From NCBI RefSeq assembly GCF_000763055.1, contig NZ_KN214134.1, positions 341,703 to 392,434 on the forward strand: a DNA stretch of 50,732 nt. Reading direction: 5' to 3'. Source of the DNA: Collinsella sp. 4_8_47FAA (GTDB taxonomy: Bacteria > Actinomycetota > Coriobacteriia > Coriobacteriales > Coriobacteriaceae). Below, piece after piece: positions 1-50,732 of this stretch. The notes beneath the pieces were generated by a model. That model saw only the letters and a program-made list of their open reading frames with translations. It ran no database searches and was not told the DNA's origin. Position 1 is the stretch's first letter. Each line of letters starts with the position of its first letter. A program made the position numbers and the translations under genes.

Positions 1-120
1 GTTGCGGACGGGGGCGCTGGCCAGCACCTCCCCGTCGCGGTCGATCAGGCAGGCCCAGTGCGACGACTTGCCGACGTCCAGGCCGAGCACGGCCGCGGGT
101 CTGGTGGATGGCGCTTTCAC
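1..120 (-). CDS. IS110-family transposase, N-terminal 40 residues (partial)
   Basis: Reading leftward from a GTG at 120-118, 40 codons stay open to the window edge. The peptide contains LGLDVGKSSHWACLIDRDG followed by GEVLASAPV. This is the start of the IS110 DEDD (RuvC-like) domain, and Asp15 is the expected first catalytic acid. A ribosome-binding site (GGAAGG) lies about 8 nt upstream. The rest of the RuvC-like domain and the C-terminal Tnp_20 domain with its serine lie outside the window, so integrity cannot be judged. IS110 enzymes move DNA without terminal inverted repeats, guided by a bridge RNA encoded in a non-coding end. The approximately 250 nt of non-coding DNA just upstream of this start fits that arrangement. 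Confidence 0.85.
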   Translation of the reverse strand, partial: MKAPSTRPAAVLGLDVGKSSHWACLIDRDGEVLASAPVRN

Positions 121-154
121 GGTGGTATCCTTCCGGTAGTCGTTCGACCGGATG

Positions 155-351
155 GCCTCCCCCTCGGCACTCACATTACCAGCCGCGGCGCCTGCCCGGC
201 ACTTTCCTATCAGCCGTCGGGGGCGGCGCGTCCCGCGCCGGCAGCACCCAACAGGCCCTCTCGGGGGCAGGGACGTTCGGCCGTGCGCGGGCGCCCGGTC
301 GGCGGCCCGTTCTGGGCGCGCCTCAATCGTAGCCCGAGACGGTCCCGGGCT
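155..351 (-). ncRNA. Candidate IS110 bridge RNA (target-binding and donor-binding loops)
   Basis: Reading leftward on the minus strand there is a 5' hairpin (351-331, AGCCCG/CGGGCT). Next is a stem (291-285 CCCGCGC with 238-232 GCGCGGG, extended by CGGC 283-280 with GCCG 242-239) around an internal loop. That loop has GAACGTCCC (278-270) on one side, TTGGG (251-247) on the other, and a terminal GCCC/GGGC hairpin. A second such structure follows: CCCCC 223-219 with GGGGG 163-159, and CGGC 216-213 with GCCG 168-165. Its internal loop carries GTAATG at 179-174. The first loop matches the flanking repeat and the second matches the element tip, as target and donor guides would. Position between element end and transposase start, length (about 195 nt) and two-loop layout all follow IS110 bridge RNAs. 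The fold was made by eye and the ends are approximate. Confidence 0.6.
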
Positions 352-369
352 GACAATTTCGACTGTAAT

Positions 370-415
370 GGACGTTCTTAAACGACTAGTCATTCAAGAA
401 CGTCCCCAATGACTA
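370..415. repeat. Two head-to-head copies of a short dispersed repeat, one interrupted by the IS110 end
   Basis: Copy B (387-415, 29 bp) is intact and has inverted ends TAGTCATT and AATGACTA. Its reverse complement differs at two positions from the copy at 22599-22627. Copy A (370-388) is in opposite orientation, shares the TA at 387-388, and is cut off after GGACGTTC by the mobile element. Together they form a near-perfect 36-bp palindrome with arms GGACGTTCTT and AAGAACGTCC. Confidence 0.8.
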
Positions 416-425
416 CCTGCAGAAT

Positions 426-515
426 GAGCGTGGATAATCTCCCGTTTTTGGCTCGGTGACGGTCTCAAAGTGGGAGATTATCCACGCTCGTTTGGCAAGT
501 GTCCGAAAATCCACG
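426..515. repeat. REP-like palindromic repeat, locus 1
   Basis: GAGCGTGGATAATCTCCC at 426-443 is perfectly inverted at 472-489, an 18-bp stem with a 28-nt loop. The following 490-515, read on the minus strand, gives GTGGATTTTCGGACACTTGCC, which resembles the unit at 12.13-12.17 kb. The stretch 416-617 between the mobile element and recQ holds no gene. The recQ promoter was not located. Confidence 0.75.
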
Positions 516-617
516 GTTGCCCGCCTTGGATCGTATTGCCCGTGGTCGGCAGCCGGGCGACGCCGGTCCGCGTGGCGGCGTATAATCGGCGGCAGATGAC
601 TTGGACGTTAGGAAACC

Positions 618-2594
618 ATGACCGATAGCATGCAGCAGATGGCGCTTGACACGCTCGGCGCCTATTTTGGCTACACCTCGTTTCGCCCGGGGCAGGACCG
701 CATGGTGGATGCGATTCTTGCAGGCCGCGATGCGCTGGGTGTTATGCCCACGGGCGCCGGCAAGTCCATTTGCTACCAGGTGCCCGCGCTCATACTGCCC
801 GGCATCACCTTTGTGGTGAGTCCGCTGCTGTCGCTTATGGAGGACCAGACCCGTGCGTTGCTCGCGGCGGGTGCGCGACCCAGCTATCTCAACTCCAGCC
901 TTACTCCGGCCCAGCAAAATACCGTGCTCAAACGGGCGCGCGAGGGCCGCTACCAGCTTATGTACGTGGCGCCCGAGCGTCTGCTCGAGCCGCGCTTTTT
1001 AGCCTTTGCGCAGGAGGCTGCGGCGGACGGCGGCATTGGCGTGCCGCTCGTGGCCATTGACGAGGCCCACTGCGTGAGCCAATGGGGCCAGGATTTCCGT
1101 CCCGCCTATCTGCAGATTCGTGAGTTCATCGATTCCCTGCCGCAGCGCCCCATCGTTGCGGCCTTTACCGCTACGGCGACCGAGCGCGTGCGTGCGGACA
1201 TTCAGCAGATGCTCGGCCTGCAAAACCCCGCGACGGTGGTGACGGGCTTCGATCGCAAGAGCCTCTACTTTGGTTGCGAGGAGATGGGCGACAAGGCCAA
1301 GACTGCCTGGGTGCGCGACTACGTGATTGCGCATTCGAGCGAGAGCGGCATCGTGTATTGCTCGACTCGCAAGACGGTCGATGCGCTGGCGGGCGAGCTT
1401 GCCGAGGCGCTGGGACCCAGTGGCATTCGCGTGGGCCGTTACCATGCCGGCATGGGCAACGACGCCCGCCGCCAGAGCCAGCGTGCCTTTATCGACGACG
1501 ACATTCAGGTGATGGTTGCCACCAACGCCTTTGGCATGGGCATCGACAAGCCCAACGTGCGCTACGTGATCCACAACAACGTGCCCGAGAGCATCGAGGC
1601 ATACTACCAAGAGGCGGGCCGCGCTGGCCGCGATGGCGATCCGGCCAGCTGTCACTTGCTGTGGAACGGTAACGATTTTCGCATGCGCCGCTTTTTGATC
1701 GACCGCGGCGATGCGGCCGACGAGGCGCTCGACGACGAGCAGCGCGCGTGGGCGCTCCAGAACCGTTATCGTCTGCTCAGCCAGATGGAGGGCTACTGCA
1801 ATACCACCGGCTGCCTGCGCGAATACATGCTGCGCTACTTTGGCGACGAGGCCGCGGCCGAGCATGCGGCAGCCGCCGCGGGCGGCACGGCAGACGACGC
1901 CGAGGGCTGCGGCAACTGCAGCAACTGTCTCACGCAGTTCGAGGTCGAGGACGTCACCGATATGGCCCGCGCCGCTGTGCGTTATGTGGCCACGCGTCCC
2001 ATGCGCTTTGGCAAGTCGCTCATCGCCGATGTGCTTCACGGCGGCAACACCGAGCGCATTCGCCAGATGCATTTGGACGAGGACTGCGGCTACGGTGAGC
2101 TGTCGAGCGAATCGGTCGGGCGCATCAAGGATATCATCGGCCAGCTGTGCGGCCGCGGTTATCTGGCCACCTCGCAGGGGCAGTACCCAGTCGTGGGACT
2201 GGGTCCGCGTGCCGGCGAGGTCGAGGACGAGGCGTTCGCCTTTACCGTTAAGCGTCGCGCGTCCAAGCGCAAGGCCTCGGCCCGCGCCCGCCGCGCCGTC
2301 GATCTGCTGCGCGAGGAGGCCGAGCTGGATCAGCGCCCGCGCGTTGGCGACGATGCCGAGCTGTTCGAGCGCCTGCGTGCCCTCCGCAAGGAGATCTCGA
2401 CCGAGCTGGAGATGGCGCCGTATATGGTCTTTTCCGACAAGGCCCTGCGCGGCCTGTGCCGCCTGCGTCCGCAGACGCGCGAGGAGCTGATCCAGGTCAA
2501 CGGCATTGGCGAGAAAAAAGCCGACGCCTTTGGCGAGCAGTTTATGGCGGCGATTGAAGAATTTGAGTCCGAGCATGCGCGGGATGGAGCGTAA
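618..2594 (+). CDS. recQ: ATP-dependent DNA helicase RecQ
   Basis: This is a 658-residue 3'-5' DNA helicase of superfamily 2, acting in recombination and fork repair. Walker A TGAGKS is at residues 45-50, followed by the DEAH box in AIDEAHCVSQW, motif III FTATAT, and the motif V/VI region with QEAGRAGRDG. Four cysteines of the RecQ zinc-binding subdomain (CNTTGC and CGNCSNC) come next, then an RQC winged helix and a C-terminal HRDC domain (about 570-650) with the VNGIGEKKADAFGEQF helix-hairpin. Full family length. The ATG is preceded by TTAGGAAACC. The next gene starts 2 nt after the stop, so the two are probably cotranscribed. Confidence 0.96.
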   Translation: MTDSMQQMALDTLGAYFGYTSFRPGQDRMVDAILAGRDALGVMPTGAGKSICYQVPALILPGITFVVSPLLSLMEDQTRALLAAGARPSYLNSSLTPAQQNTVLKRAREGRYQLMYVAPERLLEPRFLAFAQEAAADGGIGVPLVAIDEAHCVSQWGQDFRPAYLQIREFIDSLPQRPIVAAFTATATERVRADIQQMLGLQNPATVVTGFDRKSLYFGCEEMGDKAKTAWVRDYVIAHSSESGIVYCSTRKTVDALAGELAEALGPSGIRVGRYHAGMGNDARRQSQRAFIDDDIQVMVATNAFGMGIDKPNVRYVIHNNVPESIEAYYQEAGRAGRDGDPASCHLLWNGNDFRMRRFLIDRGDAADEALDDEQRAWALQNRYRLLSQMEGYCNTTGCLREYMLRYFGDEAAAEHAAAAAGGTADDAEGCGNCSNCLTQFEVEDVTDMARAAVRYVATRPMRFGKSLIADVLHGGNTERIRQMHLDEDCGYGELSSESVGRIKDIIGQLCGRGYLATSQGQYPVVGLGPRAGEVEDEAFAFTVKRRASKRKASARARRAVDLLREEAELDQRPRVGDDAELFERLRALRKEISTELEMAPYMVFSDKALRGLCRLRPQTREELIQVNGIGEKKADAFGEQFMAAIEEFESEHARDGA

Positions 2595-2596
2595 CG

Positions 2597-3352
2597 ATGG
2601 CATTCGACGATAAAACCGACCGCACTGACGTGCCCGCCGTGCCGCTGTACCAACAGGTCATGGATGACCTAAAGGGCGAGATCGCGCGCGGTGTGTACCC
2701 CGCCGGCTCGCGCATCCCTGCCGAGATGGAGCTCGCGAAGTCCTACGGCGTGGGGCGCATCACCGTGCGCCGTGCCATCGAGGAGCTGTCGCGCGCGGGG
2801 TATCTCAACCGCCAGCAGGGGAGGGGCACGTTTGTGTGCGCTCCCAAGCTCAAGCGCAAGATTCGCCAGAAGGGTGACGTCCAGAGCTTTACTGAGGGTT
2901 GTGCTGCCAACGACATGGTGCCGGGTGCGCGTCTGGTGTCGCGCACGGTGGTCGCGGCGACGCACGAGGATGCGGCGTTCTTTGGCGTGGAGCCCGGCTG
3001 CGAGCTTATCGTGGTCGAGCGCGTGCGCACGGCCGACGGCATCCCCGTCATGCTCGAGAACAACGCCTTTGTGCTCGCCGACCATCCCTACCTGCAGACG
3101 CTGGCCGACGAGGACCTCACCGATAACTCAATCTTTGCGCTCGTTGCCGAGCATTCGGGTCGCGCGCCGCTCAAGTCCGACCCCTGCACCGTGGAGATTG
3201 CGCTTGCCGATACTCAGACGGCCCCGCTGCTGGAGGTGCCGGTCGGCGAGCCTCTCTTCTATATGGAGGCCTACTTTACCGACGCCGGCGGGCGCCCTCT
3301 ACTGCTCGGCCGCCAAAAGATCGTGGGCTCGCGCTACGTCTTCGACATCTAA
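2597..3352 (+). CDS. GntR-family transcriptional regulator with UTRA ligand domain
   Basis: 251 residues. An N-terminal winged helix-turn-helix (about 15-80) contains the family signature PLYQQVMDDLKGEIARGVYP and AKSYGVGRITVRRAIEEL. A UTRA effector-binding domain fills about 95-245. HutC/FrlR-type regulators usually sense a sugar phosphate or amino-acid derivative and repress the adjoining catabolic gene. Its likely target is the SIS-domain gene that starts 144 nt downstream, because that gap has two copies of a 17-nt sequence around a promoter. It starts 2 nt after recQ, so it is probably expressed by read-through. The effector cannot be read from the sequence; fructosamine 6-phosphate is a guess from the neighbour. 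Confidence 0.9.
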   Translation: MAFDDKTDRTDVPAVPLYQQVMDDLKGEIARGVYPAGSRIPAEMELAKSYGVGRITVRRAIEELSRAGYLNRQQGRGTFVCAPKLKRKIRQKGDVQSFTEGCAANDMVPGARLVSRTVVAATHEDAAFFGVEPGCELIVVERVRTADGIPVMLENNAFVLADHPYLQTLADEDLTDNSIFALVAEHSGRAPLKSDPCTVEIALADTQTAPLLEVPVGEPLFYMEAYFTDAGGRPLLLGRQKIVGSRYVFDI

Positions 3353-3361
3353 CGTCCACAG

Positions 3362-3440
3362 ATAGAACAACATAGAACAAATTTGCTGAGATGACTTCAC
3401 GGGCGTTGTTACACGTGCTATAAATAGGACAACATAGAAC
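3362..3440 (+). promoter_or_regulatory. Promoter with paired operator candidates for the GntR regulator
   Basis: ATAGAACAACATAGAAC at 3362-3378 recurs as ATAGGACAACATAGAAC at 3424-3440, starts 62 bp apart (about six helical turns). Between them is a promoter candidate: TTCACG (3396-3401), 17-bp spacer, TATAAA (3419-3424). The second copy covers the probable transcription start, which suits repression. Assignment to the neighbouring GntR protein is inference. Confidence 0.55.
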
Positions 3441-3496
3441 GACAGCAGGTACGAGCTGTCGTCGTTCAAAGCCGCCCCACAAGGAGGAGCATCAGC

Positions 3497-4465
3497 ATGA
3501 ACGCACATGATCTGGTTCAGGAAATCATCGAGCGCAAGGGCAAGATCGAGAACGTCTTTTGGATCGCTTGCGGCGGTTCGATGATCGATCTCATGCCGGC
3601 CAACGAGCTGCTCAAGCGTGAGGCCACCACGTTTACCTCGACGGTCTACACGGCGCGCGAGTTTTGCCTGATGGCTCCCAAGAGTCTTGGCGAGAAGTCG
3701 CTCGTCATCGCCTGCAGCCACAGCGGCAACACGCAGGAGGTCGTCGACGGCTGCGAGATGGCGCTGGCCGCCGGTGCCGAGGTCATTGCCCTTACCGACT
3801 GCGAGGGCTCAAAGATCGACAACGGCAAGTGGACTACCTGGGTCTATCCGTGGGGTGAGGGCGTGTCGCAGGCTGAGGTGCCGCAGGGCATTGGCGCTCT
3901 GATCGCCGCCGAGTTGCTCGACCAGCAGGAAGGCTACGAGTCACTCGCCGACATGTATGAGGGCCTCAAGCAGATGGATGCGCTGCTGCCCGCCGCCCGT
4001 GAGAAGGTCAACGCCGAGCTGGGCGCCCGCTTTGCCGAGCTCTGCCAGCAGCACAAGTTTTTCTATATCCTGGGCTCCGGTCCCAACTTTAGCCAGACCT
4101 ATGCCATGGCGATTTGCTCGCTCATGGAGATGCAGTGGCAGCACTGCTGCTACATCCACTCCGGCGAGTACTTCCATGGCCCGTTCGAAGCCACCGAGCC
4201 CGGCGTGTTCTACTTTGTGCAGCTCGGATCGGGCGAGTGCCGCCCCATGGAGGAGCGCGCTCTTGCGTTCCTCAACACGCACACCGATACCGTCATGGTG
4301 CTCGATGCGCTCGAGTACGGCGTGGGTGAAGTGCCTGCCAGCGTGCGTTCGTACCTGGAGCCGATCTTCTTCTACGCGATGAGCTGCGAGCTGCGTGCCG
4401 CCCGCGGCAAGGTGTTCGACCACAGCCCCGAGATTCGTCGCTACATGGGCATCGAGCAGTACTAG
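3497..4465 (+). CDS. SIS-domain protein, fructosamine-6-phosphate deglycase (FrlB)-like
   Basis: 322 residues with two SIS (sugar isomerase) domains. The first shows IACGGSMIDLMPANELL and ACSHSGNTQEVVDG (sugar-phosphate-binding serines). The second shows ILGSGPNFSQTYAMAICSLMEMQWQ and HSGEYFHGPFE with the conserved Glu/His pair. The C-terminus HSPEIRRYMGIEQY resembles FrlB-type deglycases, which split fructosamine 6-phosphates into an amino acid and glucose 6-phosphate. A glucosamine-6-phosphate deaminase-like role is an alternative. There is no glutamine amidotransferase domain, so it is not GlmS. A strong AAGGAGG lies 9 nt before the ATG. A GntR/UTRA gene lies upstream and a terminator follows, so it is probably a single-gene regulated unit. 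Confidence 0.75.
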   Translation: MNAHDLVQEIIERKGKIENVFWIACGGSMIDLMPANELLKREATTFTSTVYTAREFCLMAPKSLGEKSLVIACSHSGNTQEVVDGCEMALAAGAEVIALTDCEGSKIDNGKWTTWVYPWGEGVSQAEVPQGIGALIAAELLDQQEGYESLADMYEGLKQMDALLPAAREKVNAELGARFAELCQQHKFFYILGSGPNFSQTYAMAICSLMEMQWQHCCYIHSGEYFHGPFEATEPGVFYFVQLGSGECRPMEERALAFLNTHTDTVMVLDALEYGVGEVPASVRSYLEPIFFYAMSCELRAARGKVFDHSPEIRRYMGIEQY

Positions 4466-4487
4466 GTACCGGGAATAACCTCTCACG

Positions 4488-4523
4488 ACGGGGCTTCCGG
4501 CAAGTGCGGGCCCCGTTTTGCTT
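4488..4523 (+). terminator. Rho-independent terminator after the SIS gene
   Basis: ACGGGGC (4488-4494) pairs with GCCCCGT (4510-4516), followed by TTTGCTTT. It separates the SIS gene from the next gene. Confidence 0.75.
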
Positions 4524-4549
4524 TGCCAAGAAAGAAATGGGGATTGAAC

Positions 4550-5197
4550 ATGCGCGTGCTTGATTTGACTCACACTATTAGGGAAGACATGCCGGTATTT
4601 CCCGGAGCCGATACACCCAAGCTGCTGCCGTCGAGCACCTACGAGCACGACGGATTTAAAGAGACGCTCATGCAGATGTACGCCCATACGGGGACGCATA
4701 TGGATTCACCGGCGCATCTGTTTGCCGACCGCACGACACTCGATGCGTTTCCGGCAAGCCAGTTTATAGGCAGGGCATTGGTTGTCGATTGCCGCATGCT
4801 CGCCGAGGGTGAGGCCATTACTGTGGAGCAGCTCCATCCCTATGGCGATAAGGTGACCCAAGCCGAGTTTTTGCTGTTCAACTTGGGTTGGGATAAGCGC
4901 TGGGGAACTGAGGCGTACTTTGGCGACTATCCTTGCGTGGACGACGAGGTGTTGGACCTGATCATCGACGGCGGCTACAAGGGCGTCGGCTTTGATGTAA
5001 TTGGACTCGACCCCATCGCGGACGAAAACCTGACGCGCCACAAGAAGTTGTTCCGCGCATGCGATATCGTTAACATCGAGAATCTTAAGGACTTGGACTG
5101 TTGCGGCGACGATCTGTTCTGGTTTAGCTGCGCACCGCTCAAAATTGAGGATTGCGACGGCTCGCCCATTCGCGCAATCGCGTGGTTTGAGGATTAA
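4550..5197 (+). CDS. Cyclase-family metal-dependent hydrolase (kynurenine formamidase-like)
   Basis: 215 residues of the cyclase/arylformamidase fold. The metal-binding signature HTGTHMDSPAHL is at about residues 48-59, preceded by LTHTIREDMPVFPG at the N-terminus. Family members hydrolyse N-formylkynurenine, isatin or similar amides with a bound divalent metal; the substrate here cannot be told. No tryptophan catabolism genes are nearby. I start it at ATG 4550, whose next residues (RVLDLTHTI) match the family start; a TTG 27 nt upstream would add residues not expected in the family. It follows the SIS-gene terminator and may use a weak local promoter. Confidence 0.8.
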   Translation: MRVLDLTHTIREDMPVFPGADTPKLLPSSTYEHDGFKETLMQMYAHTGTHMDSPAHLFADRTTLDAFPASQFIGRALVVDCRMLAEGEAITVEQLHPYGDKVTQAEFLLFNLGWDKRWGTEAYFGDYPCVDDEVLDLIIDGGYKGVGFDVIGLDPIADENLTRHKKLFRACDIVNIENLKDLDCCGDDLFWFSCAPLKIEDCDGSPIRAIAWFED

Positions 5198-5260
5198 AGC
5201 GCCCTGTTCCATCTGTCGAAAAAACATTCACCTTCGATTCGCAAGCGTGTCGTTTGAGTC

Positions 5261-5301
5261 AAAAAGCGGGCCGCGCCGGGGATTTCCGACGCAGCCCGCT
5301 T
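5261..5301 (-). terminator. Terminator of the hydroxyacid dehydrogenase gene
   Basis: AAGCGGGC (5264-5271) pairs with GCCCGCTT (5294-5301). Read leftward, the stem runs into TTTTT at 5265-5261. It is placed between the convergent cyclase and dehydrogenase genes. Confidence 0.8.
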
Positions 5302-5343
5302 GGTATTGCGCTTAGATTCACGAGGTGTCGCGGCAACCGACGC

Positions 5344-6321
5344 TTACTTGGCGTCGTATGCCTCGGCTTCCCACCAGTCGAGCTGGGCGATGTTGTCGCG
5401 GATGTGCTGGCAGCTCTTGTGGAAGCCCTCGAGCTCATACTCGGAAAGGTCGAGCGTGTAGACCTCCTCGACGCCCTCGGCGCCGATCACGCACGGCAGG
5501 GAGGTGAAGATGCCCTCCTCGCCATACTGGCCGGTCATGAGCGTGGAGGCGGAAAGCACGGCGTGCTCGTTGTGCAGAACGGCGGCGCAGACGCGCGCGG
5601 CGGAGTTGGCGACGGCGTACTCGGTGCACTGCTTGCCCTGGTAGGTCACATAGCCGCCCTTGCGTGCAAGCTCCTCGACCTCCATGTGGTCGAAGGCGTA
5701 CTTGTCGGGGTTCTCGGCCTGAAGCTCGTTGAGGCTCTTGCCGGCGATGGTTGCGGCCTTAAAGGCGGCCAGCTGGCTAAAGCCGTGCTCGCCGATCATG
5801 TAGGCGTCGATGGACTTGGGGCTCACGCCGACCTTCTTGGAGATCTCGGTGCGCAGACGGGCGGAGTCCAGACCGCAGCCCGAGCCGATGATCTTCTTGG
5901 GATCGTAGCCGGTCAGGTGCCACAGCTCGGTGCACACGACGTCGCAGGGGTTGGAGATGCTCACGAAGATGCCGTCAAAGCCGGCGTCGACGATGCGCTT
6001 GGCAAAGGTGCGGGCGGCGTCGGTGGTAAAGAACAGCTCGCCGTCGCGGTTGCCGGCGGCCAGCGCGACCTTGCCGGCGGCGTTGACGATGACGTCGCAG
6101 CAGGCAAGTTCCTCGTAGTGGTCGTAGCAGTTGACGATCTTGGTGTTGTACGGGACAAACGAAAGGGAGTCGCGCAGGTCCTGGACCTCGGACGTCACCT
6201 TGGCCTCGTTGATATCGCACAGGTACAGCTCATCGGCAATGCCCTGCATGAGCAGGCTGTTGGCGACATGTGCTCCTACGTGGCCCTGGCCGACCACACC
6301 GATCTTACGCGTCTGGTACAT
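5344..6321 (-). CDS. L-lactate / L-2-hydroxyacid dehydrogenase (L-HicDH-like)
   Basis: 325 residues of the LDH/MDH family, interconverting a 2-oxoacid and an L-2-hydroxyacid with NAD(H). The Rossmann loop GQGHVG is at 11-16, Asp36 after the second strand selects NAD, NPCD is at 124-127, the substrate-binding Arg is in LDSARLR (about 155), and the catalytic His is in GEHG (177-180). GEHGFSQ and ARKGGYVTYQGK resemble L-2-hydroxyisocaproate dehydrogenase more than classical lactate dehydrogenase, so branched-chain substrates are possible. I chose ATG 6321 because AAAGGAT lies about 6 nt upstream and the fold begins at once; an upstream ATG at 6360 lacks support. Probably a fermentative redox-balancing enzyme. 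Confidence 0.88.
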   Translation of the reverse strand: MYQTRKIGVVGQGHVGAHVANSLLMQGIADELYLCDINEAKVTSEVQDLRDSLSFVPYNTKIVNCYDHYEELACCDVIVNAAGKVALAAGNRDGELFFTTDAARTFAKRIVDAGFDGIFVSISNPCDVVCTELWHLTGYDPKKIIGSGCGLDSARLRTEISKKVGVSPKSIDAYMIGEHGFSQLAAFKAATIAGKSLNELQAENPDKYAFDHMEVEELARKGGYVTYQGKQCTEYAVANSAARVCAAVLHNEHAVLSASTLMTGQYGEEGIFTSLPCVIGAEGVEEVYTLDLSEYELEGFHKSCQHIRDNIAQLDWWEAEAYDAK

Positions 6322-6531
6322 ATATGTATCCTTTCGGCCGAGTTTTTCGCGTCGAACCATTGTAGCGTCCTGTTGCCACTTTGCTAGGCTAAAGCGCTAT
6401 AGATTTTTGGGCATGCCTTAATCTCTACTTTTGGAGCGATTTGGGCCGCTGACGGTATCGCTGGGCGATGTGCTCGCGCGGATGGCGCTGGTCGTTGTAC
6501 CATAGCTGCAACTGACTCGTAAGGAGCATCC

Positions 6532-7458
6532 ATGCCCATTCGCATCCCCGACGCCCTCCCTGCCGCCGCGCAGCTCGAGAGCGAGAACATCTTTGTCATG
6601 ACCGAGTACCGGGCGCTGCACCAGGACATCCGTCCGCTGCGCGTGCTCATCCTCAACCTCATGCCCACCAAAATCGCTACCGAGACGCAGATCATGCGCA
6701 AGCTCTCCAACACGCCGCTGCAGGTGGAGGTGGACCTGCTGCGCACCAAAACACACGAGGCCACGCACGTGAGCGCCGGCCACCTGGAGACGTTCTACCG
6801 CACGTTCGACGACATCCGCGACATCCACTACGACGGCCTGATTATCACGGGCGCCCCGGTGGAACAGATGCCGTTCGAAGAGGTCGACTACTGGCCCGAG
6901 CTCTGCCAGATCATGGACTGGTCTACCACGCACGTACACTCTACGCTGCACATTTGTTGGGGCGCACAGGCCGGTCTGTACCATCATTACGGTATCCAGA
7001 AGTATGACCTGCCGGCAAAGGCGAGCGGCGTGTTCGAGCATTATCTGGTGAAGCCGCAAAGCCCGCTGGTCCGCGGCTTCGACGACCGTTTCTATGCCGT
7101 GCATTCGCGCAACACCGATGTGCGCCGCGAGGACGTGGAGGCCGAGCCGCAGCTTGAGGTCGTGGCCGTGTCCGACGAGGTGGGCCTGTACATCGTCAAG
7201 TCGACCGACAGCCGTCGCTTCTTTGTCTTTGGCCATCCCGAGTACGACACCGATACGCTGCGCCTGGAGTACGAGCGCGATGTGAAGCGCGGGCTCAACC
7301 CGGAGGTGCCGGCGCATTACTTCCCGGGCGACGACCCCTCCGCCGAGCCGCGCAACGTCTGGCGCAGCCAAGCTCAGCTGTTCTACACCAACTGGCTCAA
7401 CTACTACGTCTACCAGACCACGCCCTACGACCTGGCCCGCGCCGGCGAGGAGCACTAG
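6532..7458 (+). CDS. metAA: Homoserine O-acetyltransferase (MetA type)
   Basis: 308 residues, full length for the MetA/HTS family, which acylates L-homoserine in methionine synthesis. The catalytic cysteine is C142 in [16 protein letters not shown]; the His-Glu pair is H235 and E237 in GHPEYD. Position 111, which decides the acyl donor in this family, is glutamate ([12 protein letters not shown]). This predicts acetyl-CoA use despite the usual label of O-succinyltransferase; the Gly111 of E. coli succinyl-CoA users is absent. TAAGGAG precedes the ATG. The 210-nt gap shared with the divergent dehydrogenase gene shows no S-box or other riboswitch that I recognise. Confidence 0.93.
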
Positions 7459-7500
7459 GCTGCGATGGTACTGCTGTAGCCGTGGCTGATATGGCGGCGA

Positions 7501-8097
7501 TTAGGCGCTGATGATGTGGGGTAGCGGCAGGTCGTGAGCGTCGGTGGGAACGCGGTCGACACGCTGCTCGTCAAAGGCGATGCCGATGATTTGGCATGCG
7601 GGCGAGAGCATGGGCAGGTAGCGGTCGTAGCAACCGCCGCCGTAGCCCAGGCGCGCGCCGGTTTGGTCGAAGGCCACGAGCGGCACGACGATCATGTCGA
7701 GAGCTTCGGCAGGCACGATAGGGAAGTGGTTGCTGTCGATGTCCGTGGCCGCAAAGGCCCGCGTAGGGTGGGCGATAAACGGAGCCGCGGACGCATCGTC
7801 GGCGGCAACTGCCCGCATACACATGCGCTGGCCACAAGCCACGGTGTCTGTTGCCGAGAGCATGCACGGATAGGCCACGCGCCAGCCGCGCGCGGCGGCC
7901 GCAGCGGCAAACGCGGCAGGGTCTGCCTCGGAACCCATCGCGGCATAGACGGCAACGATGCGCGGCGCCGCGGCATCTAAGCGGCCCAGCAGCTCAACCA
8001 GCCGCGCACAGATATCAGCAGACTTCGCCGCCCGCAAGTCCAAATCAAGAGCATCGCGCTGGGCAATCACCGCCCGCCGCAACTCAGCCTTGTCCAT
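7501..8097 (-). CDS. 5-formyltetrahydrofolate cyclo-ligase
   Basis: 198 residues. It converts 5-formyl-THF to 5,10-methenyl-THF with ATP in one-carbon metabolism. The C-terminal signature LGYGGGCYDRYLP and the preceding VPLVAFDQTGARLG are diagnostic. The N-terminal DKAELRRAVIAQRDALD matches the usual start helix with the nucleotide-binding Lys/Arg. I start at ATG 8097, preceded by GGAGG; an in-frame GTG or TTG further upstream would add residues not expected. Convergent with metA across 42 nt that hold no clear terminator. It lies downstream of the hicAB genes on the same strand, separated by a hairpin. Confidence 0.92.
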   Translation of the reverse strand: MDKAELRRAVIAQRDALDLDLRAAKSADICARLVELLGRLDAAAPRIVAVYAAMGSEADPAAFAAAAAARGWRVAYPCMLSATDTVACGQRMCMRAVAADDASAAPFIAHPTRAFAATDIDSNHFPIVPAEALDMIVVPLVAFDQTGARLGYGGGCYDRYLPMLSPACQIIGIAFDEQRVDRVPTDAHDLPLPHIISA

Positions 8098-8159
8098 CCC
8101 AACCTCCTCTAGCAAACCTGCCAAAAAGTGACAGGCTTATTTTGGCTGGTTTTATCTGG

Positions 8160-8206
8160 GCAAACGTCGAAGCCGCCACAAAGGCGCCCTGTGTGGCGGC
8201 TTCGAC
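8160..8206 (-). terminator. Hairpin terminator after hicB
   Basis: Perfect 15-bp inverted repeat: 8166-8180 (GTCGAAGCCGCCACA) with 8192-8206. Read leftward it is followed by GTTTG, a weak T tract. Confidence 0.6.
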
Positions 8207-8218
8207 TCGACGTTGGCT

Positions 8219-8548
8219 TCACAGCGCCGCAGCGATCGCTTCAGTCACAAACTTATTGAGTGACTCACCCTTCTTTGCCGCTGCCAGCGCTGCTTGCTTG
8301 TGGAGCTCAGAGCCCGTTCTTACGTTGAACGAGCCCTTAAAAGCCCGCTCGGGTTCCTTGCCCTTCTCGGCGCAAAACTCAAGGTAATCGTCGACGGCGT
8401 CGTGGAAGCATTGCTCCACCTCTTCAGCCGTGGAGCCTTCAAATACGATTGCGTCCCTAATGCCGGCGACCATACCTGTTAGCACATGCTGTTCGGCATC
8501 GAACTCGACCGGGGCGAAATAACCCTTGTATGCCAAAACGTTACTCAT
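8219..8548 (-). CDS. hicB: HicB-family antitoxin
   Basis: 109 residues. The partial RNase-H-like HicB fold (LAYKGYFAPVEFDAEQHVLTG, then DAIVFEGSTAEEVEQCFHDAVDDYLEFC) is followed by a C-terminal ribbon-helix-helix segment (FNVRTGSELHKQAALAAAKK). Family members neutralise HicA and repress their own promoter. The ATG at 8548 follows GGAGG closely, and the start overlaps the end of hicA by 8 nt, so translation is probably coupled. The toxin is encoded first, as in most hicAB loci. Confidence 0.9.
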   Translation of the reverse strand: MSNVLAYKGYFAPVEFDAEQHVLTGMVAGIRDAIVFEGSTAEEVEQCFHDAVDDYLEFCAEKGKEPERAFKGSFNVRTGSELHKQAALAAAKKGESLNKFVTEAIAAAL

Positions 8549-8804
8549 GACTACCTCCGACATCTTGCAGAAAGCGAACGATGTTTCGAATGGTCCCCGC
8601 TGTCAATTCGTCAGATGGATGAGGCGCGTGCATTACGAACATCCTGCCATCTGATGGCCTGTAGAAGCGAACGCGCGATCCGGACGTCTTGCCTTTACTG
8701 TCCATTTCAAAGCCATATGAAGCCATAACTTTAAGAAAGTCAGCAAATCTATACGTTGAAGGACAGCTAAGCAGCTGGGCGATGAGTTTATCGGATCGAG
8801 TCAT
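8541..8804 (-). CDS. hicA: HicA-family mRNA interferase toxin
   Basis: 87 residues with a dsRBD-like fold. The catalytic histidine is in MHAPHPSDELTAGTIRNIVR, the second half of the HicA signature, and SYGFEMDSKGKTSGSRVRF supplies the G-rich RNA-binding strand. It cleaves mRNA when unbound by HicB. It is slightly longer than typical HicA (60-80 residues) because of an N-terminal extension (MTRSDKLIAQLLSC). The ATG at 8804 is preceded by GAGGCGGG. Its promoter region contains a palindrome that suits HicB autoregulation. Confidence 0.9.
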   Translation of the reverse strand: MTRSDKLIAQLLSCPSTYRFADFLKVMASYGFEMDSKGKTSGSRVRFYRPSDGRMFVMHAPHPSDELTAGTIRNIVRFLQDVGGSHE

Positions 8805-8818
8805 CCCGCCTCACATTC

Positions 8819-8856
8819 TGCAACTATATTCTAGTTGCAATTTCAGTTCGATGCAA
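8819..8856 (-). promoter_or_regulatory. hicAB promoter overlapped by a palindromic operator candidate
   Basis: Read leftward: TTGCAT (8856-8851), 17 bp, TAGAAT (8833-8828). The inverted repeat TGCAACTA-N5-TAGTTGCA (8819-8839) covers the -10 box. This is the usual layout for autorepression by the HicB DNA-binding tail. Confidence 0.6.
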
Positions 8857-8864
8857 GCACCTCT

Positions 8865-8893
8865 ACTATAGAACATGTGTGCGTATAGAACAA
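8865..8893 (-). promoter_or_regulatory. Possible second upstream promoter for hicAB
   Basis: Read leftward: TTGTTC (8893-8888), 17 bp, TATAGT (8870-8865). The two TATAGAACA copies at 8867-8875 and 8884-8892 produce this pattern and resemble the repeats at 3362-3440. Confidence 0.35.
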
Positions 8894-8900
8894 GTGTTCG

Positions 8901-8948
8901 AACTACCACGAAGGGCTCCTGTGAACTGCGCCCTTCGTGGTAGTTTTG
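8901..8948 (-). terminator. Terminator hairpin after the M16 peptidase gene
   Basis: A perfect 15-16 bp stem, 8901-8916 (AACTACCACGAAGGGC) with 8930-8945, loop 13 nt. T runs occur on the plus-strand side (TTTT), so it may act in both directions. It isolates the peptidase gene from hicAB. Confidence 0.65.
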
Positions 8949-8959
8949 CTTGCCGTGCC

Positions 8960-11900
8960 TTAGCCCAGCAGGTCGATGACGTTGAAGCCGGCGTTGCTCT
9001 TGGCGATGACGTCGCGGCCGCCAAAGACGCAGGTGGGTGACTCGGCTGCGATGCGCGTTACGTCGGCGCCGAGCGAGCGAAGCTCACCGGGCGTGGCGGC
9101 GAGCATCTGGGCGCGGCGCTCCTCGCGCGCATGCGGATCGAGCCCGGCCAGGTAGGTCGTGTTGCGGCGCTTGGTGAGCGCGTACGGCTTCACCGGCGCG
9201 TCCATGCCGCTCACGCAGCTCACGATAAAGCCCTCAAAGGCGGCCTCGTCGGGATCAAAGCTGCCGAGCCATTCGCCCGCGCGCGCCACGCGCTCAATCG
9301 AGGGGTCGATTGCCGGGTCGCGGTAGGTGTAGAACGCCGCCTGACGCTCGCCGGCCGCGCGGAATCCGCAGCCGTACGCGCCGCCCTTAACGCGGATCTC
9401 GTTCCACAGATAGTCGTAGGAGAGCGCGTTGGCGGCAACCGCCCAGGCGCCCGTCACGTCGATGCCCAAGCGACGCGGGTCGCACGCGCTTGCCGCAAAA
9501 CAGATGTCGCTGGGGATGACAAAGGCCTCGTGGCGGTCGCACGGCGTCGGCACCACGAGCGCGTTGCGGCCGGCATCGGCGCCGTCGCCAGCGCCCAGCT
9601 CCAGGTCGCCCGCGGCGGCCCAGTATGCGTTAAAGTCCTCGTCGCTGCCGGTAAAGCTCGCCAGGCAGCCATCGGCCACAAAGATGCGGCCTGCCAGCTC
9701 GGCAAGCTTGGTACGCAACCCGTTCACGCGCTCGTCAAAGTGGTCGAGCAGGTCGCGCAGGAACAGATAGAAGTCCACGCCCGAAAGCTGCTCGCGCACC
9801 ACGGCCGAAGGCGAGCTGTAGCTCATCGCGCGACCGAGCGCCGCCGAGTGGCCGTTGTTGATAAAGCCCTGCTCAAGCCCAATGCGAATCTGTGTGAGCA
9901 CGTCGCGCACGCGGTCGGCGTCGGCATCTGCCAAAAGCGTGCTCGACCATACCTCGCGCGGCAGACTCGCCAGCGCATCGATCTTCTCGGACAGGGCGCC
10001 GGCGCTCACCAGCAGGTAGGGGCGCACGCCGTCCACTTCGGGCTGCGTCATGACCTCGGTCGTAAAGCTCAAAAAGCCGAGCTTGCCAGCGAGCAAGTTG
10101 TCGAGTTCCTCGGCCGAGTGCTCGCGCGTGGGCAGCTGCTTAAGCAGGCGGCAGAGCAGTGTCACATAGGGCAGGTCCTCAAACGCGACGCAGTTCAGGT
10201 CGAAATACTGCATGGCGTAGGCCAGACGGTTGGTGGGGATGCCGTGGCGCAGGCAGGGGATGGGCACGGTCGTGTCCACGATCAGTGGCGGCTCGGGGCG
10301 CGCCTCGCCAATGTCGGACACGCGCAGGCGCGGCAGCGTGGCCTTGGCCTCGGGTGTGTCTTCCGCCTCCTGCGCGGCACGCAGCGCGGCCGTGCGCTCG
10401 ACCACGTCGGTCAGCTCGGCATCGGTCATGGCATCGCGCTTGGCTGCCAGCTCGGCGGCCTCGGCACCCTCCGAACCCTCGGCGGCGTCCACCGGCACCA
10501 GCTCGACCAGTGCCATGTGGTCGTTTTCCAGCACCAGCTCGCGCAGCAGGTCCTCAAAATAGCTGCCGTCCAGCTCGCTACGCAGCTCCTCGTACACCGG
10601 GCCGTACTTGAGCGCCAGCGTCGCGGCGTCGTCATCGTAGAGCCAGGTGCTCAGCGCGTCGCACGCAATGGCCACGCCGTCGGCGATGCCATAGTCACGC
10701 TGGCGCAGGTCGTACTCGTTGCTGCTGATGATGGCTTCCAGACGCTCGCGCGGAACTCCGTGCTCGCACAGGTCGCGGCAGGCGTCCTGGAACACGCGAC
10801 GCAGCTCGCGCGCCACACCGGGCTGTGCGTTTTGCAGCATGATGAGCTCGTAGGGCTGCAGGCTCTCGGCCGCGGTGTAGCTCACCACGTTGCCGCCCAG
10901 GCCGGCGGCCAGAATGGCCTTCTTAACCGGCGCTTCGTTGGAGCCCAGCAGCGCCTCGAACAGGATATCCGCCGCGATCGTGCGCTTGCGGTCGAGCGCG
11001 CTGCCCAGCACAAGGCCCAGGCCCACCAGGGCGTTCTCGGGTGTGGTGGCCATCTCGATGCGCTTGTACTCGCAGGTCACGGGCGCCTGCGCGTCCAACG
11101 GATTGGGCGCCAGCGTGGACGGGTCCTCGCCGGCGGCAACGGCAGCGTCCATGCGGCGGCTCGCGGCACTCGGCTGCGACAGATAGCGCTCGTCCAAAAA
11201 GGCCAGTGCGCGGTCCACGTCCAGGTCGCCGTAGAGCGTGATGTAGGAGTTGGAGGGATTGTAGTGTCGCGCGTGCGTGTCCAGGAACTGCTCGTAGGTG
11301 AGCGCGGGAATCGCGCGCGGGTCGCCGCCGCTCTCGTGCGCATAGGCGGTGTCGGGATAGAGCGCGGCGTTGACGGCATCGTCCAGCACGCTCATGGGAT
11401 CGGACAGCGCGCCCTTCATCTCGTTGAACACCACGCCGTTATAACGCAGCGTGCCCTCGTGCAGGCTCGCGGCGCTGCTGTCGCCGTCGCCCTCCGGCAG
11501 GTCCAGTTCGTAGTGCCAGCCCTCCTGCTCAAAAATGGTGGGCTTGGTATAGATGGCCGGGTTGAACACCGCGTCCAGGTACACGTCCATCAGGTTGTAC
11601 AGATCCTGCTCGTTGGTGGTGGCAACGGGGTAGATGGTCTTGTCGGGGTAGGTCATGGCGTTGAGGAACGTCTGCATGGAGCTCTTGATCAGGTCGACAA
11701 ACGGCTCCTTGACGGGAAACTTGGCCGATCCGCACAGCACCGAGTGCTCAAGAATATGGAACACGCCGGTGGAATCGGCCGGCGGCGTCTTAAAGCCAAT
11801 GGCAAAGGCCTTGTTTTCGTCGTCGCACGCCAGGTACAGCAGACGAGCGCCCGAGGCAGTGTGTCGCAGCACGTAAGCGTCCGAGTCGAGCTCGGGCACG

Positions 11901-11995
11901 GTCTCGCGGCGCTCGACGGCAAAGCCGTGGCAGGTAGTGCCGGGCACCAGCAGTGCAGCGGCTGCGGCGCGCGGGTCGGTTGAGGTGGTGGGCAT
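8960..11995 (-). CDS. M16C-family zinc metallopeptidase (presequence protease/PreP-like)
   Basis: 1011 residues, the size of single-chain M16C peptidases (PreP, falcilysin, CymM-like), which have two clam-shell halves and degrade unfolded peptides. The inverted zinc motif HxxEH is HILEH at residues 80-84 in TGVFHILEHSVLCGS, followed by KEPFVDLIKSSMQTFLNAMTY. The second half has the Arg/Tyr pair region (VKGGAYGCGFRAAGERQ). There is no signal peptide, so it is probably cytoplasmic. I start it at ATG 11995, preceded by AAAGGAG; in-frame codons further upstream run through repeat DNA and are not coding. A lone transcription unit. Confidence 0.92.
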   Translation of the reverse strand: MPTTSTDPRAAAAALLVPGTTCHGFAVERRETVPELDSDAYVLRHTASGARLLYLACDDENKAFAIGFKTPPADSTGVFHILEHSVLCGSAKFPVKEPFVDLIKSSMQTFLNAMTYPDKTIYPVATTNEQDLYNLMDVYLDAVFNPAIYTKPTIFEQEGWHYELDLPEGDGDSSAASLHEGTLRYNGVVFNEMKGALSDPMSVLDDAVNAALYPDTAYAHESGGDPRAIPALTYEQFLDTHARHYNPSNSYITLYGDLDVDRALAFLDERYLSQPSAASRRMDAAVAAGEDPSTLAPNPLDAQAPVTCEYKRIEMATTPENALVGLGLVLGSALDRKRTIAADILFEALLGSNEAPVKKAILAAGLGGNVVSYTAAESLQPYELIMLQNAQPGVARELRRVFQDACRDLCEHGVPRERLEAIISSNEYDLRQRDYGIADGVAIACDALSTWLYDDDAATLALKYGPVYEELRSELDGSYFEDLLRELVLENDHMALVELVPVDAAEGSEGAEAAELAAKRDAMTDAELTDVVERTAALRAAQEAEDTPEAKATLPRLRVSDIGEARPEPPLIVDTTVPIPCLRHGIPTNRLAYAMQYFDLNCVAFEDLPYVTLLCRLLKQLPTREHSAEELDNLLAGKLGFLSFTTEVMTQPEVDGVRPYLLVSAGALSEKIDALASLPREVWSSTLLADADADRVRDVLTQIRIGLEQGFINNGHSAALGRAMSYSSPSAVVREQLSGVDFYLFLRDLLDHFDERVNGLRTKLAELAGRIFVADGCLASFTGSDEDFNAYWAAAGDLELGAGDGADAGRNALVVPTPCDRHEAFVIPSDICFAASACDPRRLGIDVTGAWAVAANALSYDYLWNEIRVKGGAYGCGFRAAGERQAAFYTYRDPAIDPSIERVARAGEWLGSFDPDEAAFEGFIVSCVSGMDAPVKPYALTKRRNTTYLAGLDPHAREERRAQMLAATPGELRSLGADVTRIAAESPTCVFGGRDVIAKSNAGFNVIDLLG

Positions 11996-12130
11996 ATGCA
12001 GTCTCCTTTGACGCCCCAGCGGGGGCGAATCGAGTCGAATCCTCGAGAGTATACCCATATGGGGCCGCGACCCTGCGGCGAACTGGAGACGATGCCAGCG
12101 GATTGGGCGAAGGGCTCGCGTGCCCGCCGC

Positions 12131-12309
12131 ACGAGCGTGGAAAATTGGACACTCGCCAAACGAGAGTGGATATTCGGACGGACGAGCGAGGATTTCCGGA
12201 TACCTATCGAACGAGAGTGGATATTTGGACGGAATTTGCCGCAAAAGCCCCAAAAACCGTCCAAATATCCACTCTCGATATCCGACCGTCCGAAAATCCT
12301 CGCTCGTCC
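12131..12309. repeat. REP-like palindromic repeat cluster, locus 2 (nested inverted repeats)
   Basis: A perfect 21-bp inverted repeat, 12212-12232 with 12257-12277, lies inside an outer pair, 12180-12200 with 12289-12309 (20 of 21 matching, arm GGACGAGCGAGGATTT). The start of the cluster (GAGCGTGGAAAATTGGACAC, then GCCAAACGAGAGTGGATA) matches the repeat at 426-515. No coding potential is seen between 11996 and 12618. Confidence 0.8.
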
Positions 12310-12351
12310 ATCACTCGCGTATCTCTCGTCCCTCATTCGTCTCTAATATGA

Positions 12352-12561
12352 GAGATGACAGGAAGATGAGAGAAAAATATGAGAGATAACTGAGCAGCAA
12401 AGAGACAGGCAATCATGGTATTGTCTCAATACCAATTGTTCTACCAGCAAAAATATGTATAAATGAAGCAAATGGTAGACATTCCATCTCTCATCTATCT
12501 CTCTATCTCTAAGCCGAGAGATAGAGAGATAGATGAGAGATAATTTCGAGAGATAACTGAG
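12352..12561. repeat. GAGAGAT-rich segment with a 25-bp perfect hairpin
   Basis: 12486-12510 is perfectly complementary to 12517-12541 with a 6-nt loop; the arm is built from ATCTCTC and TATCTCTC blocks. The 14-mer GAGAGATAACTGAG occurs at 12381-12394 and 12548-12561. Further GAGAGAT copies are at about 12350 and 12534. The composition is much more AT-rich and purine-asymmetric than the neighbours. Confidence 0.75.
12416..12463 (+). promoter_or_regulatory. Promoter and palindrome for the AlbA_2 protein gene
   Basis: TGGTATTG-TCT-CAATACCA (12416-12434) is a perfect 8-bp inverted repeat just upstream of TTGTTC (12436-12441), 16 bp, TATAAA (12458-12463). This would give a leader of about 150 nt. 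Confidence 0.5.
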
Positions 12562-12618
12562 AGACGAGGGAAATCTATCCGCGGCATTCTCCGCAGGACC
12601 GAGCGAAAGGACGTGCAG

Positions 12619-14085
12619 ATGAACGAAAACGAGCTGACCGGTCTGCTTGAGTCTTTAAGGCGTATGGGCTCGGATGATCTTAACGTCGAAGTGAAGGAGA
12701 GCGCCACGACGCTTTCCCGCGATGTGTGGGAAACGGTGAGCGCATTCGCGAACACTGCCGGCGGAATCATCGTGCTCGGAGTGAGTGAGCGCGCAGGTTT
12801 TGTCCCGGTTGAGAACTTCGAGACCGAGAAAGTGCTCAACCAATTTGTGTCAGGCATGGGTGATGCGGGCGGTCGAGGAAAGCTGGCCAATCCGCCTAAA
12901 TACACGATCGAGCGAGTGGAGCTTCAGGACGTCATCGTTCTCGTCATTACGATTGAGGAGCTCGATCCGTCGAGCAAGCCCTGCTATGTCATAGAGCGGG
13001 GCGCCCAGGGCGGCAGCTACAAGCGCATCGATGACAAAGATGTGCCGCTTTCATCGACCGAGGTGCTCGCATTGGCGTCATACGGTCGAGCGACTCCGAG
13101 CGATCGGGACGCGGTGGCGGGTGCGGGCGCGGACAATCTCGACGAGACGCTGGTCGACCGTACGATAGATCGGGCTTTCTCGTTGACGCCCCGGGCAATG
13201 CGCGGCGCGCCGGACAAACAAACGAAGCTGGAGCGCCTAAATATCCTTGATTCCCAGGGCAATGTCACCAAGGCTGGACTCCTAGTTGTGGGCACCTACC
13301 CTCAGCAGTTCTATCCCAAGCTCTTCATTGACGTGGCTGTCCATGCGGGAACTCAGAAGGGCATGGCGGGGTCGCTGAGGTTCATGGACCGCACAATCTG
13401 TGAGGGAACGTTGGGCGAGATGATCTCGGATGCCGTCGCAGCCGTCGCCAAGAATTTGCGGCGAACCTCGACCGTCCAAGGCGTCTCGCGTGTCGACTCG
13501 CTTGAGATTCCCGAGGAGGTTCTGCGCGAGGCAATCGCCAACGCCGTAATCCATCGAGAATACGGGGATCGGTTCTGTGGACAATCGATTGCCGTCGACG
13601 TCTTTGATGATCGTGTCGAGGTGACAAATCCTGGCGGCCTTTACGGGGGAAAGACTCGCGAGAACTTGTTTGACGGCAGCTCCCGATGCCGTAACGCGAC
13701 GCTTGTGAAGCTCATGTCGATTGTCCCGCTGCCGGATGGCGCAGGTTCGCCGGCTGAGGGCAATGGCTCGGGCATCCCGATGATGATCGATGCCATGCGC
13801 GCGCATGGTCTGGCCGGGCCCCTGTTCTGCCCGGGATTCGATCGGTTCAAGGTCGTACTTTACCGTTCAAAGATCGAGCCGGTCGATCATGGCGGGGGCT
13901 TAATTGTGACGGCACTCAAACACTACGGCGAGCTGGGGACGCGCGAGCTGGCAGAGCACACAGGGCTCACAATTTCCCAGGTTAGGTCGCGCGTCAACGC
14001 GCTCATTGCTCAAGGCGAGCTTGAGCCCACGGCGCCGGCGACGAGCCGCAACCGCAAGTATCGACTGTCGGAGCGCGTGGGATAG
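12619..14085 (+). CDS. AlbA_2 (Schlafen-type) / HATPase / winged-helix protein
   Basis: 488 residues. The N-terminal AlbA_2 domain (about 20-130) has the family signature VEVKESATTLSRDVWETVSAFANTAGG (given here in part) and ends in PCYVIERGAQGGSYKR. The middle has a divergent HATPase_c_4 domain (LREAIANAVIHREYG, then VEVTNPGGLYGG). A C-terminal winged helix (GTRELAEHTGLTISQVRSRV) completes it. This architecture is annotated as ATP-binding transcriptional regulator or helicase-related and also appears in defence and abortive-infection loci; its biochemistry is poorly known. ATG 12619 is preferred to GTG 12613 because GAAAGGA lies 7 nt upstream. It sits behind the repeat-rich leader and may bind it. 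Confidence 0.8.
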   Translation: MNENELTGLLESLRRMGSDDLNVEVKESATTLSRDVWETVSAFANTAGGIIVLGVSERAGFVPVENFETEKVLNQFVSGMGDAGGRGKLANPPKYTIERVELQDVIVLVITIEELDPSSKPCYVIERGAQGGSYKRIDDKDVPLSSTEVLALASYGRATPSDRDAVAGAGADNLDETLVDRTIDRAFSLTPRAMRGAPDKQTKLERLNILDSQGNVTKAGLLVVGTYPQQFYPKLFIDVAVHAGTQKGMAGSLRFMDRTICEGTLGEMISDAVAAVAKNLRRTSTVQGVSRVDSLEIPEEVLREAIANAVIHREYGDRFCGQSIAVDVFDDRVEVTNPGGLYGGKTRENLFDGSSRCRNATLVKLMSIVPLPDGAGSPAEGNGSGIPMMIDAMRAHGLAGPLFCPGFDRFKVVLYRSKIEPVDHGGGLIVTALKHYGELGTRELAEHTGLTISQVRSRVNALIAQGELEPTAPATSRNRKYRLSERVG

Positions 14086-14185
14086 ATGCGTTAGTGGACG
14101 AGGCGACCCAATAATCGACCCTCGATTGGCGTCCATTAAGGTAAAGCGGTTGTTGCCCAGTCGACGGTGATGCTAAAGACTCGGC

Positions 14186-14677
14186 TTACGCCGGCATGGC
14201 CCCGAACCCGTCTATCAGGAACAGCCTAAGAACCAGCTTGATGACATTTCCCGGTTTGACTTCTGCCGCGTCAAAGACGTGGCGCTCGGCGAGCTCGCTG
14301 CAGTATGCATAGATGTCGCGGATAAGGTCCGCGCCCGAGAGCGTAAACATGTAGCCTGCGTCCGAAAGCGCATTGGGCGCGGCAGGCAACTTGGCCATGT
14401 GGCAGAACGTTTGCAGGTCGGGCGCCATAACGTTCTGGTAGTCGAGGTGGCCGTTGGCATCCTGCGCGGCAACCTCCAATTGGCGCACAAAATCCAGCGC
14501 CGCCGCTAACACAAAGCTCGGCGTAGGCGCATTGACGTCCTGAGTGGTCGCCACAAGCCTGCCCGCCGCCTGCGTGACAAGCCAAGCGACCTCGCGCTGG
14601 CAACGCACGGCCTTGCGCGTAACCGGCTTGATGGACGAAGAAGAAACGCTTCCCTTAGGCGGATTCGAAACAGCCAC
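14186..14677 (-). CDS. Conserved hypothetical protein, helical
   Basis: 163 residues, not recognised. The N-terminus is Ser/Lys-rich and likely disordered (MAVSNPPKGSVSSSSIKPVT). The remainder looks all-helical, with stretches such as FVLAAALDFVRQLEVAAQDA and IRDIYAYCSELAERHVFDAA near the C-terminus. No signal peptide, membrane segment or metal motif is seen. The GTG start at 14677 is supported by GGGAGG 5 nt upstream. It stands alone on the minus strand between two plus-strand genes, which argues for its own promoter. The 100 nt on its left hold only a weak hairpin (GGAC/GTCC with CCAAT/ATTGG). Confidence 0.7.
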   Translation of the reverse strand: MAVSNPPKGSVSSSSIKPVTRKAVRCQREVAWLVTQAAGRLVATTQDVNAPTPSFVLAAALDFVRQLEVAAQDANGHLDYQNVMAPDLQTFCHMAKLPAAPNALSDAGYMFTLSGADLIRDIYAYCSELAERHVFDAAEVKPGNVIKLVLRLFLIDGFGAMPA

Positions 14678-14892
14678 AAGAACCTCCCATGAACGACCCG
14701 GCCCAACAAGCCCGGATGAAACACGTGCTACATCAGTATACAGGGAAGTGGGGTAGCGGGGTACAAGCGCGCCAGCGGCAAACCGAGAGCATCAACGATG
14801 TGCCGATCGCGGAATGAGATCTCGTAATAATTGACTCTCGGCCATATTATTGAGGGGCATGACTCGCGTTCGTATGGTTGTAGGTGCTGGCG

Positions 14893-15975
14893 ATGAACGA
14901 CATTGACCTTGCTGTTCCGTTGATGGATGGACCAAGCTATGACCGCGCCTGCAGTCTCGTGCCTTCCGAATACGTTGAGGCATGGGAGTGGTTTCTGGGT
15001 GAGGAACAGCGCGGCGGCGTTTGGACCAGCCTTCCGCACCACACCAAGGAAGATAGTCCTCAGTATCAGTACCGTTTGAGAATTGGCTCGGACTTCTTTC
15101 CCGTAACGCGGGATTCAGGGATCTTCTGGCCGGGCCAGGATCGGGTGAAGCAAGATCCCAATAAGATCTTTGCGCTTTCGGTCCATAACTCTAAAAAGAG
15201 CTTCTACACCGATGTGCCTCCGCTCTATTTGGATGACGGTACGTGGGTCATTAAGTATTCGGTCCAAGCGCCAGGAGCCGTTGGTTCTCGAGACCAGAAT
15301 TACAACCGTAAAATGCTCAACTGCATGGAATGTGGCGTCCCAGTCGGAGTCATATTTGCAACCGAGGTGGGCTATAAGGTGCTCGGCCTTGCGTTTGTTG
15401 AGCGGTTCGAGCCCGAAAATGGATGGTTTGTTCTGCACGGTCCTGTTCATAAAGGCGGACCGGACCCTCGTTTTGCGCCCGACATGAGTTATCTGAAGCA
15501 CATACCCGTCGATATTGAGTTTGCCGGACAGGGTGCGACCGACGACGAAAAGGTCCGCTATGCGTTAAGGCGCGAGCGATTGGGGCAGCAATGGTTCCGC
15601 AAGCAGCTCGTTGCCGCCTATGATGGCCGTTGCGCGGTGTCGGACTGCGGCGTCAGTGAAGCTCTGGAGGCTGCACATATCGAGAATTACTCGGGACCCA
15701 AATCGCAGGTTGCCAGCAACGGTATTCTGCTTCGGCGCGATCTTCATTCCCTATTTGATGCTCACCTGATTTCGTTTGAGCCTGTTTGCGGCGAATATCG
15801 GCTGTGCGGATCGTACCTGCTGGATAAGACCGACTACGCTTCCTTTGCGGGTGCGACGCTAAGGCAGCCGGATGAGCGTCAGTGGCGACCCGATACGGTG
15901 TTTCTTGAGGCCCATCGCATTGAGTTCGATCGCTCGGAAAAGAAGCGTGAAAAGGCGGGGCTTCTGCCGTATTAG
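14893..15975 (+). CDS. HNH endonuclease with N-terminal SRA-like domain (possible type IV restriction enzyme)
   Basis: 360 residues. The C-terminal HNH_2-type nuclease (about 225-280) reads YDGRCAVSDCGVSEALEAAH and then SNGILLRRDLHSLFDAHLI, with the catalytic AAH, the Asn and the final DLH in place. The N-terminal 200 residues contain DDGTWVIKYSVQAPG, RDQNYNRKMLNCMECGVPVG and YKVLGLAFVERF. The order resembles SRA/YDG (PUA-like) domains that read modified bases, but this is an inference from pattern only. No methylase or other restriction gene is adjacent, as expected for modification-dependent enzymes. Start ATG 14893; a GTG 9 nt upstream is also possible and the ribosome-binding site is weak. 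G+C is lower than in flanking core genes. Confidence 0.75.
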   Translation: MNDIDLAVPLMDGPSYDRACSLVPSEYVEAWEWFLGEEQRGGVWTSLPHHTKEDSPQYQYRLRIGSDFFPVTRDSGIFWPGQDRVKQDPNKIFALSVHNSKKSFYTDVPPLYLDDGTWVIKYSVQAPGAVGSRDQNYNRKMLNCMECGVPVGVIFATEVGYKVLGLAFVERFEPENGWFVLHGPVHKGGPDPRFAPDMSYLKHIPVDIEFAGQGATDDEKVRYALRRERLGQQWFRKQLVAAYDGRCAVSDCGVSEALEAAHIENYSGPKSQVASNGILLRRDLHSLFDAHLISFEPVCGEYRLCGSYLLDKTDYASFAGATLRQPDERQWRPDTVFLEAHRIEFDRSEKKREKAGLLPY

Positions 15976-16097
15976 CGTATTTGGCTTTGGCATTCTTTGA
16001 CGATCGTGTTGTTTGATCGGATCGCGTGGCGATGCAATCTCGCGCACGCCCGCCGGTGCATGCTCTTCCTGATTTGTATAGCGAGAGGGGAGCGTAT

Positions 16098-16382
16098 ATG
16101 AGCTGGCGAGGCGATATTGCGATGGGGAAGTACGGAAAACTGCCGTGTGCCCTTATAGACAACAATATGTTTCCGAGCGTAGAGGTTGATTGCGCGTCGT
16201 TTGTCGTCACCTGCCCTTGCTGCGGCTCGCAAATACCGTGTCTCGACATTCGGTTTATCGATGCGCGCGACAGACTCAGCGACGAAGTGAGAAAACGGAC
16301 AGGCGTTCATATGCCGGTGTATCCGGAGAAATGCCCTGTTTGTGGCCTCGATATCGTGTACGACGCCGGCGACGAGGGATAG
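16098..16382 (+). CDS. Small zinc-ribbon protein
   Basis: 94 residues. Two Cys pairs, CPCCGSQIPC (about 38) and CPVCGLDIVYD (about 81), would bind one zinc ion as a ribbon. No other domain is recognised. ATG 16098 follows GGGGAG by about 6 nt. The gap from the HNH gene is about 120 nt. It may be a small nucleic-acid-binding partner of the upstream endonuclease, but only position suggests that. Confidence 0.6.
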   Translation: MSWRGDIAMGKYGKLPCALIDNNMFPSVEVDCASFVVTCPCCGSQIPCLDIRFIDARDRLSDEVRKRTGVHMPVYPEKCPVCGLDIVYDAGDEG

Positions 16383-16419
16383 GTGATGCGGAGGAGTTGG
16401 CTGTGAGTGTCTTTTGCCT

Positions 16420-17106
16420 CTACAAATAAATCCCCTCACCGAGTTGCTTGTGGAACTCGGCGTGATGGTCGCGTGCCCAGGTAAAGAGCGCCTGGTCAAA
16501 GTCGGTACGCGTGACCGGGACGCCAAAGACGCCGGCAACTTCGACGCGTATAAACTCCAGTGCCGGCAGCTTGTTGATGGCAGTGAGGGCAAACGGGGAC
16601 GAGGGCTCCTCGAACAGATAGCGGCTGCCTTGCAGCGCGTCGCAACTGGTGCACGTGTTGCCGAGCGACGGGGCTTTGGAGGCTCGCGCGCCTACGGGCT
16701 TGTAGCCGCAGCGCTTATGAAGGTAGTCGCGGATCTCGCCCGGTACGCAGCCAAGAGCGGGCACGATGGCGAGTGCGTTGGCGTTGGCCGTGTCGATGGC
16801 AATGTACCCGGCTTCGTTGGGCGCGTGCGCGATGGCGATGCTCTCGTCGTTATCGGTTCGATAGGGAATGCCGAAGGCTGCGACCGAGGTCTCTTTGTGA
16901 CACTTCCAGCACTCGCGCTTGCCCAGTACTAGATATATATACGGCGCTGAGGGGTCGGATCGGTCAACACCGGGCAGCCACTCGGCAAAGGGCTCGGGGT
17001 TGACGCCGCTGGGTACATACCAGATCTTCTTGGTCCGGTCCCATTTGGCGCCCAGCGCCTTGGCTTCTTCTTTGTGCGAAAAGGGGACATCGAGCTCGGT
17101 GCGCAT
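16420..17106 (-). CDS. DUF5710 domain-containing protein
   Basis: 228 residues. The N-terminal 45 residues (LDVPFSHKEEAKALGAKWDR, then KIWYVPSGVNPEPFAEWLP) are the DUF5710 module, a short domain found in phage, plasmid and TOPRIM-containing proteins. A CWKCHKET motif at about 75 and a CTSCDA motif further on may bind zinc. The rest is unrecognised. ATG 17106 is preceded by AAGGAG with a 5-nt gap. It converges with the zinc-ribbon gene. Function unknown. Confidence 0.7.
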   Translation of the reverse strand: MRTELDVPFSHKEEAKALGAKWDRTKKIWYVPSGVNPEPFAEWLPGVDRSDPSAPYIYLVLGKRECWKCHKETSVAAFGIPYRTDNDESIAIAHAPNEAGYIAIDTANANALAIVPALGCVPGEIRDYLHKRCGYKPVGARASKAPSLGNTCTSCDALQGSRYLFEEPSSPFALTAINKLPALEFIRVEVAGVFGVPVTRTDFDQALFTWARDHHAEFHKQLGEGIYL

Positions 17107-17285
17107 GGCGGCTCCTTGGTGCTGCAGGTGCAAGTGGCTCAAGGATACCGCAGGGCGCAGACATCGCGGCGTTTTGCTGAGAAGTTGCGGTGCGGACTGA
17201 TTGGTTATGCCGATGAATAGATCGGCAAGTAGATGGTCGGCTTTTGGCTAGTTGGGCGGTTGGAGCTGCCAGCTGATTTGGCGAC

Positions 17286-17323
17286 ATAAAACAAAACAGC
17301 CCAGAGGACATAGCCTCTGAGCT
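17286..17323 (-). terminator. Terminator downstream of tRNA-Val
   Basis: Read leftward: AGCTCAGAGG (17323-17314) pairs with CCTCTGGGCT (17307-17298) including one G-U pair, then GTTTTGTTTTATG. Confidence 0.85.
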
Positions 17324-17332
17324 GCGAACATT

Positions 17333-17407
17333 TGGTGGGCGTTAGAAGATTTGAACTTCTGACCTCTTCCGTGTCAGGGAAGCGCTCTCCCCCTGAGCTA
17401 AACGCCC
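17333..17407 (-). tRNA. tRNA-Val (anticodon GAC)
   Basis: 75 nt including an encoded CCA. Acceptor GGGCGTT/AACGCCC, D-arm GCTC..GAGC, anticodon stem CTTCC/GGAAG with loop CTGACAC (anticodon GAC), and T-arm AGAAG-TTCAAAT-CTTCT. All four arms pair perfectly. The gaps on either side (17143-17285 and 17408-17696) hold no gene that I can support. Confidence 0.97.
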
Positions 17408-17696
17408 GATCAAGGGTGCGCAAGCGCGCAAGGGATAATATAACGGAGCCTGAACTCGGTGGCAAGAACATTTTTAAAAATCGCTTACATTGTGGAATTC
17501 GGGGGCTTTGTCGCATCCATTTCAAAAGAGCCTGCTGCCGCGATTTGGCTGTCGCATAATGCAAGGCCATTGCGGTATCGAGCTATGGAAAGACGCCTGC
17601 GGAATTGTCCTACCGATAAGCGGACAAGCCTCCAGCTGGTGACTTCGCCGTGGTAAGGTAAGCCGAATTGTTTCCAGGCTGTTTCGGGGGAGTGGA

Positions 17697-18719
17697 ATGA
17701 GCAAAGAGTGTGTCGAGCAGGTCGAAGGCGCAGGGGCTTCGGTGCCGATGACCGATATATCGAACATTGATGTGCCCGAGGGCACCGACGAGCTCAGCCG
17801 CAACACCCGTCGCGCATGGCGCGACCGCCTGAACAGCGCTTCGACGCGCAAGATGATCACGGGCGTCTTGGCTACGCTGGTGGGCGGTTCGTTTTGGGGC
17901 TTCTCGGGCACCAGCGCGAGTTTTTTGTTCGATACCTACCATGTCGATACGCTGTGGCTTATGAGCGTGCGTCAGATTCTCGCCGGCCTGCTCTTTATGG
18001 CTGTGGTTGTCACGCGCGACCGCGCACGCCTGGTCAAGCTTTGGACGACGCCCGCTGATCGCAAGCAGCTGCTGCTCTTTACCGCTTTTGGCCTGCTGTT
18101 CAACCAGTTTTGCTATCTTTCGGCCGTGCGCCTGACGAACGCCGGAACCGCGACGGTGCTCCAGTGCCTGCAGCTCGTTATCATCATGGGCTACGCCTGC
18201 GTGACCGATCGCCGTATGCCGCGTACTCGCGAAGTCATCGGCATTGGCCTGGCTCTGGGTGGAACCTTTTTAATCGCCACCGGCGGCGACCCCACCAGCC
18301 TGAATATCTCGCCGCTTGGCCTGGCAGCAGGTCTTATGTGTGCGGTCAGCGCCGCGTGTATGGCGGTGATTCCCGCCAAGATCCTGCCCGAATACGGCAG
18401 CCCCATCGTCACGGGCTCGGCAATGCTCACGGCGGGCGTGGTCTCGTGCGTCTTCGTGCAGCCCTGGGCGCATATGCCGGCGCTCGACGCTGCCGGCATC
18501 GAGGCGCTCGCGGTGTTCGTGGTTATCGGCTCGTTTTTTGCTTACATGCTTTATATGCAGGGCGTTAAGGACATCGGCTCGGTGCGCGCGAGCCTCATCG
18601 GAACTGTGGAGCCGGTTTCGGCGACCATCACCAGCGCCGTTATGCTGGGGACGGTGTTTTTGCCGACCGACCTTATCGGCTTTGTCATGATCATCGTGAT
18701 GATGTTCCTCACGGTGTAG
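17697..18719 (+). CDS. EamA/DMT-family transporter
   Basis: 340 residues. A hydrophilic N-terminal tail of about 55 residues is followed by roughly ten membrane segments in two EamA repeats. Repeat 1 starts at TGVLATLVGGSFWGFSGTSA. Repeat 2 contains GTFLIATGGDPTSLNISPLG and ends with IGTVEPVSATITSAVMLGTV, the typical PxxA-like second-repeat end. The family exports or imports small metabolites by proton antiport; the substrate is unknown. ATG 17697 is preceded by GGGGGAG. The cytoplasmic tail is longer than usual. Single-gene unit. Confidence 0.9.
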   Translation: MSKECVEQVEGAGASVPMTDISNIDVPEGTDELSRNTRRAWRDRLNSASTRKMITGVLATLVGGSFWGFSGTSASFLFDTYHVDTLWLMSVRQILAGLLFMAVVVTRDRARLVKLWTTPADRKQLLLFTAFGLLFNQFCYLSAVRLTNAGTATVLQCLQLVIIMGYACVTDRRMPRTREVIGIGLALGGTFLIATGGDPTSLNISPLGLAAGLMCAVSAACMAVIPAKILPEYGSPIVTGSAMLTAGVVSCVFVQPWAHMPALDAAGIEALAVFVVIGSFFAYMLYMQGVKDIGSVRASLIGTVEPVSATITSAVMLGTVFLPTDLIGFVMIIVMMFLTV

Positions 18720-18868
18720 CTAGCGCCGCTGCCAAGACGGAAAAGGTGTTGTGCCGCATTTTCGCCAATTGATGTCCGTGTCTGGAGTTTAGCTGTCGAT
18801 GCTCAAAATGCCATAAACTAGTAACGTTATGGACTTTTTCATTGCGACTCAATTGCGAGGATTTCTTT

Positions 18869-21181
18869 ATGGCTGGTAATCACTTTAAGGGCAGCGATAG
18901 CGGCCGCCCTGCAGTTCCGCCGCGTCCGAACGGGGCTGGTAAGGCCGGCACGCCGGGCGGCGCTGGACAGGGCGGTTCCGGTAAGCGCGTGTCCCCGGGC
19001 GAGACGGCGATGTTTACCGCTCTGTACGAGCAGTCTCAAAAGGCAAAAAAGACCGGCCGTGCAAGAGGAAATGTCTTTGCGGGCGGTGCAACCTCTGCGT
19101 CGCAGCCGAGCGGGGCTCCTTCGGTACCTGCGAACAACGCAGGTGCTGCCAACGCCGCGAATGGCGCCGGCAACGTTAATGCCGGCAAGGCCGACAACAA
19201 TACTCCCTCTGCCGGTGGCGCGGGGCTTACGGGTAACCTCGGCACGATTTACACCGGCGCCTCCGAGACAGGCACGTTCGCCCGCCTGGATGATAGCGGT
19301 GCCGAGTTTGCGGGCTCGGGTTCCAAGGAAGATTATTACGATTTTGGCTTGAACTACGGTAGCGATGCTTCGTCGAGTTCGACCTCTGACGGTCTGGTCC
19401 GTCATCGCCATCGCAAGGGCGAGCGCAAAAAGCGTCACACCGGCGCCATTATTGCCGCTGTAGTCGCGGTGCTTCTCGTTGCGCTTGGCGCAAGCGGCTT
19501 TATGCTGCTTAACTCGGCAAAGACCGTAAAGAGCGAAGCGAAGGAGGCTGTCGAGATCGTCGGTGGCCTTAAGGACAAGGTCACGTCGGGCGATTTTTCG
19601 ACGCTGCCTGACGACGCGAAGAAGATCGATGAGCTCTGTAACAGCATGAAGGCGGAGACCTCGAGCCCGCTGTGGACGGCGGCTTCGTTTATCCCGGTGT
19701 ATGGCAGCGATATCAATGCGGCCCGCACCATGATTGACGCCCTGTCCGATGTCTCGAGCAATGCGCTGGTTCCCATGGCCGATAACCTTTCGCAGGCTAC
19801 GCCCGGCAAGCTGTTCCAGGACGGCATGATTAACGTGTCCGCGCTGCAGGCGGTCGCCGATTCGCTTTCCAGCAGCTCGAAGGTGTTCAAGAGCGCCAAC
19901 GAGAAGGTCCAGGGCATTGGCGATACTCATATTTCCCAGGTGACCGAGCTGGTCGATAAGGCCAAGGACGGCTTTGCCACCCTCAACGGCGCGGTTGACG
20001 CGGCGGAGAAGGTCGCCCCCGTCCTTCCCCAGATGCTCGGCGCCAACGGCCAGACGCGCAACTACCTTATGTACGCCATGAACAACGTCGAGATTCGTGC
20101 CTGCGGCGGCTTTGGCGGTTCGCAGGGCCTGATTTCGGTCACCGACGGTCAGATGTCGATTGGCGAGTTTGTTCCCCGCATTGGACTCAGCGAGGATGAG
20201 GCGGTCGAGAGCGTCGACGAAGAGGATGAGGCGCTGTTCGGCAACCACAGCAACCTGTACAACTCGGGCAATACCTATTCGCCTGATTGGCCCCGCAACT
20301 CGCAGCGTGTCGCCGCGCTGTGGAAGTCCCAGTATGGACAGGACGTTGATGGCGTCATCGGTATCGACCCGGTGTTCCTGCAGTATCTGCTGGGCCTGGT
20401 CGGTAACGTGTCACTGCCCGACGGAACGGTTGTCGACGGCACCAACGCCGCAAAGGTCCTCATGCACGATGTGTACTGGAACTATCCGGTCGAGGAGTCG
20501 GACGGCATCTTTGCATCCGTCGCCAGCGCTGCCTTCGACAAGGTCCTTGGCGGTATCGGCGATGTCGATGTTACGAAGCTTGTCAGCGCCGTTGAGCGCG
20601 GTGCCGAAGAGGGCCGCCTGATCGCGTGGATGAGAAACGATGATGAGCAGAATGCCATCAAAGAGACGGGCATTGACGCTTCGCTGCCCGATCCGGATGA
20701 TCCTAGTGCCGATCCCGTTGCCGGCGTTTACTTTAACAACCTGAGCTTCTCCAAGCTCGACTGGTATCTGAACGCCGACACTCAGATTGGTCAGGGCGTG
20801 AAGAACGGCGACGGCACGTGCTCCTATCACATCACCGTTACCCTGACGAACATCATGACGCAGGAGGAGGCTGGCAAGCTGCCCGACTACGTTGCGGCGA
20901 GCGCGCCCGATGCCGCGCGTGACGACGAGCGTCTGAATGTCTCGTTGTTTGCCCCGACGGGTGGCAACATCAGTGACCTTACGGTTGAGGGTACCCAGTT
21001 TGGTCTTGGTGCCGCTACGTGGCATGGAATCCCCTTCTATTCGGGCACCGTTGACCTGCATGCTGGCGAGACGACGACGATCACGTATACGCTGACCACG
21101 TCGGCCGAGGCGGGGGACAAGCCTCTTACGCTGCGTCAGACCCCTACATGCCAGGCGGCTCGCGACAGCGCGTCGGCGTAG
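18869..21181 (+). CDS. DUF4012 domain membrane-anchored protein
   Basis: 770 residues. A long low-complexity Gly/Ala/Asn/Pro region (about 1-190) is followed by basic RHRHRKGERKKRH and one membrane segment (about 195-218, IIAAVVAVLLVALGASGFML). The extracellular part contains the DUF4012 core, with NYLMYAMNNVEIRACGGFGG and VDGVIGIDPVFLQYLLGLVG. The architecture, with an intrinsically disordered cytoplasmic tail and one helix, points to a cell-envelope protein. In actinobacteria DUF4012 proteins often lie near exopolysaccharide or wall genes, and glmM follows here. Function unknown. ATG 18869 follows GAGGAT; an in-frame ATG 27 nt upstream is less well placed. Confidence 0.85.
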   Translation: MAGNHFKGSDSGRPAVPPRPNGAGKAGTPGGAGQGGSGKRVSPGETAMFTALYEQSQKAKKTGRARGNVFAGGATSASQPSGAPSVPANNAGAANAANGAGNVNAGKADNNTPSAGGAGLTGNLGTIYTGASETGTFARLDDSGAEFAGSGSKEDYYDFGLNYGSDASSSSTSDGLVRHRHRKGERKKRHTGAIIAAVVAVLLVALGASGFMLLNSAKTVKSEAKEAVEIVGGLKDKVTSGDFSTLPDDAKKIDELCNSMKAETSSPLWTAASFIPVYGSDINAARTMIDALSDVSSNALVPMADNLSQATPGKLFQDGMINVSALQAVADSLSSSSKVFKSANEKVQGIGDTHISQVTELVDKAKDGFATLNGAVDAAEKVAPVLPQMLGANGQTRNYLMYAMNNVEIRACGGFGGSQGLISVTDGQMSIGEFVPRIGLSEDEAVESVDEEDEALFGNHSNLYNSGNTYSPDWPRNSQRVAALWKSQYGQDVDGVIGIDPVFLQYLLGLVGNVSLPDGTVVDGTNAAKVLMHDVYWNYPVEESDGIFASVASAAFDKVLGGIGDVDVTKLVSAVERGAEEGRLIAWMRNDDEQNAIKETGIDASLPDPDDPSADPVAGVYFNNLSFSKLDWYLNADTQIGQGVKNGDGTCSYHITVTLTNIMTQEEAGKLPDYVAASAPDAARDDERLNVSLFAPTGGNISDLTVEGTQFGLGAATWHGIPFYSGTVDLHAGETTTITYTLTTSAEAGDKPLTLRQTPTCQAARDSASA

Positions 21182-21218
21182 GGTTTTTCTGGTAGCGCAG
21201 ATAATCGAGTACCATTTT

Positions 21219-21252
21219 GGGGCGGACAGGCAATCTGTCCGCCCCTATTTTG
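21219..21252 (+). terminator. Terminator between the DUF4012 gene and glmM
   Basis: GGGGCGGACAG (21219-21229) pairs with CTGTCCGCCCC (21235-21245), then TATTTTG. It ends only 12 nt before the glmM start, so glmM either has a promoter overlapping the hairpin or depends on read-through. Confidence 0.85.
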
Positions 21253-21264
21253 TAAGGAGAGCGC

Positions 21265-22596
21265 ATGAAGTACTTTGGCACCGACGGCTTTCGCGGTGAG
21301 GCCAACGTTGGGCTGACGGTAGAGCATGCTTATAAGATTGGCCGTTTTGTGGGCTGGTATTACGGTGTCAACCGCGAGCGCAAGGCGCGCGTCATCGTGG
21401 GCAAGGACACGCGTCGCTCGAGCTATATGTTCGAGGCGGCGCTGGTGAGCGGCCTGGTCGCGAGCGGTGCGGACGCCTATATACTGCACGTGATCCCGAC
21501 GCCGGGCGTGGCACATCAGACCGTGGAGGGCTGCTTCGATTGCGGCATCATGATCAGTGCGAGCCACAACCCGTTTTGCGATAACGGCATTAAGCTCGTC
21601 AACAGCGACGGCTTTAAGATGGACGAGGACGTGCTGGAGCTCATCGAGGACTACATCGATGGCAAGAGCGAGGTACCGCTGGCAACGGGCAACCATATCG
21701 GCGCCACGGTCGATTACATGCAGGGCCGCAACCGCTATATTGCCTCGCTCATCGCCAGCGCGAACTTTTCGCTGCAGGGCGTCAAGATCGGTATCGACTG
21801 CGCCAACGGCTCGGCATCCTCGGTGGCCAAGCCGGTGTTCGACGCACTGGGCGCCGACGTGCGCGTGATCAACGCCGCGCCCGATGGCTTTAACATCAAC
21901 GTCGACTGCGGCTCCACGCATATGGAGCGCCTGCAGCGCCATGTGGTGGAGCAGGGCCTGGACGTGGGCTTTGCCTATGACGGCGATGCCGATCGCTGCC
22001 TGGCCGTGGACGAGCGCGGTCGCGTGGTAGACGGCGATCAGATCCTGTACGTGTGCGGCGTGTATCTGAACAAGCACGGGCGACTCTCGGGCGGTACCGT
22101 GGTGCCGACGATTGCCAGCAACTTTGGCCTGGTCAAGTCGCTGGAGCTTGCCGGTCTGAGCGCCGTGACCAGCGGTGTGGGCGACCGTCACGTGTATGCC
22201 AAGATGCGCGAGGGCGGCTACAGCCTGGGTGGCGAGCAGACGGGCCATACGATCTTTGGCGATATCGAGCGCACGGGCGACGGCATTATGACCTCGCTGC
22301 GCGTGATGGAAGTGATTCGTGCCGAGCGTGAGACGCTCTCGCAGCTCACGGCTCCGTGCAAGCTGCTGCCGCAGGCGCAGGTGGCCGTGCACGTGGCGGA
22401 CAAGGACGCCGCGCTCGAGAACATGGGCGTGCAGAACGCCATCGCCGAGGCCGAGGCGTCGCTGGCGGGCGAGGGCCGCGTGCTCGTACGCAAGAGCGGA
22501 ACCGAGTCGGTTATCCGCGTGCTGGCCGAGGCGCCCGACCAAGCATCCGCCGATGCCGCCATGAAGCGCATCGCCAACGCGCTGGAAGCTCTGTAA
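21265..22596 (+). CDS. glmM: Phosphoglucosamine mutase
   Basis: 443 residues. It interconverts glucosamine 6-phosphate and glucosamine 1-phosphate for UDP-GlcNAc and peptidoglycan synthesis. The family start KYFGTDGFRGEAN is present, the phosphoserine is S100 in MISASHNPF, the metal loop is DGDADR (239-244), the sugar-binding loop is GGEQTGHTIF, and the phosphate-binding C-terminal loop is VRKSGTESVIRV. All catalytic parts are intact. AAGGAG lies 6 nt before the ATG. It follows a strong terminator and is itself followed by the dispersed repeat and another terminator. Confidence 0.95.
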   Translation: MKYFGTDGFRGEANVGLTVEHAYKIGRFVGWYYGVNRERKARVIVGKDTRRSSYMFEAALVSGLVASGADAYILHVIPTPGVAHQTVEGCFDCGIMISASHNPFCDNGIKLVNSDGFKMDEDVLELIEDYIDGKSEVPLATGNHIGATVDYMQGRNRYIASLIASANFSLQGVKIGIDCANGSASSVAKPVFDALGADVRVINAAPDGFNINVDCGSTHMERLQRHVVEQGLDVGFAYDGDADRCLAVDERGRVVDGDQILYVCGVYLNKHGRLSGGTVVPTIASNFGLVKSLELAGLSAVTSGVGDRHVYAKMREGGYSLGGEQTGHTIFGDIERTGDGIMTSLRVMEVIRAERETLSQLTAPCKLLPQAQVAVHVADKDAALENMGVQNAIAEAEASLAGEGRVLVRKSGTESVIRVLAEAPDQASADAAMKRIANALEAL

Positions 22597-22598
22597 GG

Positions 22599-22627
22599 TA
22601 GTCATTGGGGACGTTCTTAAACGACTA
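22599..22627 (+). repeat. Intact copy of the dispersed repeat interrupted at 370-388
   Basis: 29 bp starting TAGTCATTGGGGACGTTC, ending AAACGACTA. It begins 2 nt after the glmM stop. It matches copy B at 387-415 (reverse strand) except at two positions, and it contains the complete predicted IS110 target. Confidence 0.8.
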
Positions 22628-22632
22628 GGTGG

Positions 22633-22671
22633 AAAGGGGGCGCCGCGGATTGGTTCCGCGGCGCCCCCTTT
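22633..22671. terminator. Bidirectional terminator between glmM and the M32 peptidase gene
   Basis: Perfect 17-bp stem, 22633-22649 (AAAGGGGGCGCCGCGGA) with 22655-22671, 5-nt loop. The A/T ends on both sides suit convergent use. Confidence 0.8.
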
Positions 22672-22693
22672 GCGTTGGCGTGTCGCCTAAGCT

Positions 22694-24277
22694 TTACAGC
22701 TCGTAGAGCGTGGTGAACTTGTCTTGGAGGTAGCTGCAGTAGTAGCGGGCATCGAACGCCATGCCGCAGGCGCCCTTGATGAGCTCCGGCGCGTCCTTGG
22801 CGCGGCCCCACTGCCAAATGTGCTCGCCCAGCCAGGCACGGACGGGCGCCAGATCGCCGCTCGCGCAAGCACCGGTAAGGTCGACGCCGTCGCGGCACAT
22901 GGCCGGCACAAACATGGCATCGTAGGCACTGCCCAGCGCATACGTGGGGAAGTAGCCAAACGAGCCGCCGCTCCAGTGCGTATCCTGTAGGCAGCCGTGC
23001 GTGTCGTCGGGAACGGGAATGCCCAGGTACTCATCCATAAAGCGATTCCAAAGCGCGGGGATGTCCTTGGCCGTGGCCTCGCCGGCAAACAGCATGCGCT
23101 CGATCTCGTAGCGCACCATAACGTGCAGCGGATAGGTGAGCTCGTCGGCCTCGGTGCGGATCAGCGAAGGCTGCGCGATGTTCACGGCGTGGTAGAGCGT
23201 GTCCTCGTCGACGTCGCCGTAGACCTCGGGTGCGTGGCGGCGCAGCACCTCGAGCAGCGGTCCCATAAAGGCACGGCTGCGGCCCACGGTGTTCTCGAAA
23301 AAGCGGCTCTGGCTCTCGTGGATGCCCATGGAGGTGCCACCCTCCAGGCACGTGCGCGCATAGGCGGGGTTCACGCCCAGCTCGTACATGGCGTGACCTG
23401 CCTCGTGGATGATGCTGAAGACGTTGGAGATACAGTCGTACTCGTAGATGTGCGTCGCGATGCGCGCATCGCCCACGGCAAAGCCCTCGCTAAACGGGTG
23501 CTCGGTAAAGGCAAGCGTGGTGTCGTCCAGGTCTAGGCCGACGAGCTTCATAAGGTCAAAGCTCATGGCGCGCTGGGCGGCCTCGGGCACGCGGGCGTGC
23601 AAAAAGTCGGCATCGGGCTGCTGGCCGCGCTCGCCGATGGCGTGCACGAGCGGCACGACCGTCGCCTTGACCTCATCGCAAAACGCATCGAAGCTCTCGG
23701 CAGAAAGGCCGCGCTCGTACTGGTCGAGCCAAACGTCGTATGGGTCGCGCTTGGGGTCCATGAGTTCGGCCTGATGCTTAAGTTGGGCGACGATTCTATC
23801 CACATAGGGCTCAAAGCTCGCCCAGTCGTTGGCCGTCTTGGCCTTGTGCCACACGGCGTCGGCCTCGCAGGTGAGCCTGGTCCAGGCCTCGGCCTCCTCG
23901 GTAGGAATAACGCTTGCCTCGCGCTGGTCGCGGCCGAGCACGCGAATCTCGTCGAGCAGCTGCGGGTCGTCTACGTGTCCGCCTGCAACCGTCTCGCGTG
24001 CTAACGAGCGTACGAGCTCAACGGACTTCTCGCTGGTCAGCAGCTTGTGATGCTCGCCGGCAAGCGTGCCCATGGCGTCGGCACGGGCGGCAGCGCCGTT
24101 GGCAGGAGCAATCGTCGCTCCATCGAACTCGGCAATCTTGAGCAGGTACTCGCGAGTCCACAGCTTGCCCTCGAGTTTGCGGAACTTTTTGACGGCCTTG
24201 TCGACTTTAGCGGCCTTGACGCCCTTGGCGGCCTTTGCCACGGCGACCTTGGCCTTCTTATCGAGTTTCTTTCCCAT
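22694..24277 (-). CDS. M32-family metallocarboxypeptidase (Taq carboxypeptidase-like)
   Basis: 527 residues. It removes C-terminal residues from peptides using a bound metal in the cytoplasm. The zinc motif HEAGH is within SIIHEAGHAMYELGVNP, followed by the second family signature GGTSMGIHESQSRFFENTVG. The final DAMFVPAMCRDGVDL and IWQWGRAKDAPELI regions are also typical. Unusual: the first 35 residues are a Lys/Ala/Val-rich tail (KKLDKKAKVAVAKAAKGVKA) not normal for M32, which may bind nucleic acid or simply be disordered. ATG 24277 follows AAGGAT. A start further in is possible, but the tail keeps the codon bias of the gene. Confidence 0.93.
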   Translation of the reverse strand: MGKKLDKKAKVAVAKAAKGVKAAKVDKAVKKFRKLEGKLWTREYLLKIAEFDGATIAPANGAAARADAMGTLAGEHHKLLTSEKSVELVRSLARETVAGGHVDDPQLLDEIRVLGRDQREASVIPTEEAEAWTRLTCEADAVWHKAKTANDWASFEPYVDRIVAQLKHQAELMDPKRDPYDVWLDQYERGLSAESFDAFCDEVKATVVPLVHAIGERGQQPDADFLHARVPEAAQRAMSFDLMKLVGLDLDDTTLAFTEHPFSEGFAVGDARIATHIYEYDCISNVFSIIHEAGHAMYELGVNPAYARTCLEGGTSMGIHESQSRFFENTVGRSRAFMGPLLEVLRRHAPEVYGDVDEDTLYHAVNIAQPSLIRTEADELTYPLHVMVRYEIERMLFAGEATAKDIPALWNRFMDEYLGIPVPDDTHGCLQDTHWSGGSFGYFPTYALGSAYDAMFVPAMCRDGVDLTGACASGDLAPVRAWLGEHIWQWGRAKDAPELIKGACGMAFDARYYCSYLQDKFTTLYEL

Positions 24278-24415
24278 ACCGTATCCTTAATCTCGCAGGC
24301 CGAGCGCCGCAGGCGGGTGCGCGGCCAGTTTGCACAGCTACCTGCCTTGTACCCAGCGCGAATAAAACGGAACGCGGCGATGCGCTCGCGAAATGTGTTA
24401 TCCTATAGCCCAATG

Positions 24416-24697
24416 CGTTGACGGAGAGGGTTTTGCCCGCCGCGTCGCCGGCAAGAGAGGGAAGGTCATGGGCTGCAAGCCTTCCTGCGGTGGCAAGGGC
24501 CAAGCGTTCACTCCCGAGCAGCGACCTCAACGGGCACGCGGCCAGTGGCAGCAAAGTCCCAGTAGGGAAGCCGTGAGCCTCGCGACAAGAGGCACAGAGT
24601 GGGCGCGGCGGGCCAGACATCCGCCGGGTCAAACAAGGTGGTACCGCGGAATTCAACCGTCCTTGGGCAATGTACATGCCCGAGGGCGGTTTTTTTG
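24416..24697 (+). promoter_or_regulatory. T-box leader (tRNA-Phe-sensing) upstream of pheS
   Basis: The T-box core AAGGTGGTACCGCGGA is at 24635-24650, followed by a terminator hairpin: ACCGTCC (from 24657) with GGGCGGT, plus inner TTGGGCA/TGCCCGA, and then T7 at 24690-24697. The long 5' stem I is closed by CGTTGA (24416) and TCAACG (about 24526-24531), and it contains the AGAGAGG bulge motif (24453 region). UUC at 24507-24509 is a tentative specifier for phenylalanine. Uncharged tRNA-Phe would stabilise the antiterminator and turn on pheST. Confidence 0.93.
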
Positions 24698-24781
24698 TTA
24701 CCGAACCGGGCCGCGCATCCGCAACATCGGGCGGCGTCAGCCGTCCCGGAGCGCGGATGTGCGAGAGACGAAAGGGAAGAC

Positions 24782-25858
24782 ATGAGTCTGATTGATGATC
24801 TGGTCAAACTCGAGGAAGAGGCCAAGGAGCTCGTCGCAGGCGCCGACGACGCTGCCAAGCTCGAGGCCGCGCGCGTTGAGCTGCTCGGCCGCAAGGGCCG
24901 TATCACCGGCCTGATGCGCATGATGGGCAAGCTCGCTCCCGAGGATCGTCCCATGATGGGCAAACGCGCCAACGAGATGCGCCAGCTGATCGAGGGCATG
25001 CTCGACGAGCGCACCACCGAGATGAAGGCCGCCGCCCTCAAGCACGCGCTCGAGCACGAGGCCGTCGACATCACGCTGCCGGGCATTCGTCCGCAGATCG
25101 GTCACCAGCACCTGATCAAGCAGATTATCGAGGAGGCCGAGGACATCTTCTGCGGCATCGGCTACACCGTCGAGTCCGGCCCCATGGTCGATACCTCCTA
25201 CTACAACTTCACTGCGCTCAACGCGCCCATGGATCACCCGAGTCGCTCGGCTCGCGACACGTTCTATGTGGTCGACAACAACCCCGGCAGCGTCGCGCAT
25301 CCCGAGGCTCACGCTCACGGCGAGTCCGACGTGCTGCTGCGCACCCAGACCTCGGGCGTGCAGATCCACACCATGGAGTCGCAGAAGCCGCCCATCTACA
25401 TGATCTGCCCGGGCACCGTCTACCGTCCCGACACGGCCGACGCCTGCCACCTGCCGCAGTTCAACCAGATCGAGGGCCTGGTCGTCGACGAGGGTATCAC
25501 CTTTGGCGATCTTAAGGGCACGCTCGACTACTTTGTTAAGTGCATGTTTGGCGAGGATCGCAAGACGCGCTATCGCCCGCACTTCTTCCCCTTCACCGAG
25601 CCTTCCTGCGAGGTGGACGTGAGCTGCCACGTGTGCGGCGGCAAGGGCTGCAACTTCTGCAAGCACAGCGGCTGGATCGAGATCCTGGGCTGCGGCATGG
25701 TCGACCCCAACGTCCTGATCAACTGCGGCATCGACCCCGAGAAGTACACCGGCTTCGCCTTTGGTATTGGCGCCGAGCGCGTCGCGGCCCTGCGCTACGA
25801 CCTGCCGGACCTCAGAACCCTGATGACAGGCGATATGCGTTTCCTGAACCAATTTTAG
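24782..25858 (+). CDS. pheS: Phenylalanine-tRNA ligase alpha subunit
   Basis: 358 residues. An N-terminal coiled-coil tRNA-binding arm (about 1-85) is followed by the class II catalytic domain. Motif 2 lies in QTSGVQIHTMESQKPPI and CPGTVYRPDTADA. The motif 3 region ends in FAFGIGAERVAALRYDLPDL. A CHVCGGKGCNFCKHSGW segment carries the four-cysteine insertion common in bacterial PheS. With PheT it forms the (alpha-beta)2 enzyme charging tRNA-Phe. ATG 24782 follows AAAGGGAAG. It is regulated by the T-box just upstream. Confidence 0.97.
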   Translation: MSLIDDLVKLEEEAKELVAGADDAAKLEAARVELLGRKGRITGLMRMMGKLAPEDRPMMGKRANEMRQLIEGMLDERTTEMKAAALKHALEHEAVDITLPGIRPQIGHQHLIKQIIEEAEDIFCGIGYTVESGPMVDTSYYNFTALNAPMDHPSRSARDTFYVVDNNPGSVAHPEAHAHGESDVLLRTQTSGVQIHTMESQKPPIYMICPGTVYRPDTADACHLPQFNQIEGLVVDEGITFGDLKGTLDYFVKCMFGEDRKTRYRPHFFPFTEPSCEVDVSCHVCGGKGCNFCKHSGWIEILGCGMVDPNVLINCGIDPEKYTGFAFGIGAERVAALRYDLPDLRTLMTGDMRFLNQF

Positions 25859-25864
25859 GCTTGC

Positions 25865-25950
25865 CCAGGCACCCCATCTTGGCGTTCAACCGTCGCTCGC
25901 GTACCTTTAGTACGCGTCGCTCCTCTTTCACGCCAACCTGGGGCACCTGG
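25865..25950. repeat. Large imperfect hairpin between pheS and pheT
   Basis: 21-nt arms 25865-25885 (CCAGGCACCCC, then TTGGCGT) and 25930-25950 pair at 17 of 21 positions. A separate inner hairpin is GCGTAC (25899-25904) with GTACGC (25910-25915). No T tract follows. It fills most of the 162-nt gap inside an operon. Confidence 0.75.
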
Positions 25951-26020
25951 ACAACCCTAAGGCGAACGTCTTCATTTGATATTTCCTCCCTATGCGGAGA
26001 TTAAGAACTAGGAGAGCTAC

Positions 26021-28474
26021 ATGCGCGTTTCTTACGACTGGCTCAAGACCATGATCGATATTCCGGAGGATCCCAAGACCCTTTCGGACGAATATATCCG
26101 TACCGGCACCGAGGTCGAGGCGATCGACACCGTGGGCGAGTCCTTCGACCACGTGGTGACCGCCAAGGTGCTCACCAAGATCCCGCACCCCGATAGCGAC
26201 CACATGTATGTGTGCTCGGTCGATGTGGGCGACAAGAATCTCGACGCCGACGGCAATCCCGCTCCGCTGCAGATCGTCTGCGGCGCGCAGAACTTCGAGG
26301 CCGGCGACCACATCGTCACGGCCATGATCGGCGCTGTCCTGCCCGGCGACGTCAAGATCAAGAAGAGCAAGCTTCGCGGCGTCGTGTCCATGGGCATGAA
26401 CTGCTCCGCGCGCGAGCTCGGCTTGGGCGGCGACCACTCCGGCATCATGATCCTGCCCGAGGATACGCCCTGCGGCATGCCGTTTGCCGAGTACGTGGGC
26501 TCGAGCGACACCGTGCTCGACTGCGAGATCACGCCCAACCGTCCCGATTGCCTGTCCATGATCGGCATGGCCCGCGAGACCGGCGCCATCTTCGACCGCG
26601 ATTTCCACGTTGAGCTGCCCGCCATCAAGGCCGAGACCGGCCGCGCGACCGACGACGAGCTTTCGGTCGAGATTGCCGACGAGGGCCTGTGCGACCGCTA
26701 CGTTGCCCGCATCGTGCGCAACGTCAAGGTCGGCCCGTCGCCCGACTGGATGGTCAAGCGCCTTAACGCCTTGGGCGTGCGCCCGCACAACAACATCGTC
26801 GACATCACCAACTATGTGATGATGCTCACCGGTCAGCCGCTGCACGCCTTTGACCTGGACACCTTTGCCGAGCGCGATGGCCACCGTCGTGTGGTGGTTC
26901 GCGCCGCCCAGCAGGACGAGAAGTTCACGACGCTCGACGGCGAGGAGCGCGTGCTCGACGCCGGTATGGGCCTCATCACCGACGGCGAGCGTCCCGTGGC
27001 GTTGGCCGGCGTTATGGGCGGCATGGATTCCGAGATCGAGGACGACACCGTCGACGTGATGGTCGAGAGCGCCTGCTTCAACGCCGGTCGCACCTCGCAC
27101 ACCAGCCGCGACCTGTCGCTGATCTCCGACGCCTCCATTCGCTTTGAGCGCCAGGTCGACGAGACCGGCTGCGTGGATGTCGCCAACGTTACCTGCGCGC
27201 TCATCGAGCAGATCGCCGGCGGCGAGGTCGCCCCCGGCTATGTGGACGTGTTCCCCGCGCCCAAGACCATCGACAGCATCAAGCTGCGCTTGGCCCGCGT
27301 GCACGCCATCTGCGGCGCCGACATCGAGCCCGACTTTATCGAGCGCTCGCTCACCCGCCTGGGCTGCACCGTCGAGCGCGACGGCGAGGACTTTATGGTC
27401 ACCCCGCCGAGCTTCCGTCCCGACCTGCCGCGCGAGATTGACCTGATCGAGGAGGTCCTGCGCCTGTGGGGCATGGGTCGCGTCACGGCGACCATCCCGG
27501 CTGCCAAGAACCACATCGGCGGTCTGACGCGCGAGCAGAAGCTTACCCGCAAGGTCGGCGAGATCCTGCGCGCCTGTGGCCTCAACGAGACCACGACCTT
27601 TGGCTTTGCCGCCCCGGGCGACCTGGAGAAGATCGGCATGTCCACCGAGGGCCGCGGCTGCCCCGTGGTGCTCATGAACCCGCTGGTGGCCGAGCAGACC
27701 GAGATGCGCCGCTCGCTGCTGCCGGGCCTGCTGCAGTCTGTGGCCTATAACGAGGCCCACGGCACGCCCAACGTGCACCTGTACGAGGTCGGCAGCCTGT
27801 TCCACGGCCGCGAGAACGCCAGCCTACCCAAGGAGACCAAGTCCGTGGCGGGTGTGCTCTCGGGCCAGTGGAGCGAGCAGTCTTGGAGCATGAAGTACCG
27901 TAAGCTGCGTTTCTTCTTTGGCAAGGGCATCGTCGAGGAGCTGCTCGCCCAGCTGCGCATCGAGAAGGTTCGCTTCCGTCCCGTCGAGGGCGAGGGCTAT
28001 GCCTTCCTGCAGCCGGGTCGCGCCGCCGAGGTCCTGTCCGGCGGCACCGTGCTGGGCTGGGTCGGCGAGATTCACCCCGAGGCGCGCGAGGCGATGGGCA
28101 TCGATGAGGTCGTCGTTGCCTTTGAGCTCGATCTGGACAAGCTGATCAAGGGCGCTCGCAACCAGGAGAACTACCGCGAGTTCTCGCAGTATCCGGCTGT
28201 TGAGCACGACCTGGCTATCGTGGTCGATAACTCCGTGACCTGCGAGGATCTTGAGCGCCGCATTACCAGCGCCGGTGGCAAGCTGCTCGAGGGCGTGCGC
28301 CTGTTCGACGTCTACCGCGACCCGGTCCGCGTGGGCGTGGGCAAGAAGTCCATGGCCTTTGCGCTTACGTATCGCTCCGACGACCACACACTCACCAGCG
28401 AAGAGGTCGAAAAAGCACACCAGAAGATCGTCACCAAGGTGTGCAAGGGCGTAAACGGCGAGGTCCGCGGATAG
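26021..28474 (+). CDS. pheT: Phenylalanine-tRNA ligase beta subunit
   Basis: 817 residues, normal length. In order: an N-terminal region with an OB-fold tRNA-binding (EMAP-like) domain (about 40-150, with VVTAKVLTKIPHPDSDH and CGAQNF), the B3/B4 editing domain (about 210-390, with RVVVRAAQQDE and VALAGVMGG), B5 (about 400-475), the catalytic-like core, and a C-terminal anticodon-binding ferredoxin fold (FDVYRDPVRVGVGKKSMAFA). ATG 26021 follows TAGGAG. It is expressed with pheS from the T-box-controlled transcript, through the large hairpin region. Confidence 0.97.
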   Translation: MRVSYDWLKTMIDIPEDPKTLSDEYIRTGTEVEAIDTVGESFDHVVTAKVLTKIPHPDSDHMYVCSVDVGDKNLDADGNPAPLQIVCGAQNFEAGDHIVTAMIGAVLPGDVKIKKSKLRGVVSMGMNCSARELGLGGDHSGIMILPEDTPCGMPFAEYVGSSDTVLDCEITPNRPDCLSMIGMARETGAIFDRDFHVELPAIKAETGRATDDELSVEIADEGLCDRYVARIVRNVKVGPSPDWMVKRLNALGVRPHNNIVDITNYVMMLTGQPLHAFDLDTFAERDGHRRVVVRAAQQDEKFTTLDGEERVLDAGMGLITDGERPVALAGVMGGMDSEIEDDTVDVMVESACFNAGRTSHTSRDLSLISDASIRFERQVDETGCVDVANVTCALIEQIAGGEVAPGYVDVFPAPKTIDSIKLRLARVHAICGADIEPDFIERSLTRLGCTVERDGEDFMVTPPSFRPDLPREIDLIEEVLRLWGMGRVTATIPAAKNHIGGLTREQKLTRKVGEILRACGLNETTTFGFAAPGDLEKIGMSTEGRGCPVVLMNPLVAEQTEMRRSLLPGLLQSVAYNEAHGTPNVHLYEVGSLFHGRENASLPKETKSVAGVLSGQWSEQSWSMKYRKLRFFFGKGIVEELLAQLRIEKVRFRPVEGEGYAFLQPGRAAEVLSGGTVLGWVGEIHPEAREAMGIDEVVVAFELDLDKLIKGARNQENYREFSQYPAVEHDLAIVVDNSVTCEDLERRITSAGGKLLEGVRLFDVYRDPVRVGVGKKSMAFALTYRSDDHTLTSEEVEKAHQKIVTKVCKGVNGEVRG

Positions 28475-28596
28475 GTCCTGCACTGGGATATGGGTCGGCG
28501 GTGGCTGCCGCCGAGTCCTACGTGACCGCTATGCTCGGTATGAGGCACCGTTGAGCCTGTATATATGACACGCGCATTACATAACGGCGTGCTGCT

Positions 28597-28663
28597 TTGT
28601 CGGCAGTGCGCCGTTTTGCTATGATAGCCCGCGTCGTGTTACGAATTTGACAATACGTAACAC
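28597..28663 (+). promoter_or_regulatory. Promoter and NikR-type palindrome for the metal transporter operon
   Basis: TTGTCG (28597-28602), 17 bp, TATGAT (28620-28625). The inverted repeat GTGTTAC-N14-GTAACAC (28636-28642 and 28657-28663) sits over the start of transcription. This spacing and sequence match NikR operators described for several non-enteric bacteria. The rest of the pheT-to-transporter gap holds a GGCGG/CCGCC hairpin after pheT and nothing else recognised. Confidence 0.65.
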
Positions 28664-28720
28664 TGTCAAGGTGATTTAAGCGGCGTTGCAATTCTGTGCG
28701 CCGACAACCGGGAGGCGTAC

Positions 28721-29806
28721 ATGCACATTCCAGATAACTATCTGTCCCCGCAGACCGATGCCGTCATGGCGGTGGCGATGGTGCCCGTTTGGGTTCACTG
28801 CATCAAGAAGGTGCGTGCCACGCTCGATCGCGAGCATATGGCGTTCCTGGGCATCTGCGCCGCATTCTCCTTCTTGCTCATGATGTTCAACGTGCCGCTG
28901 CCCGGCGGCACCACAGGTCACGCCGTCGGCGGCGCGCTCATCGCGCTGCTGCTGGGCCCCGAGGCCGCGGCTATCGCTGTCTCGGTCGCGCTGGCGCTGC
29001 AGGCGCTGCTATTTGGCGACGGCGGCGTTCTGTCGTTTGGCGCCAACTGCTTTAACATGGCCTTTGTGCTGCCGTTTGTCGCTGCTATCGTGTTTCGTGC
29101 GCTCAACAGCCGTCTGCACGACAAGAGCTGGGGCACTTCGGTTTCTGCCATCGTGAGCGGCTGGGTTGGCCTGTGCCTGGCGGCCCTGTGCGCGGCGGTC
29201 GAGTTCGGTATTCAGCCGATGCTCTTCACCAACGCTTCGGGCGCTCCGCTGTACTGCCCCTTCCCGCTGTCCGTGGCTATTCCGGCCATGTTGATCCCGC
29301 ATATGCTGGTTGCCGGTGTGATCGAGGGCGTGGCGACGGCCGCCATCTACGGTTTCATTAAGAAGACGGCGCCGAGCATTATCGTCGGGCCCGAGGCCGT
29401 CGATGGCCAGCTTGCTGCCGAGGGCGCTGCTGCCAAGAAGACCTCGCTGGTCCCCACGCTCATTTTGGTCGCCGTGCTCGTGGTGGCCACGCCGCTGGGC
29501 TTGCTTGCCACCGGTGACGCCTGGGGTGAGTGGGACGCCGAGGGCGCCGCGACCGCCGTTCAGGAGGCTGGCGACGACAGCCTGCAGGCTTCGGTCGGCC
29601 TCGATACCCCGACCTTTGCCGACGCGCTGCCCACGGGTGATTACCTGCAGGCTTATTCCGAGGAGCAGGGTCTTGGCTTTGCCGGTCAGGCTGCCATGTA
29701 TATCCTGTCCGGCGTGATTGGCGTGGCGGTGCTCACCATCGCATTCCGTCTGATCTCGCTGACGGTCAAGGAAAGCGGTGCTCATGGCAATAGCCGAGCT
29801 GCCTAG
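28721..29806 (+). CDS. ECF transporter S component, nickel/cobalt (NikM/CbiM-type)
   Basis: 361 residues. The N-terminus MHIPDNYLSPQTDA supplies the metal-binding Met-His-Ile start of CbiM/NikM, whose mature N-terminus coordinates Ni2+ or Co2+. Seven or so membrane segments follow, with GHAVGGALIALLLGPEAAAI and FGDGGVLSFGANCFNMAF being family signatures. After about residue 245 comes an extra hydrophobic helix (LVPTLILVAVLVVATPLGLL), a soluble loop and a final helix. This resembles a fused NikN/PDGLE-type module. The NikR-like palindrome upstream favours nickel; vitamin B12 genes are not nearby. It overlaps the next gene. Confidence 0.88.
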   Translation: MHIPDNYLSPQTDAVMAVAMVPVWVHCIKKVRATLDREHMAFLGICAAFSFLLMMFNVPLPGGTTGHAVGGALIALLLGPEAAAIAVSVALALQALLFGDGGVLSFGANCFNMAFVLPFVAAIVFRALNSRLHDKSWGTSVSAIVSGWVGLCLAALCAAVEFGIQPMLFTNASGAPLYCPFPLSVAIPAMLIPHMLVAGVIEGVATAAIYGFIKKTAPSIIVGPEAVDGQLAAEGAAAKKTSLVPTLILVAVLVVATPLGLLATGDAWGEWDAEGAATAVQEAGDDSLQASVGLDTPTFADALPTGDYLQAYSEEQGLGFAGQAAMYILSGVIGVAVLTIAFRLISLTVKESGAHGNSRAA

Positions 29807-30620
29807 CTGGCTTGCGACCGAGCAGCGTTACGAGCCCGCGGGGGCTCGGCATCGTGTGATGCAAAAGAATGTCCTGCACCTGGCGAGCCTGCTTGAGCGG
29901 GTTCGCCTGGGTGGAGGCGCGCACGAGGGCGGGTCGATGGTCGACCGCGCCCTTTCTTGCGTTTCGGCTCCGGTGCGCCTGGTGGGGATGTTCGTCTGCG
30001 TCCTGTGCGTGTGCCTGACGCAGAGTCCGCTGTACCTGATGCTGATGGCGGCAATCGCGTTGGTGCTGGTCGCGGTGCGCCCCGCACGCGGGCTGCGTGC
30101 GACCTTTGTACCGGCGCTCGGCGCCACGGGGCTTGCCGTGGTTCTGGCACTGCCTGCCCTGCTGCTGGGCGCGTCTGCCACGGGCGCCATGCTCAAGATC
30201 GCGCTCAAGACGTTTATTAATGTGTCGCTGGTGCTGGGTGTTTCGTGGACGCTTACCTGGAGCCGCATGTCGGCGGCGCTCAAAATGCTGCACCTGCCCG
30301 ACGAGGTTATCTTTACGTTTGATATGGCACTCAAGCATATCGAGGTGCTGGGACGCACGGCGCACGATCTGTGCGAATCGGTCATGCTGCGCAGCGTCGG
30401 TTCCGCGCCCGCGGGTTTTTCGCGTACCGACTCGCTGGCGGGTATCATGGGCATGACGTTTATCAAGGCGATGGAATGCAGCCGCGCGATGGACGAGGCC
30501 ATGCTGTGCCGCGGCTTCGCCGGCGTGTATCCGGCGCCTGCACGGAGCGGCTTTGGCTGGCGCGATGCGGTTTACGCGGCCGGCGTTGCGTTGCTCGCCG
30601 TGTTGTGCGCGGTGCTGTAG
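29784..30620 (+). CDS. ECF transporter T component (CbiQ/NikQ-type)
   Basis: 278 residues with about five membrane segments. It is the coupling subunit linking the metal-binding membrane protein to the ATPase. The family Ala-Arg-Gly-like coupling motif region appears as LRSVGSAPAGFSRTD and ECSRAMDEAMLCRGFAG. It overlaps the 3' end of the preceding gene by 23 nt, so translation is coupled. ATG 29784 and GTG 29778 are both possible starts; AAGGA at 29768-29772 sits 5 nt before the GTG and 11 nt before the ATG. Confidence 0.85.
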   Translation: MAIAELPSWLATEQRYEPAGARHRVMQKNVLHLASLLERVRLGGGAHEGGSMVDRALSCVSAPVRLVGMFVCVLCVCLTQSPLYLMLMAAIALVLVAVRPARGLRATFVPALGATGLAVVLALPALLLGASATGAMLKIALKTFINVSLVLGVSWTLTWSRMSAALKMLHLPDEVIFTFDMALKHIEVLGRTAHDLCESVMLRSVGSAPAGFSRTDSLAGIMGMTFIKAMECSRAMDEAMLCRGFAGVYPAPARSGFGWRDAVYAAGVALLAVLCAVL

Positions 30621-30664
30621 CGCGGACGGTCGAACCGTCGATGTGAGTAGGGAAGGGCGACGTT

Positions 30665-31435
30665 TTGGCAAACGATACGAATAACGCGATGGGTGCGAGC
30701 GGTGCTGCCGGCACCGAGGTCACGCCGATCATCGAGTTTCGCGACGTGCTGTTTTCCTATGCGGGTCATACGGTGATCGACGGCATTTCATTGCAGGTGA
30801 ACCGTGGGGAGCTCGTTGCTCTGCTCGGTCCCAACGGCTGCGGCAAGACGACGATCATGCGCCTTATCAACGGCCTTGAACTTGTGGACGCGGGTGCGTA
30901 TCTGTTTGACGGGCATGCGGTCGATGCGGCATATCTCAAGGATTCCGCGACGGCCCAGCGGTTCCATCAGCGCGTGGGCTTTGTGTTCCAGAATGCCGAT
31001 GCGCAGCTCTTTTGCGCCACGGTGGGCGAGGAGGTCGCGTTTGGCCCGGCTCAAATGGGGCTGCCGGCAGACGAGCTCGAGCGTCGCGTCCGCGACGCCA
31101 TGGAGCTGTTCCAGGTTGCCGATCTGGTCGATGCCTCGCCCTATCAGCTTTCGGGCGGGCAAAAGAAGCGCGTGGCGCTGGCTGCCGTCGTGTCGATGAA
31201 CCCGGATATCCTGGTGCTCGACGAGCCTACCAACGGACTTGACGAGGACTCTTGCGACATCGTGGTCAACTTTCTACTGGCCTATGTTGCTGCCGGTAAG
31301 ACGGTCTTGATGAGCACGCACCATCAGGATTTGGTACGACGCCTGGGTGCCCGTGCAATCTTTATCGATCGATATCACCATGTGGTCGAGGCGCCGGTAT
31401 CGTCGTATGGAACCGAGAGCGGCGTTGTGGAATAG
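30665..31435 (+). CDS. ECF transporter ATPase (CbiO/NikO-type)
   Basis: 256 residues. ABC ATPase with Walker A GPNGCGKTT (about 57), Q-loop FQNADAQLF, signature LSGGQKKRVALA, Walker B ILVLDEPTNGLDE and switch His in STHHQD. It powers nickel/cobalt uptake with the two preceding membrane proteins. A single ATPase gene implies a homodimer, as in metal-specific ECF systems. It probably starts at TTG 30665, preceded by GGGAAGGG; no ATG fits better ahead of the first strand. The first 22 residues are an Asn/Ala/Gly-rich extension. Confidence 0.92.
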   Translation: MANDTNNAMGASGAAGTEVTPIIEFRDVLFSYAGHTVIDGISLQVNRGELVALLGPNGCGKTTIMRLINGLELVDAGAYLFDGHAVDAAYLKDSATAQRFHQRVGFVFQNADAQLFCATVGEEVAFGPAQMGLPADELERRVRDAMELFQVADLVDASPYQLSGGQKKRVALAAVVSMNPDILVLDEPTNGLDEDSCDIVVNFLLAYVAAGKTVLMSTHHQDLVRRLGARAIFIDRYHHVVEAPVSSYGTESGVVE

Positions 31436-31514
31436 TTGCTGCGTGGAGCGTGCGTAGCCGCCCGCGCGGCTTTGCCGTGATGGTATAGTTATCCAGGTTT
31501 TTATGGGGGTGGCT

Positions 31515-32363
31515 ATGCCAAGCTGGAACATTCATATCGCTCAGACGGAGCGTTTGCTGGAGCGCACCGGTGCGCTTGCCAATAGCGTGCGCGACCGCAA
31601 TGCCTTTTTGTTTGGCTGCGTGGTTCCGGATATCTTCGTGGGCTATATGGTCCCTGGCATCGCCGATCCCATCCCGTACCGCATTACGCACTTTGCAAAG
31701 CCCGAGCCTATCCCTAAGCCTCGTGAGCATGAGTTCTGGGATACCTATGTGGCACCGTTGCTTAAAAGTTCGCCCACCGGTGCGCCAGCTGCCGCGACCT
31801 CGATTGTCGAGGAGCGCGAGCGACTCAATCGGGTGCATTATCCCCAACGTTACAAGGACGCCGAGCCGGTCGCCGGTCCCGGTGCTAGCGAGCTTTCGCT
31901 CGCGCCCGATGACGTGGCGCAGTCGCTGCTCGATCTGACGCTGGGCGTTTGGTCGCATCTGGTGGCCGATACCGTATGGAATACGCGTGTGAATCAGTAC
32001 CTGGAGGCGCACGGCGGCAAGCCGTGCGAGGAATTCCGCATTAAAAAGCAAGGCGACTTTGACTGGTTTGGCAAGACACTCGGCATCGTTTCGATACCGC
32101 GCGCGACCGATCGCCTGTATACTGCGGCGACCCGTTTTGGTCAGTATCCCATCCATAAGGAGTATGTGCTCAAGACCATCGGCGTTATGCACGAGATTGT
32201 ACGCGAAAACCCCGGCGAGTCCGATCATCCGCCGTATCGCCTGCTAACCGAGGAGTTTTTCGATACAACGTTTACCGAGGTCATCGAGCTAACCGAGGCG
32301 GGATTTGCGGCTCGCGTCGAATCGCCCGATATGCCTGCGCTTCCCCTGATTGCTAGCTGCTAG
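31515..32363 (+). CDS. Zinc-dependent phospholipase C-like protein
   Basis: 282 residues. The N-terminal PSWNIHIAQTERLLERTG, then FLFGCVVPDI, and later GVWSHLVADTVWN give the spaced His/Asp residues of the zinc-dependent phospholipase C-like (Zn_dep_PLPC) family. No signal peptide is visible, so a role in extracellular lipolysis is not supported. Substrate unknown. ATG 31515 is preferred over ATG 31503 because GGGGGTGG lies between them as a ribosome-binding site and the conserved part starts directly. Its end overlaps the convergent next gene by 11 nt. Confidence 0.65.
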   Translation: MPSWNIHIAQTERLLERTGALANSVRDRNAFLFGCVVPDIFVGYMVPGIADPIPYRITHFAKPEPIPKPREHEFWDTYVAPLLKSSPTGAPAAATSIVEERERLNRVHYPQRYKDAEPVAGPGASELSLAPDDVAQSLLDLTLGVWSHLVADTVWNTRVNQYLEAHGGKPCEEFRIKKQGDFDWFGKTLGIVSIPRATDRLYTAATRFGQYPIHKEYVLKTIGVMHEIVRENPGESDHPPYRLLTEEFFDTTFTEVIELTEAGFAARVESPDMPALPLIASC

Positions 32364-33432
32364 CTGGCCGGCTTGACGGTGAATAGCTCAACCCAATTGA
32401 CAAGTAGCTCTTGCCGCAGGGTGACTTCGGCGGCGCGCTCCTGTTTGGTCTTTGGGGTGTAGGAAAGTCCAGCCTTTTATGGATGAGCTCGGCTATGTGG
32501 TCGAAGCTCTTCTTATCCTTAATCTGGCCAAAGGTAATTTGGATGACGTCGTAGCCCATGCTTGTGAGCGCGGTGGCGCGCTCGGCATCGGAGAGGCTCG
32601 CGGCTTCGCTGTCGTGGGCGGAGCGGCCTTGGCATTCAAGGATGACACCCATGCTGTCGGTGGCGCTTTCGATGAGGATATCGGCGTAGCAGCAGGTTTT
32701 GTCATACAGCGAGCGCGCGGCGTCGCTGAGTGGGATGCGCACGTTGTTTGCGATATTGATGCCCATGCCGCCCTCGTCGCGGGGGAGCGAGATAAGCATG
32801 GAGGTCTGTACTTCGAAGGGCGAGGCGGTCTGTCCTGTCATGCGTTCGGCGGCCCAGCGGAGCTGCTTAACACCGCGCAGGCCTGCGGCCTGCTTGGCGA
32901 ACGCGGCGATATCCGCTGCGGAAAGAAGCGGCGTGCGCTTCCACAGGTTGGTATCCTTGCCGTTGACGTCGATAACCCGCTCCCAGCCGCAGTTGGGTGG
33001 AATGAGCTTAAGCGAAATAGCTTCATCAAGTTGCCGTTGCGCTCGTTTGCAGGGTGTATACACAGCAAACGAGCTGCACATCTCATAACACGCCATAAGC
33101 AGCTGGTTGCGTGAGACCTGCGTAGCAAGGTTGAGCAGTGTGAACTCGGGCGATGTGACATCAAACCCATGCTCGGTTTGCCTAAACGACCCGGGAGGCG
33201 GCTCTTGGGTCAGGAGGTGCGATTTAAACAGGCTTCGCGACCCGGATTGTGCCCGAGTGAATACAATCCTGTGAAGCGGTGCGTGAAGCAGGTCTTTTAC
33301 AACTGCATGACTTCCGAGGCCGCAACATCTGCGATCCATATTGCCAAGGCTAATGGCAGGGTAAAGGCCTAATATCTGTGGCGGGATACGGTGATAGTAA
33401 AAAGCGGATTGACCGCATAGCGTCAGGTCCAT
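32353..33432 (-). CDS. Hypothetical protein with PD-(D/E)XK (DUF559/Vsr-like) C-terminal domain
   Basis: 359 residues. The C-terminal third reads YADILIESATDSMGVILECQ, then GRSAHDSEAASLSDAERATA and LTSMGYDVIQITFGQI. The D...E-x-Q followed by a helix and a G-Y-x-V strand is the pattern of DUF559/Vsr-like nucleases. The N-terminal part (SAFYYHRIPPQILGLYP, then FTLLNLATQVSRNQLLMACYE) resembles the AbiEi-like regulator-plus-nuclease proteins seen in Coriobacteriia. The function is unproven, and nuclease activity is an inference from the residue pattern. ATG 33432 is preceded by AGGAGG. No partner gene is adjacent. Confidence 0.6.
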   Translation of the reverse strand: MDLTLCGQSAFYYHRIPPQILGLYPAISLGNMDRRCCGLGSHAVVKDLLHAPLHRIVFTRAQSGSRSLFKSHLLTQEPPPGSFRQTEHGFDVTSPEFTLLNLATQVSRNQLLMACYEMCSSFAVYTPCKRAQRQLDEAISLKLIPPNCGWERVIDVNGKDTNLWKRTPLLSAADIAAFAKQAAGLRGVKQLRWAAERMTGQTASPFEVQTSMLISLPRDEGGMGINIANNVRIPLSDAARSLYDKTCCYADILIESATDSMGVILECQGRSAHDSEAASLSDAERATALTSMGYDVIQITFGQIKDKKSFDHIAELIHKRLDFPTPQRPNRSAPPKSPCGKSYLSIGLSYSPSSRPASS

Positions 33433-33483
33433 GACGTCCTCCTGGTCGAAATATGCTTTTGGACCGTGCGATGCCAGTGTCAA

Positions 33484-33611
33484 TTCGGAAGTATGCGGCA
33501 AAATCTAAACCTTGTGAGCAGACCTGGCTTTTGAGGCTAGTTTATCAGGCATTTTGTTGCGAAAAAACGGGGTGTGCTCGGAGGTATCAGAATTTGCCGC
33601 ATACTTCCGAA
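33484..33611. repeat. MITE-like palindromic element of 128 bp
   Basis: Perfect 19-bp terminal inverted repeats, TTCGGAAGTATGCGGCAAA at 33484-33502 and its complement at 33593-33611. The similarity continues inward to about 41 nt per arm with gaps (ACC, GAGCA blocks). There is no ORF inside and no clear target duplication. The surrounding gap 33433-33789 holds nothing else that I can support. Confidence 0.7.
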
Positions 33612-33789
33612 AAGCAGGTCAATCCGGCTCTTGCTAAAACGATTTAGCAGCGTCGGTTAAGGTGTGGGTTTGCCACCGGGCGAACACTTTTAGCGCTTGG
33701 GACTTTATTCATTGGGTCTCGAAGGGTGGATTTCGCGCTTTTGGTAAAGAAATGAGTGTGTGTTTTGCCGTGCGCCGGCATTGGCACAG

Positions 33790-33826
33790 AAAAAGGGCCC
33801 GGAAGGCTTCGCCTTCCGGGCCCTTT
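33790..33826 (-). terminator. Terminator of pyruvate kinase
   Basis: Perfect 15-bp stem, 33792-33806 (AAAGGGCCCGGAAGG) with 33812-33826, 5-nt loop. Read leftward it ends in TTTTTC. Confidence 0.9.
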
Positions 33827-33854
33827 GCGATGCAAGTGTGCTTGCAAGTACGAC

Positions 33855-35315
33855 TTAGCGCACCTGAGCGACGTAAGCGACGTTGGTCGAGGAGACCTTG
33901 TCCTCGAGCTGGACGCTCATGCGGGGATCGCCGGCGGTGGCGACGGTCAGGTCGCCGGCCTCGACGTAGCCGAGCTCCTTAGCGGTCTCGATCGCCTTGA
34001 CGATCGTGCCGTTGACGGTGCCCTGGGTAATCTCGGCCTGGTGCGGGATAACGCCCCAGTACATGATCATCTGCTGGACGGCCCACTCGTGGCGGGAGAA
34101 CGCGCAGATCGGCATGTTGGGACGGAAGTGCGAGATCAGGCGAGCGGTACGACCGGTGGTCGTCGGCACGGTGATGCACTTGGCGCCAACGGTGGTAGCC
34201 ATGTTCACGGCGGACATACCCACAACGTTGTTGACGACGCGGGTGCCGTGAGCGTCAGCCGGAACCTCGAGCGGAGCGTGAGCCGGGAGGTACTTCTCGG
34301 TTTCGAGAGCAATGCTGGCTTGCATCTTGACGGCCTCGACCGGGTACTTACCGGCAGCGGACTCGCCGGACAGCATGACGGCGTCGGTGCCGTCGTAGAT
34401 GGCGTTGGCAACGTCGGCAACCTCGGCGCGCGTCGGGCGCGGGTTCTGCTGCATGGAGTCGAGCATCTGCGTAGCGGTGATAACGGGCTTGTAGGCCGCG
34501 TTGCACTTAGCGATGATCTCCTTCTGGATGTGCGGAACGAGCTCGGGCTTGATCTCGATGCCTAGGTCGCCACGGGCGACCATGATGCCGTCGGAAGCCT
34601 CGAGGATCTCGTCGAAGTTCTCGACGCCCAGGGCGCACTCGATCTTCGGGAAGATCGTCACGTGCTCGCCGCCGTTCTCGCGGCAAAGCTCGCGGATGCC
34701 GCGGACGGATTCGCCGTCACGGATGAAGGAAGCGGCGATGTAGTCGATGTTCTCGGTCAGGCCAAAGAGGATGTCCTGACGATCGCGCTCGGTGATGGCG
34801 GGCAGCGAGATGTTGACGTTGGGCATGTTGACGCCCTTGCGCTCGCCGATCAGGCCGTCGTTCTTGACGACGCAGGTCATGTCCTGGCCGTCGACGGACT
34901 CGACCTCGAGGGCGACCAGGCCGTCATCGATCAGGATGAGGGAGCCCTTCTCGACCTCGGAGGGCAGAGCCAGGTAGTCGAGGGAGATATGCTCAGAGGT
35001 GCCGTGGAAATCCTCGGACGTGGGCTGAGCGGTGACGACGATCTTATCGCCGGTCTTGACGGCAACCTTCTTGCCATCGACCAGAAGGCCGGTGCGGACC
35101 TCGGGGCCCTTGGTGTCGAGCAGGATGCCGACGGGCAGACCGAGCTCCTTGGAAATACGACGGACGCGCTCGATGCGACCGTGGTGCTCGTCGTAGGATC
35201 CGTGCGAGAAGTTAAAACGGGCGACGTTCATGCCCGCCTTGATCATCTCGCGGATGGTCTCGTCGCTATCGCAGGCGGGACCCATGGTGCATACAATCTT
35301 GGTGCGCTTGTACAT
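33855..35315 (-). CDS. pyk: Pyruvate kinase
   Basis: 486 residues, normal for the form without an extra C-terminal phosphotransfer domain. It makes pyruvate and ATP from phosphoenolpyruvate, the last step of glycolysis. The start TKIVCTMGPACDSDETI and NVARFNFSHG hold the first active-site Arg. The metal and PEP-binding segment FPKIECALGVENFDEIL and the following ARGDLGIEI are intact, as is the MLDSMQQNPRPTRAEVADVA signature. The C-terminal effector domain (about 350-486) has TTTGRTARLISHFRP. ATG 35315 follows GGAGG. Its own promoter and terminator frame it. Confidence 0.97.
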   Translation of the reverse strand: MYKRTKIVCTMGPACDSDETIREMIKAGMNVARFNFSHGSYDEHHGRIERVRRISKELGLPVGILLDTKGPEVRTGLLVDGKKVAVKTGDKIVVTAQPTSEDFHGTSEHISLDYLALPSEVEKGSLILIDDGLVALEVESVDGQDMTCVVKNDGLIGERKGVNMPNVNISLPAITERDRQDILFGLTENIDYIAASFIRDGESVRGIRELCRENGGEHVTIFPKIECALGVENFDEILEASDGIMVARGDLGIEIKPELVPHIQKEIIAKCNAAYKPVITATQMLDSMQQNPRPTRAEVADVANAIYDGTDAVMLSGESAAGKYPVEAVKMQASIALETEKYLPAHAPLEVPADAHGTRVVNNVVGMSAVNMATTVGAKCITVPTTTGRTARLISHFRPNMPICAFSRHEWAVQQMIMYWGVIPHQAEITQGTVNGTIVKAIETAKELGYVEAGDLTVATAGDPRMSVQLEDKVSSTNVAYVAQVR

Positions 35316-35378
35316 TCAGACCTCCATCTGACATCGTCTTGCGCTGATAGATAAACCATAAGAAATAAAACTGAGATG

Positions 35379-35384
35379 ATTATA
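35379..35384 (-). promoter_or_regulatory. Candidate -10 box for pyk
   Basis: TATAAT read leftward at 35384-35379, about 64 nt upstream of the start. No good -35 box is seen at 16-18 nt. The surrounding 35340-35520 is notably AT-rich. Confidence 0.4.
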
Positions 35385-35592
35385 ACGAAATGGCGACCGA
35401 ATACCCCAAAAAATCGACCGTATGCCGAATTAGAAGTTCATTTTTTGCGGAAAAACGGTATATGCAAAAACTTTACCAACCGTTCTGACCGCTGCTATCT
35501 GGGCGATATTTCAGTTTGACGATGCGCCGAAGAAAAAACGTTTTATCAATATTGAGCATCACACGGTCTGCATCGTTGCACTCGAGCCGTGT

Positions 35593-35638
35593 TTCCAATT
35601 GGAATGTTTTGGCTAGACGCGCTGCTTTGGGGTACCAT
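35593..35638 (+). promoter_or_regulatory. Promoter region of the P-type ATPase gene
   Basis: TTGGCT (35609-35614), 18 bp, TACCAT (35633-35638). The 12-bp palindrome TTCCAATTGGAA (35593-35604) lies just upstream and may be an operator. The predicted start falls near 35645, exactly where the structured leader begins. Confidence 0.4.
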
Positions 35639-35647
35639 AGCTCCACT

Positions 35648-35749
35648 ATCAACTGCCGCTCAGCACGGCAGCCTTGATGAGCCCTTGCCCTTCTCCTGGG
35701 AATTATGATCGGGCATCAATCTGCTGAGTGGCCCGAATCCCAGGAGGGG
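35648..35749 (+). promoter_or_regulatory. Structured leader of the P-type ATPase (riboswitch-like candidate)
   Basis: Hairpin 1: ATCAA-CTGCCG (35648-35658) with CGGCAG (35666-35671) and TTGAT (35674-35678), loop CTCAGCA (35659-35665). Hairpin 2: CTCCTGGGA (35693-35701) with TCCCAGGAG (35738-35746) and inner TCGGGC/GCCCGA (35709-35714/35731-35736). Its loop contains TGCTGAG (35722-35728), perfectly complementary to loop 1. The right arm of hairpin 2 includes the ribosome-binding site AGGAGGGG. An alternative helix, TTGATGAGCCC (35674-35684) with GGGCATCAA (35711-35719), excludes both hairpins. No known riboswitch consensus is recognised. Confidence 0.5.
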
Positions 35750-35756
35750 ACTCTAT

Positions 35757-38438
35757 ATGCAAAAGGAATACCTGTCCGCCGCGGCGGAGGTGCTCAGCGA
35801 CCAGGGCGTCGATGAGAACCTCGGCCTGAGCAACGACGAGGCGTCGTCGCGCCTCGCCAAGACAGGCCCTAACAAGCTCGAGGAAGCCGAGAAAACGCCG
35901 CTGTGGAAGCGTTTCTTTGAGCAGATGGCCGACCCCATGGTCATCATGCTGATCGTTGCCGCCGTTATCAGCGCGCTCACGGGTATGGTCAAGGGCGAGC
36001 CCGACTTTGCCGACGTCGCCATCATCATGTTCGTCGTTATCGTCAACTCGGTGCTGGGCGTGGTCCAGGAGGCTAAAAGCGAGGAGGCCCTCGAGGCCCT
36101 GCAGGAGATGAGCGCGGCGCAGTCCAAGGTGCTGCGCGACGGCAAGCTCGTGCACCTGCCGAGCGCCGAGCTCGTGCCCGGTGACGTGATCATGCTCGAG
36201 GCGGGCGACTCCGTCCCGGCCGACTGCCGCGTGCTCGAGAGCGCCACGATGAAGATCGAGGAGGCCGCCCTTACCGGCGAGTCTGTGCCCGTCGAGAAGC
36301 ATGCCAACGTCATTGAGCTCGCCGCCGGCACCGACGACGTGCCGCTCGGCGACCGCAAGAACATGTGCTACATGGGTTCCACCGTGGTATACGGCCGCGG
36401 TCGCGCCGTCGTGGTCGGCACCGGTATGAACACCGAGATGGGCAAGATCGCCGGCGCCCTGGCCGAGGCCAAGGAAGAGCTCACGCCGCTGCAGGTGAAG
36501 CTCGCCGAGCTCAGCCGCATCCTCACCATCATGGTTATCGTCATCTGCGTCGTCATCTTTGGCGTCGACATCATCCGCCACGGCGTGGGCAACGTCCTTA
36601 CCGATCCGACCGCCCTGCTCGATACCTTTATGGTCGCTGTCTCGCTTGCCGTCGCCGCCATCCCCGAGGGCCTAGTTGCCGTCGTGACTATCGTGCTGTC
36701 GCTTGGCGTGACCAAGATGGCCAAGCGCCAGGCGATTATCCGCAAGCTCTCTGCCGTCGAGACCCTTGGCTGCACGCAGACCATCTGCTCCGACAAGACC
36801 GGTACCCTCACCCAAAACAAGATGACCGTCGTCAAGCACGAGCTCGCTGCGCCTAAGGAGAAGTTCCTGGCCGGCATGGCGCTGTGCTCCGACGCCCAGT
36901 GGGACGAGGAGCTGGGCGAGGCCGTGGGCGAGCCGACCGAGTGCGCGCTCGTCAACGATGCCGGCAAGGCTGGTCTCACTGGCCTGACTGCCGAGCATCC
37001 GCGTGTGGGTGAGGCCCCGTTCGACTCTGGTCGCAAGATGATGTCCGTGGTCGTCGAGACCCTGGACGGCGAGTATGAGCAGTACACCAAGGGCGCGCCC
37101 GACGTGGTGATCGGCCTGTGCACCCATATCTACGAGGGCGACAAGGTCGTTCCGCTGACCGAGGAGCGTCGCGCCGAGCTCGTGGCCGCTAACAAGGCCA
37201 TGGCCGACGAGGCCCTGCGCGTACTGGCGCTGGCAAGCCGCACCTACACCGAGGTCCCGGGCGATTGCAGCCCCGCCGCGCTCGAGCATGACCTGGTCTT
37301 CTGCGGCCTGTCCGGCATGATTGACCCGGTCCGCCCCGAGGTCGCCGACGCCATCCGCGAGGCCCACGACGCCGGTATCCGCACCGTCATGATCACGGGC
37401 GACCACATCGACACCGCCGTGGCCATCGCCAAGCAGCTGGGCATCGTCACCGATCGCGGTCAGGCCATCACGGGCGCCGACCTCGACCGCATGAGCGACG
37501 AGGAGCTCGACGCGCACATCGAGGACTACGGCGTGTACGCCCGCGTCCAGCCCGAGCACAAGACACGCATCGTCGAGGCTTGGAAGTCGCGCGACCAGAT
37601 CGTGGCCATGACGGGCGACGGCGTCAACGACGCCCCGTCCATCAAGCGCGCCGACATCGGCGTTGGCATGGGCATCACCGGTACCGACGTCACCAAGAAC
37701 GTCGCCGACATGGTGCTTGCCGATGACAACTTCGCCACCATCATCGGTGCCTGCGAAGAGGGCCGTCGCATCTACGACAACATCCGCAAGGTCATCCAGT
37801 TCCTGCTTTCGGCCAATCTTGCCGAGGTGTTCTCGGTGTTCATCGCCACGCTCATTGGCTTTACCATCTTCCAGCCGGTGCAGCTGCTGTGGGTGAACCT
37901 GGTCACCGACTGTTTCCCCGCGCTCGCGCTGGGCATGGAGGATGCCGAGGGCGACATCATGAAGCGCAAGCCGCGCAACGCCAAGGACGGCGTCTTTGCC
38001 GGCAATATGGGCCTGGACTGCGTGGTCCAGGGCCTGATCATCACCGCGCTGGTGCTGGCGAGCTTCTTTGTGGGCGTGTACTTTGACATGGGCTACATCC
38101 ACATCTCCGATATGATCGCCGGCAATGCCGACGAGGAAGGCGTGATGATGGCGTTCATCACGCTCAACATGGTCGAGATTTTCCACTGCTTCAATATGCG
38201 CAGCCGTCGTGCGTCGCTGTTCACCATGAAGAAGCAGAACAAGTGGCTGTGGGCTTCCGCCGCGCTGGCGCTGGTACTGACGGTTATCGTGACCGTTCAG
38301 CCGACGCTTGCCGAGATGTTCTTTGGCCCCGTGACGCTTGAGCTCAAGGGCGTTCTTGCCGCGCTGGGTCTAGCCTTCCTGATCATCCCGCTGATGGAGA
38401 TCTACAAGGCGATCATGCGCGCGGTCGAGAAAGAGTAG
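35757..38438 (+). CDS. P-type Ca2+-ATPase (P2A, SERCA/PMCA-like cation exporter)
   Basis: 893 residues. The order is N-terminal cation-ATPase domain, E1-E2 actuator with TGES (EEAALTGESVPVEK, about 175-190), membrane helix 4 with PEGLVAVVTI (ion-binding), phosphorylation site D346 in CSDKTGTLTQNKMT, nucleotide-binding KGAPDVV, hinge TGDGVNDAPSIKRADIGVGM, and six C-terminal membrane segments. It exports Ca2+ (or Mn2+) using ATP. The residues LWVNLVTD in helix 6 support Ca2+ specificity. ATG 35757 follows AGGAGGGG, which is part of the leader hairpin. It is expressed alone. Confidence 0.93.
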   Translation: MQKEYLSAAAEVLSDQGVDENLGLSNDEASSRLAKTGPNKLEEAEKTPLWKRFFEQMADPMVIMLIVAAVISALTGMVKGEPDFADVAIIMFVVIVNSVLGVVQEAKSEEALEALQEMSAAQSKVLRDGKLVHLPSAELVPGDVIMLEAGDSVPADCRVLESATMKIEEAALTGESVPVEKHANVIELAAGTDDVPLGDRKNMCYMGSTVVYGRGRAVVVGTGMNTEMGKIAGALAEAKEELTPLQVKLAELSRILTIMVIVICVVIFGVDIIRHGVGNVLTDPTALLDTFMVAVSLAVAAIPEGLVAVVTIVLSLGVTKMAKRQAIIRKLSAVETLGCTQTICSDKTGTLTQNKMTVVKHELAAPKEKFLAGMALCSDAQWDEELGEAVGEPTECALVNDAGKAGLTGLTAEHPRVGEAPFDSGRKMMSVVVETLDGEYEQYTKGAPDVVIGLCTHIYEGDKVVPLTEERRAELVAANKAMADEALRVLALASRTYTEVPGDCSPAALEHDLVFCGLSGMIDPVRPEVADAIREAHDAGIRTVMITGDHIDTAVAIAKQLGIVTDRGQAITGADLDRMSDEELDAHIEDYGVYARVQPEHKTRIVEAWKSRDQIVAMTGDGVNDAPSIKRADIGVGMGITGTDVTKNVADMVLADDNFATIIGACEEGRRIYDNIRKVIQFLLSANLAEVFSVFIATLIGFTIFQPVQLLWVNLVTDCFPALALGMEDAEGDIMKRKPRNAKDGVFAGNMGLDCVVQGLIITALVLASFFVGVYFDMGYIHISDMIAGNADEEGVMMAFITLNMVEIFHCFNMRSRRASLFTMKKQNKWLWASAALALVLTVIVTVQPTLAEMFFGPVTLELKGVLAALGLAFLIIPLMEIYKAIMRAVEKE

Positions 38439-38461
38439 GTCGAAAGGCCATCCTTCCCACC

Positions 38462-38552
38462 GGCCCGACCGCCTGCGGGGTTTCTTCTTCGCTGGTCCTC
38501 GCGCTTCGCGCTGCGGGATCGCTCAGAAGAAATCCCTCCCGGCGGTCGGGCC
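38462..38552. repeat. Long nested hairpin after the P-type ATPase
   Basis: GGCCCGACCGCC (38462-38473) pairs with GGCGGTCGGGCC (38541-38552). Inside, GGGTTTCTTCT pairs with AGAAGAAATCCC with one G-U pair, and the centre has GCGC-TTC-GCGC. It may terminate or protect the transcript; no T tract follows. Confidence 0.7.
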
Positions 38553-38594
38553 TTCGGATAACCTCTCGGGACCATAAGCTGAGGGAAAGTGTGT

Positions 38595-38630
38595 GAGTCG
38601 GTCGAGCAATTGCTCGACCGACTCTTTTTT
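38595..38630 (+). terminator. Terminator after the P-type ATPase
   Basis: Perfect 30-nt palindrome 38595-38624 (arm GAGTCGGTCGAGCAA), then TTTTTT to 38630. One of the strongest terminators in the window. Confidence 0.92.
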
Positions 38631-38679
38631 GTGGGTAAAATACCTGCTCAGTTGTGATTTGTGGTGCTGGGAGGCGTTT

Positions 38680-39864
38680 GTGGGCAAGGCTAAGGCGAAG
38701 GCGAAGAAAAAGACGACGGGGGCGCGGGCTAAGCGCGATCGTCGTCGGAAGCTTGCGACCGAGGCCCCCGCATCTGCCGAGGAGCTGCTGGCAAACGTGC
38801 CGGGACTCGACGCGCTGCAGGATGTTCCGGCGTTCGATGACCTGCCGGTCGATGAAGCTCAGCAGGCGGCATTTGACGACTTTTGCGCACATGCCGAGGA
38901 GCCCGAGCAGATGCAGCTTGGCGCCGTGGTGCGCTTGGATCGCGGGTTTCCGCTGGTGGCGACTGCCGACGACACCTTTCGCGCCGAGCATGCCGTGGGG
39001 TTTGCCAAGTCGCGCGGCGAGGACGAGGTCCTGCTGCCTGCCGTGGGCGACCGTGTGGCGGTGCGCCGCGCTCCCGGGCACGATATGGGCGTGATTGAGT
39101 GCGTGCTGCCGCGCCGTACGAGCTTTGAGCGTTGGCGCGGCCGTGCCCGTGGAGAGCGCCAGGTGCTCTGCTCCAACGTGGATAGCGTGCTAATCGTGCA
39201 GGCGCTCGGTGCCGGTGAGGTGCTGCTCGACCGCGTGGCGCGCTCGCTGGTGTTGGCGCTTGACTGCGATGCCGAGCCGGTGGTGGTGCTTACCAAAGCT
39301 GACCGCTGCGATGCCGAGGAGCTCGAGCGCGATCTGGACCGCGTGCGCCGCCTGGTGGGTCCGGACGTGCGCGTGATCGTGACGTCCTCTGCCGAGGGCC
39401 GCGGCCTGGACGAGGTCCGTGCCTGCGTGCCTGCCGGGAGCTGCGCCATGATTCTGGGCGAGTCGGGTGCCGGCAAGTCGACGCTGCTCAATGCACTGCT
39501 GGGCCACGATACGTTGGCGACCGGCGGTGTGCGCGAACGCGACGACCAGGGCCGTCACACTACCGTCGCGCGCGTGATGGTGGCGCTGCCGGGCGACGCC
39601 GGTGTGATCGCCGATGCCCCGGGCCTGCGCAGCCTACCGCTCGTGGGTCACGAGCGGGGTCTGGCGCGCGCCTTCCCCGAGATTGTTGAGGCATCGCGCG
39701 CGTGCCGGTTTGGCGATTGCACACATACCCATGAGCCGGGTTGCGCCGTTCGCGAGGCCGAGGACGCCGGGCAGATCGACAGTCTGCGTCTGGAAACGTT
39801 CCAAAACTTGGCGTCATCCATGCGCGTGAGCGCTCAAATGCTCGATCCCGATGTCCATCTGTAA
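38680..39864 (+). CDS. rsgA: Ribosome small-subunit-dependent GTPase A
   Basis: 394 residues. It helps mature the 30S subunit using a circularly permuted GTPase domain. An OB-fold lies at about 95-175. The GTPase motifs come in the order G4 (LTKADRCD), G1 (GESGAGKSTLLNALLG), G3 (DAPGLRSLP). The zinc finger is CRFGDCTHTHEPGCAV with the Cys/His spacing of the family. It starts at GTG 38680, preceded by GGGAGG; upstream in-frame codons cross the terminator and are excluded. The 35-residue Lys/Arg-rich tail (GKAKAKAKKKTTGARAKRDR) probably binds rRNA. Confidence 0.94.
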   Translation: MGKAKAKAKKKTTGARAKRDRRRKLATEAPASAEELLANVPGLDALQDVPAFDDLPVDEAQQAAFDDFCAHAEEPEQMQLGAVVRLDRGFPLVATADDTFRAEHAVGFAKSRGEDEVLLPAVGDRVAVRRAPGHDMGVIECVLPRRTSFERWRGRARGERQVLCSNVDSVLIVQALGAGEVLLDRVARSLVLALDCDAEPVVVLTKADRCDAEELERDLDRVRRLVGPDVRVIVTSSAEGRGLDEVRACVPAGSCAMILGESGAGKSTLLNALLGHDTLATGGVRERDDQGRHTTVARVMVALPGDAGVIADAPGLRSLPLVGHERGLARAFPEIVEASRACRFGDCTHTHEPGCAVREAEDAGQIDSLRLETFQNLASSMRVSAQMLDPDVHL

Positions 39865-39881
39865 TTGATTTTTCCTATGAC

Positions 39882-39916
39882 AGCCGTCTCCCAACTGTTC
39901 GGGAGACGGCTTTTTT
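39882..39916 (+). terminator. Terminator after rsgA
   Basis: AGCCGTCTCCC (39882-39892) pairs with GGGAGACGGCT (39901-39911), followed by TTTTTT. Confidence 0.92.
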
Positions 39917-39954
39917 GCTGCGGAAAAGCCTCGAAATATGCAGTTTGCTGACGT

Positions 39955-40028
39955 GCTGACCAAAACCTTGCCACGAGCTTGACGGGCTGGTCAGCTTTTG
40001 GTCAGCGATTGGTTTGACATCGAAAACC
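39955..40028 (+). promoter_or_regulatory. Palindromes and -35-like box upstream of the tad operon
   Basis: GCTGACCAAAA (39955-39965) is inverted as TTTTGGTCAGC (39996-40006). TGGTCAGC also repeats directly at 39988-39995 and 39999-40006. TTGACA (40014-40019) is a perfect -35, but no good -10 follows. The site is a candidate for a pilus regulator. Confidence 0.4.
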
Positions 40029-40116
40029 AAGATCGCGATTGCGCCGCTTTGCACTCTGACCGCCCAGACAATGGTGGTACGGGCATTCGCCCGGCACTGC
40101 CATGAGAGGAGCGGCC

Positions 40117-40776
40117 GTGAACAAGAGCAAGCGCATCGCCATCAGTCTGGTCGCGGGCGTGCTCGCTGCTCTGCTCTGCATGGTTTACGGCTCGTCGATC
40201 CGCTCGCAAGCCGAACAGGTCCAGGCTGAGACCTTGGCCAAGTATGGTGGCGATCGCGTCGAGGTATGCGTCGCGGCGCGCGATATCGATGTGGGCGAGA
40301 CCCTCGATGAGACCAATGTCATAACCCAGGAATGGCTGACGAGTTTGCTGCCGCGTGACGCGGCGACCGAGCTGCGCCAGGTACGCGGCGACGTGACGAC
40401 TTCACGTATTCCCAAAAACGCCGTGATCTGCAATGTCTACACCAAGGCCGAGAGCCACAAGCTCGAGGTGCCTAAGGGCAAGGTCGCCGTTTCGGTGGCG
40501 GTCGATGCCGAGCACTCGGTCGGCGGTGCCACGGGCGTGGGCAGCTATGTGGACGTGTACGTGCAAAAAGATGGCGTAACCGATCGACTGTGCGGCGCGT
40601 ACGTGATCGATACCAGTGAGAATTCCGGTGCCACGCGCGAGGGCAAGATCGAATGGGTGACGCTGGCGGCTGACCCCGAAGACGTCAAGGAACTGCTGGG
40701 AGCCTCGGGCAAGGGAACGGTCAGCTTGACGATTCCCGCCACGGCGCGCGGCAAAAAGAGCGGAGGCGACGAGTGA
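40117..40776 (+). CDS. CpaB/RcpC-like SAF-domain pilus assembly protein
   Basis: 219 residues. One N-terminal membrane helix (about 8-25, IAISLVAGVLAALLCMVYG) is followed by a SAF domain (VEVCVAARDIDVGETLDETN, and then TSRIPKNAVICNVYTKAE) typical of CpaB/RcpC. These proteins sit at the envelope and help assemble Flp pili; here there is no secretin for it to contact. GTG 40117 is chosen because AGGAG lies exactly 5 nt upstream; ATG 40102 would place that site inside the gene. First gene of a run of genes ending with DUF192 at 49707. Its stop overlaps the next start by 1 nt. Confidence 0.85.
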   Translation: MNKSKRIAISLVAGVLAALLCMVYGSSIRSQAEQVQAETLAKYGGDRVEVCVAARDIDVGETLDETNVITQEWLTSLLPRDAATELRQVRGDVTTSRIPKNAVICNVYTKAESHKLEVPKGKVAVSVAVDAEHSVGGATGVGSYVDVYVQKDGVTDRLCGAYVIDTSENSGATREGKIEWVTLAADPEDVKELLGASGKGTVSLTIPATARGKKSGGDE

Positions 40777-42425
40777 TGAAGGCGATCTGGCTTGCGTGCT
40801 GCGCGTGCGGCGATTACGGGCTGTTGCAGCGGGAAGTCGAGGGCCGTGATGCGGGTGCACAGGTGCTTCGCGTGGGTGACCTGGACGGGCTGATTTCCAT
40901 GGCGCGGGCGTTTCCGTCGCGCCGCGGGGCTGCCATCATCGCGGCGTCTCTGTTTGATATCGAAGATGTGCGCAAGACTGTTGCGCGCCTGACGGCCGAA
41001 GGCCGCGTGAGTCGCGTGGTCGTGTTGATAGAAGCACTCGATCCGTCGGATATCGAGGGGCTGTTTCGCGCAGGGGCGACCGAGGTCATCGCTGCGCACA
41101 GTATATGCGGCAACGGGCGCGCGGGCGAGGGAGCGGTTGATTCCGATCGGCGCATGACGATTGAGCCCGATGCTTTTGTTGATAGGGAACCCGGGGCGCC
41201 TCGCGCTACAAGAGGCCCGCGTGTTGATGATTATGGAAAAGCGGAAGCCGAGCATGGTCGGCGCCCCCGGAACCCCCTTGTATACGATGACGCTGGAGGG
41301 CCGGCGCAGCATGCTGGCGACTCCCCGGCTGTAGATTTGGGATACGTGCACGGCGTGAATCTGGCGGATGAACTCGACGAAGTTGAGGGCTTTGCCGGGT
41401 GCGGCGAGTTGTCGCTGATGCAGCATGAGCAGATTGTGCAGAACGAGCCTGCCTTGCAGACCGAACAAGCTGCCATGCCGGCTTGGACGCAGCGTGTGGT
41501 TGCGGCGGGGGAGACGGGGACGCTGCCGCCGACGCCCGCCCCGCCGCCTCCGATGCCGCCGGCAGACGCTGCCGCTTCGCCGCACCGAGCTCCGGTCATC
41601 TGCGCCATTTCGGGTTCGGGCGGTTGCGGCAAGTCGACGATCGTTGCCACCATGGCACACACATCGTCGCTGTTGGGCTTGCGTGCCGCCGTGCTCGACC
41701 TGGACCTGATGTTTGGAAACCTTTACGACTTGTTAGGCGTCGATGCTCCGCGCGATATGGCGGCACTTATCGAGCCGTCGGCGGCGGGCGCGCTCGCCGA
41801 GCCAGATATCGTAGCCGCATCGATGCGCGTGGCGCCGGGCGTTACGCTCTGGGGTCCCGTCGCGGCGCCCGAGCAAGCCGAGCTCATGGCACGTCCGGTG
41901 GAGCTACTGCTTGATGTTCTGCGTCGCGAATCCGACGTGGTCTTTGTCGACACCTCGGTCTTTTGGGGTGATGCCGTGGCGGCTGCGGTGGCGGCGAGCG
42001 ACCGCTGCCTGGTCGTTGGCGATGCGGCGGTGTCGTCCGCGACATCGGCGTCGCGCGTCATTGAACTGGCAAGTCGAGTAGGTGTGCCGCGCACGCGCAT
42101 GAGCGCTGTATTCAACCGGTTTGGCGCGCGCGGGGCAGACGAGGACGTCGCCATGCGCTTTGAGATTGCCTGTGCGTTGAGCTCCAAGATTCGTATCGCC
42201 GATGGCGGGCAGGATCTCGCCGCGCTCATGGCGTTTGGGCGCGCTGACGAGGCAGTGGGGCAGACCAGCGCTTTTGCGACCAGCGTGCGCGAGGCCACGC
42301 GCGAGATGCTCGTGGAACTGGGGTGCGCCGTCGGCCCTTGGAGCGATATGGTCGCCGACCGTGCAACGCGCACCGAACGTCCGCGTATCCGCCTTCCCTG
42401 GTCGCGCGAGGGTGATCAGCGATGA
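40776..42425 (+). CDS. CpaE/TadZ-like MinD-type ATPase, pilus localisation
   Basis: 549 residues. An N-terminal receiver-like domain (about 1-115) without a clear phospho-acceptor Asp is followed by a disordered linker (about 120-260, ending PPTPAPPPPMPPADAAA). A MinD/ParA-type ATPase follows with deviant Walker A ISGSGGCGKSTIVATMAHTS and Walker B-like LDLDLMFGN. CpaE/TadZ proteins position the Tad machine at the pole. The long linker is unusual. ATG 40776 overlaps the cpaB stop; GTG 40773 is an alternative. It overlaps the next gene by 4 nt. Confidence 0.85.
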   Translation: MKAIWLACCACGDYGLLQREVEGRDAGAQVLRVGDLDGLISMARAFPSRRGAAIIAASLFDIEDVRKTVARLTAEGRVSRVVVLIEALDPSDIEGLFRAGATEVIAAHSICGNGRAGEGAVDSDRRMTIEPDAFVDREPGAPRATRGPRVDDYGKAEAEHGRRPRNPLVYDDAGGPAQHAGDSPAVDLGYVHGVNLADELDEVEGFAGCGELSLMQHEQIVQNEPALQTEQAAMPAWTQRVVAAGETGTLPPTPAPPPPMPPADAAASPHRAPVICAISGSGGCGKSTIVATMAHTSSLLGLRAAVLDLDLMFGNLYDLLGVDAPRDMAALIEPSAAGALAEPDIVAASMRVAPGVTLWGPVAAPEQAELMARPVELLLDVLRRESDVVFVDTSVFWGDAVAAAVAASDRCLVVGDAAVSSATSASRVIELASRVGVPRTRMSAVFNRFGARGADEDVAMRFEIACALSSKIRIADGGQDLAALMAFGRADEAVGQTSAFATSVREATREMLVELGCAVGPWSDMVADRATRTERPRIRLPWSREGDQR

Positions 42426-43750
42426 GCCTGCAAACGAGGATTAAGGCTGCCGGCGCTGCAGCGGCGGCAGCGCCTGTAGATGCGGGGCGTCGCCGCGCGG
42501 TGAAACGACGCACCAAGCGCGCCGTGATGGACCGCATGGGTTACGACGAAGTGGCGCGTATCAGCGCCTATATCGACCCGGCACTTGCCCGCTCGGAATT
42601 GCGTCCCGCGGTGGAGGCGGCGCTCAATGTTGAGGAGCCGACCGATCTCGCGACGCCCGAGCGCGAGACCATCATCGACGAGATTTTGGATGATGTGGTG
42701 GGCTTGGGGCCGTTGCAGCCGCTCATCGAGGACGACACCGTTACCGAGATCATGATTAACGGCTGCCGCTCGGCCTTCTTTGAACGCGGCGGCGTCTTGT
42801 ACCCCATCGAGCATGCGTTTGAGGATGATGAGCAGATCCGTGTGCTTATCGACCGCATCATCTCGCCACTTGGCCGCCGTATCGACGAGCGCAGCCCCAT
42901 CGTCAACGCCCGCCTCAAAACGGGCTATCGCGTCAACGCGGTGATTCCGCCTGTGGCGATTGACGGACCGATTCTCACCATCCGAAAGTTCTCGGACCGC
43001 ATCTGCTCGCTGGACGAGCTTGTGGGGCTGGGGTCGCTGCCGCTTTGGTACGCGCAGCTGCTGTCATGCGCGGTGTCGCTGAGACAGGACCTGGCGGTTG
43101 CGGGAGGCACGGGATCTGGTAAGACCACCCTGCTCAACGCGTTGTCATGCGAGATTTCCACCGGCGAGCGCATCGTGACGATCGAGGACTCTGCCGAGCT
43201 CAAGTTTGCGCATCATCCACACGTGGTGCGTCTAGAGGCGCGCGAGGCTTCAATTGAGGGCGAGGGCGCGGTGACGATCCGCGACCTGGTGACCAATGCC
43301 CTGCGCATGCGCCCCGACCGCATCGTGGTGGGTGAGGTGCGCGGTGCTGAGTGCTGCGACATGTTGCAGGCCATGAACACGGGCCACGACGGGTCGCTCA
43401 CCACACTTCATGCGGGCTCAGAACAGGAGACCGTGGTGCGTCTGACGTTGCTTGCACGTTATGGCATCGATCTGCCGAGCGAGCTCATCGAGGAGCAGAT
43501 TGCCATGGCGCTCGACGGCATCGTGATGTCCGAGCGCCACGCCGATGGCAGGCGCTTCGTCTCCTCGTATTCGGGGGTGCGTCGCGCCGCGTCGGGCGGC
43601 GTAGAACTCGAGCGCTATGTGACTTTCGATGCCGCCGAGCGCACCTGGACGCTTGACCGCGAGCCGCCGTTTATCGCAGAAGGCCTGCGGTCGGGGACGC
43701 TCACACAAGAGGAGGTGGACGAATGGAGGTCGCTGTGCCCCTCGTCGTAG
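42422..43750 (+). CDS. CpaF/TadA secretion ATPase
   Basis: 442 residues. Type II/IV secretion ATPase that powers pilin assembly. The N-terminal domain (about 50-150) is followed by Walker [16 protein letters not shown], the Asp box [10 protein letters not shown], the Walker B region [20 protein letters not shown] and the His box [13 protein letters not shown] basic stretch ([14 protein letters not shown]) precedes the first domain. Family residues are all intact. ATG 42422 overlaps the cpaE stop by 4 nt, so translation is coupled. Confidence 0.95.
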
Positions 43751-44649
43751 GGGGTTTGGCAGGGTTTTCTGTCGCGACGGCGTGCGGGGCGGAACCTCGT
43801 GTGCCGCAGGTGCCGCCGGCGGAGCTGGCGCGTCAGGCGCTCGAGACGGTGGCAGAGAAACTGCCGCGTGAGCTGGTGGAAAACGATCTGCTGAAAAAGA
43901 TCGCCCGTTCGTGGGCATCGCTGGCTCCGGCGCATCGCCTTGGCCTCGTGATCGAAGATGCTTCGGGGCGTTTGGCGTTTCTGCTGCTCTCGAGCGGTGT
44001 CTGCTGCATTTTACTAACGATGGTGTCGTTATCGCCCCTCGGATTTGCCTTGGGACTTGTTGCTCCGATTGCCGTTGGCGCCGCTCGGGATGGCTTTGAG
44101 AGCCGGCGCGAGCAACACGATGCAGAAGAGGCCATGCCCGAGGCGTTTACCGCACTTTCCATGTCGCTTGCCTCGGGACATTCGCTGGCTCAGGGCATGC
44201 GCTTTGTGGGCGCTCATGCGCAAGAACCGGTGCATACCGAGTTTTTGCGGGTGGCGGCGGCGATCGATTGCGGCATCTCGGCGACCGACGCGCTCGATGA
44301 CTTGCTCGTGCGCATCGACGCCCCCGGTCTTTCGCTTGTGACCTTGGCGCTTAAGGTGTCACAGCGCACCGGCGCTCCGCTTGCCGACTTACTGTCCGAG
44401 GCGTCGAGCATGGTGGGGGAGCGCATTGAGCTCAAGCGCCGCCTAGATGTTAAGACGTCGCAGGCCCGCATGTCTGCGCATATGGTCGCGGCGATGCCGA
44501 CGGGCATGTGCGCGGTGTTGGCGCTGCTTTCGGCAGATTTTCGTCGCGGTCTTGCGACGCCTGCCGGCGCGGGCGCTGTGGTGCTGGGTCTTGCCCTCAA
44601 CGCCGTTGCCCTGGTGGTTATCAGGCGCATTATGCGGGTGGAGCTATGA
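43723..44649 (+). CDS. TadB-like inner-membrane platform protein (T2SS F domain)
   Basis: 308 residues. A type II secretion F domain (about 140-270, with MPEAFTALSMSLASGHSLAQ) and membrane segments near 90-115 and at the C-terminus (270-300) are typical of TadB. With TadC it forms the membrane platform under the ATPase. It starts inside the end of cpaF (28-nt overlap) at ATG 43723, preceded by GAGGAGG. It overlaps tadC by 4 nt. Confidence 0.85.
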   Translation: MEVAVPLVVGGLAGFSVATACGAEPRVPQVPPAELARQALETVAEKLPRELVENDLLKKIARSWASLAPAHRLGLVIEDASGRLAFLLLSSGVCCILLTMVSLSPLGFALGLVAPIAVGAARDGFESRREQHDAEEAMPEAFTALSMSLASGHSLAQGMRFVGAHAQEPVHTEFLRVAAAIDCGISATDALDDLLVRIDAPGLSLVTLALKVSQRTGAPLADLLSEASSMVGERIELKRRLDVKTSQARMSAHMVAAMPTGMCAVLALLSADFRRGLATPAGAGAVVLGLALNAVALVVIRRIMRVEL

Positions 44650-45287
44650 GCGCCCCGGTTGCAGTTGCGGCTTGCCTGTGCGCTCTGAGTGTATTTGTCG
44701 CGACGGGTTTGGATCGGGCGGATGCATGCAAGATCGCAGAGGCCTGCAAGCGCGAGGCGGTGCTGGTCGCTGCCGCGGGTCGCTCGGTGGTCGATGCTCT
44801 GACCGCGCGAATGAAGGGCGCGGTTGGAGCGGGCGGCCCGGCGCGAGTGTCGCTCGGCGAAGTGTCCGAGATGATCGATGTTGTGCGCTTGGGTCTTTCG
44901 GCCGGTCTTTCGTTTGATGCGGCGCTTGAGATTTTCTGCGCCAACCGCCGGTCAGTGCTGGCTCTTCGACTTGAGCGGGCCTGCATGGCGTGGCAGGTGG
45001 GCGTGGGCACGCGTGAGGACGAGTTGTTGGCCGCCGCGCGCGACCTGGACGTGCGAGCGCTCGAGACCTTTGCCATCACGGTGGGACAGGCGCTCGCTCT
45101 GGGTGCCCCACTTGCCGAGGCACTGGCCGCTCAAAGTCGCGAGATCCGTGCGGCTCATCGCGCCGCGGTCGAGCGCGAGATCGAGCGTGCGCCCGTCAAG
45201 CTGCTGATTCCCACCGGCACACTCATCTTGCCGGCGTTGCTTCTGTCCATATTGGGCCCGCTGTTGGGAGCAGGCGGGATGATGTAG
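44646..45287 (+). CDS. TadC-like inner-membrane platform protein
   Basis: 213 residues. A short N-terminal helix (PVAVAACLCALSVFVATGL) is followed by a T2SS F-like region (EVSEMIDVVRLGLSAGLSFD, then TVGQALALGAPLAEALAAQS), and a C-terminal membrane helix (LIPTGTLILPALLLSILGP). It is shorter than many TadC proteins (about 300). ATG 44646 overlaps the tadB stop by 4 nt; the longer upstream reading has no coding character. Confidence 0.82.
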   Translation: MSAPVAVAACLCALSVFVATGLDRADACKIAEACKREAVLVAAAGRSVVDALTARMKGAVGAGGPARVSLGEVSEMIDVVRLGLSAGLSFDAALEIFCANRRSVLALRLERACMAWQVGVGTREDELLAAARDLDVRALETFAITVGQALALGAPLAEALAAQSREIRAAHRAAVEREIERAPVKLLIPTGTLILPALLLSILGPLLGAGGMM

Positions 45288-45297
45288 GGAGGAATAC

Positions 45298-45531
45298 ATG
45301 AACACGATGACTGACGTTGCTGGCAAGGTCTGGAGCTGGGCTGTTTGCCAGTCAATTCGCGCTCGCCAGCATGCCGGGGAGCTACTGCAGGAGGAGAGTG
45401 CGCAGGGCACCACCGAATACGCCATCTTGGTCGGCGTGCTCGTGGTGATCGCCATCATTGCCATTGTTGCATTTAAGGGCAAGGTCCAAGATCTATGGAA
45501 CGCTATCAGCGAGGGCATCAACAGCCTGTAG
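45298..45531 (+). CDS. Flp-type pilin (major pilin candidate)
   Basis: 77 residues. A leader of about 36 residues ends with the processing motif ESAQG, then TTEYAILVGVLVVIAIIAIV, the class IVb Flp hydrophobic segment with the conserved Glu-Tyr. The mature product would be about 40 residues. ATG 45298 follows GGAGG. A long leader is unusual (about 20-25 is typical). It would be cut by an A24-type prepilin peptidase, which is not found in this window. Confidence 0.88.
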   Translation: MNTMTDVAGKVWSWAVCQSIRARQHAGELLQEESAQGTTEYAILVGVLVVIAIIAIVAFKGKVQDLWNAISEGINSL

Positions 45532-46058
45532 AGGGCGAGCGCCCCATCGGGGTGCTGCTGGTGTTTGCTTGCCTGACCGTGGCGATAGCGGCGGTGCTTT
45601 GGGGGCTTAACGCCGCGCGGCAGCAGCGTCCTGGGGCCGCCTTCGATTCGGGCTCAGATTCGGCGGTGGCGTCTCAAAAAGATGAGATGCGAGATGCGGA
45701 CGATTCGGATGTCGCTGTCACGGCGCAAACCTTTCTGCGGACGCTCGACAAGCGGTCTGGCACTGCGACGGATTCACCTGAGGACAACGCGATTGCGGTC
45801 CGGCTTGCATGGTCCGAGGACCGACCGATGACCGAGGCAGCGGCGGATATGTTACGCGGCTACCGCGAGGTGCCAACGGCCCAGCTCGCCCTGAGCGGCT
45901 ATCTCGATATTAAGGGCAACGTATGGGGCGCCATCGTGCGCGATGGGCGCGGCTGGGTCGATATGGTGACGGTTGCCGCGGATGCTGGCGATGCTTCGTG
46001 TCGTCTGCGCGCCGTGCGTCTGGTCCCGCAAACAATAAGCTCAAAGGAGGGATCGTGA
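45495..46058 (+). CDS. Tad-locus protein of unknown function, one membrane helix
   Basis: 187 residues, not recognised as a family. A short N-terminal basic stretch is followed by one membrane helix (about 17-37, PIGVLLVFACLTVAIAAVLW) and a soluble domain (about 55-187) rich in Asp/Ala. Its start at ATG 45495 lies inside the pilin gene (37-nt overlap), with AAGG about 10 nt upstream. The placement between two pilins suggests an accessory or pilin-associated factor. No lipobox or signal peptidase site is clear. Confidence 0.65.
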   Translation: MERYQRGHQQPVEGERPIGVLLVFACLTVAIAAVLWGLNAARQQRPGAAFDSGSDSAVASQKDEMRDADDSDVAVTAQTFLRTLDKRSGTATDSPEDNAIAVRLAWSEDRPMTEAAADMLRGYREVPTAQLALSGYLDIKGNVWGAIVRDGRGWVDMVTVAADAGDASCRLRAVRLVPQTISSKEGS

Positions 46059-46059
46059 A

Positions 46060-46278
46060 ATGCATGGCGTTCTGCGTGAGGAATCTGCCCAGGCGACGGT
46101 CGAATACGCCATCGTCACGGTGGCGCTGTTATCGATCGTGCTGGCGATCGCGGGGCTTTGGCGTGCTGGCACCGATGGGCGCTTGGCAGCGCTGGTTGAG
46201 CGGGCGGCATCCCATGGCGTTACCTCGACGTCGGTTATCGACGCCGCTGCGGGCGCTAAGGACATCGCGTTGTATTGA
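46060..46278 (+). CDS. Second Flp-type pilin-like protein
   Basis: 72 residues. MHGVLREESAQA, then TVEYAIVTVALLSIVLAIAG, is the pilin processing and helix motif, with the Glu5 equivalent in place. It has a short leader, unlike the first pilin. The C-terminal part (about 35-72) is Ala-rich and ends DAAAGAKDIALY. ATG 46060 is preceded by AAAGGAGG. A minor pilin role is likely. Confidence 0.82.
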   Translation: MHGVLREESAQATVEYAIVTVALLSIVLAIAGLWRAGTDGRLAALVERAASHGVTSTSVIDAAAGAKDIALY

Positions 46279-46750
46279 TATCGCGCGCGAGGACCGGGCG
46301 CAGTCTACGGTCGAGGCCGCTTTTTTGCTGCCGACGTTTCTGACGCTCATCCTTCTCGCACTGCAACCGGTGTGCCTGCTTTATACGCGCGCGGTCATGG
46401 AGTCTGCCGCCGCCGAGACCGCGCGGCTCATGACCACGACGACGGCGGAGGACGACGATCTTAAGGAGTTCACCCGCCGCCGACTTGCCGCAGTGCCCAA
46501 CGTTTCGATCTTTCATGCCGGCGGGCCGTTGTCGTGGGATGTCGAGCTTAGCCGGGCCGATGCGGGCGGCGTCTCGTCCGTGTCCGTTTCCGGCGAGGTC
46601 AAGCCGTTGCCTGTGATCGGTGCGTTTGCGCAGGCTATGGGTGGTACCGCCGAGGGCGGCTACGTTGAGCTCAAGGTCGATGTCTCGTATCAATCACGTC
46701 CCGAATGGCTGGAGGGAGATTATGATTCGTGGATTGCTGCATGGGATTAA
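46214..46750 (+). CDS. TadE-like minor pilin
   Basis: 178 residues if started at ATG 46214. The segment EDRAQSTVEAAFLLPTFLTL is the TadE-like leader junction and helix, followed by a soluble domain (about 90-165). No ATG, GTG or TTG occurs in this frame between 46217 and the helix, so the start must be inside the preceding gene (65-nt overlap) or be a non-standard codon such as ATT 46274. The leader from ATG 46214 is Arg-rich (MALPRRRLSTPLRALRTSRC), which suits type III leaders. Start uncertain. Confidence 0.72.
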   Translation: MALPRRRLSTPLRALRTSRCIDIAREDRAQSTVEAAFLLPTFLTLILLALQPVCLLYTRAVMESAAAETARLMTTTTAEDDDLKEFTRRRLAAVPNVSIFHAGGPLSWDVELSRADAGGVSSVSVSGEVKPLPVIGAFAQAMGGTAEGGYVELKVDVSYQSRPEWLEGDYDSWIAAWD

Positions 46751-48875
46751 GCGTTTCTGGTCTAGACGCGTTTTGACGCGCCGTCCGAGCTGCCATCGCA
46801 AGCGAGGCGGCTTTATGGGTCGAGCCGGTATCGACCTGTTTATCGAAGACGGTGCCTACACCACGCTTTCCTCTGCGGTGGTCATCTTGGTGGTGCTCAC
46901 GCTGCTGTTTTCGTCGACGGCGGCGATATGGAGCATGTCGCGCGCGGGGGACACCCAGGTGGCTGCCGATAGCGGCGCGCTGGCAGGCGCCAATGTGGTG
47001 TCGTCCTATCACACGGCTGCCACGGTGGTGGATGCGAGCATCTTGAGTTTGGGCCTAGCGGGGTTTGCCACGATCGGGACGGGCCTGGTCGCCATCCTCA
47101 TCCCGGGTGCCGAACCAGTTGCCGGCAATATGGTCGACACCGGGATTGAGATCATTAAAACGCGCAACAAGTTTGCCAAAAGCGCATCGGAAGGCTTACA
47201 GAAAATCGAGACGGCTCTGCCGTATCTGATCGCCGCGCGTGCCACGCAGGCGGTGTCGGCGCAGGATACCGATAGTGTGACCTATACCGGTACGGCGCTT
47301 GCCGTGCCCAAGACATCCGAGTCGGACTTCGCTGCGCTCGAGGGGTCCGAGATCTCGACCGATGCCATTAAAGGCACATCAGATGATTTAGAGCGTGCGG
47401 CCGAGGAGCTGCGGAAGGCTTCTGAGGACACGGCGAAGGCTAAAGAGCGCGCTTGGCTGGCGGATTGTGGCGGGTCGGACGAGAGTTCGATTGGCAAGTA
47501 CTCGTGTATGTGGGAGCGTGCGAAAAAACTAGCAGAACTATCTGACAGTCAGAACCGTCATGAAAAGTCGAGCATCACATGGGAGCCGCAAATAGCGCTC
47601 GATCGCGCGAAAATCTATTACCGGCAGCGCTTGGCGAATGAAAAACCTCAGGGATCGAGCGTCGAGATGAAGGCGGAGTCGGCGGCGCGCAAGGCGTTTT
47701 ACACCTATGCGAGTACAGAGGTCAATCGTGCATATGTAACCGAGGACGGAGATGAAGTTACTTCCCATATCCCGCTGTTGCCGCGCAACGCTGACGAGGT
47801 GCGAGCGACGGAACTCTATACCGATGCGGCGTGGCCAACCAGCGCCATCGATGGCAAGACGTATCTGCATTACGGAACGAGTTGCCCCAACTATAAGAAG
47901 GGGTCGCCAGGCGGGTTAGCCTCGGTTGCTGATTATGACGGACAGGACAGATGCAACAGATGCCATTTTGGCGTTTCGTCGCTCGGTGCCGTTGCAGCGC
48001 CTTCGACTTCTATCGAAAACGGCTTTGAGTACCACTTCGATAAGTTCAAAGAGGCCCTGGAAGACTACGTCGAATGCCGCAACAAAGAGCTCGAGCTCGA
48101 GCGTCAGACCGAGGATGAGGCCGACCGTGCGGGCAATGCGTTTGACCAGGCCATCAAGGAGCTTTCCGGCGAGCGCCCGCGTATCGCCCCGCCCGGTCGC
48201 AACGGCGTGGTTGCCCTTGCGGTTTCGGGTGCCATCTCGAGCCCCGATGAGCTCAACTCTTCGTTTAACACGGCAGTCAGGCTTGGCGATCGCGGTGCTA
48301 TCTCTGCCGCGGTGCTGGCGCCCGATGAGGCGGCGGCGCAAAACAACGTGCTTTCGCGATTTTTCTCGACATTGAAGGAACGCTCGGGCGGCGTTGCCGG
48401 CGTACTCGATGGCGTCATGGATGTTTGGGGACGGCTGCTCGTAGGATACGGTGATATCCAAGGTTCGGCCGACGAACTTATGGACGAGATGATTAAGGGC
48501 CTAGGAGGGGGCAGCGGCGCGTTGGGCTCCATCGCATCGTGGCTCGGCGATACCGTTTCGGCGTCCGTGGCGGCGTTGGGCCTGGAGCCGTGCGACTTGC
48601 GCCTGCGAAAGCCGGTGCTGACCGATTCCGCAAATGTCATTAAGAGCCCGGGGTCTGACATTGCGGGTCTCTCTCAAGCGCAAGACAAACTGCGAAGTAT
48701 TCCGTTGGGCGTGACCGATCCCAAGGCGCTTTGCGAGGCGTTGGAATATCAAGTCGAACGCACCATTAGCGGTACGGTGTTCACACTTGCGGAGATTCCT
48801 CTGCCCGGCGGCGGCTCCATCCCGCTCACCGTCGATGTCGCCACGCTGGTTGGCGCTCTGGGCGGTGGGTCGTAA
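46722..48875 (+). CDS. TadG-like large pilus-associated membrane protein
   Basis: 717 residues. The first 45 residues are basic, then one membrane helix (about 50-72, LSSAVVILVVLTLLFSSTAA) is followed by DTQVAADSGALAGANVVSSY, the TadG-type 'Flp pilus assembly/putative adhesin' N-terminal module. Helical and coiled-coil-prone stretches follow (DLERAAEELRKASEDTAKAK). A CPNYKKG...CNRCHFG cysteine cluster (about 400-420) is unusual. No von Willebrand A domain is seen. ATG 46722 follows GGAGGGAG and overlaps tadE by 29 nt. Confidence 0.72.
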   Translation: MIRGLLHGIKRFWSRRVLTRRPSCHRKRGGFMGRAGIDLFIEDGAYTTLSSAVVILVVLTLLFSSTAAIWSMSRAGDTQVAADSGALAGANVVSSYHTAATVVDASILSLGLAGFATIGTGLVAILIPGAEPVAGNMVDTGIEIIKTRNKFAKSASEGLQKIETALPYLIAARATQAVSAQDTDSVTYTGTALAVPKTSESDFAALEGSEISTDAIKGTSDDLERAAEELRKASEDTAKAKERAWLADCGGSDESSIGKYSCMWERAKKLAELSDSQNRHEKSSITWEPQIALDRAKIYYRQRLANEKPQGSSVEMKAESAARKAFYTYASTEVNRAYVTEDGDEVTSHIPLLPRNADEVRATELYTDAAWPTSAIDGKTYLHYGTSCPNYKKGSPGGLASVADYDGQDRCNRCHFGVSSLGAVAAPSTSIENGFEYHFDKFKEALEDYVECRNKELELERQTEDEADRAGNAFDQAIKELSGERPRIAPPGRNGVVALAVSGAISSPDELNSSFNTAVRLGDRGAISAAVLAPDEAAAQNNVLSRFFSTLKERSGGVAGVLDGVMDVWGRLLVGYGDIQGSADELMDEMIKGLGGGSGALGSIASWLGDTVSASVAALGLEPCDLRLRKPVLTDSANVIKSPGSDIAGLSQAQDKLRSIPLGVTDPKALCEALEYQVERTISGTVFTLAEIPLPGGGSIPLTVDVATLVGALGGGS

Positions 48876-49351
48876 TGAGTATCCGCATGCGTCTGCGCGA
48901 GGAGCGCGCCCAAGCGACGGTTGAGATGGCAGTGGTTACGCCCGTTTTGCTGGTGCTGGCACTCGTCGTGTACAACGTCATGATCTTTGCCAGCGCTGTC
49001 GCGCGCTTCGACCGCGTGGTGCCCGACATCGTGTTGGCGCACGCCGTGGCGTCGGAGGGGGAGGGCGACGAAAGCTCTGCCGATGCCTCGGCGACGGTTC
49101 AGACTCAAATTCTGAATGCCATGGAAGGCTATGACTTGCAGATCGAAGTGTCGAGCGAGCAAGGCGCGAAGGCATTGGATGGTGGCCTGCTCTCCCTATC
49201 CGGTACGTTTAGGACCTACACCTGCACCATGCACTATGAGCCGTGGCCGACTTCTCTCAGCATCGCTGGCGTTTTGCTGGGGGCGCCGACAACGTTGTCG
49301 CACGAGCGCGCGGTGACGGTCGATCCATGGCGTCCGGGGGTGGTCATGTGA
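48875..49351 (+). CDS. TadE/TadF-like minor pilin
   Basis: 158 residues. The N-terminus MSIRMRLREERAQA, then TVEMAVVTPVLLVLALVVY, carries the pilin-type leader and helix with the conserved Glu. A soluble domain follows and includes one Cys (TYTCTMHYEPWP). Its ATG overlaps the TAA of the preceding gene by 1 nt. Translational coupling is likely along this run. A pseudopilin initiating or capping the pilus is the likely role. Confidence 0.78.
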   Translation: MSIRMRLREERAQATVEMAVVTPVLLVLALVVYNVMIFASAVARFDRVVPDIVLAHAVASEGEGDESSADASATVQTQILNAMEGYDLQIEVSSEQGAKALDGGLLSLSGTFRTYTCTMHYEPWPTSLSIAGVLLGAPTTLSHERAVTVDPWRPGVVM

Positions 49352-49707
49352 CCGCGGTCTCGTCCTACATCGCCTACGCGCGGGCACTCAACAGGCTGGG
49401 TTGGACGCCGGCCGAGTTTGTGGTGGCGGAGTCGTTTGTCGTGCGCCTGCGCGGCATGCTGGGACGGCGTCCGGTTGCCGCCAACGGCCTGCCGCTCGTC
49501 ATGGCGTTTCCACGCTGTTCTTCGGTCCATACGTGTTTTATGGCCTATCCCATCGACATCGCCTTCATCAATCGCGACGGCAATATCCTCGCGCGCTACG
49601 AAAACGTACGTCCCTGGTGTATGTGCTCCTGCCCCGGCGCCTGGGCCGTACTAGAGCGTCCTTCAATCATTGTTTCGACCCCTGCTCTCCAACGCGTGCC
49701 GGCGTAA
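49348..49707 (+). CDS. DUF192-domain protein in the tad operon
   Basis: 119 residues. FVVRLRGMLGRRPV, then MAFPRCSSVHTCFMAYPIDI and AFINRDGNILARYENVRPW, match DUF192, whose structure is a small barrel. Function is unknown. GTG 49348 overlaps the preceding stop (GTGA) by 4 nt and has GGGGGTGG just upstream, so it is translated with the pilus genes. It lacks the N-terminal signal sequence that many DUF192 proteins have, so it is probably cytoplasmic. Confidence 0.82.
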   Translation: MTAVSSYIAYARALNRLGWTPAEFVVAESFVVRLRGMLGRRPVAANGLPLVMAFPRCSSVHTCFMAYPIDIAFINRDGNILARYENVRPWCMCSCPGAWAVLERPSIIVSTPALQRVPA

Positions 49708-49766
49708 GAGATTGGCGACAGCGGACTTTCGTCATACGAAATTGGGTAAGATGGAGGAGAAGGTGC

Positions 49767-50033
49767 ATGGATGTTGAGATCCATCCGAACGCCAAAAAAC
49801 ACTTGACGGAAAAGCAGGTACTAGGTGCCTGGTTCGCGGTTACTGAGTGCATTCGCCGCGAGTCGGAGGACGAGCCGCCGAGATGGCTTGCCATTGGATG
49901 GCTTCCAGATGGTCGAAGTGTGGAACTTGTTGCGGTCGAACTAATTCGTGGATGGCTCATTATTCATGCCCTGTCTCCGGTTCAGAAGAAATTCTGGCAA
50001 GAGATCGAGCGAGCTCGGCAGAGGGGTCGATGA
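49767..50033 (+). CDS. Small type II toxin-like protein (toxin-first pair)
   Basis: 88 residues. VEIHPNAKKHLTEKQVLGAW, then PPRWLAIGWLPDGRSVELVA and WLIIHALSPVQKKFW, have the beta-rich layout of BrnT/DUF4258-like toxin families, with a C-terminal His near IIHA. The exact family is not certain. ATG 49767 lies behind GGAGGAGAAGG. It overlaps the next gene by 4 nt, and that gene encodes a ribbon-helix-helix protein, which supports a toxin-antitoxin pair. Confidence 0.6.
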   Translation: MDVEIHPNAKKHLTEKQVLGAWFAVTECIRRESEDEPPRWLAIGWLPDGRSVELVAVELIRGWLIIHALSPVQKKFWQEIERARQRGR

Positions 50034-50317
50034 TGGGCAAGACGTATACGGCCGCTAATGGTCAGGTTGTAACGGATGAAATGATTGACGCGTGGTGCGA
50101 GTCGTACGAGCGCGGAGAGTTTCCGGATGGCGAACACACCGTTGGTGGGATCGTGCATGGACGGCCCCCGCTCTCAGGTGAGGGGACGGCAACGCTGTCG
50201 GTCAAGATTCCTCTGGGAATGAAGGAGGCCATTCGTCGACGGGCGGCTGCCGAGGGGATGACGCCAAGTGAGTTTGCCCGTGCGGCTCTGAGCGAAAAAC
50301 TTCTTGCTGCCGGCTGA
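50030..50317 (+). CDS. Ribbon-helix-helix antitoxin-like protein
   Basis: 95 residues. The C-terminal 45 residues (TATLSVKIPLGMKEAIRRRA, then AAEGMTPSEFARAALSEKLL) form a ribbon-helix-helix DNA-binding domain. The N-terminal part (MGKTYTAANGQVVTDEMIDA) is the likely toxin-binding segment. ATG 50030 overlaps the toxin stop (ATGA); ATG 50033 is equally possible. It would also repress the pair's promoter. Confidence 0.68.
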   Translation: MMGKTYTAANGQVVTDEMIDAWCESYERGEFPDGEHTVGGIVHGRPPLSGEGTATLSVKIPLGMKEAIRRRAAAEGMTPSEFARAALSEKLLAAG

Positions 50318-50571
50318 TGCCTCTGACGTGCCGATTTATAGAACCGGGTTGATTTTCAATCTCAACGCAACAGCCTGAACGGACCCCGCGTTTCCGCAGC
50401 TAGCGCAACGCGGAAATAGCTCCCGGCACCTGGCCATCACTTCGTTTCCGCAGGTGGAGGGGCTGTGGAGTCCGGTGCCCCCATGCCGCCGCCGCATGCT
50501 CCGCCAGCCCGCCGCGCAGCCGTTCCGGACTCAGCGCAACGGGCCCTCCGGCCCATGTCCCGGCCCGCCGC
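50318..50571. other. GC-rich intergenic segment
   Basis: No gene is supported. GTTTCCGCAG occurs at about 50391 and 50450, and CGCGGAAAT at about 50411 is its near inverse. GGCACC/GGTGCC form a weak pair. G+C rises sharply relative to the pair to its left, suggesting a boundary near 50330. Confidence 0.45.
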
Positions 50572-50732
50572 CTATCCCGCCAGCGGCCCCTCGCCCCTCG
50601 CGGCCCTGGCCCTTTCGATGCAGCCGGGCGTGAGGTCGAGCTCGCCGGGCGCCAGCTCCTCTATCCCGAACGCGTCCATGAGGGCGGAGGCGTCCTCCCC
50701 GAGGGCCATCCGCAGCACGCGCGCCGGCGTCA
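50572..50732 (-). CDS. Unrecognised protein, C-terminal 52 residues (partial)
   Basis: Read leftward from the window edge, an open frame of 52 residues ends at TAG (50574-50572). It includes LRMALGEDASALMDAFGI, EELAPGELDLTPGCIERARA and ends GEGPLAG. Codon third positions are very GC-rich, supporting real coding. I do not recognise the family; a mobile-element protein is one possibility, based only on composition. Confidence 0.5.
   Translation of the reverse strand, partial: TPARVLRMALGEDASALMDAFGIEELAPGELDLTPGCIERARAARGEGPLAG

Follow-up and report, generated by a model that had tools for sequence, protein, structure and literature searches.

A candidate bridge RNA in an IS110-group element of Collinsella, matched to a dispersed REP-like palindrome

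What brought an insertion sequence into the dispersed repeat that it interrupts at the left edge of a Collinsella DNA stretch? The window (i.e., the whole stretch analyzed, 50,732 nucleotides, G000:C1:341703-392434) had been thought, from its letters, to encode on its minus strand a bridge RNA whose target loop matches the interrupted repeat. Bridge RNAs, a recently described type of guide RNA, have been characterized mainly on IS621. Our analysis favors, with a probability of about 0.92, an IS110-group element whose left end would encode a bridge RNA aimed at GAACGTCCCCAA, in a lineage re-aimed from runs of C (C-runs). The original prediction of a candidate IS110 bridge RNA is supported: profile matches, IS621-like geometry, the flanks of copies, uninterrupted sites, covariation, and the contrast with a sister lineage all agree.

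Window positions 1-369 (minus strand) are the left end (LE) of a 1413-bp IS110-group insertion sequence, as delimited by the ends and lengths of its copies. The full element, expected to the left of the window, was retrieved; it extends about 1 kb beyond the window's left edge (locus L010, G000:C1:339900-342600). Most complete copies start with ATTACAG, end with GGAACAC, and measure 1413 bp (1415 bp in L057 and 1414 bp in L073). The 5' part of the transposase gene occupies 1-120 (minus strand; frame VKAPSTRPAAVLGLDVGK...), with a probable GTG start at 120-118, and about 250 nt of noncoding sequence precede the start codon. The source genome (G000) has three copies, all with N's within their transposase genes, the window copy included; open frames were found in copies from other genomes. 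In L057 the transposase is split over two reading frames. Internal deletions (L063, L066, and L071) or an interrupted transposase gene (L061 and L062) characterize further copies, and the left ends and targets of these are normal.

The protein of an intact copy (L199, genome G012) matched PF01548 (DEDD_Tnp_IS110, 113 bits) and PF02371 (78 bits), both over the cut-off, and thus contains both the DEDD (RuvC-like) and the Transposase_20 domains. It also matched NF033542, "IS110 family RNA-guided transposase," with 201 bits (cut-off, 140). A profile built from seven relatives matched the solved recombinases IS621 (E value, 7.5e-14) and ISCro4 (1.1e-13), and more weakly TasH (1.8e-5), in each case through the C-terminal half. 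Residues D13, D59, D101, D104, and S299 are invariant across seven transposases. The serine region aligns with IS621 in a significant stretch and the KTD..DA motif in a weak one; from the motif, we take D13 and D59 to be catalytic residues. These protein similarities support membership in the IS110 group. The IS1111 group was considered as a separate assignment and rejected: the element's noncoding region lies upstream of the gene and not, as usual in that group, downstream, and subterminal inverted repeats of 11 to 13 bp were not found in the element of L070, in which inverted matches between the outer 40 nt of each end reach 9 bp when one mismatch is allowed.

In the predicted fold of the noncoding left end (minus strand), a 5' stem-loop precedes two hairpins, each with an internal loop. 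The stem-loop (331-351), at the 5' side of the putative bridge RNA, appears in the minimum-energy fold, which was computed for the window copy, and lies outside the covariation alignment described below. The target-binding hairpin (230-293) is formed by a stem of 293-280 with 242-230 around an inner hairpin (268-255), and the donor-binding hairpin (156-226) by pairing of 226-212 with 171-156 and, approximately, of 200-195 with 188-182. The first loop reads GAACGUCCC plus UUGGG, and the second reads AUAGGAA plus GUAAUGUG. The candidate left target guide GAACGTCCC (278-270) and right target guide TTGGG (251-247), the complement of CCCAA, lie on the minus strand exactly where they had been placed beforehand, and the minimum-energy fold contains the bulged stem with a small hairpin between the two strings that had been described. 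In this fold, the terminal CCC of the left guide is paired to GGG in the right guide, which would leave the loop of the free RNA partly closed.

Beside the element, the left target half GAACGTCC (377-370, minus strand) reaches the junction, with the element beginning ATTACAG at 369. It is the left half of an interrupted REP-like palindrome (370-413), whose intact opposite unit AAGAACGTCCCCAATGAC was found at 396-413 (G000:C1:342098-342115), in agreement with the original description of an interrupted repeat. The first loop matches both halves of GAACGTCC^CCAA, the left target in the sense of bottom-strand pairing and the right target in the sense of top-strand pairing. The two loop sides had been said to match the target, and together they do spell GAACGTCCCCAA; the refinement is that the target has four C's.

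The flanks of other copies show the same target. Loci fetched for the element came from 16 Collinsella genomes and gave 27 distinct 40-nt left flanks, some of which may represent one ancestral insertion (L029 and L032; L060 and L067 in the same locus), while one flank string stands for two sites (L066 and L069). Copies in unrelated targets, which would have spoken against guidance by this loop, did not appear: GAACGTCC terminates 26 of the 27 left flanks and GAATGTCC the remaining one, and all 16 right flanks found begin with CCAA. The bases immediately upstream of GAACGTCC vary (AA, GG, or TA). Wherever a fetched copy shows the complete loop, it reads GAACGTCCC or GAATGTCCC, together with TTGGG; four loops are truncated ahead of the right guide and three ahead of the left. 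The GAATGTCC site belongs to genome G007, at all six loci of which GAATGTCCC replaces GAACGTCCC. At the other five G007 loci the target is GAACGTCC, and a G-U pair would still allow the variant guide to fit it. Two repeat families are hit, of the AAGAACGTCCCCAAYGAC and GGAACGTCCCCAA types, and the guide footprint is common to both.

Joined flanks of eight sites were searched against 41 genomes, and 30 loci were fetched. For five sites (L012, L057, L070, L073, and L074), an uninterrupted orthologue reads GAACGTCCCCAA with nothing gained or lost; the empty site of L070 is identical to G011 over 220 of 220 bases, and one additional L074 orthologue has CCCT in place of CCCC. Orthologue alignments for L010 and L060 were partial or shifted only, and none was obtained for L064 among the loci fetched. 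Insertion is thus conservative, at GAACGTCC^CCAA. The target carried four C's before insertion, so that the loop strings and the target overlap by CC within CCCC.

The target is a dispersed REP-like palindrome. One of its arms, TTGGGGACGTTCTT..GACTAGTC, is present in 20 of the 41 genomes searched from the genus, with 5 to 20 exact arms in each. Within these 41, all 14 genomes carrying the element have the palindrome and all 21 palindrome-free genomes lack the element, a co-occurrence that lends weak support, since shared ancestry may still contribute to these counts. Genes for REP-associated transposases lie between palindromes of related sequence. Among 14 scanned Y1-transposase loci, three (L223, L225, and L228) have flanking palindromes (TTGGGGACAGACTT..) that are related to, but not exactly, the target repeat. 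These three hold Y1 genes with open frames of 265 to 282 aa and inverted TTGGGGACAGACTT-type palindromes on both sides, a REP/RAYT-like arrangement. The term "REP-like" is therefore used by analogy, with partial support. Separately, a second, different palindrome (GAGCGTGGATAATCTCCC and its inverse; window 426-489) lies between the interrupted repeat and a gene at 618-2594 that we take, from its motifs, to be recQ-like. A stretch similar to this second palindrome also adjoins the copy in L011.

The second loop corresponds to the element's own ends: the donor loop, ATAGGAA plus GTAATGTG, was compared with ATAGGAACACATTAC and matches. The putative left donor guide ATAGGAA (204-210, minus strand) is identical to the ATAGGAA of the right end (ATAGGAACA), whereas the putative right donor guide GTAATGTG (172-179, minus strand; GUAAUGUG in the RNA) complements CACATTAC, the predicted right end (RE)-LE junction of the circularized 1413-bp element (GGAACAC plus ATTACAG). 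In relatives with a variant loop, the two partners change together, as ATAGAGA stands in both the right end and the donor guide in all four for which a right end was seen (L204, L205, L206, and L208). Joining of the ends also creates a promoter-like TTGACA-17-TACAGT in the sequence, in which TACAGT (362-367, minus strand) would act as a -10-like half completed by TTGACA of the right end, with a spacer of 17.

A CC core shared by donor and target had also been proposed, and this part of the prediction did not hold: flanks and empty sites show that the two have one C only in common at the crossover. Because of the C-run, two registers fit (AC in the donor and CC in the target, or CA and TC, respectively), and we claim no single core. 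A shared core dinucleotide, CT-like as in IS621, was not found in the element's donor and target. In IS621, CT is present in both donor and target, with the first base less strict (PMC11208158). Descriptions of a CT core concern IS621 and related orthologues, so our result bars the label "IS621-type core" but not membership in the IS110 group.

Covariation carries the structural part of the argument. The alignment comprised 15 divergent sequences (15 of 20 representatives), and the helices scored were those of the two hairpins (helices 2 to 4 in the target-binding and 5 to 7 in the donor-binding hairpin) and a closing helix, with the RNAalifold pairs between the left and right target guides omitted. 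The covariance fold showed that the stems covary, as had been anticipated: 93.1% of cells were paired and 58 were changed on both sides, in a structure that derives from the same alignment and is hence favored by the test. Four of five covariation measures were reached in 0 of 500 shuffles, and the fifth (further pair types) did not exceed them, 250 of 500 reaching its value. With the helices slid by 1 to 3 columns, 31 to 50% of cells were paired. Fold energy was unremarkable at 155-351 (z, -0.90; 38 of 200 shuffles as stable) and better at 125-376 (z, -2.96; 1 of 200). The predicted structure therefore rests on covariation, energy being weak evidence for 155-351. No match to Rfam was obtained for window 1-620 at an E value of ≤1. 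Among 60,000 dinucleotide shuffles of the noncoding region, 373 contained GAACGTCC anywhere and 25 contained it followed by TTGG within 8 to 40 nt.

The contrast with related elements indicates how this target may have arisen. Sister element B (10 copies in G001 and 3 in G023) and other relatives keep the scaffold and the donor loop, with a run of G (G-run) in place of TTGGG. The proteins of B and the nearest others are 63 to 66% identical to that of the element, and those of further ones about 50%. Left flanks end in at least three C's in all 22 relatives having one. Among loops other than those of the element itself, a G-run occupies all 12 that were classified by script, and the seven unclassified ones show it by eye. 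In a tree of 22 transposases, the element belongs to a clade of 12 rows (support, 99/98), and a G-run is present in all nine of the other members; the seven rows that escaped the script's pattern lie outside this clade.

Empty sites of B were sought by querying 10 sites. Among the loci fetched, six of the 10 had uninterrupted orthologues: at L077, L080, L084, L088, and L092, at least one orthologue has six to eight C's (with about five C's or a broken run in further orthologues of L077 and L088), and that of L086 has about five. L085 had more distant orthologues only, with at most four C's, and among these fetched loci no uninterrupted orthologue was found for three sites. C-run length varies among strains, and the sites therefore do not fix how many C's the B circle carries. 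At its five variable positions (GTCTG), B's left guide fits the 16 flanks of B no better than chance, with 192 of 1,024 five-mers doing equally well; the left guide is thus not decisive in every member. For B, the target-loop rule (left guide like the target, right guide complementary to it) fits in the C/G-run part only, and only the C/G-run seems to matter there.

Since the nearest relatives share the scaffold but have a G-run loop and C-run sites, the lineage of the element was probably re-aimed. The simplest history would be that the C-run loop is ancestral and that the lineage altered both halves of the target loop, which would have turned a G-run loop directed at C-runs toward a plentiful REP-like palindrome. 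By analogy with IS621, the element would be excised as a circle with the junction GGAACACATTACAG, the joined ends would form a promoter transcribing the bridge RNA, and the recombinase, using this RNA, would bring the circle to its target for strand exchange.

Could the loop letters owe their likeness to the target to something other than guidance? Certain transposases recognize folded DNA, and the insertion sites do sit in palindromic repeats; the recombinase protein or the shape of the palindrome might thus select the repeat, with loop likeness a by-product, and the misfit of B's variable left-guide bases to its flanks points the same way. We consider this very unlikely. The guide footprint is what the two repeat families that are hit have in common, the variant guide GAATGTCCC accompanies the GAATGTCC site (a single case), and relatives with the same scaffold and proteins 63 to 66% identical combine a G-run loop with C-run sites. 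More improbable still is a role of the RNA in regulating transposase expression instead of guiding. This reading could appeal to the position of the hairpins just upstream of the transposase start and to the precedent of ISPpu9, which resides in Pseudomonas REPs and has two regulatory small RNAs according to its description (PMC8450116), but it leaves unexplained two loops that match target and donor in IS621 geometry. A regulatory role in addition to guiding would be compatible with these observations. We give almost no weight to the last alternative, in which the loop letters are a coincidence in GC-rich sequence and the copies spread by homologous recombination between repeats and not by transposition. 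The region is indeed very GC-rich and the fold energy at 155-351 is not significant, but left and right guides in order are rare in shuffles (25 of 60,000) and the hairpins covary, and empty sites at the same places in other genomes, together with differing outer flanks, largely contradict such spread. Guidance of the element by its left-end RNA is the reading that we retain.

Several copies are rearranged. Downstream of the right end in G117 (L193:2750-3000) lies a perfect inverted copy (231 bp, 100% identity) of the left flank and bridge-RNA gene of the same element. The join falls within the right donor guide, between CAC and ATTAC, and the element thus appears to have recombined with its own guide gene. 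Tandem left ends occur in L068 (positions 690-1000 in element orientation; G007:C1:1038800-1042000), the only GAATGTCC site, where 235 bp of noncoding sequence precede a full copy and the join reads CGACTACC. In L189 and L206, a copy stands directly behind the apparent right end of another, GGAACACCC and GAGACACCCCCC, respectively, being followed by ATTACAG, as in tandem elements.

With one base shared at the crossover, the clade may recombine by a rule of its own. The GGGUG of the target loop is invariant in the 15 aligned sequences, and its UG complements the donor end rather than the target. Most members combine GGGUG in the target loop with AUGUG in the donor loop, and the GUG of both complements the CAC of the donor. 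One tentative and, in our view, rather unlikely proposal is that the clade recombines without a shared core dinucleotide and that pairing of the donor strand with the target loop (the handshake step) mainly licenses strand exchange. If so, the target would be left free to change, and both the C-run habit and re-aiming at the REP-like repeat by loop change alone would be explained.

The element resembles IS621, an IS110 element of Escherichia coli, as far as that system is described, in its DEDD recombinase with a catalytic serine region; in a noncoding left end upstream of the gene; in the order of 5' stem-loop, target loop, and donor loop; in joined ends that would form a promoter; and in the relation of the guides to the target, whose left half the left guide repeats and whose right half is complementary to the right guide, the geometry reported for IS621 (PMC11208160). 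The structure matched by the element's relatives is also that of IS621 (8wt6). Unlike IS621, the element has the target GAACGTCCCCAA and one C common to donor and target instead of a CT core, and only the C-terminal half of its protein aligns significantly. IS1111-group elements with seekRNA (such as ISEc11 and ISPa11) are also RNA-guided DEDD elements, but their inverted repeats are subterminal, their noncoding region usually lies downstream, and their guides come in reverse order (PMC11187229). Insertion sequences in REPs were described in 2006 (PMC1525189). Insertions of IS621 with the wild-type guide were scored against REP elements (PMC11208160), ISPa11 is reported to target a Pseudomonas REP, and ISEc11 and ISXne4 exemplify natural redirection between relatives (PMC11187229); REP targeting and natural redirection are therefore already known. 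Among the titles and abstracts listed from the open literature on Collinsella insertion sequences or IS110, Collinsella palindromic repeats, and IS110 C-run targets, no such element, repeat, or target was found. As far as this literature shows, what is new here comprises the element and the clade around it, insertion in C-runs, and the one-base crossover. A further close comparison is offered by the C-run sisters (the Coriobacteriia elements B, C, and D and their relatives), which have the same scaffold and donor loop and nearly the same element ends but differ in a G-run instead of TTGGG, another left guide, and C-run insertion sites. In this Actinomycetota lineage, nature appears to have swapped the guide, placing two target loops and two kinds of target on one scaffold and donor loop. 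The result is a matched pair of elements for asking which loop positions decide the target and whether a common core is needed, and the pair also bears on how such elements come to occupy REP-like palindromes, as IS621 does in E. coli.
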